51,675 nucleotides of DNA. It comes from Gallionellaceae bacterium (GTDB taxonomy: Bacteria > Pseudomonadota > Gammaproteobacteria > Burkholderiales > Gallionellaceae). This document shows, piece after piece, positions 1 through 51,675 of the stretch; within the stretch, counting starts at the first letter, position 1; each line of letters starts with the position of its first letter. The stretch is taken from contig VBWD01000003.1 in the NCBI GenBank assembly GCA_006218055.1, positions 1-51,675 of the forward strand. The letters run 5' to 3'. Made by a program: the position numbers and the translations under genes. The notes beneath the pieces are model-generated. The model was not told the origin of the DNA, searched no databases, and was given only the letters and a program-made list of their open reading frames with translations.

Positions 1-293
1 CCTTCTTGGTATTGCCCCATCTCGTGCAGGTATTCCCACGAGTACAGCCCTGTGTCATGTCCATCGTCGAAATTGATCTTGAGTGCGTATTGCCCAACGG
101 GTTCGATGCTGGTGATACCCACATCGCGTTTGCCGACCTGCAAGGTCTCTTGACCTTTGCCGTGACCTCGCACTTCGGCAGAAGGTGAGAACACGCGCAA
201 GAACTCAGCGGGCAATTTGTATCGCGTGTCGTTATCGAATGTGACTTCGAGCACCTTGGATTTCTGATGCAGGATGATGTCGGTGGGTGTCAT
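1..293 (-). CDS. DUF971 (GBBH-like N-terminal domain) protein, 3' end cut by window edge
   Basis: Reading leftwards from ATG at 291-293, the frame stays open to base 1 and gives about 97 residues starting MTPTDIILHQKSK. It contains the DUF971 signature near the end (LYSWEYLHEMG), preceded by a region matching the gamma-butyrobetaine hydroxylase-like N-terminal fold (LPAEFLRVFSPSAEV). The biochemical function of stand-alone DUF971 proteins is not established; some relatives have been linked to iron-sulfur or quinone-related genes by neighbourhood only. The start codon overlaps the stop of rfaE2 as ATGA, so it is probably translationally coupled. The stop codon lies outside the window. Confidence 0.8.
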   Translation of the reverse strand, partial: MTPTDIILHQKSKVLEVTFDNDTRYKLPAEFLRVFSPSAEVRGHGKGQETLQVGKRDVGITSIEPVGQYALKINFDDGHDTGLYSWEYLHEMGQYQE

Positions 294-778
294 AACGAGC
301 GTATCTTCTTCAACAATGCGGTGGTGGAACGCTCGTGCAAGAAGGGGATGCTGTGCGCCGAGCCGCCCCAGCCTTGCACTTCTTTGCTACCTACGATGTT
401 CTCTGGCTTCCAATCGCCACCCTTCACCAATTTATCAGGGTGGCAAGCGAGGACGAGATTGAGTGGCGTGTCTTCGTCGAACTGCACGACCAGACTCACC
501 GATTCCAGCGAAGCCAATACCGCCATGCGGTCGTCTTGTTGATTGATGGGGCGGTCATCGCCTTTGCCTTGGCGCTTCACCGAAGCATCGCTGTTCACAC
601 CGACGATGAGGGATGCACCGAGCGCACGCGCTTGTGCCAAGTAAGTGACATGACCGCGATGCAACACATCGAAGCAGCCGTTGGTGAACACCAAAGGACG
701 CGGCAAGGCAGCGACCTTAGCTGCGAGGTCGGCAGCCGTGGCGATCTTGTTCTCAAAACTGGGCGTCGGATAGTTCAC
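290..778 (-). CDS. rfaE2: D-glycero-beta-D-manno-heptose 1-phosphate adenylyltransferase (stand-alone RfaE2/HldC)
   Basis: Cytidylyltransferase-like protein that makes ADP-heptose for the LPS inner core from heptose 1-phosphate and ATP. Residues 34-43 (GCFDVLHRGH, counted from GTG 778) hold the HxGH nucleotide-binding motif, and RSTTALL near the C-terminus is the second nucleotide-binding signature (family ISSTxI). It corresponds to the C-terminal half of E. coli HldE; in many betaproteobacteria kinase and transferase are separate genes. The start is uncertain: GTG at 778 lies 1 bp beyond the dolP stop, while TTG at 796 would overlap dolP by 17 bp and add six residues. Neither has a strong ribosome binding site. 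The 3' end overlaps the DUF971 gene by 4 bp. Confidence 0.88.
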   Translation of the reverse strand: MNYPTPSFENKIATAADLAAKVAALPRPLVFTNGCFDVLHRGHVTYLAQARALGASLIVGVNSDASVKRQGKGDDRPINQQDDRMAVLASLESVSLVVQFDEDTPLNLVLACHPDKLVKGGDWKPENIVGSKEVQGWGGSAHSIPFLHERSTTALLKKIRSL

Positions 779-779
779 G

Positions 780-1871
<1,092 letters not shown>

Positions 1872-1916
1872 ATCTTCTCTATGTGATGAGAGTTGAGGAA
1901 TGGTGCGGATTTTACC

Positions 1917-2064
1917 TTAAGGGCGCTTCGAAAAATTCAAAGTTCTAAGCAAGACAAGGCGCGAGAAAGAATTGCGACGCAGCATATGCTTGATATGTAA
2001 GGAGCAATTTTTTGTGAGCAACGCAGTATTGCGACGAAATTTGGATTTTTAGAAATGCCCTCAA
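1917..2064. mobile_element. MITE-like repeat, copy 1 (148 bp, 25-bp terminal inverted repeats)
   Basis: The left end at 1917-1941 (TTAAGGGCGCTTC...) and right end at 2040-2064 (...GAAATGCCCTCAA) are imperfect inverted repeats. The interior shares long identical blocks with 33100-33288, for example AAGCAAGACAAGGCGCGA and GAGCAACGCAGTATTGCGAC. It has no coding capacity that looks real. It lies between yraN and diaA, two minus-strand genes, and its right end contains the TGA stop of yraN (2061-2063). The element separates genes that are contiguous in related genomes, so it is probably a later insertion. Confidence 0.75.
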
Positions 2065-2405
2065 AGCTCGAATGCGTTCTCAACCCACTCGATGCCATCT
2101 TGCCCTTCTGGCGTCGCCATCAACACAGCATCGAAACGACACGGCGGAGTGCGCGGCAAGCTGGACAGATAATGTTGCGCGGTGAGGATGAGTTTGCCTT
2201 GTTTGCGCGCATCGATACTGGCGGCCGCACCACCGAAATCTTGTTTGCTACGCATGCGCACTTCGGCAAAAACTAGGGTGTCGCCGTCTTTCATGATGAG
2301 GTCGATCTCACCGTAACGGCAGCGGTAATTGGTTTGGATGAGTCGCAAGCCTTGCTGTTGCAAAAAGCGCGCAGCAGTTTGTTCGGCAGCAACCCCTGAC
2401 TTCAT
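2061..2405 (-). CDS. yraN: YraN family protein (UPF0102), predicted endonuclease-like fold
   Basis: A 114-residue protein with the UPF0102 signature: YRCRYGEIDLI at residues 27-37 and FAEVRMR at 46-52, which together resemble a PD-(D/E)xK nuclease core (D35, E48). The usual lysine of the ExK triad is Arg50 here, and GEIDLI is intact. The cellular role is not established. The start ATG overlaps the stop of the upstream LppC-domain gene by 4 bp (ATGA), consistent with the conserved lpoA-yraN-diaA-dolP operon. The stop codon is provided by the end of the adjoining MITE-like repeat. Confidence 0.88.
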   Translation of the reverse strand: MKSGVAAEQTAARFLQQQGLRLIQTNYRCRYGEIDLIMKDGDTLVFAEVRMRSKQDFGGAAASIDARKQGKLILTAQHYLSSLPRTPPCRFDAVLMATPEGQDGIEWVENAFEL

Positions 2406-3634
2406 TTTTGAGTCTTGGTGTCGATCACGATGGGCTGAATGACAGGTGGACGACCATCGTGGGGAATGCCTAGCCCCTGACGCAATACCGCTGGCATGGC
2501 TTCACGCTCAAGCAAGTGCCCGTTCAAGCTCACCTTGCCAGTCACACCATCCAAGGGCAAAGCGTTGATGGTGTCGTGCTGGTAGAAGATCTGAAGTAGG
2601 CGATAAGCGTCGATACCCAATGCGTACAACCGCTCCATGTCTTGCGGCAGCGGCGGTGTGACACGTGGATACACCATCACCGCAGGATGATCCGCTTGCA
2701 ACACCCAAGGCATGTCGATGAAGCGCACCTCGGCCAAGTCATAGTTCACGAGGTTGTTGGCATTGCCCGAGAACACTTGAGAGGTGGCATACACCGGCAG
2801 CATGTTGCTGATGTAGGGGCGCAGCAGACGCGCCTTGTCCACTTCAGCCGCCAAGAACACCATGTTGCCGGGATCGGTCGGGATGGTGCGCAGCGGTGTG
2901 GGATCACCCGTGTAGGCGATCTCGGACAGGATGATGCCGCCGGAACGTTGCCAATTATCCGAAAAAGATTGCGCCAGACGTTTCGACAATGCGGTATCTG
3001 TGCGCACGATGGTCGCGCTCAACAGACCCACCTTGGTCGCCAGTTGCGAGATCTGTTTGGATTCCTGCTCTGCGGGCAAACCAAAGAAGTAGAGCTGATC
3101 TGCCCGCGTCGAATCGACCACGTTCAGCGCCAAAGTCGGCACGGACACATTCGGTAGTGTTGCCATCGCCACCACGCCATTGCGTGTGAGTGGGCCAGCG
3201 ACTGAGACTGCACCTGCCTTGATGGCTTGTTGATACAACGCCAGCACCTCGGTCTTCTCGTCGTTGCAAGGGTACACACGCACAGGCAAACCATTCGACT
3301 GCTGCGCAGCAGCGGCCATGAAACCTTGTTGAACCACCTCGGCCGCTTTGCCGAACGCTGCTGACTTCAACGGCAAGATGAGTGCGATGTGATGTTCTGC
3401 CGCTTCGACGGGAGCGCCTTCGATCGTAGGTGAAACCACGACGGCTGGCGCAGTGACGACGCTAGTGGTGGCAACAGGTGGCGCAGGTGCGGGTGTCGGC
3501 GCAATGACGACAGGTGCAGGCGCAGGTGCAGCAGATGTCGTTGCTGGCGGAGTGGCGCAGCCATATAGGCTCACGTATAGTGCGGCGACCAGAACATCGC
3601 GCAACCATTTCGACTCAGAGGCAACGATTTGCAT
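2402..3634 (-). CDS. lpoA: LpoA-like (LppC domain) outer-membrane lipoprotein, penicillin-binding protein activator
   Basis: About 410 residues from ATG 3634. A signal peptide ends in a lipobox (SLYGC, Cys26), followed by an Ala/Pro-rich linker to about residue 75 and then the periplasmic-binding-protein-like LppC domain (ALILPLKSAAFGKAAEVVQQGF). E. coli LpoA (678 aa) activates PBP1A; this protein has only the C-terminal LppC module and lacks the N-terminal TPR-like domain, as in many betaproteobacteria. PBP1A activation is therefore inferred. It is divergent from rsmI, and the two start regions overlap, so each promoter must lie inside the other gene. An alternative TTG start lies at 3649. 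Confidence 0.85.
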   Translation of the reverse strand: MQIVASESKWLRDVLVAALYVSLYGCATPPATTSAAPAPAPVVIAPTPAPAPPVATTSVVTAPAVVVSPTIEGAPVEAAEHHIALILPLKSAAFGKAAEVVQQGFMAAAAQQSNGLPVRVYPCNDEKTEVLALYQQAIKAGAVSVAGPLTRNGVVAMATLPNVSVPTLALNVVDSTRADQLYFFGLPAEQESKQISQLATKVGLLSATIVRTDTALSKRLAQSFSDNWQRSGGIILSEIAYTGDPTPLRTIPTDPGNMVFLAAEVDKARLLRPYISNMLPVYATSQVFSGNANNLVNYDLAEVRFIDMPWVLQADHPAVMVYPRVTPPLPQDMERLYALGIDAYRLLQIFYQHDTINALPLDGVTGKVSLNGHLLEREAMPAVLRQGLGIPHDGRPPVIQPIVIDTKTQK

Positions 3635-4489
3635 ATCAAGACCGATCAAAAATTGGAGTGCGCATTATATGTAGTCGCCACCCCGATTGGAAATTTAAGC
3701 GACATTACTTTTCGCGCACTCGACGTGCTGAACGCAGCGGACACCATCGCGGCAGAAGACACGCGTAATACCAAGTATCTGTTACAGCATCATGGCATCA
3801 ATGACGCACGCCTATTGGCTTTGCATCAGCATAACGAGCGCGGTGCGGCGGAGAAGATCGTCGCGCTATTGGGCCAAGGTCTTAGCGTCGCACTGGTGAC
3901 CGATGCGGGTACGCCCGCCGTGAGCGACCCCGGCGCGATATTGGTCGAAGCGGTACGCAAGGCGGGATTTCGCGTCATTCCCATCCCCGGTGCCAGTGCG
4001 GTGGTCGCCGCACTATCTGCATCTGGCTTGAGCGCACCGCATTTCTTGTTCTACGGATTCCTGCCCAACAAATCGAGCGCACGTTGTAGCGCCTTGCAGA
4101 CCTTGGTCGAACATCCCTACACCTTGGTGTTCTACGAGGCTCCCCACCGCATCTTGGATTGCGCAAAGGACCTGCTCGATGTGTTCGGTCGTGAACGCGA
4201 CATCGTGTTCGCGCGCGAGATCACCAAACTGTTCGAGAGTATCCATCGCTGTAAATTAAGTGAAGCATTGGATTGGCTGAATAGCGACCCCAACAACCTG
4301 CGCGGCGAGTTCGTGCTACTGGTTTCTGCTGCCACGCCCAATGAGGGATTGGATGTGGAAACGGAGAAGACCTTGTCTTTGCTGTTGGAAGAACTGCCAC
4401 TCAAACAAGCCGTGCAACTGGCGGTGAAGATCACGGGCGGTAACAAGAACGAGTTGTATGAGCGGGCGCTGGCTATTAAGCAAAGTTAA
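3629..4489 (+). CDS. rsmI: 16S rRNA (cytidine(1402)-2'-O)-methyltransferase RsmI
   Basis: A 286-residue tetrapyrrole-methylase-fold enzyme that methylates the ribose of C1402 in the 16S rRNA decoding centre using SAM. Diagnostic segments are VATPIGNLSDIT (17-28), AEDTRNTKYLLQHH, LVTDAGTPAVSDPG and FYEAPHRI. The start is TTG at 3629, supported by AGAGG at 3617-3621 (7-bp spacing); a second TTG at 3653 has no such site. This start overlaps the divergent lpoA start by 6 bp. Divergent rsmI and lpoA also occur in E. coli (yraL/yraM). Confidence 0.92.
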   Translation: MHIKTDQKLECALYVVATPIGNLSDITFRALDVLNAADTIAAEDTRNTKYLLQHHGINDARLLALHQHNERGAAEKIVALLGQGLSVALVTDAGTPAVSDPGAILVEAVRKAGFRVIPIPGASAVVAALSASGLSAPHFLFYGFLPNKSSARCSALQTLVEHPYTLVFYEAPHRILDCAKDLLDVFGRERDIVFAREITKLFESIHRCKLSEALDWLNSDPNNLRGEFVLLVSAATPNEGLDVETEKTLSLLLEELPLKQAVQLAVKITGGNKNELYERALAIKQS

Positions 4490-4498
4490 TTAGGCATC

Positions 4499-4566
4499 GT
4501 CGTTCCCGCGAAGGAGGGAACCCCGTTTGGTTCATAAAATTGGATCCCCGCCTTCGCGGGAACGAC
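4499..4566. repeat. Paired palindrome between rsmI and the acrA-like gene
   Basis: GTCGTTCCCGCGAAGG at 4499-4514 is a perfect 16-bp inverted repeat of 4551-4566. The left arm is followed by its own short palindromic partner (TTCCCGCGAAGGAGGGAA). This is the form of REP-like intergenic repeats (consensus related to GTCATTCCCGCG). It may act as a terminator for rsmI transcripts, but there is no T-run. The remaining 80 bp to the next start hold no clear promoter. Confidence 0.65.
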
Positions 4567-4646
4567 CATCAAAGTACCAACTTATCAACATCGCCTTTGC
4601 TAAACTGCGCCTCAAACATCGAACGTCTAAAAGGTTGCGCGATACC

Positions 4647-5777
4647 ATGCTGAATAAACTTATCTCACTTTCTTTGCTGGCGTTGTTGAGCGCTTGCGGT
4701 GCGGGCGACAAACCTGCCGCAACGGTTGCTGCACCTGTCACGTCCGCCCCACCACCTCCTGAAGTCGAAGTCATCACTGTGGCTGCGGGCGATGCCACTT
4801 TCACGCAAGATCTGCCGGGGCGTGTACAGGCTTATCGCACCGCACAGGTGCGTGCGCGTGTGGATGGTGTGGTAGAGGCGCGTTTGTTCAAGGAAGGTAG
4901 CGAGGTGAAGGCCAACGCACCGCTGTTCCGCATCGACTCGCGCAGTTATCAAGCCACTGCCGACGCCGCTAAAGCCGATGCGGCGCTGACGAAGGAGACC
5001 GTAGAACGCTACAAACGCCTGCGCGAGATCAACGGCATCAGCCAACAAGATCTCGATATCGCCCAGAACAAAGCCAAGCAAGCTGCCGCCACCCTCATCA
5101 AAGCCGAAGAGGACTTGGAGCACGCCAACGTGCCTGCCCCGCTCACCGGTTCCATCGGTCGCGCACAAGTCACAGAAGGTGCATTGGTCAGCAAGAGTGG
5201 TGCGACCCTGCTCGCCACCATCGAGCAACTCGATCCGGTGTATGTGAACTTCACCCAATCCAGCGCCGAGTTGTCGCGCTTACGCCGTGCCGTTGCCACA
5301 GGGCTGTTGAAGCGCGCTGATGGCGCCAAGGTCGAACTGTTGATGGAAGACGGCAGTGTCTATCCACAAGCTGGCAACCTCTCTTTCAGCGATCTCGCGG
5401 TCGACCCATCTACGGGCACAGTCTCACTGCGCGCGGAGTTCCCCAACGCGAAACGTGATCTGTTGCCCGGCATGTTCGTGCGCATCCGCTTCCCGCAAGC
5501 TATCGCCGAGAACGTCATACGCGTGCCACAACGTGCGGTGCAATCCAACACCTCCGGTCAGTTCGTGATGGTCGTGGGTGCGGACGGCAAAGCCAATCCG
5601 CAACCGATCAAGACCGGCGGCATGGCTTCCACCGATTTCGTCATCCTCAACGGACTCAAGGGCGGCGAGCAAATCATCGTGAATGGTTTGCAGAAGGCCC
5701 GTCCGGGTACGGTGGTGAAACCTATCCCTCTCGTCGAGACGATGAAGTTGGACAAGCAGCTCACCGCGCCAAAATAG
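4647..5777 (+). CDS. acrA: RND efflux periplasmic adaptor (AcrA/MexA-type lipoprotein)
   Basis: A 376-residue membrane-fusion protein. It has a lipoprotein signal with lipobox LLSAC (Cys17), a barrel-sandwich (lipoyl-like) half at about 50-90 (RVDGVVEARLFKEGSEVKAN), an alpha-hairpin at 95-145 rich in Ala/Lys, the second lipoyl half (PLTGSIGRAQVTEGALV) and a C-terminal beta-barrel with RVPQRAVQ. It links the inner-membrane pump to an outer-membrane TolC-like channel, which is not in this window. ATG 4647 is chosen because it starts the signal peptide; an upstream in-frame extension would run through the repeat. It is followed 149 bp later by the pump gene. Confidence 0.92.
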   Translation: MLNKLISLSLLALLSACGAGDKPAATVAAPVTSAPPPPEVEVITVAAGDATFTQDLPGRVQAYRTAQVRARVDGVVEARLFKEGSEVKANAPLFRIDSRSYQATADAAKADAALTKETVERYKRLREINGISQQDLDIAQNKAKQAAATLIKAEEDLEHANVPAPLTGSIGRAQVTEGALVSKSGATLLATIEQLDPVYVNFTQSSAELSRLRRAVATGLLKRADGAKVELLMEDGSVYPQAGNLSFSDLAVDPSTGTVSLRAEFPNAKRDLLPGMFVRIRFPQAIAENVIRVPQRAVQSNTSGQFVMVVGADGKANPQPIKTGGMASTDFVILNGLKGGEQIIVNGLQKARPGTVVKPIPLVETMKLDKQLTAPK

Positions 5778-5828
5778 CAACGTGATTCCCTTAAATCCAG
5801 ATTTTTCATTCGCAAAATTTGTCAGCTT

Positions 5829-5912
5829 CCCCCTTTGTAAAAGGGGGAGTGAGGGGGATTTAGATTTTTATTCTGCGCTAAATCCCCCCTGCCCCCCTTT
5901 GCCAAAGGGGGG
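5829..5912. repeat. GC-rich paired palindrome between acrA and acrB
   Basis: Two hairpin-forming modules (CCCCCTTTGTAAAAGGGGG at 5829-5847 and CCCCCCTTTGCCAAAGGGGGG at 5892-5912) flank the inverted pair GGGGGATTTAG / CTAAATCCCCC. The whole stretch can also fold as one long hairpin. This type of repeat is common between genes in betaproteobacteria. It may attenuate read-through from the adaptor gene into the pump gene and so set their ratio (inference). Confidence 0.65.
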
Positions 5913-5926
5913 TTAGGAAACCAACC

Positions 5927-8900
5927 ATGTTCGCTAAATTCTTCATCGACCGCCCCATCTTCGCGTGGGTCATCGCCATCATCATCTTGATGGCGGGTGT
6001 GCTCGCTTTACGCGGCTTGCCTGTGACGCAATATCCGCCCGTCGCACCGCCTGCGCTGTCCGTTTCCATCACTTATCCCGGCGCATCGGCGCAGGTCATC
6101 GAAGAGACGGCCATCGCGCTCATCGAGCAGGAGTTGAACGGGGTCGAGAACCTGCTCTACATGGAGTCGGCCTCCGAACTCGGTAGCGGCAGCATCACGC
6201 TGACCTACGAGACAGGCACTGACCTCAACCTCGCCTCCGTCGAAGCGCAGAACCGCGTGAAGCGTGTCGAAGCACGCCTGCCGGAAGAGGTGCGTCGTCT
6301 TGGCATCACCACCAACAAATCGGCGCGCAACTATGTGATGTTCGTGTCGCTCATCTCGCCGGACAAGAGCATGGATTCTGTCGCGCTGGGCAGTTTCGTG
6401 AGCGCCAGCGTAATCGACAGCATCAAGCGTGTGCCCGGTGTGGGCGAGGCGCTGATGTTCGGCACCGAATACTCCATGCGCCTGTGGCTGAAGCCGGATC
6501 GCTTGCAAGCGTACGGCCTGTCCCCCGCCGATGTGTCAAAAGCGGTACGTGCGCAGAACACGCAACTGGCGATGGGTGAATTGGGGCAACTTCCTGCCGC
6601 ACCGGGACAACAACTCAACGCCGTGATTGTCACGCGCAGTCGCTTGGCCTCGGTGGAAGAGTTCGGCAACGTCATCATCCGCACCAATCCCGATGGCTCC
6701 AGCTTGCGCGTGAAGGATGTCGCCCGTGTCGAACTTGGCGCACAGGATTACGCACGCCAATCGCGCTTGGATGGACAACCCTCGGCCAACATCGCCATCC
6801 GTCTAGCACCGGGTGCTAACGCACTAGAGACCGTCGGTGCAGTGAAGGCACGCATGGGCGAACTGGAGAAGTCCTTCCCCAAGGGCGTGACTTGGCTGGT
6901 GCCGTATGACACCTCCAAGTTCATCGACATCTCCATCAAAGAAGTGTTGAAGAGCCTTGCCGAAGCGTTGCTGCTGGTGGTGCTGGTGATGTACCTGTTC
7001 CTCGGCAACATCCGCGCCACGCTCATCCCCACCATCGTCATCCCCGTCGCACTCGTGGGTGCGTTGGTCGGCCTGTATCTGCTGGGCTATTCCATCAACG
7101 TGCTGACCTTGTTCGCGATGGTGCTCGCCATCGGTATCGTGGTGGACGATGCCATCGTGGTGGTGGAGAACGTGGAACGCATCATGGCGACGGAAGGACT
7201 CTCGCCGCGCGATGCCACGCGCAAGGCGATGGACCAAATCATCGGTGCCATCATCGCCATCACCTTGGTGTTGTCGGCGGTGTTCATCCCGATGTCGCTG
7301 TTCGGCGGCTCCACGGGGGCGATCTATCGCCAGTTCGCCGTGACCTTGCTACTGACCATGGGCTTCTCGGCCTTGATGGCGGTGACGCTCACGCCCGCCT
7401 TGTGCGCCTCCATCCTGAGGAAGGACGATGCGAAACCGCACGGCCCCTTCGGCTTGTTCTTTGAGAAAGTGACCCAGCGCTACACGCGAGGTGTCAACGC
7501 AGTGGTGCGCAAGACCGCACGTTATCTGCTGATTTATCTGGTCATCATCATCGCCATGGGTTGGCTATTCACCAAATTGCCAGGCAGCTTCTTGCCGGAA
7601 GAAGACCAGGGCTATTTCGTCAACGTCATCCAATTGCCTGCCGGTGCGACGCAGGAACGTACGATGGAAGTGCTGGAACAAGTCGAACAGCACTACTTGA
7701 AATTGCCTGAAGTGGAACACGTGGTCGCTGTGGCGGGCTTCTCCTTCTTCGGTCGCGGCCAGAACGCCGCTATCGCCTTCGTACGCCTAAAAGATTGGGA
7801 TCAGCGTCCCGATAAAGATAGCAGCGCGCCTTCGCTGGTACGCAAAGCAAACAAAGAGTTGTCGCGCATCAAACAGGGAATGATCTTCGCCATCAACCCG
7901 CCTTCCATCCCTGAGCTATCTGCCACGGGCGGTTTCGATTTCCGCCTGCAAGACCGCAGCGGACAAGGGCGCGAGAAATTGCTGGAAGCGCGCAACATGT
8001 TGCTGGGCATGGCAGCGCAAAACCCCGCATTGGCCGGTGTGCGCCCCGAAGGGCAGGAAGCCGGCCCGCAACTGTTGCTCGACATAGACCGTCTCAAAGC
8101 CGAGGCACTCGGTGTCTCCTCTGCCGATCTGAACGAGACTTTGCAATCGCTGCTGGGCGTAGCGTACATAAACGACTTCGTGCGTCAGGGGCGCATCCTG
8201 CGCGTACAGATGCAAGCCGAAGCCGATTCACGTCGCACACCGGAAGACATCCTCAAGGTCACCGTGCGCAACAACAAAGGCGGCATGGTGCCGCTGTCCG
8301 AGTTGGCGACACCGCGCTGGACGGTCGGCTCGCCCAAGTTGGATCGCTACAACGGTATCCCCTCGATGAAGATATCGGGTGGTGCCGCACCGGGTCGCAG
8401 CACGGGCGAAGCAATGGCCGCGATGGAACAGATCGCACAGAAACTGCCGCCGGGTTTCGGTTTCGAATGGTCGGCCACCTCACGTGAGGAAAGGCAGTCC
8501 GGCGCACAGGCACCGTTACTGTTCGCCATCTCGCTGTTCGTGGTGTTCCTGTGTCTGGCGGCGTTATACGAGAGCTGGTCCATTCCGTTCGCAGTGATGC
8601 TGGTGGTACCGCTCGGTATCTTCGGCGCGATCTTGGCGGTGAACCTGCGCGGCCTGCCCAACGACATCTACTTCAAGGTCGGCCTCATCGCCATCATCGG
8701 CTTGTCGGCGAAGAACGCCATCCTGATCATCGAGTTCGCGCGCAAGTTGCAGGACGGCGGTATGAAGCTCATCGATGCCACCGTTGAAGCCTGCCGCCTG
8801 CGTTTCCGTCCCATCCTGATGACCTCCATCGCCTTCATCGCGGGCGTCTCACCCTTGTCTTTCTCCTCTGGTGCTGGCGCGCAAAGTCGCCATGCTATCG

Positions 8901-9031
8901 GCACGGGTGTGATGGGCGGTATGTTGGCCGCCACCGTGCTGGCGGTGTTCCTCGTGCCTGTGTTCTTCGTGGTGGTGCGCAAGTTCTTCCCCGGGCATGC
9001 GCGTAAAGAGACAGACTACGAAGACAATTGA
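5927..9031 (+). CDS. acrB: RND multidrug efflux transporter, HAE1 family (AcrB-like)
   Basis: A 1034-residue proton-driven inner-membrane pump, the usual length for AcrB homologues. It begins with the typical MFAKFFIDRPIFAWVIAIIIL. The proton-relay acids are present in TM4 at D407-D408 (IGIVVDDAIVVVENVER) and the partner lysine at K929 in GLSAKNAILIIEFA. Two large periplasmic loops carry the porter and docking domains. It exports hydrophobic and amphiphilic compounds together with the upstream adaptor. The substrate cannot be read from sequence, and no regulator gene adjoins the pair. Confidence 0.94.
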   Translation: MFAKFFIDRPIFAWVIAIIILMAGVLALRGLPVTQYPPVAPPALSVSITYPGASAQVIEETAIALIEQELNGVENLLYMESASELGSGSITLTYETGTDLNLASVEAQNRVKRVEARLPEEVRRLGITTNKSARNYVMFVSLISPDKSMDSVALGSFVSASVIDSIKRVPGVGEALMFGTEYSMRLWLKPDRLQAYGLSPADVSKAVRAQNTQLAMGELGQLPAAPGQQLNAVIVTRSRLASVEEFGNVIIRTNPDGSSLRVKDVARVELGAQDYARQSRLDGQPSANIAIRLAPGANALETVGAVKARMGELEKSFPKGVTWLVPYDTSKFIDISIKEVLKSLAEALLLVVLVMYLFLGNIRATLIPTIVIPVALVGALVGLYLLGYSINVLTLFAMVLAIGIVVDDAIVVVENVERIMATEGLSPRDATRKAMDQIIGAIIAITLVLSAVFIPMSLFGGSTGAIYRQFAVTLLLTMGFSALMAVTLTPALCASILRKDDAKPHGPFGLFFEKVTQRYTRGVNAVVRKTARYLLIYLVIIIAMGWLFTKLPGSFLPEEDQGYFVNVIQLPAGATQERTMEVLEQVEQHYLKLPEVEHVVAVAGFSFFGRGQNAAIAFVRLKDWDQRPDKDSSAPSLVRKANKELSRIKQGMIFAINPPSIPELSATGGFDFRLQDRSGQGREKLLEARNMLLGMAAQNPALAGVRPEGQEAGPQLLLDIDRLKAEALGVSSADLNETLQSLLGVAYINDFVRQGRILRVQMQAEADSRRTPEDILKVTVRNNKGGMVPLSELATPRWTVGSPKLDRYNGIPSMKISGGAAPGRSTGEAMAAMEQIAQKLPPGFGFEWSATSREERQSGAQAPLLFAISLFVVFLCLAALYESWSIPFAVMLVVPLGIFGAILAVNLRGLPNDIYFKVGLIAIIGLSAKNAILIIEFARKLQDGGMKLIDATVEACRLRFRPILMTSIAFIAGVSPLSFSSGAGAQSRHAIGTGVMGGMLAATVLAVFLVPVFFVVVRKFFPGHARKETDYEDN

Positions 9032-9050
9032 TTTAGCCGAAACGTCAACA

Positions 9051-9152
9051 TCCCTTCCCCCATGCAGGGGGAAGGCTAGGATGGGGGTAGAGTTGTGGAA
9101 CGGTTGCTTTTCTACCCCCTCCCTAACCCTCCCCCTGCATGGGGGAGGGAAG
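9051..9152. repeat. Long GC-rich inverted repeat, copy A, between acrB and pyrC
   Basis: A left block (CCCTTCCCCCATGCAGGGGG... to GGGGGTAGAG, 9052-9092) is nearly a mirror inverted copy of the right block (CTACCCCCTCCC... to GGGGGAGGGAAG, 9112-9152). Each block contains its own CCCCC-ATGCA-GGGGG hairpin. A second copy with the same arms but a different loop occurs at 44481-44577. It probably folds as a strong bidirectional hairpin. The remaining spacer to pyrC shows no further clear signal. Confidence 0.7.
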
Positions 9153-9205
9153 CGCCGCTCTGGGACGAACGGCCTCTATAAAGTTACTAGGATAAAATAC
9201 CCACA

Positions 9206-10240
9206 ATGAAAACACTCACCCTCACCCGCCCCGACGACTGGCATCTGCATCTGCGCGATGGCGATCTGATGCGTTCCGTATTGCCCGACACCGCACGCCA
9301 GTTCGCGCGTGCCATCGTCATGCCGAACCTGCGCCCACCCGTCACCTCCACCGCGCAAGCCATCGAATATCACGACCGCATCGTGGCGGCATTGCCTGCG
9401 GGTGCGAAGTTCGAACCGCTGATGACGCTCTACCTTACCGACAACACCCGCGCGGAAGAGATACGCAAAGCCAAAGCGAGTGGTGTGGTGCATGCGGTGA
9501 AGCTGTACCCCGCAGGCGCGACCACCAACTCCGATGCGGGCGTCACCGATCTGCGCAAGACCTACGCCGCACTGGAAGAGATGCAACGCTGCGGCATGCC
9601 GTTTTTAGTGCATGGCGAAGTGACCAACGCCGACATCGACATCTTCGACCGCGAAGCCGTGTTCATCGAGCGCGTCATGCAACCGCTGCTGAAAGACTTG
9701 CCCAGTCTGCGCGTGGTGTTCGAGCACATCACCACCAAAGATGCCGCGCAGTTCGTCGCCAGTGCAGCGGATAACATCGCCGCCACGCTCACCCCGCAAC
9801 ACCTGCTCTACAACCGCAACGCCATGTTGGTCGGCGGTATCCGCCCGCACTTCTACTGCCTGCCTATCCTCAAACGCGAGACGCACCGCGAAGCCTTGGT
9901 GAAAGCTGCCATCAGCGGCAACAAGAAATTCTTCCTCGGCACCGACAGCGCCCCTCACGCACAACACACCAAAGAGAACGCCTGCGGCTGCGCCGGTTGT
10001 TACAGCGCACACAACGCCATCGAGTTATATGCCGAAGCGTTCGAGGCAGCGGGCGCGCTGGATAAGCTGGAAGCCTTTGCCAGTTTCTATGGGGCGGATT
10101 ACTACGGACTACCGCGCAACAAAGAGACCATCACCTTGCGCAAGGAAGAGTGGCAAGTGCCTGCGTCGGTGGGGTTTGGAGAGCATCAGCTCGTGCCGCT
10201 GAGGGCGAGGGAAATGATGAAGTGGAAGTTGATGGGATAA
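9206..10240 (+). CDS. pyrC: Dihydroorotase, class II (catalytically complete)
   Basis: A 344-residue zinc amidohydrolase that cyclises carbamoyl-aspartate to dihydroorotate in pyrimidine synthesis. The metal ligands are visible: H13 and H15 in DWHLHLRDG, the carboxylated lysine K99 in [14 protein letters not shown], and further His residues in VHGEV and FEHIT. The catalytic region LGTDSAPH and its downstream [15 protein letters not shown] segment match class II enzymes. This is the functional partner for the catalytically dead homologue at 36716, which lacks these ligands. The gene is not linked to pyrB. Confidence 0.95.
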
Positions 10241-10243
10241 AAA

Positions 10244-10594
10244 ATGGACTCCAATAACGATTCCGCATTCCTCAAAAAGAACATCGACAAGGTAGTCGCT
10301 ACCTCTGCCTTGCAAAAACTTTCTCAATTGGTTAAGGCTCACGAAAATGAGTTGGCAGAAAAAGATTTTTTGCTTAAGCGTTCCTTGCTCGCAATTACCT
10401 TGGCACTACTCTACCCGGTACCTGCGTACTGGGTTTTAAATAAAGTTATTGGTGAATACCTGTCTTTGGGTTATCCACACCACAATGCTGTCTTTTCTAT
10501 GTTCCTTCTTTCTTGGCTTTTGGTTTTTTTATCCCCTTTCTTCTTAAAGAGAAAATCGAAACAATCGGGGACAGGCCACGATACTTTGTCGTAA
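10244..10594 (+). CDS. Small two-span membrane protein of unknown function
   Basis: A 116-residue protein not recognised. It has a charged, probably helical N-terminal half (1-45), two predicted membrane spans at about 47-66 and 82-100, and a basic tail (FFLKRKSKQ) that should be cytoplasmic. It begins 3 bp after pyrC, and its DNA is visibly more AT-rich than pyrC, which suggests separate acquisition. A toxin-antitoxin pair follows 31 bp downstream. No function is assigned. Confidence 0.65.
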   Translation: MDSNNDSAFLKKNIDKVVATSALQKLSQLVKAHENELAEKDFLLKRSLLAITLALLYPVPAYWVLNKVIGEYLSLGYPHHNAVFSMFLLSWLLVFLSPFFLKRKSKQSGTGHDTLS

Positions 10595-10625
10595 GATTTC
10601 CCCAAATATTTATTGAGGAATCACC

Positions 10626-10844
10626 ATGAGCACAATCGTCGATACTTTAGTTCAGCAGGCCAAGGGGTTGCCAGAGCAGGATAAGCTGGCGTTGTTGGAT
10701 GCGTTGTTTGGGCTGGTTAGCCCCAGCGACCCTGCTGTTGAACAGGCTTGGATCACCGAGTGTGAGCAACGTGCGGCGGCGATCGATCGAGGCGAGATGC
10801 CTCTGGTAAGTGCAGACGAAGTGATGCTGAAATATCGCCAATGA
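10626..10844 (+). CDS. Putative addiction-module antitoxin (TIGR02574 family)
   Basis: A 72-residue protein typical of short TIGR02574 antitoxins: an alpha-helical N-terminus with LPEQDKLALLDALF and an acidic C-terminal half with ITECEQRAAAIDRGE. It should bind and neutralise the RelE/ParE-like toxin encoded immediately downstream. The genes overlap as ATGA (10841-10844), which couples their translation. A ribosome binding site (TTGAGGAATCACC) precedes the ATG. Antitoxin assignment rests on family resemblance and on position. Confidence 0.85.
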   Translation: MSTIVDTLVQQAKGLPEQDKLALLDALFGLVSPSDPAVEQAWITECEQRAAAIDRGEMPLVSADEVMLKYRQ

Positions 10845-11137
10845 TGCGTCTATTCTTTGCGGTCGCAGCACGCGAGGAGTTGGATGAGGCGTTCGCTTAT
10901 CTTGAGTTACAACAACCGGGGCTGGGATACCGATTCACTTCGGACGTTGATGAAGCACTGACCCGAATCTGCAAACAACCTCTGGCATGGCACCCTCTGA
11001 GTAAACATTTTCGCCGCTGTCATCTGCGGCACTTTCGTTACGGCGTTATCTATCGCATCCGCGAAGAGCGTATCGAGATCCTCGCCATTGCACACGATAG
11101 TCGCCGCCCTGGATACTGGCGCAACAGGCAAAACTAA
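10841..11137 (+). CDS. RelE/ParE-family toxin
   Basis: A 98-residue protein of the ParE/RelE type. Its N-terminus fits the FxxxAxxELxxAxxYL pattern (FFAVAAREELDEAFAYL), and the central RICKQPLAWHPL and C-terminal YGVIYRIREERIEILAIAHDSRRPGYW match the beta-sheet core with the conserved late His and Arg. Members either cleave ribosome-bound mRNA or inhibit gyrase, and sequence alone does not separate these. It is translated with the upstream TIGR02574 antitoxin. The window shows no mobile-element genes around the pair. Confidence 0.87.
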   Translation: MMRLFFAVAAREELDEAFAYLELQQPGLGYRFTSDVDEALTRICKQPLAWHPLSKHFRRCHLRHFRYGVIYRIREERIEILAIAHDSRRPGYWRNRQN

Positions 11138-11148
11138 ATCATTCGACC

Positions 11149-11688
11149 ATGCCACTCTCCAACTACCTCAACACCTCCCCCACTCTCGGCGACCGCGTCT
11201 ATCTGCACCCTTCCTGCCAAGTCATCGGCGATGTGAAGCTGGGGGACGACTGCTCCATCTGGTGCAACACGGTGTTGCGCGGTGATGTGAACCGTATCGA
11301 GGTCGGGCGCTGCTCTAACGTGCAAGACTTGACGATGTGCCATGTGTCGCACAAGACGGCGGACAAGCCAAACGGCTCGCCGCTCATTATCGGAAATTAT
11401 GTGACGGTGGGGCATTCGGTCATTCTGCATGGCTGCCGTATCGGCAACGACTGCCTCATCGGTATGGGTTCCATCATCATGGACGATGTGGTGATTCCTG
11501 ATTTCGTGATGATCGGTGCGGGTAGCCTCATCTCGCCGGGTAAGGTGATGGAAAGTGGCATGCTCTACATGGGTCGCCCCGCAAAGTTGGTGCGTGCGCT
11601 GACGGAAGACGAGATGAAGTACCTGCGCTACTCGGCCGAGCATTACGTTCGCAACAAAGACAATTATCTAAAAGGCTCTGCACAATGA
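11149..11688 (+). CDS. Gamma-class carbonic anhydrase-like protein (YrdA/PaaY family)
   Basis: A 179-residue left-handed beta-helix protein. It has hexapeptide repeats (VIGDVKLGDDCSIW, IIGNYVTVGHSVILHGC, RIGNDCLIGMG) and the zinc-site histidines in CHVSH and VGHSVILHGC. A C-terminal helix follows RPAKLVRALTEDE. The family includes active gamma-carbonic anhydrases and related acyltransferase-like proteins, so enzyme activity is probable but not proven. It starts 11 bp after the toxin gene, with no clear ribosome binding site. Confidence 0.88.
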   Translation: MPLSNYLNTSPTLGDRVYLHPSCQVIGDVKLGDDCSIWCNTVLRGDVNRIEVGRCSNVQDLTMCHVSHKTADKPNGSPLIIGNYVTVGHSVILHGCRIGNDCLIGMGSIIMDDVVIPDFVMIGAGSLISPGKVMESGMLYMGRPAKLVRALTEDEMKYLRYSAEHYVRNKDNYLKGSAQ

Positions 11689-11709
11689 CGATTGTTCGGT
11701 AATGACCTC

Positions 11710-12054
11710 ATGTTGCATGAGGGGAACGAATTAGAATTGCAGATCGAACGTACCTGCATCGCGCTGGGCTTGGATTTCCATGACGACTATCAGGTGAGGA
11801 TGTTCGCGCGCGATGTGTTGCAAAATATCGACAAGCTACGCAAAGCGGCACGTGAAGGTGATATGCAAGCGCGCATCAAGGTAGAGTTGTACGGCTTGGC
11901 AATGCTGATGCACAAGACCAATTCGGCGTCCTTCGGCAGCAACTACCTTAATCAGTTCGCCAAAGTGACTGAGCATCAATCCGCTTGGGCAGCTATTGCT
12001 CAGGCCTTGTGGAGTGAACTTGAATCGCGCAACCCGGACAGCATGGCCCCTTAG
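11710..12054 (+). CDS. Conserved small protein of unknown function
   Basis: A 114-residue, mostly helical, soluble protein starting MLHEGNELELQIERT. I do not recognise its family. It has no signal peptide or membrane span. ATG 11710 is preferred over TTG 11692, although neither has a good ribosome binding site. It lies 21 bp after the carbonic anhydrase gene and 10 bp before a DUF2288 gene, so the three are probably co-transcribed. Confidence 0.65.
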   Translation: MLHEGNELELQIERTCIALGLDFHDDYQVRMFARDVLQNIDKLRKAAREGDMQARIKVELYGLAMLMHKTNSASFGSNYLNQFAKVTEHQSAWAAIAQALWSELESRNPDSMAP

Positions 12055-12064
12055 GAATTGACAC

Positions 12065-12379
12065 ATGAAACAACCAACCCTAGAAGACATCGACCGCGCT
12101 CAGGTGAACATGGAGACCGCGCAGATCGGCTGGCGCGAGTTACAACCTTATTTCGCGCGCGGTGTGACGGTGGCGGTGGATGAGACACTCGACTTGGTGG
12201 ATGTGGCGTTCCAGATATCCAAGGACAATCAGGCGCAAGTCGCCGAGTGGATGGCGTCAGGCCAGATTAGCCGCGTCACCGATGAGCAGGCATTGGCTTG
12301 GTACGAAGCTGATGCCTTGCTCTGGGCAGTGGTAGCTCGGCCCTATGTATTGGTGCAAGACAAGAACCGCGATCAGTAA
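12065..12379 (+). CDS. DUF2288 family protein
   Basis: A 104-residue protein matching the DUF2288 pattern: IGWRELQPYFARG near residue 20, LDLVDVAFQISKDN in the middle and the closing WYEADALLWAVVARPYVLVQ. The function of this family is unknown. It has no signal peptide or membrane segment. Its 3' end overlaps the possible start of the following outer-membrane protein gene by up to 35 bp. Confidence 0.8.
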   Translation: MKQPTLEDIDRAQVNMETAQIGWRELQPYFARGVTVAVDETLDLVDVAFQISKDNQAQVAEWMASGQISRVTDEQALAWYEADALLWAVVARPYVLVQDKNRDQ

Positions 12380-13385
12380 CGACGTCGATTTGCTCGCGTA
12401 TCGCCGACTGAAAGCCGTGTGGTGGTTGCTGGCCGTGTTGTGGTCGATGTCGGCATATGCCGAGGAATCGCCGCCCGAAGCCCTAGCCACAGAGCCACCG
12501 ACCTCGCTTATCCCTCGACCATCACTCGATGTGATGGATGCCCCGCGCGATTATCTTTCTGAACAGTTCACGGGTTTCGTAGGCAGGGTCGACCGTTTCT
12601 TTGGTGATGACCGCCACTTTCAGGAAAGCAATGAGAGCGTGTTGCAACTCGACCTCACGAAGGTGACAGGCTACAACGGAGATGGTCTGTATGTACTCTC
12701 AGGTAGGGCCAAGCTCGATCTGCCCAATACCGAAGAACGGCTACATCTGACGATCGAAAGTGACGCGGATCAAAATCTATCCACCGACCAGTCTCGCACC
12801 CAACAGACGGCGACCAAACGCAGTACGGTGCAGAGCATCGCGGCAGCGTTGCGTTTCGAGCGGATGTACAACGAACGCTGGCACTTCAGCACGGATACGG
12901 GATTGCAATTCCAAGGCGCGGCAACGACACCGTTCACCCGTGCCCGTGGCAGCGTGACCGGCACGCTGGGTCCGTGGCACACCAAGGCGAGCGAGACCGT
13001 GTTCTGGTTCAACACCATCGGAGCAGGCGAGACGACTCGGTTCGACATTGAGAGACTGCTCAGTGAGCCTTTGTTGTTCCGCGTCAGCAGCAATGCCACT
13101 TGGCTGCATGACCAACAGAATTTCGATTTGCGCCAAGACTTCTCGCTCTTCCATACGTGGGACGAGCGCACCGCACTGCTCTATCAAGCCAGCGTCTTCG
13201 GTATCAGCAATCCGCAGACGCATGTGACCGACTATGTGCTGTTGGTGTCGTACCGCTATCGTTTGCATCGAGACTGGCTGTTCTTCGAACTCGATCCACA
13301 GTTGCACTTCCCCATCGACAAGCAGTTCCGCGCCAGTCCAGCCTTGGTGATGCGATTGGAGATGCTGTTCGATGAGACGGACTAG
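12345..13385 (+). CDS. Predicted outer-membrane beta-barrel protein of unknown function
   Basis: Up to 346 residues. A hydrophobic signal sequence (VWWLLAVLWSMSAYA) is followed by a mature part of alternating polar/hydrophobic strands rich in aromatic residues, ending with LVMRLEMLF. The late strands (YVLLVSYRYRLHRDWLFFELDPQLHFP) look like transmembrane beta-strands. No named family is recognised. The start is uncertain: ATG 12345 lies inside the DUF2288 gene, while TTG 12390 gives a more usual signal-peptide length. It converges with the PPK2 gene, whose stop is only 8 bp away. Confidence 0.68.
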   Translation: MYWCKTRTAISNDVDLLAYRRLKAVWWLLAVLWSMSAYAEESPPEALATEPPTSLIPRPSLDVMDAPRDYLSEQFTGFVGRVDRFFGDDRHFQESNESVLQLDLTKVTGYNGDGLYVLSGRAKLDLPNTEERLHLTIESDADQNLSTDQSRTQQTATKRSTVQSIAAALRFERMYNERWHFSTDTGLQFQGAATTPFTRARGSVTGTLGPWHTKASETVFWFNTIGAGETTRFDIERLLSEPLLFRVSSNATWLHDQQNFDLRQDFSLFHTWDERTALLYQASVFGISNPQTHVTDYVLLVSYRYRLHRDWLFFELDPQLHFPIDKQFRASPALVMRLEMLFDETD

Positions 13386-13392
13386 CGCCGCA

Positions 13393-14880
13393 TCATCTGA
13401 CTTTCTTCATCGCCGACTCGATGCGGTCACACAGCGTCTTCAATATCTTGAGGCGGGCGAAGTTCTTGTCGTTGGCTTCCACCAGTGTCCACGGTGCGAT
13501 CTCGGTACTTGTCCTGTCCACCATGTCGCACACGGCACGTTCGTAGGCGTCCCATTTCTCACGGTTGCGCCAATCTTCTTCGGTGATCTTGAAGCGTTTG
13601 AAACCGATCTTCTCGCGCTCTTTGAAACGGCGTAGCTGCTCTTCCTTGGTGATGGCGAGCCAGAACTTCAACACCACGGCACCGCTGTTGGTGAGCTGTT
13701 CCTCAAAGTCGTTGATCTCACCGTAGGCGCGCATCCAGTCCGCTTCGGAGCAAAACTTCTCCACGCGCTCGACCAGTACACGACCATACCAGGAACGGTC
13801 AAAGATGGTGAAGCGTCCGATGCGCGGCACGTTGCGCCAGAAGCGCCACAGGTAGGGTTGAGCGCGTTCTTCCTCGGTGGGCGCAGCAACGGGGGTGATT
13901 CGATAATGACGCGCATCCAATGCGCCCGTGATACGACGGATGGCACCGCCCTTGCCGCCCGCATCCGAACCTTCGAACACGGCGATGACAGACAGTTTCT
14001 TGAACTTGGGATCGCGCGTGAGCAAAGCGAGCTTGCCCTGATATTTCTCCAACTCGGTATCGAACTTCTTCTTGGCGATGACCTGCGTCATATCCAATTT
14101 ATCGAGCACGTCGAGACCGTCGATAGCAGCTTGTAGCGGCGGTGCTTTAGCGGCGGTAGCTTTAGTTTGCACAGCCAGATGTTTGCGCAGCGACTCCAGA
14201 ATAACTTTGCCGACAGTAAGGCTGCGGTAACGTGCATCTGCACCTTCCACCACGATCCACGGTGCTTCTGCGGTGCTGGTCTCACGCAAGGTGTGTTCAG
14301 ACACTTTGCGGAACTTGTCGTAAATATCGAACCTCTCCCAATCCAGTTTGGTCACACGCCAGCGTGTCTTGGGGTCTTTCTCCAATGCTTTGAGGCGCTT
14401 CTTCTGTGCATCTTTAGACAGGTGGAACCAGAACTTCAACACCACCGCGCCTTCGTCTGTGAGCATCTTCTCCATGCGGTTGATCTGCTCGATGTCTTGC
14501 GCGAGGGTGGCGGCGCTACTCTTCTTGAGGACACGTTGCACGATAGGCGCGGTGTACCACGAGCCGAAGAATACGCCGATCTTGCCTTTGGGCGGCAAAG
14601 CACGCCAGAAACGCCACATTGGCGGGCGCTCACGCTCTTCATCCGACATCTCGCCGGTGGCATGTACTTGGATATGACGCGGATCCATCCATTCATTGAG
14701 CAGGTTCACCGTCTCGCCCTTGCCCGCACCGTCCACGCCGCCGATCAAGATGATGACGGGGAATTTGGCTTTCTGCGCCAGATCGAACTGGGCATTCAAC
14801 AGTGCTTCACGTAACTTGGGTTCTTCTTTGTCGTAGGTGGCTTTGTCTATCTTGTGTCCGAGCTCGGCTGATTCAAACAT
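13393..14880 (-). CDS. pap: Polyphosphate:AMP phosphotransferase (two-domain PPK2)
   Basis: A 495-residue protein made of two tandem PPK2 domains. The first has the Walker A loop GGVDGAGKGET (48-58), and the second has EGSDAGGKGGA starting at about residue 303. Lid motifs follow in both (DPRHIQVHATGEMS and DARHYRITPVAAPTEEE). The two-domain class II PPK2 enzymes transfer phosphate from polyphosphate to AMP, giving ADP. Expected length is about 500. ATG 14880 has AGGGAG upstream. It is followed by sixA upstream on the same strand and lies 900 bp from ppk1, so the block combines polyP synthesis and use. Confidence 0.93.
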   Translation of the reverse strand: MFESAELGHKIDKATYDKEEPKLREALLNAQFDLAQKAKFPVIILIGGVDGAGKGETVNLLNEWMDPRHIQVHATGEMSDEERERPPMWRFWRALPPKGKIGVFFGSWYTAPIVQRVLKKSSAATLAQDIEQINRMEKMLTDEGAVVLKFWFHLSKDAQKKRLKALEKDPKTRWRVTKLDWERFDIYDKFRKVSEHTLRETSTAEAPWIVVEGADARYRSLTVGKVILESLRKHLAVQTKATAAKAPPLQAAIDGLDVLDKLDMTQVIAKKKFDTELEKYQGKLALLTRDPKFKKLSVIAVFEGSDAGGKGGAIRRITGALDARHYRITPVAAPTEEERAQPYLWRFWRNVPRIGRFTIFDRSWYGRVLVERVEKFCSEADWMRAYGEINDFEEQLTNSGAVVLKFWLAITKEEQLRRFKEREKIGFKRFKITEEDWRNREKWDAYERAVCDMVDRTSTEIAPWTLVEANDKNFARLKILKTLCDRIESAMKKVR

Positions 14881-14897
14881 GATGTTCTCCCTTTCAA

Positions 14898-15350
14898 TTA
14901 CAAACTGTCTGGTGCGATGGCTAGGCGTAGATTGGTCTGATAATCGCCTTCGCTGGTGTGACGGCTGAGCCACCACACCGATCCTTTCTTCACACTGAAA
15001 CCACTATTCGAATTCGCCAGCAACAGGGCCGCGATCTGTCCCAGTGCGGGTTGATGGCCGACGATGAGCACGGTGCTATCCAGGTCGGGCCAGCCGATAG
15101 CGTCCAAGATGTCTTGCGCGGCAGCGCCGGGAGTAAGTGCTTCTTCGATGAGGAAATGTTTGGTGAGTGCGTGGGCGGTCTGTTGAGTGCGCTTGGCAGG
15201 GCTGACCAGGATGCGGGTGTCTTCGGGGATGCGGGCACGCAGGAACGTTGCCATCTTGTCTGCTTGCTTCTGGCCTTTGCTTGTCAGTTCGCGCGCCATA
15301 TCGGGAGAACCGTCATGCGCTTCAGCATGTCGCCACAGTATCAATTCCAT
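14898..15350 (-). CDS. sixA: Phosphohistidine phosphatase SixA
   Basis: A 150-residue histidine phosphatase with the RHG catalytic motif as WRHAEAH at the N-terminus, a conserved ARG/Lys-containing VSPAKRTQQTA region and the second catalytic His in VGHQPALG. SixA removes phosphate from phosphohistidine on phosphotransfer proteins; in E. coli it acts on ArcB and on PTSNtr. ATG 15350 is selected because GAGGTG is placed 6 bp upstream; GTG 15359 would add three residues. It ends 17 bp before the PPK2 gene and is probably transcribed with it. Confidence 0.9.
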   Translation of the reverse strand: MELILWRHAEAHDGSPDMARELTSKGQKQADKMATFLRARIPEDTRILVSPAKRTQQTAHALTKHFLIEEALTPGAAAQDILDAIGWPDLDSTVLIVGHQPALGQIAALLLANSNSGFSVKKGSVWWLSRHTSEGDYQTNLRLAIAPDSL

Positions 15351-15388
15351 GATCAACACCTCGCGAATATTACTAATGAGATTGCAGG

Positions 15389-15401
15389 ATATACCGTATA
15401 T
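15389..15401. promoter_or_regulatory. Perfect palindrome in the divergent sixA / lysine-rich gene spacer
   Basis: ATATACCGTATAT is a 13-bp palindrome around a central C in the 87-bp divergent spacer. Its position upstream of both genes fits an operator or a promoter -10 region. No confident -35/-10 pair could be assigned and no regulator is known, so this is a candidate only. Confidence 0.35.
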
Positions 15402-15437
15402 ACTGTTTTCGCCACAATCAATCTAAGGATAAAGATC

Positions 15438-15782
15438 ATGGTCACTCGAACTGCTCGCGCTGCTGCCAAACCTGCATCTCCCCGCAAACCTGCCACTCCC
15501 AAAGTGACGACAAAAGCGACTGCTACGAAGCCCCCGAAGAAACACAAGAAAGAGAAAAAGTCCGGCGACAAGGTAAAGGTCATACGCGATAGCTTCACCA
15601 TGCCGCAAAGTGATTACGCCTTGATCGCGACACTAAAAGAAAAAGCGAATGGCGCACATATAAAGAAGAGCGAACTACTTCGCGCGGGTTTGCGTCTTCT
15701 ATCTAAATTGACGGCTGCACAGTTGAACAAGGCGGTGGCTGATCTGGAGAAGATCAAGACCGGACGCCCAAAGAAGGTTTAA
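15438..15782 (+). CDS. Lysine/alanine-rich small basic protein in the polyphosphate gene block
   Basis: A 114-residue protein with a disordered, histone H1-like N-terminal tail. Residues 1-30 are rich in Ala, Pro and Thr, and 31-47 carry a dense lysine cluster. A folded-looking C-terminal domain (51-110) contains MPQSDYALIATLKEKA and KKSELLRAGLRLL, resembling small helical, possibly ribbon-helix-helix-like, DNA-binding modules. AAGGAT lies 7 bp before the ATG. The gene is divergent from sixA-PPK2 and converges with ppk1, sharing bases at the stop codons (TTAA, 15779-15782). A role on polyphosphate granules or nucleoid DNA is inferred from context and charge only. Confidence 0.78.
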   Translation: MVTRTARAAAKPASPRKPATPKVTTKATATKPPKKHKKEKKSGDKVKVIRDSFTMPQSDYALIATLKEKANGAHIKKSELLRAGLRLLSKLTAAQLNKAVADLEKIKTGRPKKV

Positions 15783-17884
15783 TCCTCTTCGATCAACAAA
15801 GGTTGACCTAACGATTCCATCAGGTCGGTCTGTGCGCAGACAAGTGCGCCCCGTGCGCTTGTCTTGCGATGCCAGAATCCGTTGCAATCCATCTCCCACG
15901 CTTGGCAGTTGTCTTTCAGATATATCTTCAGGCCTTCATCCAGCACACGCTTCTTCAGCTTGGCATCGAGCAGAGGGAAGCAGGCCTCGATACGACGGAA
16001 GAAATTGCGATCCATCCAGTCTGCACTGGCTAGATAGACATCGTGCTTGGTCTCGTTACGGAAGTAGAAGATGCGCGAGTGCTCAAGGAAGCGCCCGATG
16101 ATGGAACGTACGGTGATATTCTCTGACAACCCTTTAACTCCTGGGCGCAGGGCACATACACCGCGCACGATGAGATCGATCTTCACGCCCGCTTGCGAGG
16201 CTTCGTACAAGGCCATGATGGTCTCGGGTTCGAGCAGCGCATTCATCTTGGCGATGATGTGTGCAGTCTTTCCTTCTTTGGCTATCTTGGTTTCGTTACG
16301 GATGGCTTCCAACACTTTGCTGTGCAGAGTGAACGGTGATTGCCACAGGTGATTCAATTTGGCCGCTTTGCCCAGCCCAGTGAGCTGCATGAATATCTGA
16401 TTCACATCAGAACACACTGCTTCCTCGCAGGTGAACAAACCAAAATCGGTATAGAGCTTGGCTGTGCGCGGATGGTAGTTGCCCGTGCCCAGATGCACGT
16501 AGCGGCGCAGCTTCTTCTCTTCACGGCGCACTATCATGAGCATCTTGGCGTGCGTCTTGTGGCCGACCACGCCATACACCACGTGTGCACCGACAGATTC
16601 CAAGCGACCTGCCCAGTTGATGTTCGCTTCTTCGTCGAAGCGCGCCAGCAACTCCACCACCACGGTGACTTCCTTGCCACGTTGGGCGGCCGCGATAAGC
16701 GCTTCCATCAGTTCTGAGTCTTCGCCCGTGCGATATACCGTCTGTTTGATGGCCACGACATCGTGATCGTTGGCGGCTTGCTGGATGAAATCGAGTACGG
16801 GTTTGAACGATTGGAATGGGTGATGCACCAACAAATCACCTTTGCGGATAGCCTTGAACATGTCCGCGCCCTTCTTCTGAATAAGCGCAGGCACACCAGG
16901 TACGAAAGGCTGGAATTTCAAATCAGGGCGTGGCACCTGATTGGGAATGCGCATCAAGCGCACCAGATTCACGGGGCCATGTACACGGAACAGGTCTTCC
17001 GGTCTCAGTTCGAACTGGCGCAACAAAAAGTTCGCCAATTCAGGCGTGCAGTTATCTGCCACTTCTAGGCGCACCGCATCGCCGAAGTGGCGCTGCGGCA
17101 ATTCGCCTTGCAAACTGACGCGCAGGTTCTTCACTTCTTCCTCATCGACGAACAGGTCGCTGTTGCGCGTCACGCGGAACTGGTAGCAACCCAGCACTTC
17201 CATACCTGCGAACAACTCACCGACGTGAGCGTGGATGATGGATGAGAGGAACACAAAACCATGCGGACAGCCTGCGATCTCGGGCGGCATCGCAATGGCG
17301 CGCGGTAACACGCGCGGTGCTTGTACGATGGCCCTGGCGGAGTTGCGCCCGAACGCATCCTTGCCTTGCAGTTCAACAGCGAAGTTCAAACTCTTGTTCA
17401 CCACACGCGGGAAGGGATGCGAAGGATCGAGCCCGATGGGCGTCAACACGGGCATGACTTCGCGCAGGAAGAATTCCTTCACCCACGCTTGTTGCGCTTC
17501 GTTCCAGTGGGTACGACGAATGAACTTGATGCCTTGCTCCGCGAGAGCTGGCACCAGCTCTTTGTTGAACACCTCATATTGCCGCGAGATGAGTTGGTGC
17601 GTGGGCGCGAACAGGCGTTTGAGGATCTGCGAGGCTTCGAGGCCATCCGGCCCAGCGGCGATGCCGCCTAGCTTGATCTGTTCTTTCAGCCCGGCGACGC
17701 GGATCTCGAAGAACTCATCCAGATTGCTACTGACGATACAGAGGTAGGTGAGACGCTCCAGCAACGGTACGCTGTGATCTTCCGCTTGTGCCAATACCCG
17801 GCGATTGAACTCCAGCAACCCGAGTTCACGGTTGAGGAAATTCTGCGCGGGATAGGTCTTGGCCAAGCGAGATGAGCCGATCAA
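15779..17884 (-). CDS. ppk1: Polyphosphate kinase 1
   Basis: About 701 residues. It reversibly polymerises the gamma-phosphate of ATP into polyphosphate. Conserved features are the N-terminal [32 protein letters not shown], the autophosphorylated histidine H445 in [19 protein letters not shown], and the second catalytic histidine H602 in LEHSRIFYF. The coding frame remains open further upstream through yggX, but homology begins after TTG 17884, whose TTGA overlaps the yggX stop. A second TTG at 17866 is possible. The 3' end converges with the lysine-rich gene and overlaps it by 4 bp. Confidence 0.92.
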
Positions 17885-18153
17885 GCCTTCGGTGGAACGT
17901 AACCGGTCGGCATCTGTGTCTCCGCGCCGAAGAAGTAGTTCTCCATCTGCTGCGCCAGATACTGGCGTGCCTTTAGATCGGCCAGATTGAGGCGGTTCTC
18001 GTTCACCAACATCGTCTGGAATTTTATCCAACCTTGCCATGCTTCTTTCGATACGTTGTCGTAGATACGTTGCCCAAGCGCGCCGGGATACATCGGTCTT
18101 TCTAGGCCTTCTGCTTCGCGCCCCAATTTCACACACTGCACCATTCTTGCCAT
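17881..18153 (-). CDS. yggX: YggX-type Fe(II)-trafficking / oxidative damage protection protein
   Basis: A 90-residue protein with the YggX pattern: [13 protein letters not shown] containing Cys7, the [18 protein letters not shown] core, and QMENYFFG near the end. YggX protects iron-sulfur proteins from oxidative damage and supports MutY activity in enteric bacteria. ATG 18153 is preceded by GGAG at a suitable distance; GTG 18165 is a less likely start. Its stop overlaps the proposed ppk1 start, so the genes are probably translationally coupled. Confidence 0.9.
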
Positions 18154-18212
18154 TTGCTTCTCCACTTTAAGATTAACGACCGATTGTTACACGCCGATTA
18201 AATGTTGCACTT

Positions 18213-19541
18213 TTACTTCAGATTTTTTACGAACACCTTGGAACGCCGCTGGTAGTTATACAGCGCCTTCTTCTCTTTCGGCAGTTGATCCACATCCGCC
18301 TCTTTGAACTCACGCTCGACGAACCAGTGCGCGGTGCGCGTGGTGAGCACGAACAGCTTCTTCATCTTCTGCGACTTCGCTAGGCTGCTCATGTGGTTAA
18401 GGATGGCTTCGCCGTAACCTCGGTCACGACATTGTGCATCCACCGCCAGACAAGCGAGTTCAGCCGACGCCTCGTTCGGGAACGGGTACAAAGCCGCACA
18501 GCCAACGATGCGATGATCATGCTCCAACACCTCGAAGCGCGCGATCTCGCGTTCCAGCAATTCACGTGAACGCCGCACCAGGATGCCATCCTCTTCCAAC
18601 GGACGCAGTAACTGGATAATGCCACCCACGTCTTCGATGGTCGCCGCACGCAAGGTATTGAGCGTGCTCTCCACCACCATAGTGCCGATGCCATCGTCAC
18701 TGAACAGCTCTTGCAACAAGGCACCGTCGGTGTGGCGACTAATGAGATGAGTACGTGCTACCCCCGCTTCGCAGGCGCGCACCGCGCACGGCAGGAACAG
18801 GGCAATGTCATCCGGCAGCTTGCTCTTCTTGCTCAAGATGTCCTGCGCTTGCGCGATGGTCAACTCCTTGGCGAGCTTGCCTTTTCTGTCTTGCACACCG
18901 TCGGTGTCCATCATGAATACTAACTTGTCGGCATCCAATGCGATGGCGGTCGCGGTCGCGATGTCTTCCAAGGTGAGGTTGAACACCTCTCCTGTTGGCG
19001 AATAGCCTAGCGGCGATAGCAACACCACCTCGCCGAATTCCATACGATCGCGCAATGCTGCAACATCAACCTTGCGCACCGTACCGGTGTGTTGCAAGTC
19101 GACACCGTTGATGACACCGATAGGCTGGGCGGTGATGAAGTTGCCGCCCGCCACGCGGATGTCTGCATTTGCCATGGGTGAGTTAGCCAAACCCATGGAG
19201 AGCAGCGCTTCGATCTCGACGCGTGTGCGTCCGACCGCCTCCTTCACGCATTGCATTGTCTCGGCATCGGTGAGGCGGATCCCCTGGTGATAAGTGCCCG
19301 CCAAGTCATTCTTGGACAGATGCTGCTCGATCTGCGGACGTGCGCCATGTACCAACACTAGGCGAATGCCCAGGGCGGCTAGCAGATTGAAGTCGTGTGT
19401 CAACTCGACGAACTTGCCGTCCGCCACCACCTCACCGCCGAACGCGATGACGAATGTCTTACCGCGAAAGGCATTGATGTACGGCGCGACGGAGCGGAAC
19501 CAGTTAACGAACTCGGTTGATTGGAGTGGCATAGCTGTCAT
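18213..19541 (-). CDS. argA: N-acetylglutamate synthase (amino-acid kinase plus GNAT domains)
   Basis: About 442 residues. It acetylates glutamate with acetyl-CoA in the first step of arginine synthesis. The N-terminal amino-acid-kinase-like domain (to about 290) shows VIAFGGEVVADGKF, VLVHGARPQIEQHL and GVINGVDLQHTGTVRKVD. The C-terminal acetyltransferase domain has AVDAQCRDRGYGEAIL, the Q/RxxGxG-type CoA loop, and LTTRTAHWF. Arginine feedback control is usual in this family. ATG 19541 is used; ATG 19532 and an upstream TTG are alternatives. It stands alone, 59 bp upstream of yggX. Confidence 0.93.
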   Translation of the reverse strand: MTAMPLQSTEFVNWFRSVAPYINAFRGKTFVIAFGGEVVADGKFVELTHDFNLLAALGIRLVLVHGARPQIEQHLSKNDLAGTYHQGIRLTDAETMQCVKEAVGRTRVEIEALLSMGLANSPMANADIRVAGGNFITAQPIGVINGVDLQHTGTVRKVDVAALRDRMEFGEVVLLSPLGYSPTGEVFNLTLEDIATATAIALDADKLVFMMDTDGVQDRKGKLAKELTIAQAQDILSKKSKLPDDIALFLPCAVRACEAGVARTHLISRHTDGALLQELFSDDGIGTMVVESTLNTLRAATIEDVGGIIQLLRPLEEDGILVRRSRELLEREIARFEVLEHDHRIVGCAALYPFPNEASAELACLAVDAQCRDRGYGEAILNHMSSLAKSQKMKKLFVLTTRTAHWFVEREFKEADVDQLPKEKKALYNYQRRSKVFVKNLK

Positions 19542-19690
19542 TCTTTGAATAATTTTGGGATAGCCGCAATTAAACACCTAGATCAGGAAAATTGCCATGA
19601 ACACAGCACTACCCTTGCCTAGCCGTTCGCGATAAATGAGCTTAGAATGAAACCAAATCTCAGGCATCGATCTATTTAGGGGAAAGCATC

Positions 19691-20320
19691 ATGAACAACC
19701 TCATCAGCCAAGTCTCTCACCCCGTTTTTCTGTATCTGACTTTCGTTTTCTTCCTGATCGCCAGTACATTCTCCTTCTTTGTCGGGATCGCCTTGGCTTT
19801 GCGGAGCAAGCGCGCGCTCAAACTCTTCGATACGCTGAATCGCTGGGTCTCGGTGCGCAAGTTGATGCGTCCGCTTTCAACCCCGCACTACATCGAACCT
19901 ACCTTGCTGAAACGACGAACGCTTTTAGGCGTGGCGATCATCGTTGGCGCAGCGGTGTCGATCGCGTTGCTCGCGGAGGCCGATCTCAAGCCTAGCCTTT
20001 CACTTTTCGAAGATGGGTTCACCCCCCAGGAGATAAGTGGTGTCGCCAGCAATCTGAAAGGTTTCTTGCTAATCGGCAACCTCCTTTGTGTTTGCGTGGG
20101 GCTGTCGGTGCTCTTCTTTCCCAAGGTCTTAGCCGCTGTTGAGGGTTATACAGACCGTTGGTACACACTACGCAAAAGGATGCTGCCTTTAGATAAGATG
20201 CACATGGAAGTCGATGAATGGGTGCTACATCATCCCACCAGTGTGGGCATCACCTTGAGCATCCTGTCTTTGAGTACAGTGCTGCTGATGCTCAATCAAC
20301 TCGAGCGATTGACCGCGTAA
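19691..20320 (+). CDS. Conserved four-span membrane protein of unknown function
   Basis: A 209-residue protein with four likely membrane spans at about 12-37, 77-95, 122-144 and 183-201. Basic loops (ALRSKRALKLF, RKLMRP, TLRKRML) indicate which sides face the cytoplasm. A clear ribosome binding site (AGGGGAAAG) lies 5 bp before the ATG. It diverges from argA over 149 bp and converges with the tautomerase gene, with 5 bp between them. No known domain is recognised. Confidence 0.75.
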   Translation: MNNLISQVSHPVFLYLTFVFFLIASTFSFFVGIALALRSKRALKLFDTLNRWVSVRKLMRPLSTPHYIEPTLLKRRTLLGVAIIVGAAVSIALLAEADLKPSLSLFEDGFTPQEISGVASNLKGFLLIGNLLCVCVGLSVLFFPKVLAAVEGYTDRWYTLRKRMLPLDKMHMEVDEWVLHHPTSVGITLSILSLSTVLLMLNQLERLTA

Positions 20321-20325
20321 AAGGC

Positions 20326-20511
20326 CTAGTCTTCGTCCAACAACCTGCCCGCGATGGCCCAGTTCTCGTCTGGCAACTCGTCAAAAACGATGTACGTATA
20401 GCTTTTTGGCTTGTGAGCGATACGCTCCAAGGTGTCGGTGATCTCTACAGCGATCTTGGCTTTCTGTTCGCGGCTCAATGTGCCGGCAATGCGGATATTC
20501 ACGTACGGCAC
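20326..20511 (-). CDS. 4-oxalocrotonate tautomerase family protein
   Basis: A 61-residue tautomerase subunit. After removal of the initiator, Pro1 would be the catalytic base, in PYVNIRIAGTLSREQK. Other conserved parts are the amphipathic helix AKIAVEITDTLERIA and TYIVFDELPDENWAIAG. The GTG at 20511 is chosen because it places proline next and has GGAGGA 6 bp upstream. The usual members form hexamers and tautomerise 2-hydroxymuconate-like enols; the substrate here is unknown. It is downstream of rsmE on the same strand, separated by a hairpin. Confidence 0.88.
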   Translation of the reverse strand: MPYVNIRIAGTLSREQKAKIAVEITDTLERIAHKPKSYTYIVFDELPDENWAIAGRLLDED

Positions 20512-20533
20512 GATTACTCCTCCCTCACTCCTG

Positions 20534-20554
20534 CTCTCTCCCACGGGGAGAGAG
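20534..20554. repeat. Short palindrome between rsmE and the tautomerase gene
   Basis: CTCTCTCCC-ACG-GGGAGAGAG type inverted repeat, with 9-bp arms around a short loop. It lies 23 bp upstream of the tautomerase start and 28 bp after rsmE. It resembles one half of the GC-rich repeats elsewhere in this window. It may reduce read-through between the two genes. Confidence 0.5.
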
Positions 20555-20581
20555 TGAATTAGTATCGCTACGCGATGATGT

Positions 20582-21319
20582 TCAACGAAAATCGCCCCAC
20601 AGTGTCTGTAGCGCGGCGATCCCCGTGATGGCGGCTGTCTCCGTGCGCAGCACGCGGGGGCCAAGACGGATAGGGATGAAGCCGGCATGTTGCGCCCTCA
20701 GCGCTTCATCTGAGGTAAAGCCGCCTTCAGGCCCAATCAATAGCACGACCTCCTTTTCGATACCCGTCTGTTCATGCAAGCCCGTTGCGCCTTCAGGTAG
20801 CAGGATGAACTTTTTTTGTGAACTGCCACGTTGAGCCTCTAGCCAAGCCTCCAATTCCTTCGGCGCGTAAGTAACGGGCAATGTGTTGCGCCCACTCTGC
20901 TCGCATGCTGCAACGGTGACGCCTTGCCAGTGCGCGCTGCGTTTCTCGGCGCGCGCCTCGGACAGTTTTGCCACGCTGCGTTGCGTCTGCACGGGCTGAA
21001 TACTCGTCGCCCCCAACTCGGTCGCTTTCTGGATGACCCAATCCATCTTCTCGCTGGTACACATGGCCTGCGCCAAATGGATGCACAGATTCACCGAGCC
21101 CGTATCCAGCACCGTCTGCAAGTTGCCCAGTAGCACATGTTTGCCGTTGATGGCATGGATAGTGGCATCCAACGCATTACCCAGACCATCGAATATCTGA
21201 ACTGCATCACCGACACGCAAGCGAAGTACACGACTGGCGTGATGCGCCGCATCGGGCGGAAGTTCCGCGTTAGTACTCAACGGTAACGGGGGTGGGCAGT
21301 AGAAGCGTGGCGCAGCCAT
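20582..21319 (-). CDS. rsmE: 16S rRNA (uracil(1498)-N3)-methyltransferase RsmE
   Basis: About 245 residues of the SPOUT superfamily. It methylates N3 of U1498 in 16S rRNA. Signature parts are the N-terminal PUA-like HHASRVLRLRVGDAVQIFDG, then KMDWVIQKATELGATSIQPVQTQRS, LLIGPEGGFTSDEA and the knot segment LGPRVLRTETAAITGIAALQ. ATG 21319 starts the conserved MAAPRFYCP; an open extension upstream to 21433 would overlap the divergent redoxin gene and has no homology. Confidence 0.93.
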   Translation of the reverse strand: MAAPRFYCPPPLPLSTNAELPPDAAHHASRVLRLRVGDAVQIFDGLGNALDATIHAINGKHVLLGNLQTVLDTGSVNLCIHLAQAMCTSEKMDWVIQKATELGATSIQPVQTQRSVAKLSEARAEKRSAHWQGVTVAACEQSGRNTLPVTYAPKELEAWLEAQRGSSQKKFILLPEGATGLHEQTGIEKEVVLLIGPEGGFTSDEALRAQHAGFIPIRLGPRVLRTETAAITGIAALQTLWGDFR

Positions 21320-21418
21320 AGCAATCAAGGGGCGTGGGGAACAGGCGTGATAATATAACGAGCAGAATAATATGGGCTTGGAAATTGTGAGCCCTAAAAG
21401 TTTTTGGGAGAAATGTGT

Positions 21419-21976
21419 ATGGTCAGTCTGCAACCCCCTCTATGTGATTTTGGCTGGAAGGCACGCCCCTTCGATCTTTTAGGTGTGGATGGAAAACGTC
21501 ACACCCTGGAAAGCTCCCGCGGCGAGAACGGTCTGCTGGTGATGTTCATCTGTAACCACTGCCCTTACGTCAAATCCATCCGCGACCGCATCATTCGCGA
21601 CGTGCGTGAGTTACAACAGCACGGCATCAACAGCATCGCCATCATGTCGAACAACCCTGCGGATTACGCGGAAGACAGTTTCGACAACATGAAGCTCATA
21701 GCCCAGCAATACGGCTTCCCTTTCCCCTACGTGTTCGATGAGACACAACAGATCGCCAAGGACTACGGCGCGGTGTGTACCCCTGATTTCTTCGGTTTCA
21801 ATGCGAATATGGAATTGCAATATCGTGGTCGATTGGACGCTTCGCGCAAAGAGGCCGCGCCCGATGCACAACGCGACCTGTTCAACGCCATGCTGCAAGT
21901 AGCTAAAACAGGACAAGGCCCGCGCGAGCAGATCGCCAGCATGGGTTGCTCCATCAAATGGAAGGATGAAGCGTGA
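21419..21976 (+). CDS. Thioredoxin-fold AhpC/TSA-family protein (redoxin)
   Basis: A 185-residue thioredoxin-fold protein. CNHCPYVKSIRDRI provides a CxxC pair on the first helix. VFDETQQIAKDYGAVCTPDFFGF carries the cis-proline region and a third cysteine. It has no signal peptide, so it is cytosolic. Close relatives are often annotated as thiol peroxidases, but the substrate is not established. ATG 21419 is used because GGGAG is 8 bp upstream; ATG 21413 is too close to it. It overlaps trkA by 4 bp. Confidence 0.85.
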   Translation: MVSLQPPLCDFGWKARPFDLLGVDGKRHTLESSRGENGLLVMFICNHCPYVKSIRDRIIRDVRELQQHGINSIAIMSNNPADYAEDSFDNMKLIAQQYGFPFPYVFDETQQIAKDYGAVCTPDFFGFNANMELQYRGRLDASRKEAAPDAQRDLFNAMLQVAKTGQGPREQIASMGCSIKWKDEA

Positions 21977-23346
21977 GGATACTGATTCTGGGGGCCGGGC
22001 AGGTCGGCTCTACCGTTGCAGAAAGTCTGGTGAACGAATCGAATGACATCACCATCGTCGATGCGGATGCAGAGAAATTACGATTGTTGCAGGATCGTCT
22101 CGACCTACGCACCGTCGTCGGTAACGCGGCTCATCCCTCCGTACTAGAACAAGCAGGTATCGCCGATGCGGACATGTTGTTGGCGGTGACGCAGAGCGAT
22201 GAAGTCAATCTGGTCGCCTGCAAATTAGCGGCTTCGCTCTACAACACGCCGACCCGCATCGCCCGTATCCGTTCCGCCGAATATCTCAACCGTGAAGAAG
22301 TGTTCAGTACAGATAATTTCTGCGTGAACTTCTCCATCTGCCCCGAACAGATCCTCACCGATTACATCACCAAGCTGATCGAGTTCCCAGAGGCATTGCA
22401 AGTCTTGGAATTCGCGGAGGGCAAAGTCTCTCTGGTTGCCGTGCGTGCCTTCGAAGGTGGACCGCTGGTGGGCAAACCCTTGAGCTTCTTGCGCACGCAC
22501 ATGCCTCAAGTCGAGACGCGCGTCGCTGCGATCTTCCGCAAGGACAGAGCGGTCAGCCCAGAGGGCACCACCGTCATCGAAGAAGGCGATGAGATATTCT
22601 TCATCGCCGCCAAGGAGAACATCCGCCGCGTACTGAAAGAGATGCGCCGCATGGATAAACCGAACAAACGCGTGATGATCGTGGGCGGCGGCAACATCGG
22701 GAAAAGGCTGGCCAAAGCGCTCGAGAACGACTATCAGGTCAAGCTCATCGAGTTCAATAAAAAAGCATGTGAACGTCTTGCTAGTCAACTGAGCAAGACA
22801 TTAGTGCTACACGGCGATTGCACCGACGAGAATCTTTTGCAGCAGGAGCATGTAGAGGATGTGGATGTGTTCTGCGCGCTCACCAATGATGATGAGAACA
22901 ACATCATGTCGGCACTGCTGGCTAAACAGATCGGCGCACGCAAGGTGATCAGTCTTATCAATCGCAGCGCCTACGTCGGCCTAGTGCAGGGCGGCAAGAT
23001 CGATATCGCGCTGTCGCCCGCGCACGTCACCATCGGTTCTTTGCTTGCGTATGTGCGCCAAGGGGACGTGGCTGCAGTCCACTCGCTGCGTCGTGGTGCG
23101 GCAGAAGCCTTGGAGCTGATCGCCCATGGAGATCGCGAATCCTCTCAAGTTGTCGGGCGCCGTATCGATGAGATCCAATCACCGCGCGGAGCGACCATAG
23201 GTGCCATTGTGCGCAACGGTGAGGTCATCATCGCGCATCACGATACGGTGATCGAATCCGATGACCACGTCATCGTGTTCGTCATCGACAAAAAGATGAT
23301 CCGCAAGGTCGAGCAATTGTTCCAAGTGAAGCTCGGGTTCTTCTGA
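21973..23346 (+). CDS. trkA: Trk potassium uptake regulatory subunit TrkA
   Basis: A 457-residue cytosolic NAD(H)-binding regulator of Trk potassium channels. It has two TrkA-N/TrkA-C (RCK) halves: GxGxxG motifs occur at ILGAGQVGSTVAE near residue 4 and IVGGGNIGKRLAKAL near 237, each followed by an acidic residue that binds NAD ribose. The GTG start at 21973 overlaps the redoxin stop (GTGA). Its stop codon shares one base with the trkH start, so the channel and its gate are translated together. Confidence 0.95.
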   Translation: MRILILGAGQVGSTVAESLVNESNDITIVDADAEKLRLLQDRLDLRTVVGNAAHPSVLEQAGIADADMLLAVTQSDEVNLVACKLAASLYNTPTRIARIRSAEYLNREEVFSTDNFCVNFSICPEQILTDYITKLIEFPEALQVLEFAEGKVSLVAVRAFEGGPLVGKPLSFLRTHMPQVETRVAAIFRKDRAVSPEGTTVIEEGDEIFFIAAKENIRRVLKEMRRMDKPNKRVMIVGGGNIGKRLAKALENDYQVKLIEFNKKACERLASQLSKTLVLHGDCTDENLLQQEHVEDVDVFCALTNDDENNIMSALLAKQIGARKVISLINRSAYVGLVQGGKIDIALSPAHVTIGSLLAYVRQGDVAAVHSLRRGAAEALELIAHGDRESSQVVGRRIDEIQSPRGATIGAIVRNGEVIIAHHDTVIESDDHVIVFVIDKKMIRKVEQLFQVKLGFF

Positions 23347-24806
23347 TGAAGCGTGCTTTCACCGTTATCCATGCCCTGGGTCTGTTGCTGGTGGTATTCA
23401 GCATCGCTTACCTCATGCCTATCGTCACGTCGCTCATCTACGGCGACTACGTCATGCTGTTCGATTTTCTGTTGGCGATGTTGTGGACCACTGCGGCGGG
23501 CACTTTGATGTGGATGCTGACGCGCAGACATAAAGGCGAACTCTCCATCCGTCACGGCTACTTGCTGGTGGTGGCGATGTGGACCGCGATGCCGGCTTTC
23601 AGCACCCTCCCTTTGCTGATGATGATCCCCAATCTGTCGTTCACGGACGCCTATTTCGAGACGATGTCAGGCATGACCACCACGGGGTCAACCGTGCTGG
23701 TTGGTCTCGACAATCTGCCGCCAGCTCTCAATCTATGGCGGCATGAGCTGAATTGGTTGGGTGGCTTGGGTATCATCGTGTTGGCTGTTGCCGTGTTGCC
23801 ATTGCTTGGCATCGGTGGCCGCCAACTGTTCAAAGCTGAGACGCCTGGGCCGATGAAGGATTCCGCCCTCACCCCCCGCATCGCCGACACCGCTCGCAAT
23901 CTGTGGATCGTTTATGTGGGCATCACCTTGGCCTGTATAGGCAGCTTGAAATGGGCGGGCATGTCTTGGCTGGATGCGATCTGTCATTCGTTCTCTACGA
24001 TGGGCTTGGGCGGCTTCTCCACACATGATGCCAGTGTGGGTTACTTCAACTCACCTCTTATTGAAGCCATCATGATTTTTTTCATGTTGATTGCCGTACT
24101 GAATTTCGCCACCCACTTCATCGCGTTGCGCAGTCGCAGCTTCAGGATATATCGCGTCGATCCTGAAGCTATCCCTTCTCTGACGTTGATCATCGGCAGC
24201 TGTATCGGCATCGCTGGTTTTTTATGGTGGCAAGAGGTCTATCCCAGTTTTTGGACGGCACTGCGACATGCTAGCTTCAACTTGGTCTCCATCGCCACCA
24301 GTTCGGGATACGCCAGCGTGGACTACGCTCAATGGCCCATCTTCGCACCGCTGTGGATGATGTTGCTCACCGCAACTGTCGCCAGTGCAGGTTCGACGGG
24401 CGGAGGTATCAAGATGATCCGTACCTTGGTGCTGGTGAAGCAGGCTGGGCGCGAGTTCCTCAAGTTGCTGCACCCTAACGCTGTCGATCCGATGAAGATC
24501 GCAGGTCAGGTCATCGCCAACAACATCGTGTTCTCGGTGCTGGGCTTCATCTTCCTGTATTTCATGACGCTTGCAACATTGACCTTCGTACTGCTCATTA
24601 GCGGTTTGGATTTCATCTCTGCCTTCACTGCCGTGCTTGCTTCAGTCAACAACTGCGGCCCCGGCTTGGGCGTAGTAGGCCCTGCCAGTAACTATCAGGG
24701 GCTGACCGACTTCCAAACTTGGGTGTGTACGTTTGGCATGCTGATTGGACGGCTGGAGATATTCACCGTGCTCATCTTGTTCACGCCCCAGTTCTGGCGG
24801 CGATAA
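23346..24806 (+). CDS. trkH: Trk potassium uptake channel subunit TrkH
   Basis: A 486-residue integral membrane protein with four pore repeats. Filter-like segments are MTTTGSTVL, TMGLGGFSTHD, ATSSGYAS and NNCGPGLGVVGP, each with the conserved glycine. It conducts K+ uptake at the inner membrane and is gated by TrkA, encoded directly upstream (ATGA overlap). The following 105 bp contain no gene and include the leader of the pil-chp operon. Confidence 0.95.
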   Translation: MKRAFTVIHALGLLLVVFSIAYLMPIVTSLIYGDYVMLFDFLLAMLWTTAAGTLMWMLTRRHKGELSIRHGYLLVVAMWTAMPAFSTLPLLMMIPNLSFTDAYFETMSGMTTTGSTVLVGLDNLPPALNLWRHELNWLGGLGIIVLAVAVLPLLGIGGRQLFKAETPGPMKDSALTPRIADTARNLWIVYVGITLACIGSLKWAGMSWLDAICHSFSTMGLGGFSTHDASVGYFNSPLIEAIMIFFMLIAVLNFATHFIALRSRSFRIYRVDPEAIPSLTLIIGSCIGIAGFLWWQEVYPSFWTALRHASFNLVSIATSSGYASVDYAQWPIFAPLWMMLLTATVASAGSTGGGIKMIRTLVLVKQAGREFLKLLHPNAVDPMKIAGQVIANNIVFSVLGFIFLYFMTLATLTFVLLISGLDFISAFTAVLASVNNCGPGLGVVGPASNYQGLTDFQTWVCTFGMLIGRLEIFTVLILFTPQFWRR

Positions 24807-24911
24807 ACTCATTGAGCATAAGCAGGGGGTGCGGTAGCATCTCTCCCTGGAGGGTTATCCGCAGCTTTTCGCGGGTGTAAATACTAAAACTACAAAATCA
24901 GGGTGGTCAAC

Positions 24912-25319
24912 GTGAGCGATAGTCTGGCAGGAATACGCATCGTACTGATTGACGACAGCAACACCATACGCCGCAGCGGTGAGATCTTCCTCTCACAGGC
25001 TGGTGCAAAGGTGGTGCTGGCGGAAGATGGCTTTGACGGCTTGTCCAAAGTCGTGGACAACAAACCCGACGTCATCTTCGTCGATGTGATGATGCCGCGA
25101 CTAGATGGCTATCAGACCTGCGCTCTCATCAAGAACCATCGGGATTTCAAAGGGACACCCGTCGTCATGCTCACCAGCAAGGACACTCTGTTCGACCGCG
25201 CACGCGGCAAGCTGGTCGGCTCGGACCAATATCTGACCAAGCCTTTCAGCAAAAAAAGTTTGATTGAAGCCGTCATTGCACATACAAAACGTTACGAGGA
25301 AGCTGAATATGGCCATTAA
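24912..25319 (+). CDS. pilG: Twitching motility response regulator PilG
   Basis: A 135-residue single-domain CheY-like receiver. It has the acid pocket (VLIDDSN), the phosphoacceptor in VIFVDVMMPRLDGY, the Thr/Ser switch in VVMLTSKD and the lysine in YLTKPFSK. PilG acts on type IV pilus extension control through ChpA. GTG 24912 is chosen because AGGGTGG lies 5 bp upstream; GTG 24903 is also in frame. It is the first gene of pilG-pilH-pilI-pilJ-chpA and overlaps pilH by 11 bp. Confidence 0.93.
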   Translation: MSDSLAGIRIVLIDDSNTIRRSGEIFLSQAGAKVVLAEDGFDGLSKVVDNKPDVIFVDVMMPRLDGYQTCALIKNHRDFKGTPVVMLTSKDTLFDRARGKLVGSDQYLTKPFSKKSLIEAVIAHTKRYEEAEYGH

Positions 25320-25674
25320 GAAAGTGCTGGTCGTGGACGACTCTGCAACAGAGCGTCACGTGTTAGGAGAGATATTGGGAAAGAAGGGATTCCAAGTCGT
25401 CTATGCCGAAAGTGGCGAAAAGGGTGTCGCTAGCGCCAAGAGCGAGATGCCCGACTTGATCCTAATGGATGTGGTGATGCCCGGCTTGAATGGTTTCCAA
25501 GCGACCCGCGCCATCACGCAAGACGATGCGACCAAGCATATCCCCGTCATCATCTGCACCACCAAAGGGCAAGAGACCGACAAGATCTGGGGAATGCGTC
25601 AAGGCGCCAAGGATTACGTCACAAAACCAATCAATGCCGATGAGCTGTTAGGCAAGATCAACGCACTCGGCTGA
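25309..25674 (+). CDS. pilH: Twitching motility response regulator PilH
   Basis: A 121-residue CheY-like receiver: [12 protein letters not shown], phosphoacceptor in [15 protein letters not shown], Thr in [10 protein letters not shown] and the lysine in YVTKPINA. In Pseudomonas PilH counters PilG and promotes retraction. The ATG at 25309 has GAGGAAG upstream and overlaps the pilG end. A longer frame starting at 25264 has no homology in its extra part. Confidence 0.93.
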
Positions 25675-25686
25675 TTCGTCGTCACC

Positions 25687-26181
25687 ATGTCGAAACGTTT
25701 CAATCTACGCGAATTCCAGCAGCAAGTACTGGATCGCCTGCAGGCACAAGCTGCAGGCGATGCACAAGTCTCTACGCTAGGTGTTCGCGTCGGCGAGACT
25801 TTTTGGCTAGTGGATATGCCCGATATCAGCGAAGTGTTGCCAGTGCCTCAATTGACCCTTGTCCCCTTGACCAAGCCTTGGTATTGCGGAGTCGCCAACG
25901 TGCGCGGCAGTCTGTATAGCATCGTCGATCTCGGTGCGTATATGGATGACGAGACAACACAACGCGAAGCACACAACCGCGTCCTCTTGCTGGGCCAGCG
26001 TTTCGCCTTCAACACAGGCCTTCTGGTCTCCAGGGTACTTGGCCTGCGTAACACCCAAGATTGGCAGCAACATGAAATCAACGGAGAGATGCGCTTACAA
26101 GACCCCAACGGACAAGTCTGGCGCAAGCTAGACATCACGCATCTCATTCATCAACCAGAATTCCTGCAAATCGGCGCATAA
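25687..26181 (+). CDS. pilI: CheW-like adaptor PilI
   Basis: A 164-residue protein with one CheW domain: LGVRVGETFWLVDMPDISEVLPVP, GVANVRGSLYSIVDLGAYM, and NTGLLVSRVLGLR. It should couple the receptor PilJ to the kinase ChpA. It lies 12 bp after pilH and 28 bp before pilJ. The start has no strong ribosome binding site, so it may depend on reinitiation after pilH. Confidence 0.92.
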   Translation: MSKRFNLREFQQQVLDRLQAQAAGDAQVSTLGVRVGETFWLVDMPDISEVLPVPQLTLVPLTKPWYCGVANVRGSLYSIVDLGAYMDDETTQREAHNRVLLLGQRFAFNTGLLVSRVLGLRNTQDWQQHEINGEMRLQDPNGQVWRKLDITHLIHQPEFLQIGA

Positions 26182-26209
26182 CCAATCTATTTGAAGTTAG
26201 GACGACACC

Positions 26210-28234
26210 ATGGCACTCAAACCGAAATTACCCTCGATCACGTCACTGCGCAAAGAAGCGGTCGCTGACGTGAACAAAATCGCCGATAAGCCGCTCCCTC
26301 TGATCGGCCATCTGCCGATGGCCAAACAACTGAACATCCTTGGCGTCGCGACATTGATCTGCCTAGTGGTTTCCTTGACTGCGGCTTATCTTAACAACCG
26401 CGATTCAGGTTTCAGTACCGGGTACGTCGCCAAATCCATCGAACTGCAAGTCCAATTGTTAAAATTGGCGAACAGCACCCAGGCCGCGCTCTCGGGCGAT
26501 TCAGAGGCGTTTGAACATCTGGTGAAGAACAAAGAAGAAATCGCAAATCTCGTCAAGACGCTAGACCAAGGCGATGGCAATCTTCCTCCGACGACTGGTA
26601 GCGCGCGCGGTGCGCTGGACACGACGATGTTCGGCACCCAAAAAGCGCTAGCAAATGTCGAGATACTTGAACAGGGTCGGCCGGGTCTAGTGACACTGGC
26701 GAAATCGATCGAGGTGATCGACGATGCCAGCAAAGAACTCCGTCCTCTCATTCAAGGGATGGCAGAGACGCTCTCTGGAAGCCAAAAGACAGCCGCCATC
26801 ACGCTGGGTCTATCGGTAGAACGCATCGGTAAAGATGCTTCGGAGATGCTGTCCTCAGACGTTACTCTTGAAGACTTGGCTCAACTGGGAATGGACACTT
26901 TCGCGGCAGAAGATGCCTTGACCGTCTTGCCTAGCGGCGATCCAAGTACACAAAAAGCCAAAGAGTTGTTTGAGCCATATCGAAACAGTATCGAGATCCT
27001 GGTTTCACAATCACGCAACTTGGTGGAAGCTAAAGATGCCGCAAAATCGATTCAGTTGGACGTGAACGAATTGTCCGCTAAAGCTCAATTTCTAAGTTCG
27101 AGTTACCAGTCCACGATAACCTCTCGCCTATCTGGCGCAATCTCATTGCTCGGTGGCGGTTTAACCTTGCTGCTGTTGTTGCTCATATCGAAAGAATATC
27201 TGGCCGATTCTCATCTACGTGCAAAAGAAGCCGAGGCTTCCAACAAGCGTAACCAACAGGCGATTCTGCGTCTGATGAATGAATTGTCCGACTTGGCGGA
27301 TGGTGACTTGACCACCAAAGCGACCGTGACGGAGGACATCACCGGCGCCATCGCTGATTCCATCAACTACACCACGGACGAACTGCGCAAGTTGGTTTCG
27401 CGCGTTATCGCGGCGTCACAGCAAGTGACTCAAGCGACCAGCGATGCGGGTACGGTCACCAAAGGGCTTCTCGCCGCGACTGAAAAACAAGCTACCGAGA
27501 TCCGCGACGCGGGTGGCGCGGTCGAGTTAATGACCAAGTCGATCCAAGAGGTCGACAGCAGTGCGGCGCAATCATCCGAAGTTGCACGACGCACACTGGA
27601 AGTGACCGAGCAGGGCGCGCGCGCGGTGCAAAACTCGGTAGCAGGCATGGACGGTATCCGCGAGCAGATCCAGGAGACTTCCAAGCGCATCAAACGTCTG
27701 GGTGAAAGCTCACAGGAGATCGGTGAGATCGTGGATCTGATCTCGGACATTACCGAACAAACCAACGTGCTGGCGCTAAATGCCGCCATTCAAGCGGCGT
27801 CCGCCGGTGAAGCGGGACGCGGTTTTGCGGTGGTTGCGGAAGAAGTTCAGCGCCTGGCGGAACGTTCCGGTGAGGCGACCAAACAGATCGGTCTGCTGGT
27901 GAAAACGATTCAGGGCGACACGCAAGATGCGGTGGCGGCGATGGAAAAAAGCACGCAGGGTGTAGTCGAAGGCGCGAAGCTTTCTGACGAAGCAGGTAAA
28001 TCACTGCAAGAGATTGAGAAGTCGACTCGCGAACTGACCGACCTAGTGAACAGTATCTCGGTGTCAACTCAAGTGCAGACCGACATGGCGCAAGAAGTGG
28101 CGAACGTCATGGCGGACATCTTGAAGATCACCGAGCAAACCTCTAAAGGTACGCAATTGACCAGCGCGTCGGTTGCCCAATTGGAAGGTCTGGCGAAAGA
28201 ACTGAGCGGCTCGGTATCCGGCTTCAAACTGTAA
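26210..28234 (+). CDS. pilJ: Type IV pilus chemoreceptor PilJ (methyl-accepting protein)
   Basis: A 674-residue membrane receptor. TM1 is at about 42-60, a periplasmic PilJ sensor region with two helical modules follows to about 305, TM2 is near 307-326, then HAMP-like and signalling domains. The hairpin tip (EQTNVLALNAAIQAASAGEAGRGFAVVA) starts near residue 513 and is highly conserved. It senses pilus attachment or tension, or an unknown ligand, and controls ChpA. It begins 28 bp after pilI and ends 8 bp before chpA. Ribosome binding site AGGACGACACC precedes the ATG. Confidence 0.94.
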   Translation: MALKPKLPSITSLRKEAVADVNKIADKPLPLIGHLPMAKQLNILGVATLICLVVSLTAAYLNNRDSGFSTGYVAKSIELQVQLLKLANSTQAALSGDSEAFEHLVKNKEEIANLVKTLDQGDGNLPPTTGSARGALDTTMFGTQKALANVEILEQGRPGLVTLAKSIEVIDDASKELRPLIQGMAETLSGSQKTAAITLGLSVERIGKDASEMLSSDVTLEDLAQLGMDTFAAEDALTVLPSGDPSTQKAKELFEPYRNSIEILVSQSRNLVEAKDAAKSIQLDVNELSAKAQFLSSSYQSTITSRLSGAISLLGGGLTLLLLLLISKEYLADSHLRAKEAEASNKRNQQAILRLMNELSDLADGDLTTKATVTEDITGAIADSINYTTDELRKLVSRVIAASQQVTQATSDAGTVTKGLLAATEKQATEIRDAGGAVELMTKSIQEVDSSAAQSSEVARRTLEVTEQGARAVQNSVAGMDGIREQIQETSKRIKRLGESSQEIGEIVDLISDITEQTNVLALNAAIQAASAGEAGRGFAVVAEEVQRLAERSGEATKQIGLLVKTIQGDTQDAVAAMEKSTQGVVEGAKLSDEAGKSLQEIEKSTRELTDLVNSISVSTQVQTDMAQEVANVMADILKITEQTSKGTQLTSASVAQLEGLAKELSGSVSGFKL

Positions 28235-28242
28235 GGAACTGT

Positions 28243-31200
28243 GTGACCGCCTCTTTCAACCCAATGCAGTTGCTGTCGGTCAAGTCCGAACTGGATAGCT
28301 CGTTAGCTAAGATCAGCCTTGCGCTGGAGAGCTTCTTTGCGACAGGAAGCGATGTACGCTCCTTGGAAGACGCGCTGTCTGAGCTACACCGTTTTACGGG
28401 CGTACTGCAGATGTTGCCAATGCGCGGACTGGTGGTGTTCTGTACCGAGTTCGAGACGTTGCTGAAAGAACTTTCTTCGCGTCCAGATGACGCTAGTCCG
28501 ATGCGCCAAGATGCGATTCGTCGCGCTTTGTTCGGATTGACCCATTATCTGGATGGCCTTGCCGCTGGCGCTCCCAATGCCACACTGCGCCTTTTCAACG
28601 AGTATCAAGAATTGCACCAGGCGCGCGGTTTGGACATGGCGTTTGAAGTAGACCTGTTCTTCCCCGACGCGCAAGTCGAACTACCCGCATCTGCACTACA
28701 AACAGCCCAACTCGCTGATGCGAACGCACGCATCAAGAGTGCGCGTATGCAGTACCAACAAGGCCTTCTAAAGTGGCTGCGGCAAGATGGCACGGCTGAA
28801 GCCCTGAGCAGCATGATAGCGGCTGTTCATGTCGTGCTGACCTGTGTACCACAAGATAATCAACGCGCGTTCTGGTGGGTGGCGGGTGGATTCCTGAATT
28901 GCATCTCACACGACGGCGTGCCGCCCGAATTGAATATCAAAAAATCGCTCAGCCGCATCGACCAGCGTATGCGCTCACTAATAGATGGCAGCGCCTTCGA
29001 TGAAGATGCTGCGCTGAGTGAACTCTTATATCTGATCGCGCGTAGCCACACGGTCAGCGAGACGGTTGAAGACATCAAGAATGCGTTTGCCCTAGAAACT
29101 TTTCTGCCAGATGCACCGCCATTGCCTCCTAGTGAAACCGCTTCGTTACTAAGTAACATGCGTGCGCAACTGGCGGTTGCGGACGAAACATGGGAACGCT
29201 GTGTCGCCGATGATGCCGCCGCGTGTGCGCGCTTCACCACCCAGACTGAACAGCTCTATCTGCTGTCAGAACAGTTGGACCGCAATACCCTGCAATTTCT
29301 GTGCAAACAGATCAGCACCACCGCTTCCCATGCAGATGATCCAGATCGTGCTCAACGCATCGCGCTGGACATGGCGATGGCATTGTTATTATTGAACAGC
29401 GGTATCGAACACTACCAGCATCTGGGTAGCGGCTTCCACGAACAGGCGCGTATCCTCAGCATGCGCATGCAGGCCGGCATGATGCGCATGCCCGAGGACA
29501 CAGGCAAACTCTCTAGCTTGGTCTCGCTCTACTGTGAGATGGAACAACGCGAAGTCATGGCGCCGCTGGCGACCGAGATGCAGAGCAATCTGCAACATAT
29601 CGAACAAAGCCTCAATGCCTTCTTCGGTAACGCCTCTAAGCGCGCCGAACTTCTGCAGGTGAATCGTCTGTTGAGCCAAGTGCAGGGTGGGCTACATATC
29701 CTGTCCTTGGATGCGGCTGAACAATTATTGGCGACCTTGCGTCAAATCACCGAGCGCTATCAACAAGGCGACACCCCCTCTGCGAAGGAGATGCGCACGG
29801 TCGCTGCAGCGGTCAGCATGATGGACGGATATGTTCACGGCTTAACGTTGGGACAAAAGCCCGACCCTGTTGCACTCGTCTCCGCCCTGCAAGACTTAGC
29901 TGAGATCAAACTTGATCCTGCCCGTACGGAATCAATACAAATCGACGAAGTGGCGGTGCCCGTCGGAGTCTCTATCCGTTCGGGTGACGAGGATGCTGAA
30001 CTGTTGGAAGTGTTCTTGGAAGAAGCACAAGAAGTCTTGGAGACCTTGCGCACCAACCTTGAGATATCTCGCTTGCATCTGGACAGTCGCGAACCGTGGG
30101 TGACCATGCGCCGCGCCTTCCACACACTAAAAGGCAGTGGCCGCATGGTGGGACTGACCGAGCTGGGCGAGGTCGCTTGGGCAGTCGAGCGTGCAATGAA
30201 CAAGTGGCTGGCTGACAACGTCTCCGCCAACCCAGCTATGTTGGACATGGTGGGCGATGCCGAGGTGCTGTTCCAACACTGGGTAGACATGCTGAACAGC
30301 GGCGCAACGACCGCACATATCGACACATCGCATCTGCTCACCGTTGCAGACTGCATCGAGAACGGCAAAGCACTGCCACAGCCAGAAGTGCCTGAGGCCA
30401 CAACTCCTGCGATAGAGGAAGAGATTCCACAAGAAGACGCGCCAGTTCAGATCGGCTCCGTCACCATCTCGCCTGTTCTGTTCCGCATTGCTTCGGAAGA
30501 GGCCGCCGAGCATGTCACCTCCTTGAAGGCACATCTGAGTGGCTTGAGCGAGGGTGACAAACACATCGTTTCCTACGATTTCATGCGCGCCGCCCATACC
30601 TTGGCGGGTGTCAATCGCACCATGGGATTCCCCACCATCGCCGAGCTCGCTTACGCCTTGGAGCAATGGCTGGAAGTACGTATCGATAAGCCCGGTGTAG
30701 TGAATGACCCACAGCTAGCCATGCTGAATGAGATCATCACACGTCTTGATGTTCTATGTGCTGACGTCAGGGCGCATACCGAGCCACAGGAACAGGGGAA
30801 ATTGATCGCTCGCCTGTTGGCAGACAAGGATATAGTCGTTGCAGCGCCAGAAACACCGATAGAGATAGAATCCGTGACGCCTCCCACGGAAACAGTCGTT
30901 GAGGCATCTGTCGTTATTGAGCCGATACTTGAAGTCGCAGCACAAGAAGGGGTTCCTGTTGTTGAAGAAGCTTTGGCTGAAATTCAACACGGCGACAAAA
31001 AAGAACGCGGTGTACACGATGAAGTGGACGAGCAGTTGTTGCCTATCTTCTTGGAAGAGGCGCACGAACTGTATCCTCAAATTGGCAGCACCTTGCGCGC
31101 ATGGCGCGAGACACCGGATGACGCACAGCACGGCCTTAACCTGCAGCGCAGTCTGCATACACTCAAAGGTAGTGCCCGTATGGCCGGCGCGATGCGTCTG

Positions 31201-33103
31201 GGTGAGTTGACCCACCGTGTGGAAGATCGCGTGAGCAAGGCGATATCTAAGAACACCTTGGATGAAGCCTTGTGGAACGAGATGGACAACTATCTCGATC
31301 GCATCGCTCATGCCATCGACGAGTTGCAGAATCCTCAGACAGAAGTTTCACCCGCCGGCCTGACTTCTCAGGCAGTGGCGGAAGCCGTCATTACCCCCAT
31401 CGCCGCCCCAGTGCTGGAAGTAGGTGCAGAGCGTGCCATGCAAGCTGCGTTGTTGCGTGTGCGTTCCGACACCGTGGACCGCTTGGTCAACGAGGCGGGC
31501 GAAGTCAGCGTGGCGCGTTCACGCGTGGAAGCCGAGTTGCGCGAATTCAAGAATGGTGTGCAGGAACTGACCGACAGCGTGAACCGGCTACGCAAGCAAT
31601 TGCGCGAGATCGAGATACAAGCCGAAGGTCAGATGCAGGCACGCGTCTCGGTCAGCCCGGAAAGCGCGCAAGAGTTCGACCCCTTGGAATTCGACCGTTT
31701 CACCCGCTTCCAAGAGTTGACGCGCTTCATGAACGAAAGCGTGCATGACGTGCAGACCGTGCAACAAGCGCTGCTGAAGAATCTGGATGAGGCATCCGCG
31801 GCCTTGAACTCACAATCACAACTCAATCGCGACCTGCAGCAAGGTCTGATGTCTATTCGCATGGTGCCCTTCGCGAGCATCAGCGAGCGCCTGTATCGTA
31901 TCGTGCGCCAGACCGGTAAGGAGTTGGGCAAACGTGCCAACTTGGAGCTCTCTGGTACCGAGATCGAGCTGGACCGTAGCGTGCTGGAAAAGATGACCGC
32001 GCCGTTCGAACATTTATTGCGCAACGCCATCGCCCATGGCCTGGAGACCGCAGAGCAGCGCGCACAAACCAGCAAATCGCCGATCGGCGAGATTCGCCTC
32101 TCCTTGCGTCAGGAAAGTAACGAAGTCGTGTTCGATTTCAGCGATGACGGCGCCGGCTTAAACATTCCGCGCATACGTCAGAAGTCCCTCGAAAATGGAC
32201 TCATCACTGCTGGCGAAGTTATAAGTGACGAACAGGTGATGCAACTCATCTTTACTGCCGGGCTCTCGACTGCGAAGGAAGTGACCGAGATTTCCGGTCG
32301 CGGTGTTGGTTTGGACGTGGTGCGTAGCGAGATCTCTGCATTGGGCGGCCGTGTCGACATCACTTCCGAGCTAGGACAAGGCGTGCGTTTCAGCATCCAC
32401 TTGCCACTGACTTTGGCCGTGACCAAGACGCTGCTAGTACGCGCAGGTCAATCCATCTATGCGCTCCCTTCGACCATGGTCGAGCACGTACAGCAGTTGA
32501 AACCTGCCGATTTGAATACCATCTACAAACAACAGTTCGTCGATTGGCAAGCCCGCCGTTACGCATTGCACTACCTACCACGCTTGCTCGGCGATGACCA
32601 AGCCGAACTCATCAGTCAACCACACAACCCCGTGTTGTTGCTACGCAGTGGTGAGCATCGTATCGCACTACATGTGGATGCATTGTTGGGCAATCAGGAA
32701 GTCGTGGTGAAGAACATCGGGCCACAGCTAGCCCGCCTGCCTGGCATCGCGGGCGCAACCGTCTCCGCCAGTGGTGCGGTCATCCTCATCATCAACCCGG
32801 TCGCCTTCACGCAACGCATCGCGGTGGTCCGCAAGATTGCCAAGGCGGTCACCGTGGAAGCCGTCCACGTCAAACCGCTCGTGATGGTGGTCGATGACTC
32901 GCTCACCGTACGCAAGATCACCACCCGCTTGCTTGAGCGCTCCGGCTACTTGGTTGTCACTGCCAAGGATGGTGTGGATGCGCTGGAACAACTGACCGAG
33001 ATCTCGCCGCACGTGATGTTACGAGTACCTAGGCAAGCCTTTCCAAGAAGATGAATTGTTGCAACACATCGCGCGCTTCGTCTCTGTCCCAGAGATGGGG
33101 TGA
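28243..33103 (+). CDS. chpA: Hybrid histidine kinase ChpA/PilL, frame-disrupted in the C-terminal receiver
   Basis: GTG start at 28243. Three histidine phosphotransfer domains are visible, with phosphorylatable H627 (HTLKGSGR), H785 (HTLAGVNR) and H972 (HTLKGSAR). A CheA-type dimerisation and ATPase module follows, with N1261 (LLRNAIAHGLE), G1 box DDGAGLN (1301-1307) and G2 box GRGVGLDVV (1352). A CheW-like domain precedes the receiver, which starts VMVVDDSLTVRK at 1548. The frame breaks after L1593, just before the expected phosphoacceptor Asp. The 1603-residue reading frame stops at 33054, but a +1 frame continues EYLGKPFQEDELLQHIARF to TGA at 33101-33103. About 46 receiver residues (3n+2 bases, about 140) are missing. 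It drives PilG and PilH phosphorylation; receiver function would be lost if the deletion is real. Confidence 0.9.
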
Positions 33104-33288
33104 GGGCACTTCTAGAAATTCAAAGTTCTAAGCAAGACAAGGCGCGAACAAAAAATTGCGACGCAGCATATAAGTAATATGTAAGGAGCGGTTTTTTGTG
33201 AGCAACGCAGTATTGCGACGAAGTGGGGTAAGCAGGCAATCCGCGAAGCGGATGCTCGCAAATTTGGATTTTATAGAAGCGCCCTTAA
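33100..33288. mobile_element. MITE-like repeat, copy 2 (189 bp)
   Basis: It matches copy 1 at 1917-2064. The left end at 33100-33124 (GTGAGGGCACTTC...) and right end at 33263-33288 (...GAAGCGCCCTTAA) are imperfect inverted repeats. Compared with copy 1 it contains about 38 extra bases (33222-33260) including the small hairpin ATCCGC-GAA-GCGGAT. The left end contains the TGA that closes the restored chpA frame, and the right end contains the TAA stop of the photolyase gene. No transposase is encoded. Confidence 0.75.
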
Positions 33289-34712
33289 GTAGTTGCCAGC
33301 TTGAACATCTCTAGCGTCTTCGCCCGCGCCAACGCGTGATCGACGATAGGCGCTGGATAATCTCTTCCAATTACCACGCCACAGCTTTGTTGCTCACTGT
33401 TCGCTAACGTCCATGGCGCATGAATGGATTTGTCAGGGCAATTCTTCAACTCGGGCACATAGCGGCGGATGAATTTTCCCGTTGGATCGAAGCGTTCTGA
33501 TTGTGTGACCTGATTGAAGATACGGAACCACGGTTGCGCGTCGCACCCTGTCGAGGCAGACCATTGCCAGCCACCATTGTTCGCCGACAGATCGTAGTCC
33601 AGCAGATGCTCGGCGAAGTAGCGTTCGCCCCAGCGCCAATCGATCTGCAAATCTTTGGTTAAAAATGATGCGGTCACCATGCGCAGGCGGTTGTGCATAA
33701 AGCCTGTCTGATTGAGCTGGCGCATCCCCGCATCCACCAGCGGATAACCTGTTCGCCCCTCACACCACGCCGCGAATTTGCCTTTGTCATTCAGCCACGC
33801 CAGCGCGTCGAATTGCGGTTTGTACGCATGATTCACTATCTGCGGATGGTGGTGCAGCAGCATCTGGTAGAACTCACGCCAGATGAGTTCAGACAACCAC
33901 GTTTGCGCACCCTGCCCACCCACGTGATGCGCATAGCTCGCCAACGCCCTGATAGAGATCGTGCCGAAACGTAGGTGTGTTGAAAGGTAGGACACGCCCT
34001 TCACTGAGGGGAAATCGCGGCGCGCGTGATACTCGTCTATGCGCTGCTGAAAATCTTGGAACAACTTACTTGCCCCCGACATGCCACAGGGCAAGGCCAT
34101 CTCACCCAGATTGGTCAGCTTGAAATCCAATGATTCCAGACTAGGCAATGGTGTTGGTGCGCACTTTAGCAACGCCTCAAGATACGTCTCCACCGGATAA
34201 GCACGCAGATAGAAATCGTCTAGCTTCTTCAACCACGCGTTCTTGTAAGGCGTGAACACAGCGAACGGCTTGCCCGATCCATTCAATATCTCGTCACGTT
34301 CAAAGATGACTTGGTCTTTGAAGTCGTGCATCCCGATGTCGTTTTTACCAAGTTCAGCTGCAACGAACGCATCGCGCTGAATAGCATCCGGCTCGTAGTC
34401 ATGATTGCAATACACAGCCCCTACGTTGAGTTGTTTCGCCAACTTTGGGACGAGTTCGCGTGCACTGCCATGTAATACCTGCAAGGTGCTGCCCAGCTTC
34501 TCCAGTTCAGCCTTCAACTCCTGCACGCTGCGCCAGATGAACTCCACGCGACGGTCCGCCTTGTTGGGCAAGGCATCCAAGATGTCGGTGTCGAACACGA
34601 ACACGCAATGCACCGCTGCGCTGTTCTTCAATGCGTGAAAAAGCGCGGCATGGTCGTGTAGACGCAGGTCGCGACGAAACCAACACAGCGATACGTGATA
34701 TGTCTTAGTCAT
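33285..34712 (-). CDS. phrB: Deoxyribodipyrimidine photolyase
   Basis: A 475-residue class I CPD photolyase that repairs UV pyrimidine dimers using light, FADH- and an antenna cofactor. The antenna domain begins CWFRRDLRLHDHAAL. The FAD domain has TLRFGTIS-like STHLRFGTISIRA, WLSELIWREFYQ and the long conserved DYDLSANNGGWQWSASTGCD. PAPIVDHALARAK is the usual C-terminus. Family members normally read FNP after WFRI; here it is FNQ. It converges with chpA across the MITE-like repeat and is divergent from yqgE. Confidence 0.93.
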   Translation of the reverse strand: MTKTYHVSLCWFRRDLRLHDHAALFHALKNSAAVHCVFVFDTDILDALPNKADRRVEFIWRSVQELKAELEKLGSTLQVLHGSARELVPKLAKQLNVGAVYCNHDYEPDAIQRDAFVAAELGKNDIGMHDFKDQVIFERDEILNGSGKPFAVFTPYKNAWLKKLDDFYLRAYPVETYLEALLKCAPTPLPSLESLDFKLTNLGEMALPCGMSGASKLFQDFQQRIDEYHARRDFPSVKGVSYLSTHLRFGTISIRALASYAHHVGGQGAQTWLSELIWREFYQMLLHHHPQIVNHAYKPQFDALAWLNDKGKFAAWCEGRTGYPLVDAGMRQLNQTGFMHNRLRMVTASFLTKDLQIDWRWGERYFAEHLLDYDLSANNGGWQWSASTGCDAQPWFRIFNQVTQSERFDPTGKFIRRYVPELKNCPDKSIHAPWTLANSEQQSCGVVIGRDYPAPIVDHALARAKTLEMFKLATT

Positions 34713-34754
34713 GGCTGAATTGTGGGGGGAAGCTCAAAAAGCTACAATGGCGGC

Positions 34755-35315
34755 ATGTCCAGTATGAACCTCACCAACCACTTCCTGATCGCCATGCCGG
34801 CGATGACCGATCCCTTCTTCGCCAAGTCGCTCACTTATGTGTGCGAACACAATGACGAGGGTGCGATGGGTATCGTGGTGAATCGCCCCATCAGCCTCAA
34901 TCTGAGCGAGCTGTTCGCACAGATCAACATGCCCCTCACCCAACCTGAACTGGAAGACATGCCCGTACATTTCGGCGGTCCGGTACAGACCGACCGCGGC
35001 TTTGTCCTGCACAACGCGGGCGGCAAATGGCAATCGACCTTGAAGGTGAACGACAAGGTCGAGCTCACCACTTCCAAAGACATCCTGCAGGCGGTGGGCG
35101 AAGGTACAGGCCCCAGCAACCTGCTCATCACCCTTGGCTATGCGGGTTGGTCTGAAGGGCAACTGGAACAAGAGCTGGCAGCCAATGCCTGGTTGAGCGT
35201 GCCCGCCACCGAACACATCTTGTTCGATCTGCCGGCAGAAGAAAAACTGGTCGCAGCGATGGCCTTGCTCGGCGTCGATTTCGCTTCTCTTTCCGAAGAG
35301 GCCGGACATGCCTGA
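34755..35315 (+). CDS. yqgE: YqgE/AlgH family protein (UPF0301)
   Basis: A 186-residue protein with the UPF0301 signature: [52 protein letters not shown] and [19 protein letters not shown]. The molecular role is unknown; AlgH was first linked to alginate regulation in Pseudomonas. ATG 34755 fits the usual N-terminus; ATG 34764 is an alternative, and an in-frame TTG/GTG extension upstream is unlikely. It overlaps ruvX by 8 bp, a widely conserved pairing. Confidence 0.92.
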
Positions 35316-35766
35316 CGGGCAGGCTTCCTCGATCCTCTCCGGCACTTTCCTCGCATTCGATTTCGGCACCAAACGCATCGGCATCGCCGTTGGCAACAGC
35401 ATCTCCAGCACAGCACGCCCGCTCTCCACCATCAACGATGAGAAGACCGATGTACGTTTCTCCTCCATCGCCGCCCTGCTCAAAGAATGGCAACCCGTCG
35501 CGTTGGTGGTAGGCCTGCCCTGCAACGATGATGGCACGCCGCACGAGATGACCGCACTCTGTCGCCGCTTCGCCAACCGCCTCAAAGGGCGCTTCGATTT
35601 GCCCACGATTCTGGTCGATGAACGTTATACTTCCGCCGCCGCAAGCAGTGCGTTAGACGATGAGGGAATCCATGGCCGCAAGCAAAAATCACTTATCGAC
35701 CAATACGCCGCGCAGCAGATACTGCAAGCGTATTTTGATGAACCCAGCGCAGGAATCTACGCATGA
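35308..35766 (+). CDS. yqgF: Holliday junction resolvase-like protein YqgF/RuvX (pre-16S rRNA nuclease)
   Basis: A 152-residue RNase H-fold protein. The catalytic acid motif is [16 protein letters not shown], with [16 protein letters not shown] and [14 protein letters not shown] also conserved. YqgF takes part in 16S rRNA 5'-end processing; resolvase activity was proposed earlier from the fold. It overlaps yqgE by 8 bp and pyrB by 4 bp (ATGA). The pyrR gene often found between yqgF and pyrB is absent. Confidence 0.93.
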
Positions 35767-36719
35767 ATAATCCTCAGTTAAACAAGAACGGTGAACTTCA
35801 ACATCTGTTGAGCACCGAAGGTCTTCCCGCGCGCATCCTGCGCGACATCCTCGATACGGCCGCCGGCTTCGTGAACATCGTCGAAGGGAGCGAGATCAAA
35901 AAGGTCCCGTTGCTACACGGCAAGTCTGTGTTCAACATCTTCTTCGAGAACAGCACCCGCACCCGCACCACTTTCGAGATCGCAGCGAAGAAACTCTCCG
36001 CCGACGTGGTCAACCTCAACATCGGCTCATCCAGCACCAGCAAGGGCGAGACACTGCTCGATACGGTGGACAACCTGTGCGCGATGCACGCTGACATGTT
36101 CGTAGTGCGCCACTCTTCCAGTGGCGCGGCTCACCTCATCGCACAGCATGTCGCACCGGACATCCATGTCATCAACGCCGGTGACGGTCGCCACGCACAC
36201 CCGACACAAGCGCTGTTGGACATGTTCACCATCCGCCACTACAAGAAAGAATTCCACAATCTCAAGGTCGCCATCGTCGGCGATGTGTTGCACTCACGTG
36301 TGGCACGTTCGCAGATCCACGCGCTGACCACACTAGGCGTGCCGGAAGTGCGCGTCGTCGCTCCCAAGACGCTGCTGCCGACCCATGTCGAGAAGCTCGG
36401 TGTGCAGGTCTATCACGACATGGAACAAGGCTTGAAAGATGTGGATGTGGTAATGATGCTGCGCCTGCAGAACGAACGCATGCAGGGCGCGTTGTTGCCC
36501 TCGGCGCAGGAATACTTCAAGTACTACGGCCTCACCCAAGAGCGCCTCGCCGTAGCGAAAAGTGATGCCATCGTGATGCACCCCGGCCCGATGAATCGCG
36601 GCGTGGAGATCGACTCCAGCGTGGCTGATGGCGCGCAATCGGTCATCCTGCCGCAGGTCACTTTCGGCATCGCGGTGCGCATGGCGGTGATGAGTACGCT
36701 AGCAGGAGCTAAATCATGA
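35763..36719 (+). CDS. pyrB: Aspartate carbamoyltransferase catalytic subunit
   Basis: A 318-residue transcarbamoylase that makes carbamoyl-aspartate from carbamoyl phosphate and aspartate. The carbamoyl-phosphate loop [15 protein letters not shown], the [10 protein letters not shown] helix and [13 protein letters not shown] are all intact. In Pseudomonas-type enzymes PyrB assembles with an inactive dihydroorotase homologue, and that gene follows immediately with a 4-bp overlap (36716-36719). Confidence 0.96.
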
Positions 36720-37990
36720 ATATCCTGATCAAGAACGGTCGCGTCATCGACCCCAAGAACAAGCTCGACGCACAGCAAGACGTGTTCATCTCGGCACGTC
36801 GCATCGCCGCTATCGGTAAAGCACCGGAAGGTTTCGTCGCCGACCAAGTGATCGATGCCAGCGGCCTCATCGTGATGCCAGGCCTGACGGATGTCGCCGC
36901 GCGTCTACGCGAACCTGGATACGAATATCGTGCGACCTTGGAATCAGAGATGACTGCTGCCGTCGCGGGCGGTGTGACATCGCTATCCTGCCCTCCCGAT
37001 ACTGATCCCCCGCTAGATGAACCAGGTCTGGTGGAGATGCTCAAGCATCGTGCGCGCAATCTCAACCAGTGCCGCGTGTTCCCACAAGGTGCACTCACCT
37101 ATGGATTGAAGGGCGCGGAACTCACCGAAATGATCGAGCTGACCGAAGCGGGTTGCAAAGCCTTCAGCCAAGCCGATGTGCCGCTCACCGATACACGCGT
37201 ATTGATGCGCGCCATGCAGTACGCCGCCACTTTTGGCTACCGCGTGTGGTTGCGTCCGCAAGACAGCTTCCTCGCCAAGAACGGTGTGGCGCATGACGGA
37301 GAAGTCGCCACGCGCTTGGGGTTGCCACCTATCCCTGTCGTCGCGGAGACCGTCGCCTTGTCCACCGCGCTGCAACTCGCACGCGAGACCGGTGTGACGC
37401 TACATATCTGCCGCGTCTCAAGCGGAGCAGGTGTCGAGATGATCCGCGCTGCGAAGCGTGAGGGGTTGAAAGTGACCTGCGACGTTTCCATGAACCACGT
37501 GCACCTCACCGAGATGGACATCGGCTACTTCGATTCCAACTGTCATCTTGTGCCGCCACTGCGCAGCCTGCGTGACCGCGATGCACTACGTGCCGGATTG
37601 CGCGACGGCACCATCGACGCCATCTGCTCCAACCACTCGCCCGTGGATGAAGATGCCAAGCAGATGCCTTTCGCCGAAGCGGAAGATGGCGCGACGGGTT
37701 TGGAACTGTTGCTGCCGCTGGTGCTGAAATGGGCCGAGCAAGACAAGATCCCGTTGCTGGATGCACTCGCTCGTATCACCATCAACCCAGCTCAATTGCT
37801 GGGCGTGAAGATGGGTCACCTGAGCATCGGCGCTCATGCCGACCTATGCGTGTTCGATCCCAAAGCCGCTTGGAAGGTAGAGCCTGCCGCTCTCAAGAGC
37901 CAAGGTAAGAACACACCGTTCAATGGCTACGAGATGCAAGGTCGCGTGCGTTACACCTTGCTCGATGGTCAACTGGTATTTCAACAATAG
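36716..37990 (+). CDS. pyrC': Inactive dihydroorotase homologue PyrC' (structural partner of PyrB)
   Basis: A 424-residue class I dihydroorotase-like protein. Active enzymes have an HxH zinc motif in the DLHVHLREPG segment; here it is [10 protein letters not shown], so both histidines are replaced. The later DHAPH catalytic segment reads NHSPV, which loses the aspartate. The overall amidohydrolase fold is otherwise conserved ([30 protein letters not shown]). It overlaps pyrB by 4 bp. In Pseudomonas such a protein is required for assembly of the PyrB dodecamer. Enzymatic dihydroorotase is supplied by pyrC at 9206. Confidence 0.92.
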
Positions 37991-38002
37991 TTCGATTTAA
38001 CT

Positions 38003-38022
38003 GCGCCCTCACTCGAGGGCGC
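38003..38022 (+). terminator. Likely terminator after the yqgE-yqgF-pyrB-pyrC' operon
   Basis: GCGCCCTC-ACTC-GAGGGCGC is a perfect 8-bp stem with a 4-base loop, starting 13 bp after the pyrC' stop, followed by TTCGTATTTT. The T-run is interrupted, so termination may be only partial. Confidence 0.65.
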
Positions 38023-38072
38023 TTCGTATTTTCAGGATGCTATGAACCCACTACTCGATTTTGGCTCCGACG

Positions 38073-38100
38073 TAACCTGCAAGCAGGTTAGTCTGCACCG
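38073..38100. repeat. TAACCTGC palindromic repeat, copy 1
   Basis: TAACCTGC-AA-GCAGGTTA followed by GTCTGCACCG. A second copy with a 3-base loop, followed by GTCTTCACCG, lies at 47958-47986. It is located 31 bp upstream of prlC. It may be a small REP-like family or a processed hairpin in the prlC leader. Confidence 0.6.
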
Positions 38101-38131
38101 AAATCCAGCCAGTTAATTTGAAATCAAAAAG

Positions 38132-40168
38132 ATGACCACACACACTCAATCTGCTAATCCCCTGCTGGATTTTTCCGGTCTCCCCCGTTTCGCAGAGATC
38201 AAACCCGAACATGTCGCACCGGCCATCGAGCAGTTGCTCGATGAGAACCGTGCGCTCATCACGCGCTTGCTGGCAGATGATTCGCTGCCCACATGGGATA
38301 GCTTCGTGCGCCCCATGGAGGATGCGAACGAACATCTGGGTCGCGCATGGGGCCCCGTTGGCCATTTGAACGCGGTGATGAATTCGCCCGAGTTGCGCGA
38401 TGCTTACAACTCGACCTTGCCTAAGATCACGGCCTACTACGCCGAGCTGGGGCAGAACCTCGCGCTGTTCCAAAAATTCAAAGCGCTACGCAGTAGCGCC
38501 GAGTTCGCTGGATTGAGCGCGGCACGTAAGAAGATCATCGAGAACGAACTGCGCGATTTCCGTTTGGGCGGTGCTGAGTTGCCCGATAACAAGAAGGCGC
38601 GCTACCTCGCGGTACAGGAACGTCAATCCGAGTTGTCCTCACGCTTCTCCGACAACATCCTCGATGCTACGAATGAATACACTTTGCTCATCGAGAATCG
38701 CGGCGAGCTGAATGGACTGCCGGAAGATGTGTTGCAGACCGCGCGCGAAGCAGCGCAGGCCGCTGAGAAGACGGGCTGGATGTTCACACTCAAAGCACCA
38801 TCTTATTTGCCTGTGATGCAGTTCGCTGACAACCGAGATCTGCGCGAGAAGATCTACCGCGCTTATGCCACGCGCGCTTCCGAGTTCGGCAAGCCTGAAT
38901 TGGACAACACGCCCTTGATGGATGAGATCGTCGCGCTGCGAGCCGAGGAAGCGCAATTGCTCGGCTTTGCCAATTTTGGCGAACTCTCTCTCGCCGCCAA
39001 AATGGCGGAGACACCGCAACAGGTGGTGGACTTCATGCGTGAACTGGCACAACGTGCGCGGCCTTTCGCGGAAAAAGACTTGGTCGAACTGCGTGAGTTC
39101 GCCAAGACGAAACTCGACATCAACGATATGCGCTCATGGGACGTAGCCTACGCCAGCGAGAAACTGCGCGAGCAGCGCTACGCTTTCTCTGAACAGGAAG
39201 TGAAGCAATACTTCCCAGAAGATGCAGTGATGGCGGGTTTATTCAAGCTGGTGGAGACTTTGTTCGGCTTGCAGATCAAAGCGGCACAAGCGCCGAAGTG
39301 GCACGAGACCGTGCGTTTCTTCGACATCCGCGATGCACAAGACAAACTGGTGGGCCAGTTCTACCTCGACCTCTACGCGCGCAACAGCAAACGCGGTGGC
39401 GCATGGATGGATGATGTCATCACGCGCCGTCGTTTGGAAAAAGGTATTCAAACTCCCGTCGCCTACCTCAACTGTAACTTCTCCGCACCCGTCGGCGGCA
39501 AACCTGCGGTGTTCACCCACGACGAAGTGCAGACTCTGTTCCACGAGTTCGGTCACGGCTTGCATCACCTGCTTACCGAGGTGGAAGACCTTGGCGTATC
39601 TGGTATCAACGGGGTGGAGTGGGATGCGGTCGAGTTGCCCAGCCAGTTCATGGAGAACTTCTGCTGGGAGTGGGATGTGCTGCAAGGCATGACTCGCCAC
39701 GCAGACACTAACGAGAAATTGCCACGCGCCTTGTTCGACAAGATGTTGGCCGCGAAGAACTTCCAGAGCGGGCTAGCCACGCTGCGCCAGATCGAGTTCG
39801 CTGTGTTTGACATGCTGATGCACAGCAACTTCAATGTCGGTCAGGGCAAAACCATTCTGCAACTTCTGGATGAAGTGCGCGCCGAAGTGGCCGTGCTCAT
39901 CCCGCCCGAGTTCAATCGCTTCCCGCAGAGCTTCTCGCACATCTTCTCCGGCGGATATTCCGCTGGCTATTACAGCTACAAATGGGCGGAGGTGTTGTCG
40001 GCGGATGCGTACAGCTTGTTCGAAGAGCACGGCGTGCTCAACCCTGAGATCGGCGCGCGCTTCCGCGCCGAGGTGCTGGCGATGGGTGGCGCGCGCCCCG
40101 CGATGGAATCGTTCACCGCCTTCCGTGGCCGCGCCCCTTCCATCGACGCACGCGCTGTTGCGGCATAA
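38132..40168 (+). CDS. prlC: Oligopeptidase A (M3 zinc metallopeptidase)
   Basis: A 678-residue cytosolic metallopeptidase. The zinc-binding HExxH motif is H471-E-F-G-H475 (LFHEFGHGLHHLL), with the third ligand in the ENFCWEWDVL region. IFSGGYSAGYYSYKWAEVLSADAY is conserved in M3A enzymes. It degrades short peptides, including cleaved signal peptides. The gene ends at the start of a short overlapping frame that leads into the DUF4124 gene 29 bp later. Confidence 0.95.
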   Translation: MTTHTQSANPLLDFSGLPRFAEIKPEHVAPAIEQLLDENRALITRLLADDSLPTWDSFVRPMEDANEHLGRAWGPVGHLNAVMNSPELRDAYNSTLPKITAYYAELGQNLALFQKFKALRSSAEFAGLSAARKKIIENELRDFRLGGAELPDNKKARYLAVQERQSELSSRFSDNILDATNEYTLLIENRGELNGLPEDVLQTAREAAQAAEKTGWMFTLKAPSYLPVMQFADNRDLREKIYRAYATRASEFGKPELDNTPLMDEIVALRAEEAQLLGFANFGELSLAAKMAETPQQVVDFMRELAQRARPFAEKDLVELREFAKTKLDINDMRSWDVAYASEKLREQRYAFSEQEVKQYFPEDAVMAGLFKLVETLFGLQIKAAQAPKWHETVRFFDIRDAQDKLVGQFYLDLYARNSKRGGAWMDDVITRRRLEKGIQTPVAYLNCNFSAPVGGKPAVFTHDEVQTLFHEFGHGLHHLLTEVEDLGVSGINGVEWDAVELPSQFMENFCWEWDVLQGMTRHADTNEKLPRALFDKMLAAKNFQSGLATLRQIEFAVFDMLMHSNFNVGQGKTILQLLDEVRAEVAVLIPPEFNRFPQSFSHIFSGGYSAGYYSYKWAEVLSADAYSLFEEHGVLNPEIGARFRAEVLAMGGARPAMESFTAFRGRAPSIDARAVAA

Positions 40169-40197
40169 TGGGCTCATCGAAGCCTAAGGAGTTAGCT

Positions 40198-40674
40198 ATG
40201 AGACCGCTGCTGATCGTATACGCATTGGTGTTCCTTTCAACCGCTCATGCGGGTGAACTCTACCGTTACATAGACAACAACGGTCGTGTGCAATACAGCG
40301 ACAAGTATGACGCGGATGCCGAGCAACTCAAGCTGGGCAATGCACCTGTTCCTGAAGAAAGCCTGTCCTACGAGACGCAAAAGGCGAAACAGTTCTTTCC
40401 AGTGACGCTCTATGTATTCGAAAAATGCGGCGCGCCATGCACTGAAGCAAAAGCATTGTTGATGACTCGCGGCATCCCCTTCACTGAAAAGAATCTGGTC
40501 ACCCCAGAAGACTTGGACGAATACCGCAAAGCCTCTGGCACCGACCAAGCGCCCGCGATGTTGCTAGGTAAGACTTGGGTCAAAGGCTTCCTCGCCGAGC
40601 AGTGGCATAAAGAACTCGACTTCGCGGGCTATCCCAAGACCGCGCCGTATCGCGCCAAACCCGTTACACGATAA
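40198..40674 (+). CDS. Exported DUF4124-glutaredoxin-like protein
   Basis: A 158-residue protein. A cleavable signal peptide (ending around STAHA) is followed by a DUF4124 domain (ELYRYIDNNGRVQYSDKY) and a glutaredoxin-like domain (VTLYVFEKCGAPCTEAKALLMTRGIPFTEKN). The cysteine pair is spaced CGAPC, one residue longer than the usual CxxC. DQAPAMLLGKTWVKGF supplies the cis-Pro region. It is probably periplasmic; the partner is unknown. AAGGAG sits 8 bp before the ATG. It is transcribed after prlC. Confidence 0.85.
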   Translation: MRPLLIVYALVFLSTAHAGELYRYIDNNGRVQYSDKYDADAEQLKLGNAPVPEESLSYETQKAKQFFPVTLYVFEKCGAPCTEAKALLMTRGIPFTEKNLVTPEDLDEYRKASGTDQAPAMLLGKTWVKGFLAEQWHKELDFAGYPKTAPYRAKPVTR

Positions 40675-40773
40675 AGCCGGCCTAGCCTCAGTTGAGTAAT
40701 CCCCCCTAATTCGATATAGTCTCCGCACAGCATCAAAGCCTCGCCCTTTATCCCATCAACAAGGCGGTGAAAC

Positions 40774-40995
40774 ATGACTCAACCACGCATCACACTCGAC
40801 TCGAACAAACGCGGCGGACGTCCTTGCATCCGCAATTTGCGTATCAGCGTGTATGACGTATTGGATATGTTGGCCGAGGGTATGAGCGAGGCGAACATCA
40901 TTGAAGATTTCCCCGAACTGGAAACTGCCGATATTCGCGCCTGCCTCGCCTTCGCAGCAGACCGCGAACACAATCTCTACACCGTGGCGGTGTAA
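40774..40995 (+). CDS. DUF433 antitoxin-like protein
   Basis: A 73-residue DUF433 protein: RITLDSNKRGGRPCIRNLRISVYDVLDMLAEGMSEANIIEDFPELETADIRACLAFA, with RGGRPCIRNLRI as the diagnostic part. DUF433 proteins have a winged-helix-like fold and commonly precede PIN-like DUF5615 genes as VapB-type antitoxins. GGCGG lies in the leader (AAGGCGGTGAAAC). Its stop TAA shares the A with the ATG of the next gene (TAATG), so translation is coupled. Confidence 0.9.
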   Translation: MTQPRITLDSNKRGGRPCIRNLRISVYDVLDMLAEGMSEANIIEDFPELETADIRACLAFAADREHNLYTVAV

Positions 40996-41342
40996 TGAAA
41001 TTGCTACTCGACGAAAATCTGTCGAGGCGTATCGTCCCTTTCTTACAGACAGCCTTCCCCGATTCCTCACAAGTCGCCTTGTTGGGATTGGAAGGTGCAA
41101 GTGATAGCGAGATTTGGCAGTACGCAAAAACAAATAACTTCGTTATCGTCAGTCGTGATTCGGATTTTCAAGAACGCTCGCTCGTCTCAGGCCATCCACC
41201 ACAAGTCGTTTGGTTGAAGATACCAAATCATTCAAAGTCGGTTGTCCTCAACATTCTTCTCGATCACCATGAAGAAATCGAACAAGCCCTGCTCGAACAG
41301 AATCGTGCTTGCGTTGAAATCAGCCTGAGTATTCAAAAATGA
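40995..41342 (+). CDS. DUF5615 PIN-like toxin
   Basis: A 115-residue protein of the DUF5615 (Mut7-C-like PIN) family. LLLDENLSRRIVPFLQ carries the first acidic residues, and FVIVSRDSDFQERS carries the second acidic cluster. PPQVVWLKIPN is typical of the C-terminal half. Toxic RNase activity is presumed from the PIN-like fold and the DUF433 partner, not shown. Its end overlaps xthA by 4 bp (ATGA), an unusual linkage for a TA pair. Confidence 0.9.
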   Translation: MKLLLDENLSRRIVPFLQTAFPDSSQVALLGLEGASDSEIWQYAKTNNFVIVSRDSDFQERSLVSGHPPQVVWLKIPNHSKSVVLNILLDHHEEIEQALLEQNRACVEISLSIQK

Positions 41343-42097
41343 AAATTGCTACTTGGAACGTGAACTCCCTCAAGGTGCGCTTGCCGCATCTGTTGGATTG
41401 GTTGACGGCGAATCCTATCGACGTGGTGTGTCTGCAAGAGACCAAGACCGAAGATAAGAATTTCCCGCTGGCAGAGATCGAAGCGGCGGGTTATCAGGTC
41501 GCGTTCATTGGACAGAAGACCTACAACGGCGTCGCCATCCTGAGTCGCGATGCCATCAGCAATGTGCAGTTCGGCATCCCCAATTTTGAGGACGAACAGA
41601 AACGCGTCATCGCCGCCACCATCAACGGCGTGCGCATCGTGTGCGTGTATATCCCCAACGGGCAGAGCCTCGATTCGGACAAGTACCAATACAAACTCAA
41701 ATGGCTGGCCGCGCTGGAGCTGTGGCTGAAAGAAGAATTGGCGAAATATCCCAAGCTGGCGCTGCTGGGCGATTACAACATCGCTCCGGAAGACCGCGAC
41801 TGCCACGACCCTGTGGCATGGCAAGGCAATGTGCTGGTGAGTGAACCCGAGCGCGATGCCTTCAAAGGTTTGGTGGCGCTAGGACTCCGCGACTCCTTCC
41901 GCCTCTTTGATCAAGCCGAGAAGAATTACTCATGGTGGGATTACCGCATGATGGGTTTCCGCCGCAACCTAGGCATGCGCATCGACCACATCCTCATCAG
42001 CGATGGGTTGCAATGCAGCGGATGCGTCATCGACAAGGCACCGCGTAAGTTGGAACGGCCATCGGATCACACGCCGGTGATTGCGGAGGTGAGTTGA
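41339..42097 (+). CDS. xthA: Exodeoxyribonuclease III
   Basis: A 252-residue Mg-dependent nuclease of the EEP superfamily that acts at abasic sites and on 3' ends. Conserved motifs are ATWNVNSLKVRLPHL, CLQETKTED, LGDYNIAPEDRDCHDP, RIDHILIS and the terminal SDHTPVIAEV. Base excision repair is the usual role. It is translationally coupled to the DUF5615 toxin gene upstream. The next 57 bp lead to an apparent integron cassette boundary. Confidence 0.95.
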   Translation: MKIATWNVNSLKVRLPHLLDWLTANPIDVVCLQETKTEDKNFPLAEIEAAGYQVAFIGQKTYNGVAILSRDAISNVQFGIPNFEDEQKRVIAATINGVRIVCVYIPNGQSLDSDKYQYKLKWLAALELWLKEELAKYPKLALLGDYNIAPEDRDCHDPVAWQGNVLVSEPERDAFKGLVALGLRDSFRLFDQAEKNYSWWDYRMMGFRRNLGMRIDHILISDGLQCSGCVIDKAPRKLERPSDHTPVIAEVS

Positions 42098-42125
42098 TGT
42101 GGATTTTAATAATTGGTTTTCAGGA

Positions 42126-42147
42126 TATACACCAATTTCGGTGTATA
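42126..42147. repeat. Hairpin just upstream of the cassette boundary
   Basis: TATACACC-AATTTC-GGTGTATA forms an 8-bp perfect stem. It lies 29 bp after the xthA stop and 6 bp before the GTTAGAT core. It may be an xthA terminator without a T-run, or a remnant of an attachment site. Confidence 0.5.
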
Positions 42148-42172
42148 CCTCACGTTAGATCGGTACTTACCA

Positions 42173-42985
42173 ATGACACTTTGCGAAATTTCACAGAAGA
42201 AGTCGGGTTGGATTTGGAATGCACTCAGAAGTGCTCGCTTGCATGACTCAAAGATTGGTGAAGAGTCCATCACCGACTTCTTCGTGCTCGAACTCAAGAA
42301 GGCATCTAAAGGCACTTACTTCATTGACTCCTTTACCCGCCCGAAGGAAAAGGTAACCGGAGCCGACTGGGAACTTTGGTTCACTGGGCCATCCAAAAAA
42401 TGGATCGGCCTTCGAGTACAGGCGAAAGTCATCTCTATCGACGGCAAGCGATATGCCCAGCTTCACTACAAACGGAAAGACGGTACATTCCAAATAGATC
42501 AATTGATCACAGATGCCAAGAAACACAAAGCCACTCCGCTGTACTGTCTCTATTCATATTGGCGCAGTGCGGAGGCAGGGAAAATCCATTGGCCTTGTGG
42601 AACAATAAAGCGGAATTCGAGACTCTTTGGCGCAAGCATCATGTCTGTCACAAGCGTGCAAACACTGAAGGCTGCGAAAGATGACTCACTGAAAAGCGTT
42701 GCAAAACATCTAAATCCATTGCACTGCATATTTTGTTGCCAAGGCTACGCTCAAGGAGATCTTCCCGCTCGAGCACATGGATTTTTGCGGGCGAGAGGGT
42801 ATCTAGACCAAGACTCACAATTGTTGCTTGACGAACCACCTTACTATGTCAGTCAGATGCTTCGCGGCACACAAGAAGGCGACCTGATTGACGTCCACGA
42901 TGAGAATCTTTCTAGAGTAACCGTTATCCGTGAGGTGGACGAAGAACGATCTAACATGGCAGTCCACACGGACGCTGCGCGATAA
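42173..42985 (+). CDS. DUF6615-like protein in an integron cassette; possible PD-(D/E)xK nuclease
   Basis: A 270-residue protein from ATG 42173, which is close to the cassette core as usual; an in-frame extension to 42113 would cross the cassette boundary and is rejected. It resembles DUF6615 proteins: GEESITDFFVLEL (29-41), TGADWELWF (62-70) and GLRVQAKVI (79-87). E31, D65 and Q83-x-K85 could form a PD-(D/E)xK-like active site of the QxK type. A cysteine-rich PLHCIFCCQGY segment may bind metal. The stop lies within attC, a usual cassette feature. Nuclease function is inference. Confidence 0.75.
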   Translation: MTLCEISQKKSGWIWNALRSARLHDSKIGEESITDFFVLELKKASKGTYFIDSFTRPKEKVTGADWELWFTGPSKKWIGLRVQAKVISIDGKRYAQLHYKRKDGTFQIDQLITDAKKHKATPLYCLYSYWRSAEAGKIHWPCGTIKRNSRLFGASIMSVTSVQTLKAAKDDSLKSVAKHLNPLHCIFCCQGYAQGDLPARAHGFLRARGYLDQDSQLLLDEPPYYVSQMLRGTQEGDLIDVHDENLSRVTVIREVDEERSNMAVHTDAAR

Positions 42986-43018
42986 AGCTGCGCAGCGCCG
43001 GTGACTTTTACGTTGGGC
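42949..43018 (+). repeat. attC recombination site of cassette 1 (70 bp)
   Basis: The order is R'' ATCTAAC (42949-42955), L'' AGTCCAC (42961-42967), central stem CGCTGCGC (42973-42980) / GCGCAGCG (42990-42997) with a 9-base loop, L' GTGACTT (43001-43007), and R' GTTGGGC (43012-43018). L'' and L' pair except for one unpaired C, which corresponds to the extrahelical base of true attC sites. Spacer lengths R''-L'' (5) and L'-R' (4) are also typical. Confidence 0.75.
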
Positions 43019-43035
43019 AGACATGGAGGCTTAGC

Positions 43036-43308
43036 ATGCAAACCGATATGCATAACACAGACAATCCTAAACGTCTCTTTAGGCTTCAAAAACTTTGGAT
43101 GCGCCTTTTTGCTATTGCACAGGGGCAATCAATTGGTATGAATGAGGCGCTTGATATTCTCGTGACCCGAGCAACTACACTTTCTAATGATGATGTTTCA
43201 GACTTGAGACAAATGATTAATCAATCAGCGCAGCCCGCCTCAGAGTCTATTCACTGGAAACAAATTGTTTCTGGTGGAGGTGGCCCCGGAACGGGAAAGA
43301 GAAAATAG
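43036..43308 (+). CDS. Small protein of unknown function in a probable second cassette
   Basis: A 90-residue protein not recognised. It has a basic N-terminal helix (PKRLFRLQKLWMRLFAIAQGQ), a central acidic/helical part (NEALDILVTRATTLSNDDVSDLRQMIN) and a Gly-rich basic tail (SGGGGPGTGKRK). GGAGG lies 6 bp before the ATG. The start is 18 bp after the GTTGGGC core, as expected for a cassette gene. Its DNA is AT-rich. It may work with the preceding DUF6615-like gene or be independent. Confidence 0.65.
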   Translation: MQTDMHNTDNPKRLFRLQKLWMRLFAIAQGQSIGMNEALDILVTRATTLSNDDVSDLRQMINQSAQPASESIHWKQIVSGGGGPGTGKRK

Positions 43309-43315
43309 TGTTGCA

Positions 43316-43399
43316 GCCTAACTGTACGGCCGCGAGTATCACACCGTGCCTCTCACGAGCCTACATTAAATGAGCAAATTGCCTAACTTTACGTTAGTC
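43316..43399 (+). repeat. Possible degenerate attC of cassette 2
   Basis: GCCTAAC (43316-43322) fits RYYYAAC and can pair with the GTTGGGC start of cassette 2 through a G-T pair. GTTAGTC at 43393-43399 fits GTTRRRY with one mismatch. The L boxes are not clear, and a second GCCTAAC at 43381 pairs locally with GTTAG. This may be a decayed cassette end. The remaining 28 bp to rluA hold nothing else obvious. Confidence 0.35.
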
Positions 43400-43427
43400 C
43401 CCAAAGTCTTTTCCACCACAATCTGTA

Positions 43428-44039
43428 ATGCCCGACGACATCCTTTTCCAAGACGCGCACTTACTCATCGTCCATAAACCCGCTGGCCTGCTGTCCGTGC
43501 CGGGGCGCGGTGAGGATAAACAGGATTGTCTATCCGCCCGCATCCAACACGTATTTCCCGATGCCCTAGTCGTTCATCGTCTCGATATGGCGACTTCGGG
43601 CTTGATGGTGTTTGCGCGGGGCGAGGCGATGCAACGCGAGTTGTCGCGCATGTTTCGGGAGCGGGAAGTGACGAAGCGTTACGTGGCCCTGGTGGAGGGT
43701 GCGCTTGAGAACGAGGTTGGCGAGATCGATCTGCCGCTCATCGTGGATTGGCCGAACCGCCCTAAGAGCAAGGTGGACCACGAGTCAGGTAAGCCCTCGC
43801 TCACGCGCTATCGTTTGCTGGGCATCGAGGGTGGTGATTCCCGTGTCGAGTTGGAACCCATCACCGGACGCACGCATCAGCTACGCCTGCACCTTGCCAG
43901 TATCGGCCATCCCATCATAGGCGATACTTTGTACGATGGACGCAGTGCGGAGCGCTTGATGTTGCATGCGACGCGTTTGGCGTTCAATCACCCTATCACT
44001 GCAGAGCCCTTGTACTTTGAGAGTGACGCCCCATATTGA
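43428..44039 (+). CDS. rluA: Pseudouridine synthase RluA
   Basis: A 203-residue pseudouridine synthase for 23S rRNA position 746 and tRNA position 32, by similarity to RluA. The catalytic aspartate is in VVHRLDMATSGLMVFA. KPAGLLSVPGR, EREVTKRYVALVEG, EPITGRTHQLRLHLA and GHPIIGDTLYDG are family blocks. There is no N-terminal S4 domain, and the length (about 219 in E. coli) favours RluA over RluC or RluD. Confidence 0.9.
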   Translation: MPDDILFQDAHLLIVHKPAGLLSVPGRGEDKQDCLSARIQHVFPDALVVHRLDMATSGLMVFARGEAMQRELSRMFREREVTKRYVALVEGALENEVGEIDLPLIVDWPNRPKSKVDHESGKPSLTRYRLLGIEGGDSRVELEPITGRTHQLRLHLASIGHPIIGDTLYDGRSAERLMLHATRLAFNHPITAEPLYFESDAPY

Positions 44040-44096
44040 GTGGTGCGTCCGTTATAATCCGCACCGTTGTCTATCGCTCATTTCAGGAAAGTTTTG

Positions 44097-44471
44097 ATGC
44101 CTTTGCCTAAAGCCGTTGTCACCATCCCCCTCGCGCTCGTTACCATCGTTGCGGCTGTGTTCGCCGCCTATACATGGGTGGCGTTGACGTGGAACTATTC
44201 GGAGGGGGAGCGCGCGGGTTTCATGCAGAAACTGTCGAAGAAGGGCTGGCTGTGCAAGACTTGGGAAGGTGAGCTTTCGCTGGTGGCTTTGCCGGGTGCG
44301 GCGCCTGAGAAGTTCTTGTTCACCGTGCGTGAGGATGCCGTAGCAGACAAGATCAACAAGCTCGTGGGCCAACGCGTGGCGTTGGTGTATGCAGAACACA
44401 AAGGTGTACCCACTAGCTGTTTTGGTGACACCGCGTATTTCGTGTCAGATGTAAAAGTAGTTCAACCGTAA
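44097..44471 (+). CDS. Conserved small membrane-anchored protein
   Basis: A 124-residue protein with one N-terminal membrane anchor (about residues 5-27) and a soluble part with the conserved ERAGFMQKLSKKGWLCKTWEGELSLVALPG block and PTSCFGDTAYFVSDV at the end. Similar betaproteobacterial proteins exist without a proven function; database names as 6-phosphogluconate dehydrogenase are not supported by the sequence. Two cysteines (one in WLCKTW, one in TSCFG) might form a disulfide. AGGAAAG lies 5 bp before the ATG. Confidence 0.78.
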   Translation: MPLPKAVVTIPLALVTIVAAVFAAYTWVALTWNYSEGERAGFMQKLSKKGWLCKTWEGELSLVALPGAAPEKFLFTVREDAVADKINKLVGQRVALVYAEHKGVPTSCFGDTAYFVSDVKVVQP

Positions 44472-44480
44472 CCAATCACT

Positions 44481-44577
44481 CCTTCCCCCATGCAGGGGGA
44501 AGGCTGGGATGGGGGTAGAGTTCTAAAACATCAGCGTTTCTACCCCCTCCCTAACCCTCCCCCTGCATGGGGGAGGG
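44481..44577. repeat. Long GC-rich inverted repeat, copy B
   Basis: It has the same arms as 9051-9152: CCTTCCCCCATGCAGGGGG... to GGGGGTAGAG on the left and CTACCCCCTCCC... to CATGGGGGAGGGG on the right, with a different loop (TTCTAAAACATCAGCGTTT). It is between a small membrane protein gene and the Tim44-like gene. The left arms differ at only one or two positions between copies. Confidence 0.7.
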
Positions 44578-44627
44578 GATGTGGAGATGAATATTATTTA
44601 GTTTATTTTTATACCTAGAGGAATCCG

Positions 44628-45476
44628 ATGAAACGTTTCGCCATTTTCTTGACCATCGTTCTGGCCAGTCTTTCTTTGCTCGCAGCTAACGCGGAAGCCA
44701 AGCGCTTCGGTGGTGGCGGCAGCATCGGCAAACAACGCAGCATGAGCGCGCCACCGCAAAAGGCGGATGCTGCGCCTGCTCAACAAGCGGCCCCTGCAGC
44801 AGCGGGTGCGGCGGCAGCCAAGCAACCAAACAAATGGCTGGGCCCATTGGCAGGTATCGCTGCCGGTCTGGGCTTGGCGGCATTGTTCTCGCACTTCGGT
44901 TTGGGTGAAGGCATGGGTATGTTGCTGATGATCATCGCAGGCGCGATCGCGGTGTTCTTCCTTATCTCCATGTTCCGCAAGAAGCAGCAACCTGCGATGC
45001 AATACGCAGGCTCTGCACCTAGTAATGCAGGTTATCAAGCCCCCGCTCAACCTGTTGTGAGTGGCGGTAGTGCCGCACCAACGGCGCCTGTGGCTGCGGC
45101 GAACATCCCTGCCGATTTCCCTGTGGATAGCTTCTTGCGCGGCGCGAAGACGACCTTCATCCGCCTGCAAGCAGCGAACGACCGCAAGGATTTGAACGAT
45201 ATCCGCGAATACACCACGCCTGAGATGTACGCCGAGATCTCGATGCAGATGCAAGAGCGCGGCGATGCAGCGCAGAAGACCGACGTGGGCTTCGTGAATG
45301 CGAGCCTGTTGGAAGTGGTGACTGAGAACGACATCGCGACCGCTAGCGTACGCATGACAGGTCAGATCCGTGAGAACAACGGTGCACCTGAGAACTTCGA
45401 CGAGATCTGGCATGTGCAGAAAGACTTGAAGGACGACAAGGCGGTTTGGCTGTTGTCTGGAATCCAGCAGGTTTAA
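44628..45476 (+). CDS. Tim44-like domain protein
   Basis: A 282-residue protein. An N-terminal signal sequence (1-24) is followed by a Gly-rich then Ala/Pro/Gln-rich linker (KRFGGGGSIGKQRSM), a hydrophobic stretch with two possible spans (72-90 and 95-117), another linker, and a C-terminal Tim44-like domain from about 160 (VDSFLRGAKTTFIRLQAANDRKDLNDIREYTTPEMYAEI). In bacteria such proteins are membrane-associated but have no defined role. GAGGA precedes the ATG. A strong terminator follows. Confidence 0.88.
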   Translation: MKRFAIFLTIVLASLSLLAANAEAKRFGGGGSIGKQRSMSAPPQKADAAPAQQAAPAAAGAAAAKQPNKWLGPLAGIAAGLGLAALFSHFGLGEGMGMLLMIIAGAIAVFFLISMFRKKQQPAMQYAGSAPSNAGYQAPAQPVVSGGSAAPTAPVAAANIPADFPVDSFLRGAKTTFIRLQAANDRKDLNDIREYTTPEMYAEISMQMQERGDAAQKTDVGFVNASLLEVVTENDIATASVRMTGQIRENNGAPENFDEIWHVQKDLKDDKAVWLLSGIQQV

Positions 45477-45497
45477 GTTGAAACTCAAGTAAACTAG

Positions 45498-45530
45498 AGG
45501 GCACAGCGACTTCGCTGTGCCCTTTTTATT
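45498..45530 (+). terminator. Rho-independent terminator after the Tim44-like gene
   Basis: AGGGCACAGCGA/TCGCTGTGCCCT forms a 12-bp stem with a very short loop, immediately followed by TTTTTATT. It starts 22 bp after the stop codon. It is oriented for plus-strand transcription and ends 15 bp before ubiB. Confidence 0.9.
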
Positions 45531-45544
45531 TGAGCTCGTTAGCA

Positions 45545-47068
45545 ATGCGCTTCTTTCGCTTACTCAAGATCATCTTCATCGTCCTGCGCTTCGGCCTAGA
45601 CGAGTTCCTATTGGCACACGAGCGCACGAGTTGGATATTGCGACCGCTCAATTGGCTGCTGTTCTTCCGCGATGTGTCGCGCCCCCGTGCGGAGCGTCTG
45701 CGTCTGGCTCTGGAAGCGCTGGGTCCCATCTTCGTCAAGTTCGGCCAGTTACTTTCCACACGCCGCGACCTGATCCCTACCGACATCGCCGATGAGTTGG
45801 CGAAGCTGCAAGACCAAGTACCGCCCTTCCCTTCTGCACAAGCTGTCTCCTTGCTAGAAACGGCTTACGGCAAGCGCCTGAGCGAAGTGTTCACTAGCTT
45901 CGACGAGACGCCCATCGCCAGCGCATCGGTCGCACAAGTGCATTTCGCTGTATTGCCGAACGGACATGAAGTGGCGGTGAAGATATTGCGCCCCGGCATC
46001 AAACACACGATCGATCACGACATCGCCTTGTTGCAGATCTGCGCGGGGTTGATCGAACGTTGGTGGTCTGACGGCAAACGCTTGAAGCCGAAGTTGGTCG
46101 TCGCTGAGTTCGAGAAATATCTGCATGACGAGTTGGACTTGATGCGCGAGGCGGCGAACGCCAGCCAACTACGTCGCAACTTCTCTGACGCGAAATTGTT
46201 GCTTGTCCCTGAGGTGCATTGGGATTGGTGTTCCGAACAGGTGATGGTGATGGAGCGGATGCACGGCATCCCCATCAGTCAGATCGGTGCGTTGCGCGAA
46301 GCGGGGATCAACTTGTCGAAGTTAGCCAGCGACGGTGTAGAGATCTTCTACACGCAGGTGTTCCGCGACGGTTTCTTCCATGCCGACATGCACCCCGGCA
46401 ACATCTTGGTGGCACTCGATGGGCGGTATGTGGCACTTGATTTCGGCATCATGGGCACGCTCACCGACAACGATAAGAACTACCTCGCACATAACTTCAT
46501 AGCCTTCTTCAATCGCGATTACAAGCGAGTGGCCGAGCTGCACATCGAGTCGGGTTGGGCCCCGGCGGATACTCGCGTGGATGAATTTGAAGCAGCGATC
46601 CGTTCCGTGTGCGAACCTATCTTCGACAAACCTTTGCGCGATGTCTCGTTCGGCAAAGTGTTGTTGCGCTTGTTCCAAACCTCGCGTCGTTTCGGCATCG
46701 AGATCCAACCGCAATTGGTGTTGTTGCAAAAGACACTACTGAACATCGAAGGGCTAGGATTGCAGCTCAATCCTGAACTTGATCTGTGGAAGACCGCGAA
46801 GCCTTGGTTGGAACGTTGGATGAGTGAGCAAGTAGGCTGGCGCGGTTTCATCAAGACCTTGCGCGCGGAAGCTCCCCGTTACGCATCGCTACTCCCTCAA
46901 CTCCCTCGTTTGCTGCATCAGCGCTTGAAGGATGATGTTGCCGCGCAAGCCGCACCGCTGTTGCTTGCGATGTTGGCAGAACAAAAAAAACGCAATGCCT
47001 GGTTATCGGTCATTGCGCTCTTGTTGGCGGCCACACTGGGCCTAGCCGCTTACGTCCATCTGCTCTAA
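45545..47068 (+). CDS. ubiB: UbiB/ABC1 family protein of ubiquinone biosynthesis
   Basis: A 507-residue atypical protein kinase-like ATPase needed for aerobic ubiquinone synthesis. It has the KxGQ motif in [17 protein letters not shown], the ATP-binding-region [25 protein letters not shown], the catalytic-like [13 protein letters not shown], and DFGIMG. Two C-terminal membrane spans are expected (LLLAMLAEQ... and the final [22 protein letters not shown]). ATG 45545 is used. It converges with parA and overlaps its end by 4 bp. Confidence 0.93.
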
Positions 47069-47829
47069 ATAAATCCGCTGTCCATCAGTTCCTTCGCTAG
47101 CGCCTTGTAGTCTGCCGCACCAGGACTATTGGGTGCGTATGCGAACACATCCAAACCGTGCATCGGGCTCGTTGCCAAGGCGACCGTCTCACCGATACGC
47201 GTCTTACACAACAGGCTACCGTATCTCTCTCTTAGTTGGTCATAGATGTCGAAAGACAACTTGCGCCGTGAATCGAAACGGGTGACGACGATGCGGCGTT
47301 CGAATTTACGTTGTAACTTCTTCTCCAGCACATTCAGTGCGCTATCCAAACGATGTACGCCATGTTGTGAAAGGTAGTCTGCGGAAACGGGAATGAGCAC
47401 TTTGTCTGCTGCGAGTAGCGCATTGAGAGTCAATACACCTAGCATCGGGCAGCAGTCGATAAGGATGGGGGCGCCTGTGAGCGACAGCTCTTCACTCAAG
47501 CCCTGCTTCAACATCTTGGCGGCTTGTGGGTCGCTACCGTATAGGGCATCTATCTTTGAAAGTTCGAGCGTGGCGGGAATGAGTTGCCAGCCAGCCGGGG
47601 TCTCATAGATCAACTTGGCGAGCGGTGTGTGTTCCTTGAAGAAAGACACGATGCTCTTCGCTTGTGAGGTGCCATGCTTGAGGCCTGACGCAAGGCTCAG
47701 GTGCCCCTGCGGATCCATGTCGATGGCGATTGGGCTGCGTTGAGCCAAAGACAATGCCGCTGTCAGATTCAGACAGGTCGTGGTCTTTCCTACTCCACCT
47801 TTTTGATTGAATACGGCGATGACCGCCAT
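47065..47829 (-). CDS. ParA-family ATPase (orphan)
   Basis: A 254-residue deviant Walker A ATPase. KGGVGKT lies at 10-16 ([17 protein letters not shown]), [10 protein letters not shown] contains the switch I aspartate and [16 protein letters not shown] the Walker B region. No parB, MinE or partner gene adjoins it, so the cargo is unknown. Chromosomal orphan ParA proteins place chemoreceptor clusters, carboxysomes or other structures. ATG 47829 starts the conserved [18 protein letters not shown] extension upstream is unlikely. It converges with ubiB. Confidence 0.9.
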
Positions 47830-47957
47830 GTTGGTACGTCTCCACATAAGTGGGGACGGGTGTTGGAACCAAGCATCTCAGACGCTATCACCATGATCGC
47901 TCACCGTGTAGTGCTGCCTGTATGCGCGGTTTGTGGTTTCGACCGCCCTTTCGGGCT

Positions 47958-47986
47958 TAACCTGCTACGCAGGTTAGTCTTCACCG
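47958..47986. repeat. TAACCTGC palindromic repeat, copy 2
   Basis: TAACCTGC-TAC-GCAGGTTA followed by GTCTTCACCG. It is related to 38073-38100. It lies between parA and glmS, just beside a longer inverted repeat. A small GCCC-TTTC-GGGC hairpin precedes it at 47945-47956. No gene occurs between 47830 and 48019. Confidence 0.6.
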
Positions 47987-48059
47987 CAAGCCAAGAAACC
48001 TCGCGTTCACAAATCGTCGTTATTCCACCGTGACGGATTTCGCGAGGTTTCTTGGCTTG
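47987..48059. repeat. 19-bp inverted repeat joining the glmS 3' end and its downstream flank
   Basis: CAAGCCAAGAAACCTCGCG at 47987-48005 is the exact reverse complement of 48041-48059. The right arm is inside the glmS coding region (codons for KPRNLA, close to the C-terminus), so the left arm is an inverted partial copy of glmS placed just after its stop. The transcript can form a 19-bp stem with a 35-base loop that contains the glmS stop codon. A termination or stability role is inference. Confidence 0.8.
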
Positions 48060-49843
48060 TCCACATCCGTTCCCTTTTCCAGTGCTACGTAATATGCCAG
48101 CAGCTGTAAAGGGATAGTGTGCAGAATAGGACTCAAAAAGCCCGCGTGTTCGGGCATTTGCAGGATGTGGACGCCGTCGGACTCTTTGATGTGGGTCTGG
48201 GCATCGGCAAAGACGAACAACTCTCCACCGCGTGCTTTGACTTCTTGCAGGTTCGACTTCAGTTTTTCCAACAGCGTGTCGTTCGGCGCGACCGATACCA
48301 CAGGCATATCAGCATCTACCAGAGCCAGCGGGCCGTGCTTCAGTTCACCCGCAGGATAGGCTTCTGCGTGGATGTAGGAGATCTCTTTGAGCTTCAACGC
48401 GCCTTCGGCCGCGATCGGGAAGTGCATGCCACGTCCCAAGAACAGGGCGTGGTGCTTGTTGGCAAAGTGCTTGGCCATTTCGGCGATCTTCGGCTCCAGT
48501 GCCAATACCTTTTGCACCGCCGCCGGCAGATGGCGCAACTCATGCAAGAACTGTTGTTCGCGGTCTGCATTCAGACGACCGCGCAGTTTTGCCATGACCA
48601 AGGTCAGCAGGAACAGGGCGGCGAGTTGGGTAGTAAAGGCTTTGGTCGAAGCCACGCCGATCTCAGGACCTGCACGGGTCAGCAGTCGCAGTTTGGACTG
48701 GCGGATGATGGCGCTCTCAGGCACGTTGCAGATGGCCAATGTGAAAGCATGGCCTGTTGCTTTTGCGTGGATGAGTGCAGCCAGCGTGTCTGCCGTTTCT
48801 CCAGATTGCGAGATGGTGACGACCAAGATCTTTGGGTTGGGTACGCTGACGCGGTAGCGATATTCGCTCGCGATTTCTACGTTGCACGGGATGCCTGCGA
48901 TCTCTTCCAGCCAATATTTGGCGACTTGACCTGAGTGATTGCTGGTGCCGCAGGCAAGGATGAGGATGCTTTCGACCTGCGGGAAGATGGTGTTGGCTTC
49001 CGCACCGAAGATGCCGGGCACCAATGATTGGCTGTTACATACCGACTCCAAGGTGTTCGCCAGTGCTTGGGGTTGTTCGTGGATCTCTTTCTGCATGTAG
49101 TGTTGGTACTCACCCAGCTCGACGCTATCGTTGTCCAATTCACTCACATGCACAGCTCGTTGCACCGCATTTCCTTGTTGATCGAAGATGCGGTAGTTCG
49201 CCAAGTTCACCTCGACCACATCGCCTTCTTCCAGATACACCACGTTCTTGGTGACTTGCAGAAGGGCTGACATATCTGATGCGACGAAGTGCTCACCTAC
49301 ACCAACACCCAACAACAGCGGGCTCCCCTTGCGTGCGGCGATGAGTTGATGCGGGTTATCAGCCGCTACGACACCAATAGCGTAGGCACCGACTAACTGC
49401 GACAACGCCATCTGAGTGGCGACTAACAGGCTACCTTGGGCGTAGTGACTGTGTATCAGGTGAGCGATCACTTCGGTGTCGGTATCCGAGGTGAACTCGT
49501 AACCTTGTGCAGTCAGTTCTGTACGCAGTTCTTCGTAATTTTCGATGATGCCGTTGTGTACCACGGCAATAAGATCACGGCTCATGTGTGGGTGAGCGTT
49601 GCGTTCACTTGGCACTCCGTGTGTCGCCCAGCGCGTGTGAGCGATCCCTAACTCACCATAGGTGTTAGCGCTCTTTGTCGCTAGCTCTGCTACACGGCCT
49701 GCACTGCGAACACGTTCTAGTTTGGCATCGTGCACCACGACCAGGCCAGCCGAGTCATATCCTCGGTATTCCAAGCGCAACAATCCATTCACCAGCATGG
49801 AGACGATGTTTCTTTTGGCGACAGCGCCTACGATTCCGCACAT
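48020..49843 (-). CDS. glmS: Glutamine-fructose-6-phosphate aminotransferase (GlmS)
   Basis: A 607-residue enzyme making glucosamine 6-phosphate from fructose 6-phosphate and glutamine. Cys2 becomes the N-terminal nucleophile (MCGIVGAV), with HTRWATHG and [12 protein letters not shown] in the glutaminase domain. Two SIS domains follow ([43 protein letters not shown]), ending in LAKSVTVE. Amino-sugar supply for peptidoglycan and LPS is the role. It starts 1 bp after glmU in an atpC-glmU-glmS order; no glmS riboswitch lies upstream. Confidence 0.96.
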
Positions 49844-49844
49844 A

Positions 49845-51199
49845 TTATTTCTTCACTTTCTGCGGGCGTTTCCACCCGTTGATGGTTATCTGCTTGCTAC
49901 GCGACAAAGTCAGTTCGTTATCGGGAGCATCTTTGGTGATGGTCGAACCCGCGCCGATGGTCGCGCCTTTGCCCACACGGACAGGAGCGACCAGCTGCGT
50001 GTCCGAACCGATGAAAGCATCGTCTTCGATGATGGTGCGGAATTTGTTCGCGCCATCGTAATTACAGGTGATAGTACCTGCACCGATATTGACGCGACTG
50101 CCCACCGTGCTGTCCCCGATATAACTTAGATGGTTGGCTTTGCTGCCTTTGCCGATCTCGCTATTTTTGATCTCGACAAAGTTACCGATGTGAGCATCTT
50201 CGGCTAGTTTCGTTCCGGGACGCAAACGTGCATATGGTCCGATGTGGCAGTTAGCCCCCACTTCGCTACTATCAATGTGGCTGTAAGCTGCGATCTGTGT
50301 TCCGTGTTCGATACTGGCGTCGCGCAGGATGCTGTAAGCCCCTACTTTCACTTTGTCGCCTAAAGTTACATTACCTTCGAAGATGCAACCGACGTCGATC
50401 TCGACGTCGCGTCCACAGGTCAGATTCCCGCGTACGTCCAAGCGGGCTGGGTCAGCCAAGGTGACGCCTTGCGCCATCAATTTACCCGCTACCGTTTGTT
50501 GCCACACGCGCTCTAACGTGGCGAGTTGTGATTTGTTATTGATACCTTCAACTTCCCAGCGCTGCGCAGGTTGTGCTGTGCTCACAGGAATGCCATCCGC
50601 AACGGCCATTGCCACGATGTCGGTGAGGTAGAACTCACCCTGAGCGTTGTTGTTACCTAACTTGCTCAACCACTCGCGCAACTTCTTAGTCGGCGCGATC
50701 AGGATGCCGGTATTCACTTCCTTGATTTTTCGTTGCTCGTCATTCGCATCTTTTTCTTCGACGATGCACTGAACTGCGCCTTGTGAATCACGCACGATGC
50801 GGCCATAGTTTCCAAGTTGACAGTGAGCAATACCAACCCCTCACCCGCTTGTTGCATCTGATGCAATGTCTCATGTTGGGTCAGCGGTACATCCCCGTAT
50901 AACACCAGCGTGCGGCTATCGTCTGCAAGATGCGGCATCGCTTGTTGCACCGCATGGCCAGTGCCAAGTTGAGGTTCTTGAATGACGAACTGCGCACCGT
51001 AACTAGCCATCGCCTGTGGTACTGCGTCACCACCGTGTCCGTACACTACGCAAATCTGTTTGGGATTCAGCTCGACCGCTCTATCCAACACATGTTGCAC
51101 CAACAGCTTCCCCGCGAGTGCATGCAACACTTTGGGCTTGTCGGAGTACATGCGTGTGCCTTTGCCGGCAGCGAGGATGACGATGTTCAAGGCGTTCAT
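49845..51199 (-). CDS. glmU: Bifunctional GlmU (acetyltransferase/uridyltransferase), frame-disrupted by an apparent 10-base loss
   Basis: The two open frames together cover a full GlmU. The first (from ATG 51199) has the pyrophosphorylase signature [32 protein letters not shown] and LYGDVPL, then reads LLTVNLE. Near 50806-50811 the frame changes; the second continues [21 protein letters not shown] through the hexapeptide-repeat acetyltransferase half ([29 protein letters not shown]) to TAA at 49845. The family has LENPTGYGRI here, so about ten bases (NPTG codons) are missing. GlmU makes UDP-GlcNAc and is essential, so a sequencing or assembly error is more likely than a true loss. Confidence 0.9.
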
Positions 51200-51244
51200 A
51201 TCAGTGGCTTTTTGAGGATGGCGAAGTATATCGCCCAGGCAACA

Positions 51245-51268
51245 AAAAAGCAGCCGAAGCTGCTTTTT
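51245..51268. terminator. Bidirectional intrinsic terminator between atpC and glmU
   Basis: AAAAAGCAGC-CGAA-GCTGCTTTTT is a perfect stem with A-run and T-run, so it can end transcripts in either direction. It lies 24 bp after the atpC stop and closes the atp operon (minus strand). glmU starts 45 bp further on. Confidence 0.88.
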
Positions 51269-51291
51269 GTTGATTGCTTTTGATGCGTTGC

Positions 51292-51675
51292 TTAGTGCGT
51301 GTTCTTGCGCATCTGAGAGATGGCGCGCAATTGCGCCAACGCTTCGGCCAATTCTGCTTGGGCGGCCGCGTAGTCAATGTCGGAACTACGGTTCTTCATC
51401 GCTTCTTCAGCTGCTTGCTTGGCTTCCAGTGCACGCGCTTCGTCAAGATCCGCACCACGGATGGCGGTATCTGCCAACACGGTGATGACGTTAGGCTGAA
51501 TCTCCAGCATGCCGCCGGAAACATAGACCAACTCTTCTTGTTCTTGGTCTGGGCGCTTGATGCGAACCGCACCAGGTTTGATACGCGTCATCAACGCGGT
51601 GTGGCGCGGGTAGATTCCCAGCTCGCCCATTTCGCCTGGAACTACGACGAACTCGGCCAAGCCGGAGAAGATCTG
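51292..51675 (-). CDS. atpC: ATP synthase epsilon subunit, 5' end outside the window
   Basis: The frame is open from base 51675 (QIFSGLAEF...) to TAA at 51292, about 127 residues of a family about 140 long. The N-terminal beta-sandwich shows [21 protein letters not shown], with [25 protein letters not shown]. The C-terminal helical hairpin is Ala/Glu-rich and ends [16 protein letters not shown]. It is the last gene of the F1Fo ATP synthase operon and regulates rotation and coupling. The TTG near 51660 is internal, not a start. Confidence 0.93.

Follow-up and report, generated by a model that had tools for sequence, protein, structure and literature searches.

In integrons, the integrase inserts the folded attC site of a gene cassette at the attI site. 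Cassettes without an adjoining integrase gene (intI) have been described as CALINs, and Xanthomonas CALINs away from ilvD (available text of PMC12444791) are like the locus described here in that attC cassettes occupy a fixed chromosomal place with no adjoining intI. The same text states, for integrons generally, that CALINs are usable in trans. By default, IntegronFinder 2 calls a CALIN when two or more attC sites occur and intI is absent (available text of PMC9024848): our locus, with one strong and one degenerate attC, would stay below this two-attC default if the degenerate site is not counted, and it differs further in that an attI heads its array. That text also has attI sites outside class 1 as poorly described and not detected by IntegronFinder. 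Arrays that begin with an attI and lack intI may therefore be classed as CALINs or as insertions at secondary sites. Another close case is that of the delta-attI sites of class 1 and class 2 integrons, variants of 14–18 nt, of which those tested, 17-nt ones included, recombined with IntI1 (available text of PMC12901181). Like the attI of our locus, they are shortened with the core side kept, but in that account they replace a cassette attC inside arrays, whereas the truncated attI here heads the array. In the same genus, sedentary chromosomal integrons (for example G041 and L091; G000 denotes the genome analysed here, other G-numbers its congeners and L-numbers fetched loci) have homologous attI and attC sites, with cassettes oriented likewise relative to attI, but they also have intI and a full-length attI, whereas our locus has neither intI nor the outer attI half. 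A full-text literature search, its scope leaving out most subscription papers, returned nothing on integrons or attC sites of Gallionella or on integrons of Sideroxydans. The kind of element is already known; the part worth testing is the exchange of cargo at a common attI without an adjoining integrase.

The window, the whole stretch of 51,675 nucleotides that was analysed, is contig C59 of the G000 assembly (1.66 Mb, 100 contigs, 71% complete), and its very near relative G044 is a Sideroxydans MAG (PNNY01000001.1, 89% complete). Between the end of the xthA stop codon (42097) and the start of an rluA-type gene (43428) lie two genes, each of which begins soon past a GTTRRRY core. The features of the locus are as follows.

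41339..42097, + strand: xthA (exodeoxyribonuclease III), left neighbour; TIGR00195 268 bits, cut-off 182.55
42108..43519, no strand: tract identical to G044, spanning both att boundaries and stopping inside rluA
42120..42160, + strand: stranded, left-truncated attI, recognised by attI profile and side by side with G041, G045 and G043; core GTTAGAT 42154–42160, inverted repeat arms 42127–42133 and 42140–42146
42155..43012, + strand: cassette 1, its left core and the R'' of its own attC exact reverse complements; crossover taken to be at G/TT
42173..42985, + strand: cassette 1 gene, DUF6615, 270 aa; PF20320 57.4 bits, cut-off 23.8
42949..43018, + strand: attC1; covariance model R1 41.7 bits, E 5e-9; R2 48.6 bits
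43013..43393, + strand: cassette 2, cores GTTGGGC 43012–43018 and GTTAGTC 43393–43399; crossover taken to be at G/TT
43036..43308, + strand: cassette 2 gene, 90 aa, without a family match over a curated cut-off; weak PADLOC match PDC-S19, E 0.028
43316..43399, + strand: attC2, degenerate; R1 13.1 bits, E 0.39; R2 11.1 bits, E 2.7
43428..44039, + strand: rluA-type pseudouridine synthase, right neighbour; PF00849 114.7 bits; NF007543 219 bits, below its cut-off of 286

The cassette block is real and well-formed. Covariance models were used to find attC sites because a home-made R''/R' scanner did no better than shuffled controls (two window matches, one site read on both strands, vs 0–2 in five dinucleotide-shuffled sequences). 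Model R1 was built from 10 attC sites, eight from congener integron arrays and two beside DUF6615 relatives, with none from the window; the broader R2 was built from 82 matches, one of which is the G044 copy identical to attC1. Run over the window with filters off, R1 gave a match whose coordinates coincide exactly with those of attC1, and the runner-up was an unrelated match at 14.2 bits (E 0.2), so the well-formed attC that the initial annotation had read in cassette 1 is borne out by a model independent of the window. As that annotation also had it, the first box of this site (R'', ATCTAAC) and the GTTAGAT at the left end of the cassette are exact reverse complements, the right core (R', at 43012–43018) is GTTGGGC, and the stop codon of the first gene (42983–42985) falls within the attC. 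The bottom strand of attC1 folds as expected, giving a stem that contains bulged bases. Cassette 1 has both marks of an integron gene cassette, an attC covariance match and a complementary left core of its own. The crossover point of cassettes usually lies at G/TT. The attC2 site has the right ends (6 of 7 bases complementary by eye) and a degenerate middle, and ranks third in the window by R1. The start codon of cassette 1 lies 12 bp past the first core, as first given, and that of cassette 2 lies 17 bp past the second, not 18. Matches to attC at E 0.01 occurred in 31 of the 34 genus genomes, and two weaker ones lie elsewhere in G000: C24:13920-13990 (29 bits) and C73:83296-83388 (28.4 bits), the latter by eye resembling an attC of the genus type whose second half is disrupted.

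That the cassettes adjoin two housekeeping enzyme genes holds, by TIGR00195 for xthA and by PF00849 for the rluA-type gene. Both cassette genes had been called AT-rich compared with these neighbours, and their GC is indeed lower (0.482 and 0.436 vs 0.559 in xthA and 0.583 in rluA), so the cassettes are AT-rich just moderately. No Rfam match was found in the window at gathering scores. Immediately upstream of xthA, at 40774–41342, DUF433 and DUF5615 (PIN-like) genes adjoin, a pair that we take to be toxin-antitoxin-like. The rluA of G044 (L035 7256–7933) is about 70 bases longer than that of the window, near window position 43829.

DUF6615 was detected in 2 of the 399 genomes of the order, G000 counted, and viral contigs held no relative; 22 plasmid records carry relatives, each below 60% identity, and the family is therefore not limited to cassettes. 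Relatives at 77% and 70% identity occur in L036 and L037, where the attC beside the gene scores 74.3 and 53.5 bits, respectively, both sites having been training members; L037 has an additional attC, outside the training set, at 50.4 bits. Residues D65, E67, Q83 and K85 are among those invariant across four relatives. The pattern D...QxK is a mark of restriction-endonuclease-like nucleases, and our guess from it is that the product of this gene is a nuclease. Its structure model had a mean pLDDT of 40.7, a PDB sequence search with the protein returned nothing better than E 0.075, a PADLOC search gave no match, and the full-text literature search, within the same scope, returned no paper on DUF6615. 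For the cassette 2 gene, the plasmid search gave no match, and among the 399 order genomes there was one marginal match (E 0.006) apart from G000. The unrelated 134-aa protein that is the junction cargo of G048 (L062 2305–2706) reads GAD...VQLK, compared with GADWE...VQAK in DUF6615; by this motif, both of these cargo genes may be nuclease-like.

Judged by homology, the left edge of the cassette block is an attI site, overlooked in the initial annotation. The sequence from intI to the first cassette in G041, G045 and G043 ends GGATATACACC-6 nt-GGTGTCTACTTTACGTTA, and window positions 42123–42157 read GGATATACACC-6 nt-GGTGTATACCTCACGTTA. We built an attI profile from 15 sites that each adjoin an intI of full or nearly full length; the window, G044, G020 and G049 contributed none of them. 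The sole match of this profile in the window (42120–42157, 25.5 bits, model positions 25–62) lies at the core of cassette 1 and begins 22 bp past the xthA stop. The site is homologous to integrase-linked attI sites and ends at the first cassette core, but only its core-side half is present; the outer half, with the second TTATACACC, is absent. The hairpin of the attI was also considered as a terminator and dropped, as no T run follows it.

No integron integrase was in view in the initial annotation, and our search agrees: nothing exceeded the TIGR02249 cut-off in the window or in the rest of the G000 assembly, the strongest of the weak matches lie on other contigs and in our reading resemble XerC/XerD-type recombinases, and where a complete integron would have intI adjoining attI, xthA occupies the place, 22 bp from the attI match. 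In the genus, 15 of the 34 genomes (G000 counted) have a match over this cut-off, and G044 and G020 (99% complete) have no intI at E 1e-30. An absent intI is weak evidence because drafts break at arrays and G000 is a 71% complete assembly in 100 contigs; in G020, three further contigs that carry attC sites stop 68, 185 and 475 bases beyond an attC. Throughout the order, the attI motif (up to 2 mismatches) was found at 18 places in 17 of the 399 genomes, with a count of 0 for a reversed-pattern control; besides the window, six of these places adjoin a near full-length intI, five adjoin partial matches, and six lack any match at E 1e-5. With a longer motif (up to 3 mismatches), 12 places were found in 10 of the 34 genus genomes: three have intI, three have pieces of 21–58 aa (among these a C-terminal piece of 26 aa, E 0.001), and six, including the window, G044 and G020, have no match at E 0.01. 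Other stranded attI sites in the genus have pieces of intI beside them in some cases, which makes a deletion of this gene plausible; at the xthA–rluA junction itself no piece was found, so there the loss is at most presumed.

We observed further attI sites away from this junction. A stranded attI in G021 (L172, G021:C15, about position 2627) lies 31 bp past the stop of a ribonucleotide-reductase-like gene and is followed by one gene; the upstream gene has matches to adenosylcobalamin-dependent (NrdJ-like) ribonucleotide reductases below curated cut-offs, and a search of 7 kb at E 0.1 detected no attC. The attI profile also matched L134 (G015:C17, 1905–1965, 43.6 bits), L135 (G015:C8, 4330–4389, 33.4 bits) and L146 (G009:C1, 3377–3437, 44.8 bits), all with attC downstream and no intI match within the fetched stretches. 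In G015, intI is present on contig C8, and G009 has none at E 1e-30.

We read the rluA locus in 23 genomes of the genus, leaving out G023, which yielded only a paralogue. The two housekeeping genes are adjacent without an insert in nine of these and have an insert between them in three (G000, G015 and G020), while the fetched stretch holds no xthA in ten and the contig ends in one (G001); G044 and G048, added afterwards, both have junction inserts. The DUF6615 gene is confined to G000 and G044 among the 30 fetched genus xthA loci, and an empty-site search matched only the occupied junctions of the same two genomes. The reading of this block as an insertion withstood the comparison, with no sign, among these loci, of the DUF6615 gene in syntenic position across distant relatives. 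In G020, the attI common with the window lies at the same junction, together with the right flank CCCCAAAGTC, and the cargo differs, being a DUF1375 protein with a poor attC (9.5 bits, E 5.1). The stretch between the xthA stop and the core aligns gap-free in G044 and G020, with 50 of 62 bases the same, so the junction is the same and was not freshly transferred. Three other genes are the cargo at the junctions of G048, G015 and G001, where the searched stretches held no matching attC, and the left flanks of G015 and G048 gave no attI profile match; both results count against the attI-slot reading given below.

A tree of ten flanking genes, partly missing in G001 and G048, whose placements are weak, sets (G000,G044), with support of 100/97, against (G048,(G015,G020)), with 100/100 for G015 and G020. 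Because G000/G044 and G020 share the attI and straddle the deepest split of the subclade, the junction attI is probably older than its present cargo; if it was inherited vertically, it would be older than both the subclade split and that cargo. The attI could also have been carried between lineages by recombination: xthA alone leaves the five close genomes unresolved, and its identity between G044 and G020 (0.936) is slightly above that between G044 and G000 (0.930).

Taken together, we consider it likely, if well short of certain, that the locus is a CALIN headed by an attI: the integrase of this integron slot was lost, and the cargo of the slot changed later, probably via an integrase acting in trans. 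The left-truncated attI and the two cassettes between xthA and the rluA-type gene would be the remains of a chromosomal integron, and the stranded attI would have stood at this junction already in an ancestor of the subclade. Cassettes may then have been inserted and replaced there by an integrase that came in trans, from another copy or transiently, and could still use the shortened attI. Because the cassettes sit between co-directional genes that abut in nine congeners, we suggest that the cargo may be transcribed by read-through from xthA.

The strongest alternative, which we regard as unlikely but worth weighing, is that a longer ancestral array stood at the junction attI, that lineages lost different cassettes, and that none arrived after the integrase was lost. 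Excision or deletion can remove cassettes, loss of different members would likewise yield different cargo, and the terminal attC is poor and relic-like in both G000 and G020; against this, the junction cargo genes of five other genomes never occur together in one locus among the fetched loci compared, and an attI slot with later changes of cargo remains our preferred account.

A separate question concerns the tract identical between G000 and G044, which runs for 1,412 bp, compared with 103 bp for the second-longest run of identity. Outside 42065–43519, identity is 0.876 over 26,449 aligned bases, and nearby it is about 0.91–0.94 in most 500-base windows. We infer that the block moved by homologous recombination, because the tract stops within rluA rather than at an att site. 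A chimera of assembly or binning between draft metagenome bins is a somewhat more doubtful prospect than the ancestral array: G044 is a MAG, G000 is a 100-contig draft, and identity steps up from about 0.91–0.92 to 1.0 and then down again, but both contigs continue for kilobases on each side with their own versions of the neighbouring genes, G020 independently has the attI at this junction, and a chimera would bear solely on the identity of G000 and G044. Very improbable is insertion at a secondary (attG-type) site by an integrase in trans, with attI never present, to which the missing nearby intI and the nine congeners with adjacent neighbours would be congenial: a cassette adds nothing left of its core, so insertion at a host site would bring no attI along, and what lies to the left is not plain host sequence but the core-side half of an attI with homology to the integrase-linked sites of congeners, which leaves, of the initial choice between a CALIN and a secondary-site cassette, the CALIN-like arrangement of cassettes without a neighbouring integrase.

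As an attI-led slot, the locus bears on how cassettes may be housed in this genus. We put forward, tentatively and at somewhat less than even odds, that stranded attI sites are working slots behind housekeeping genes, loaded by an integrase in trans, with host-gene transcription driving the cargo. The candidate slots would be the xthA–rluA junction, the G021 attI behind the NrdJ-like gene and the two further attI sites of G015, where intI lies elsewhere. The differing cargo of relatives at the xthA–rluA slot suggests that such slots are loadable by an integrase that is produced elsewhere or has meanwhile been lost, and loci with the same attI and flanks and different cargo make slot exchange testable. 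Should cassette exchange at such slots be continuing, the entry points for cassettes in a genome would outnumber its integrases, and not every CALIN would be a dead end.
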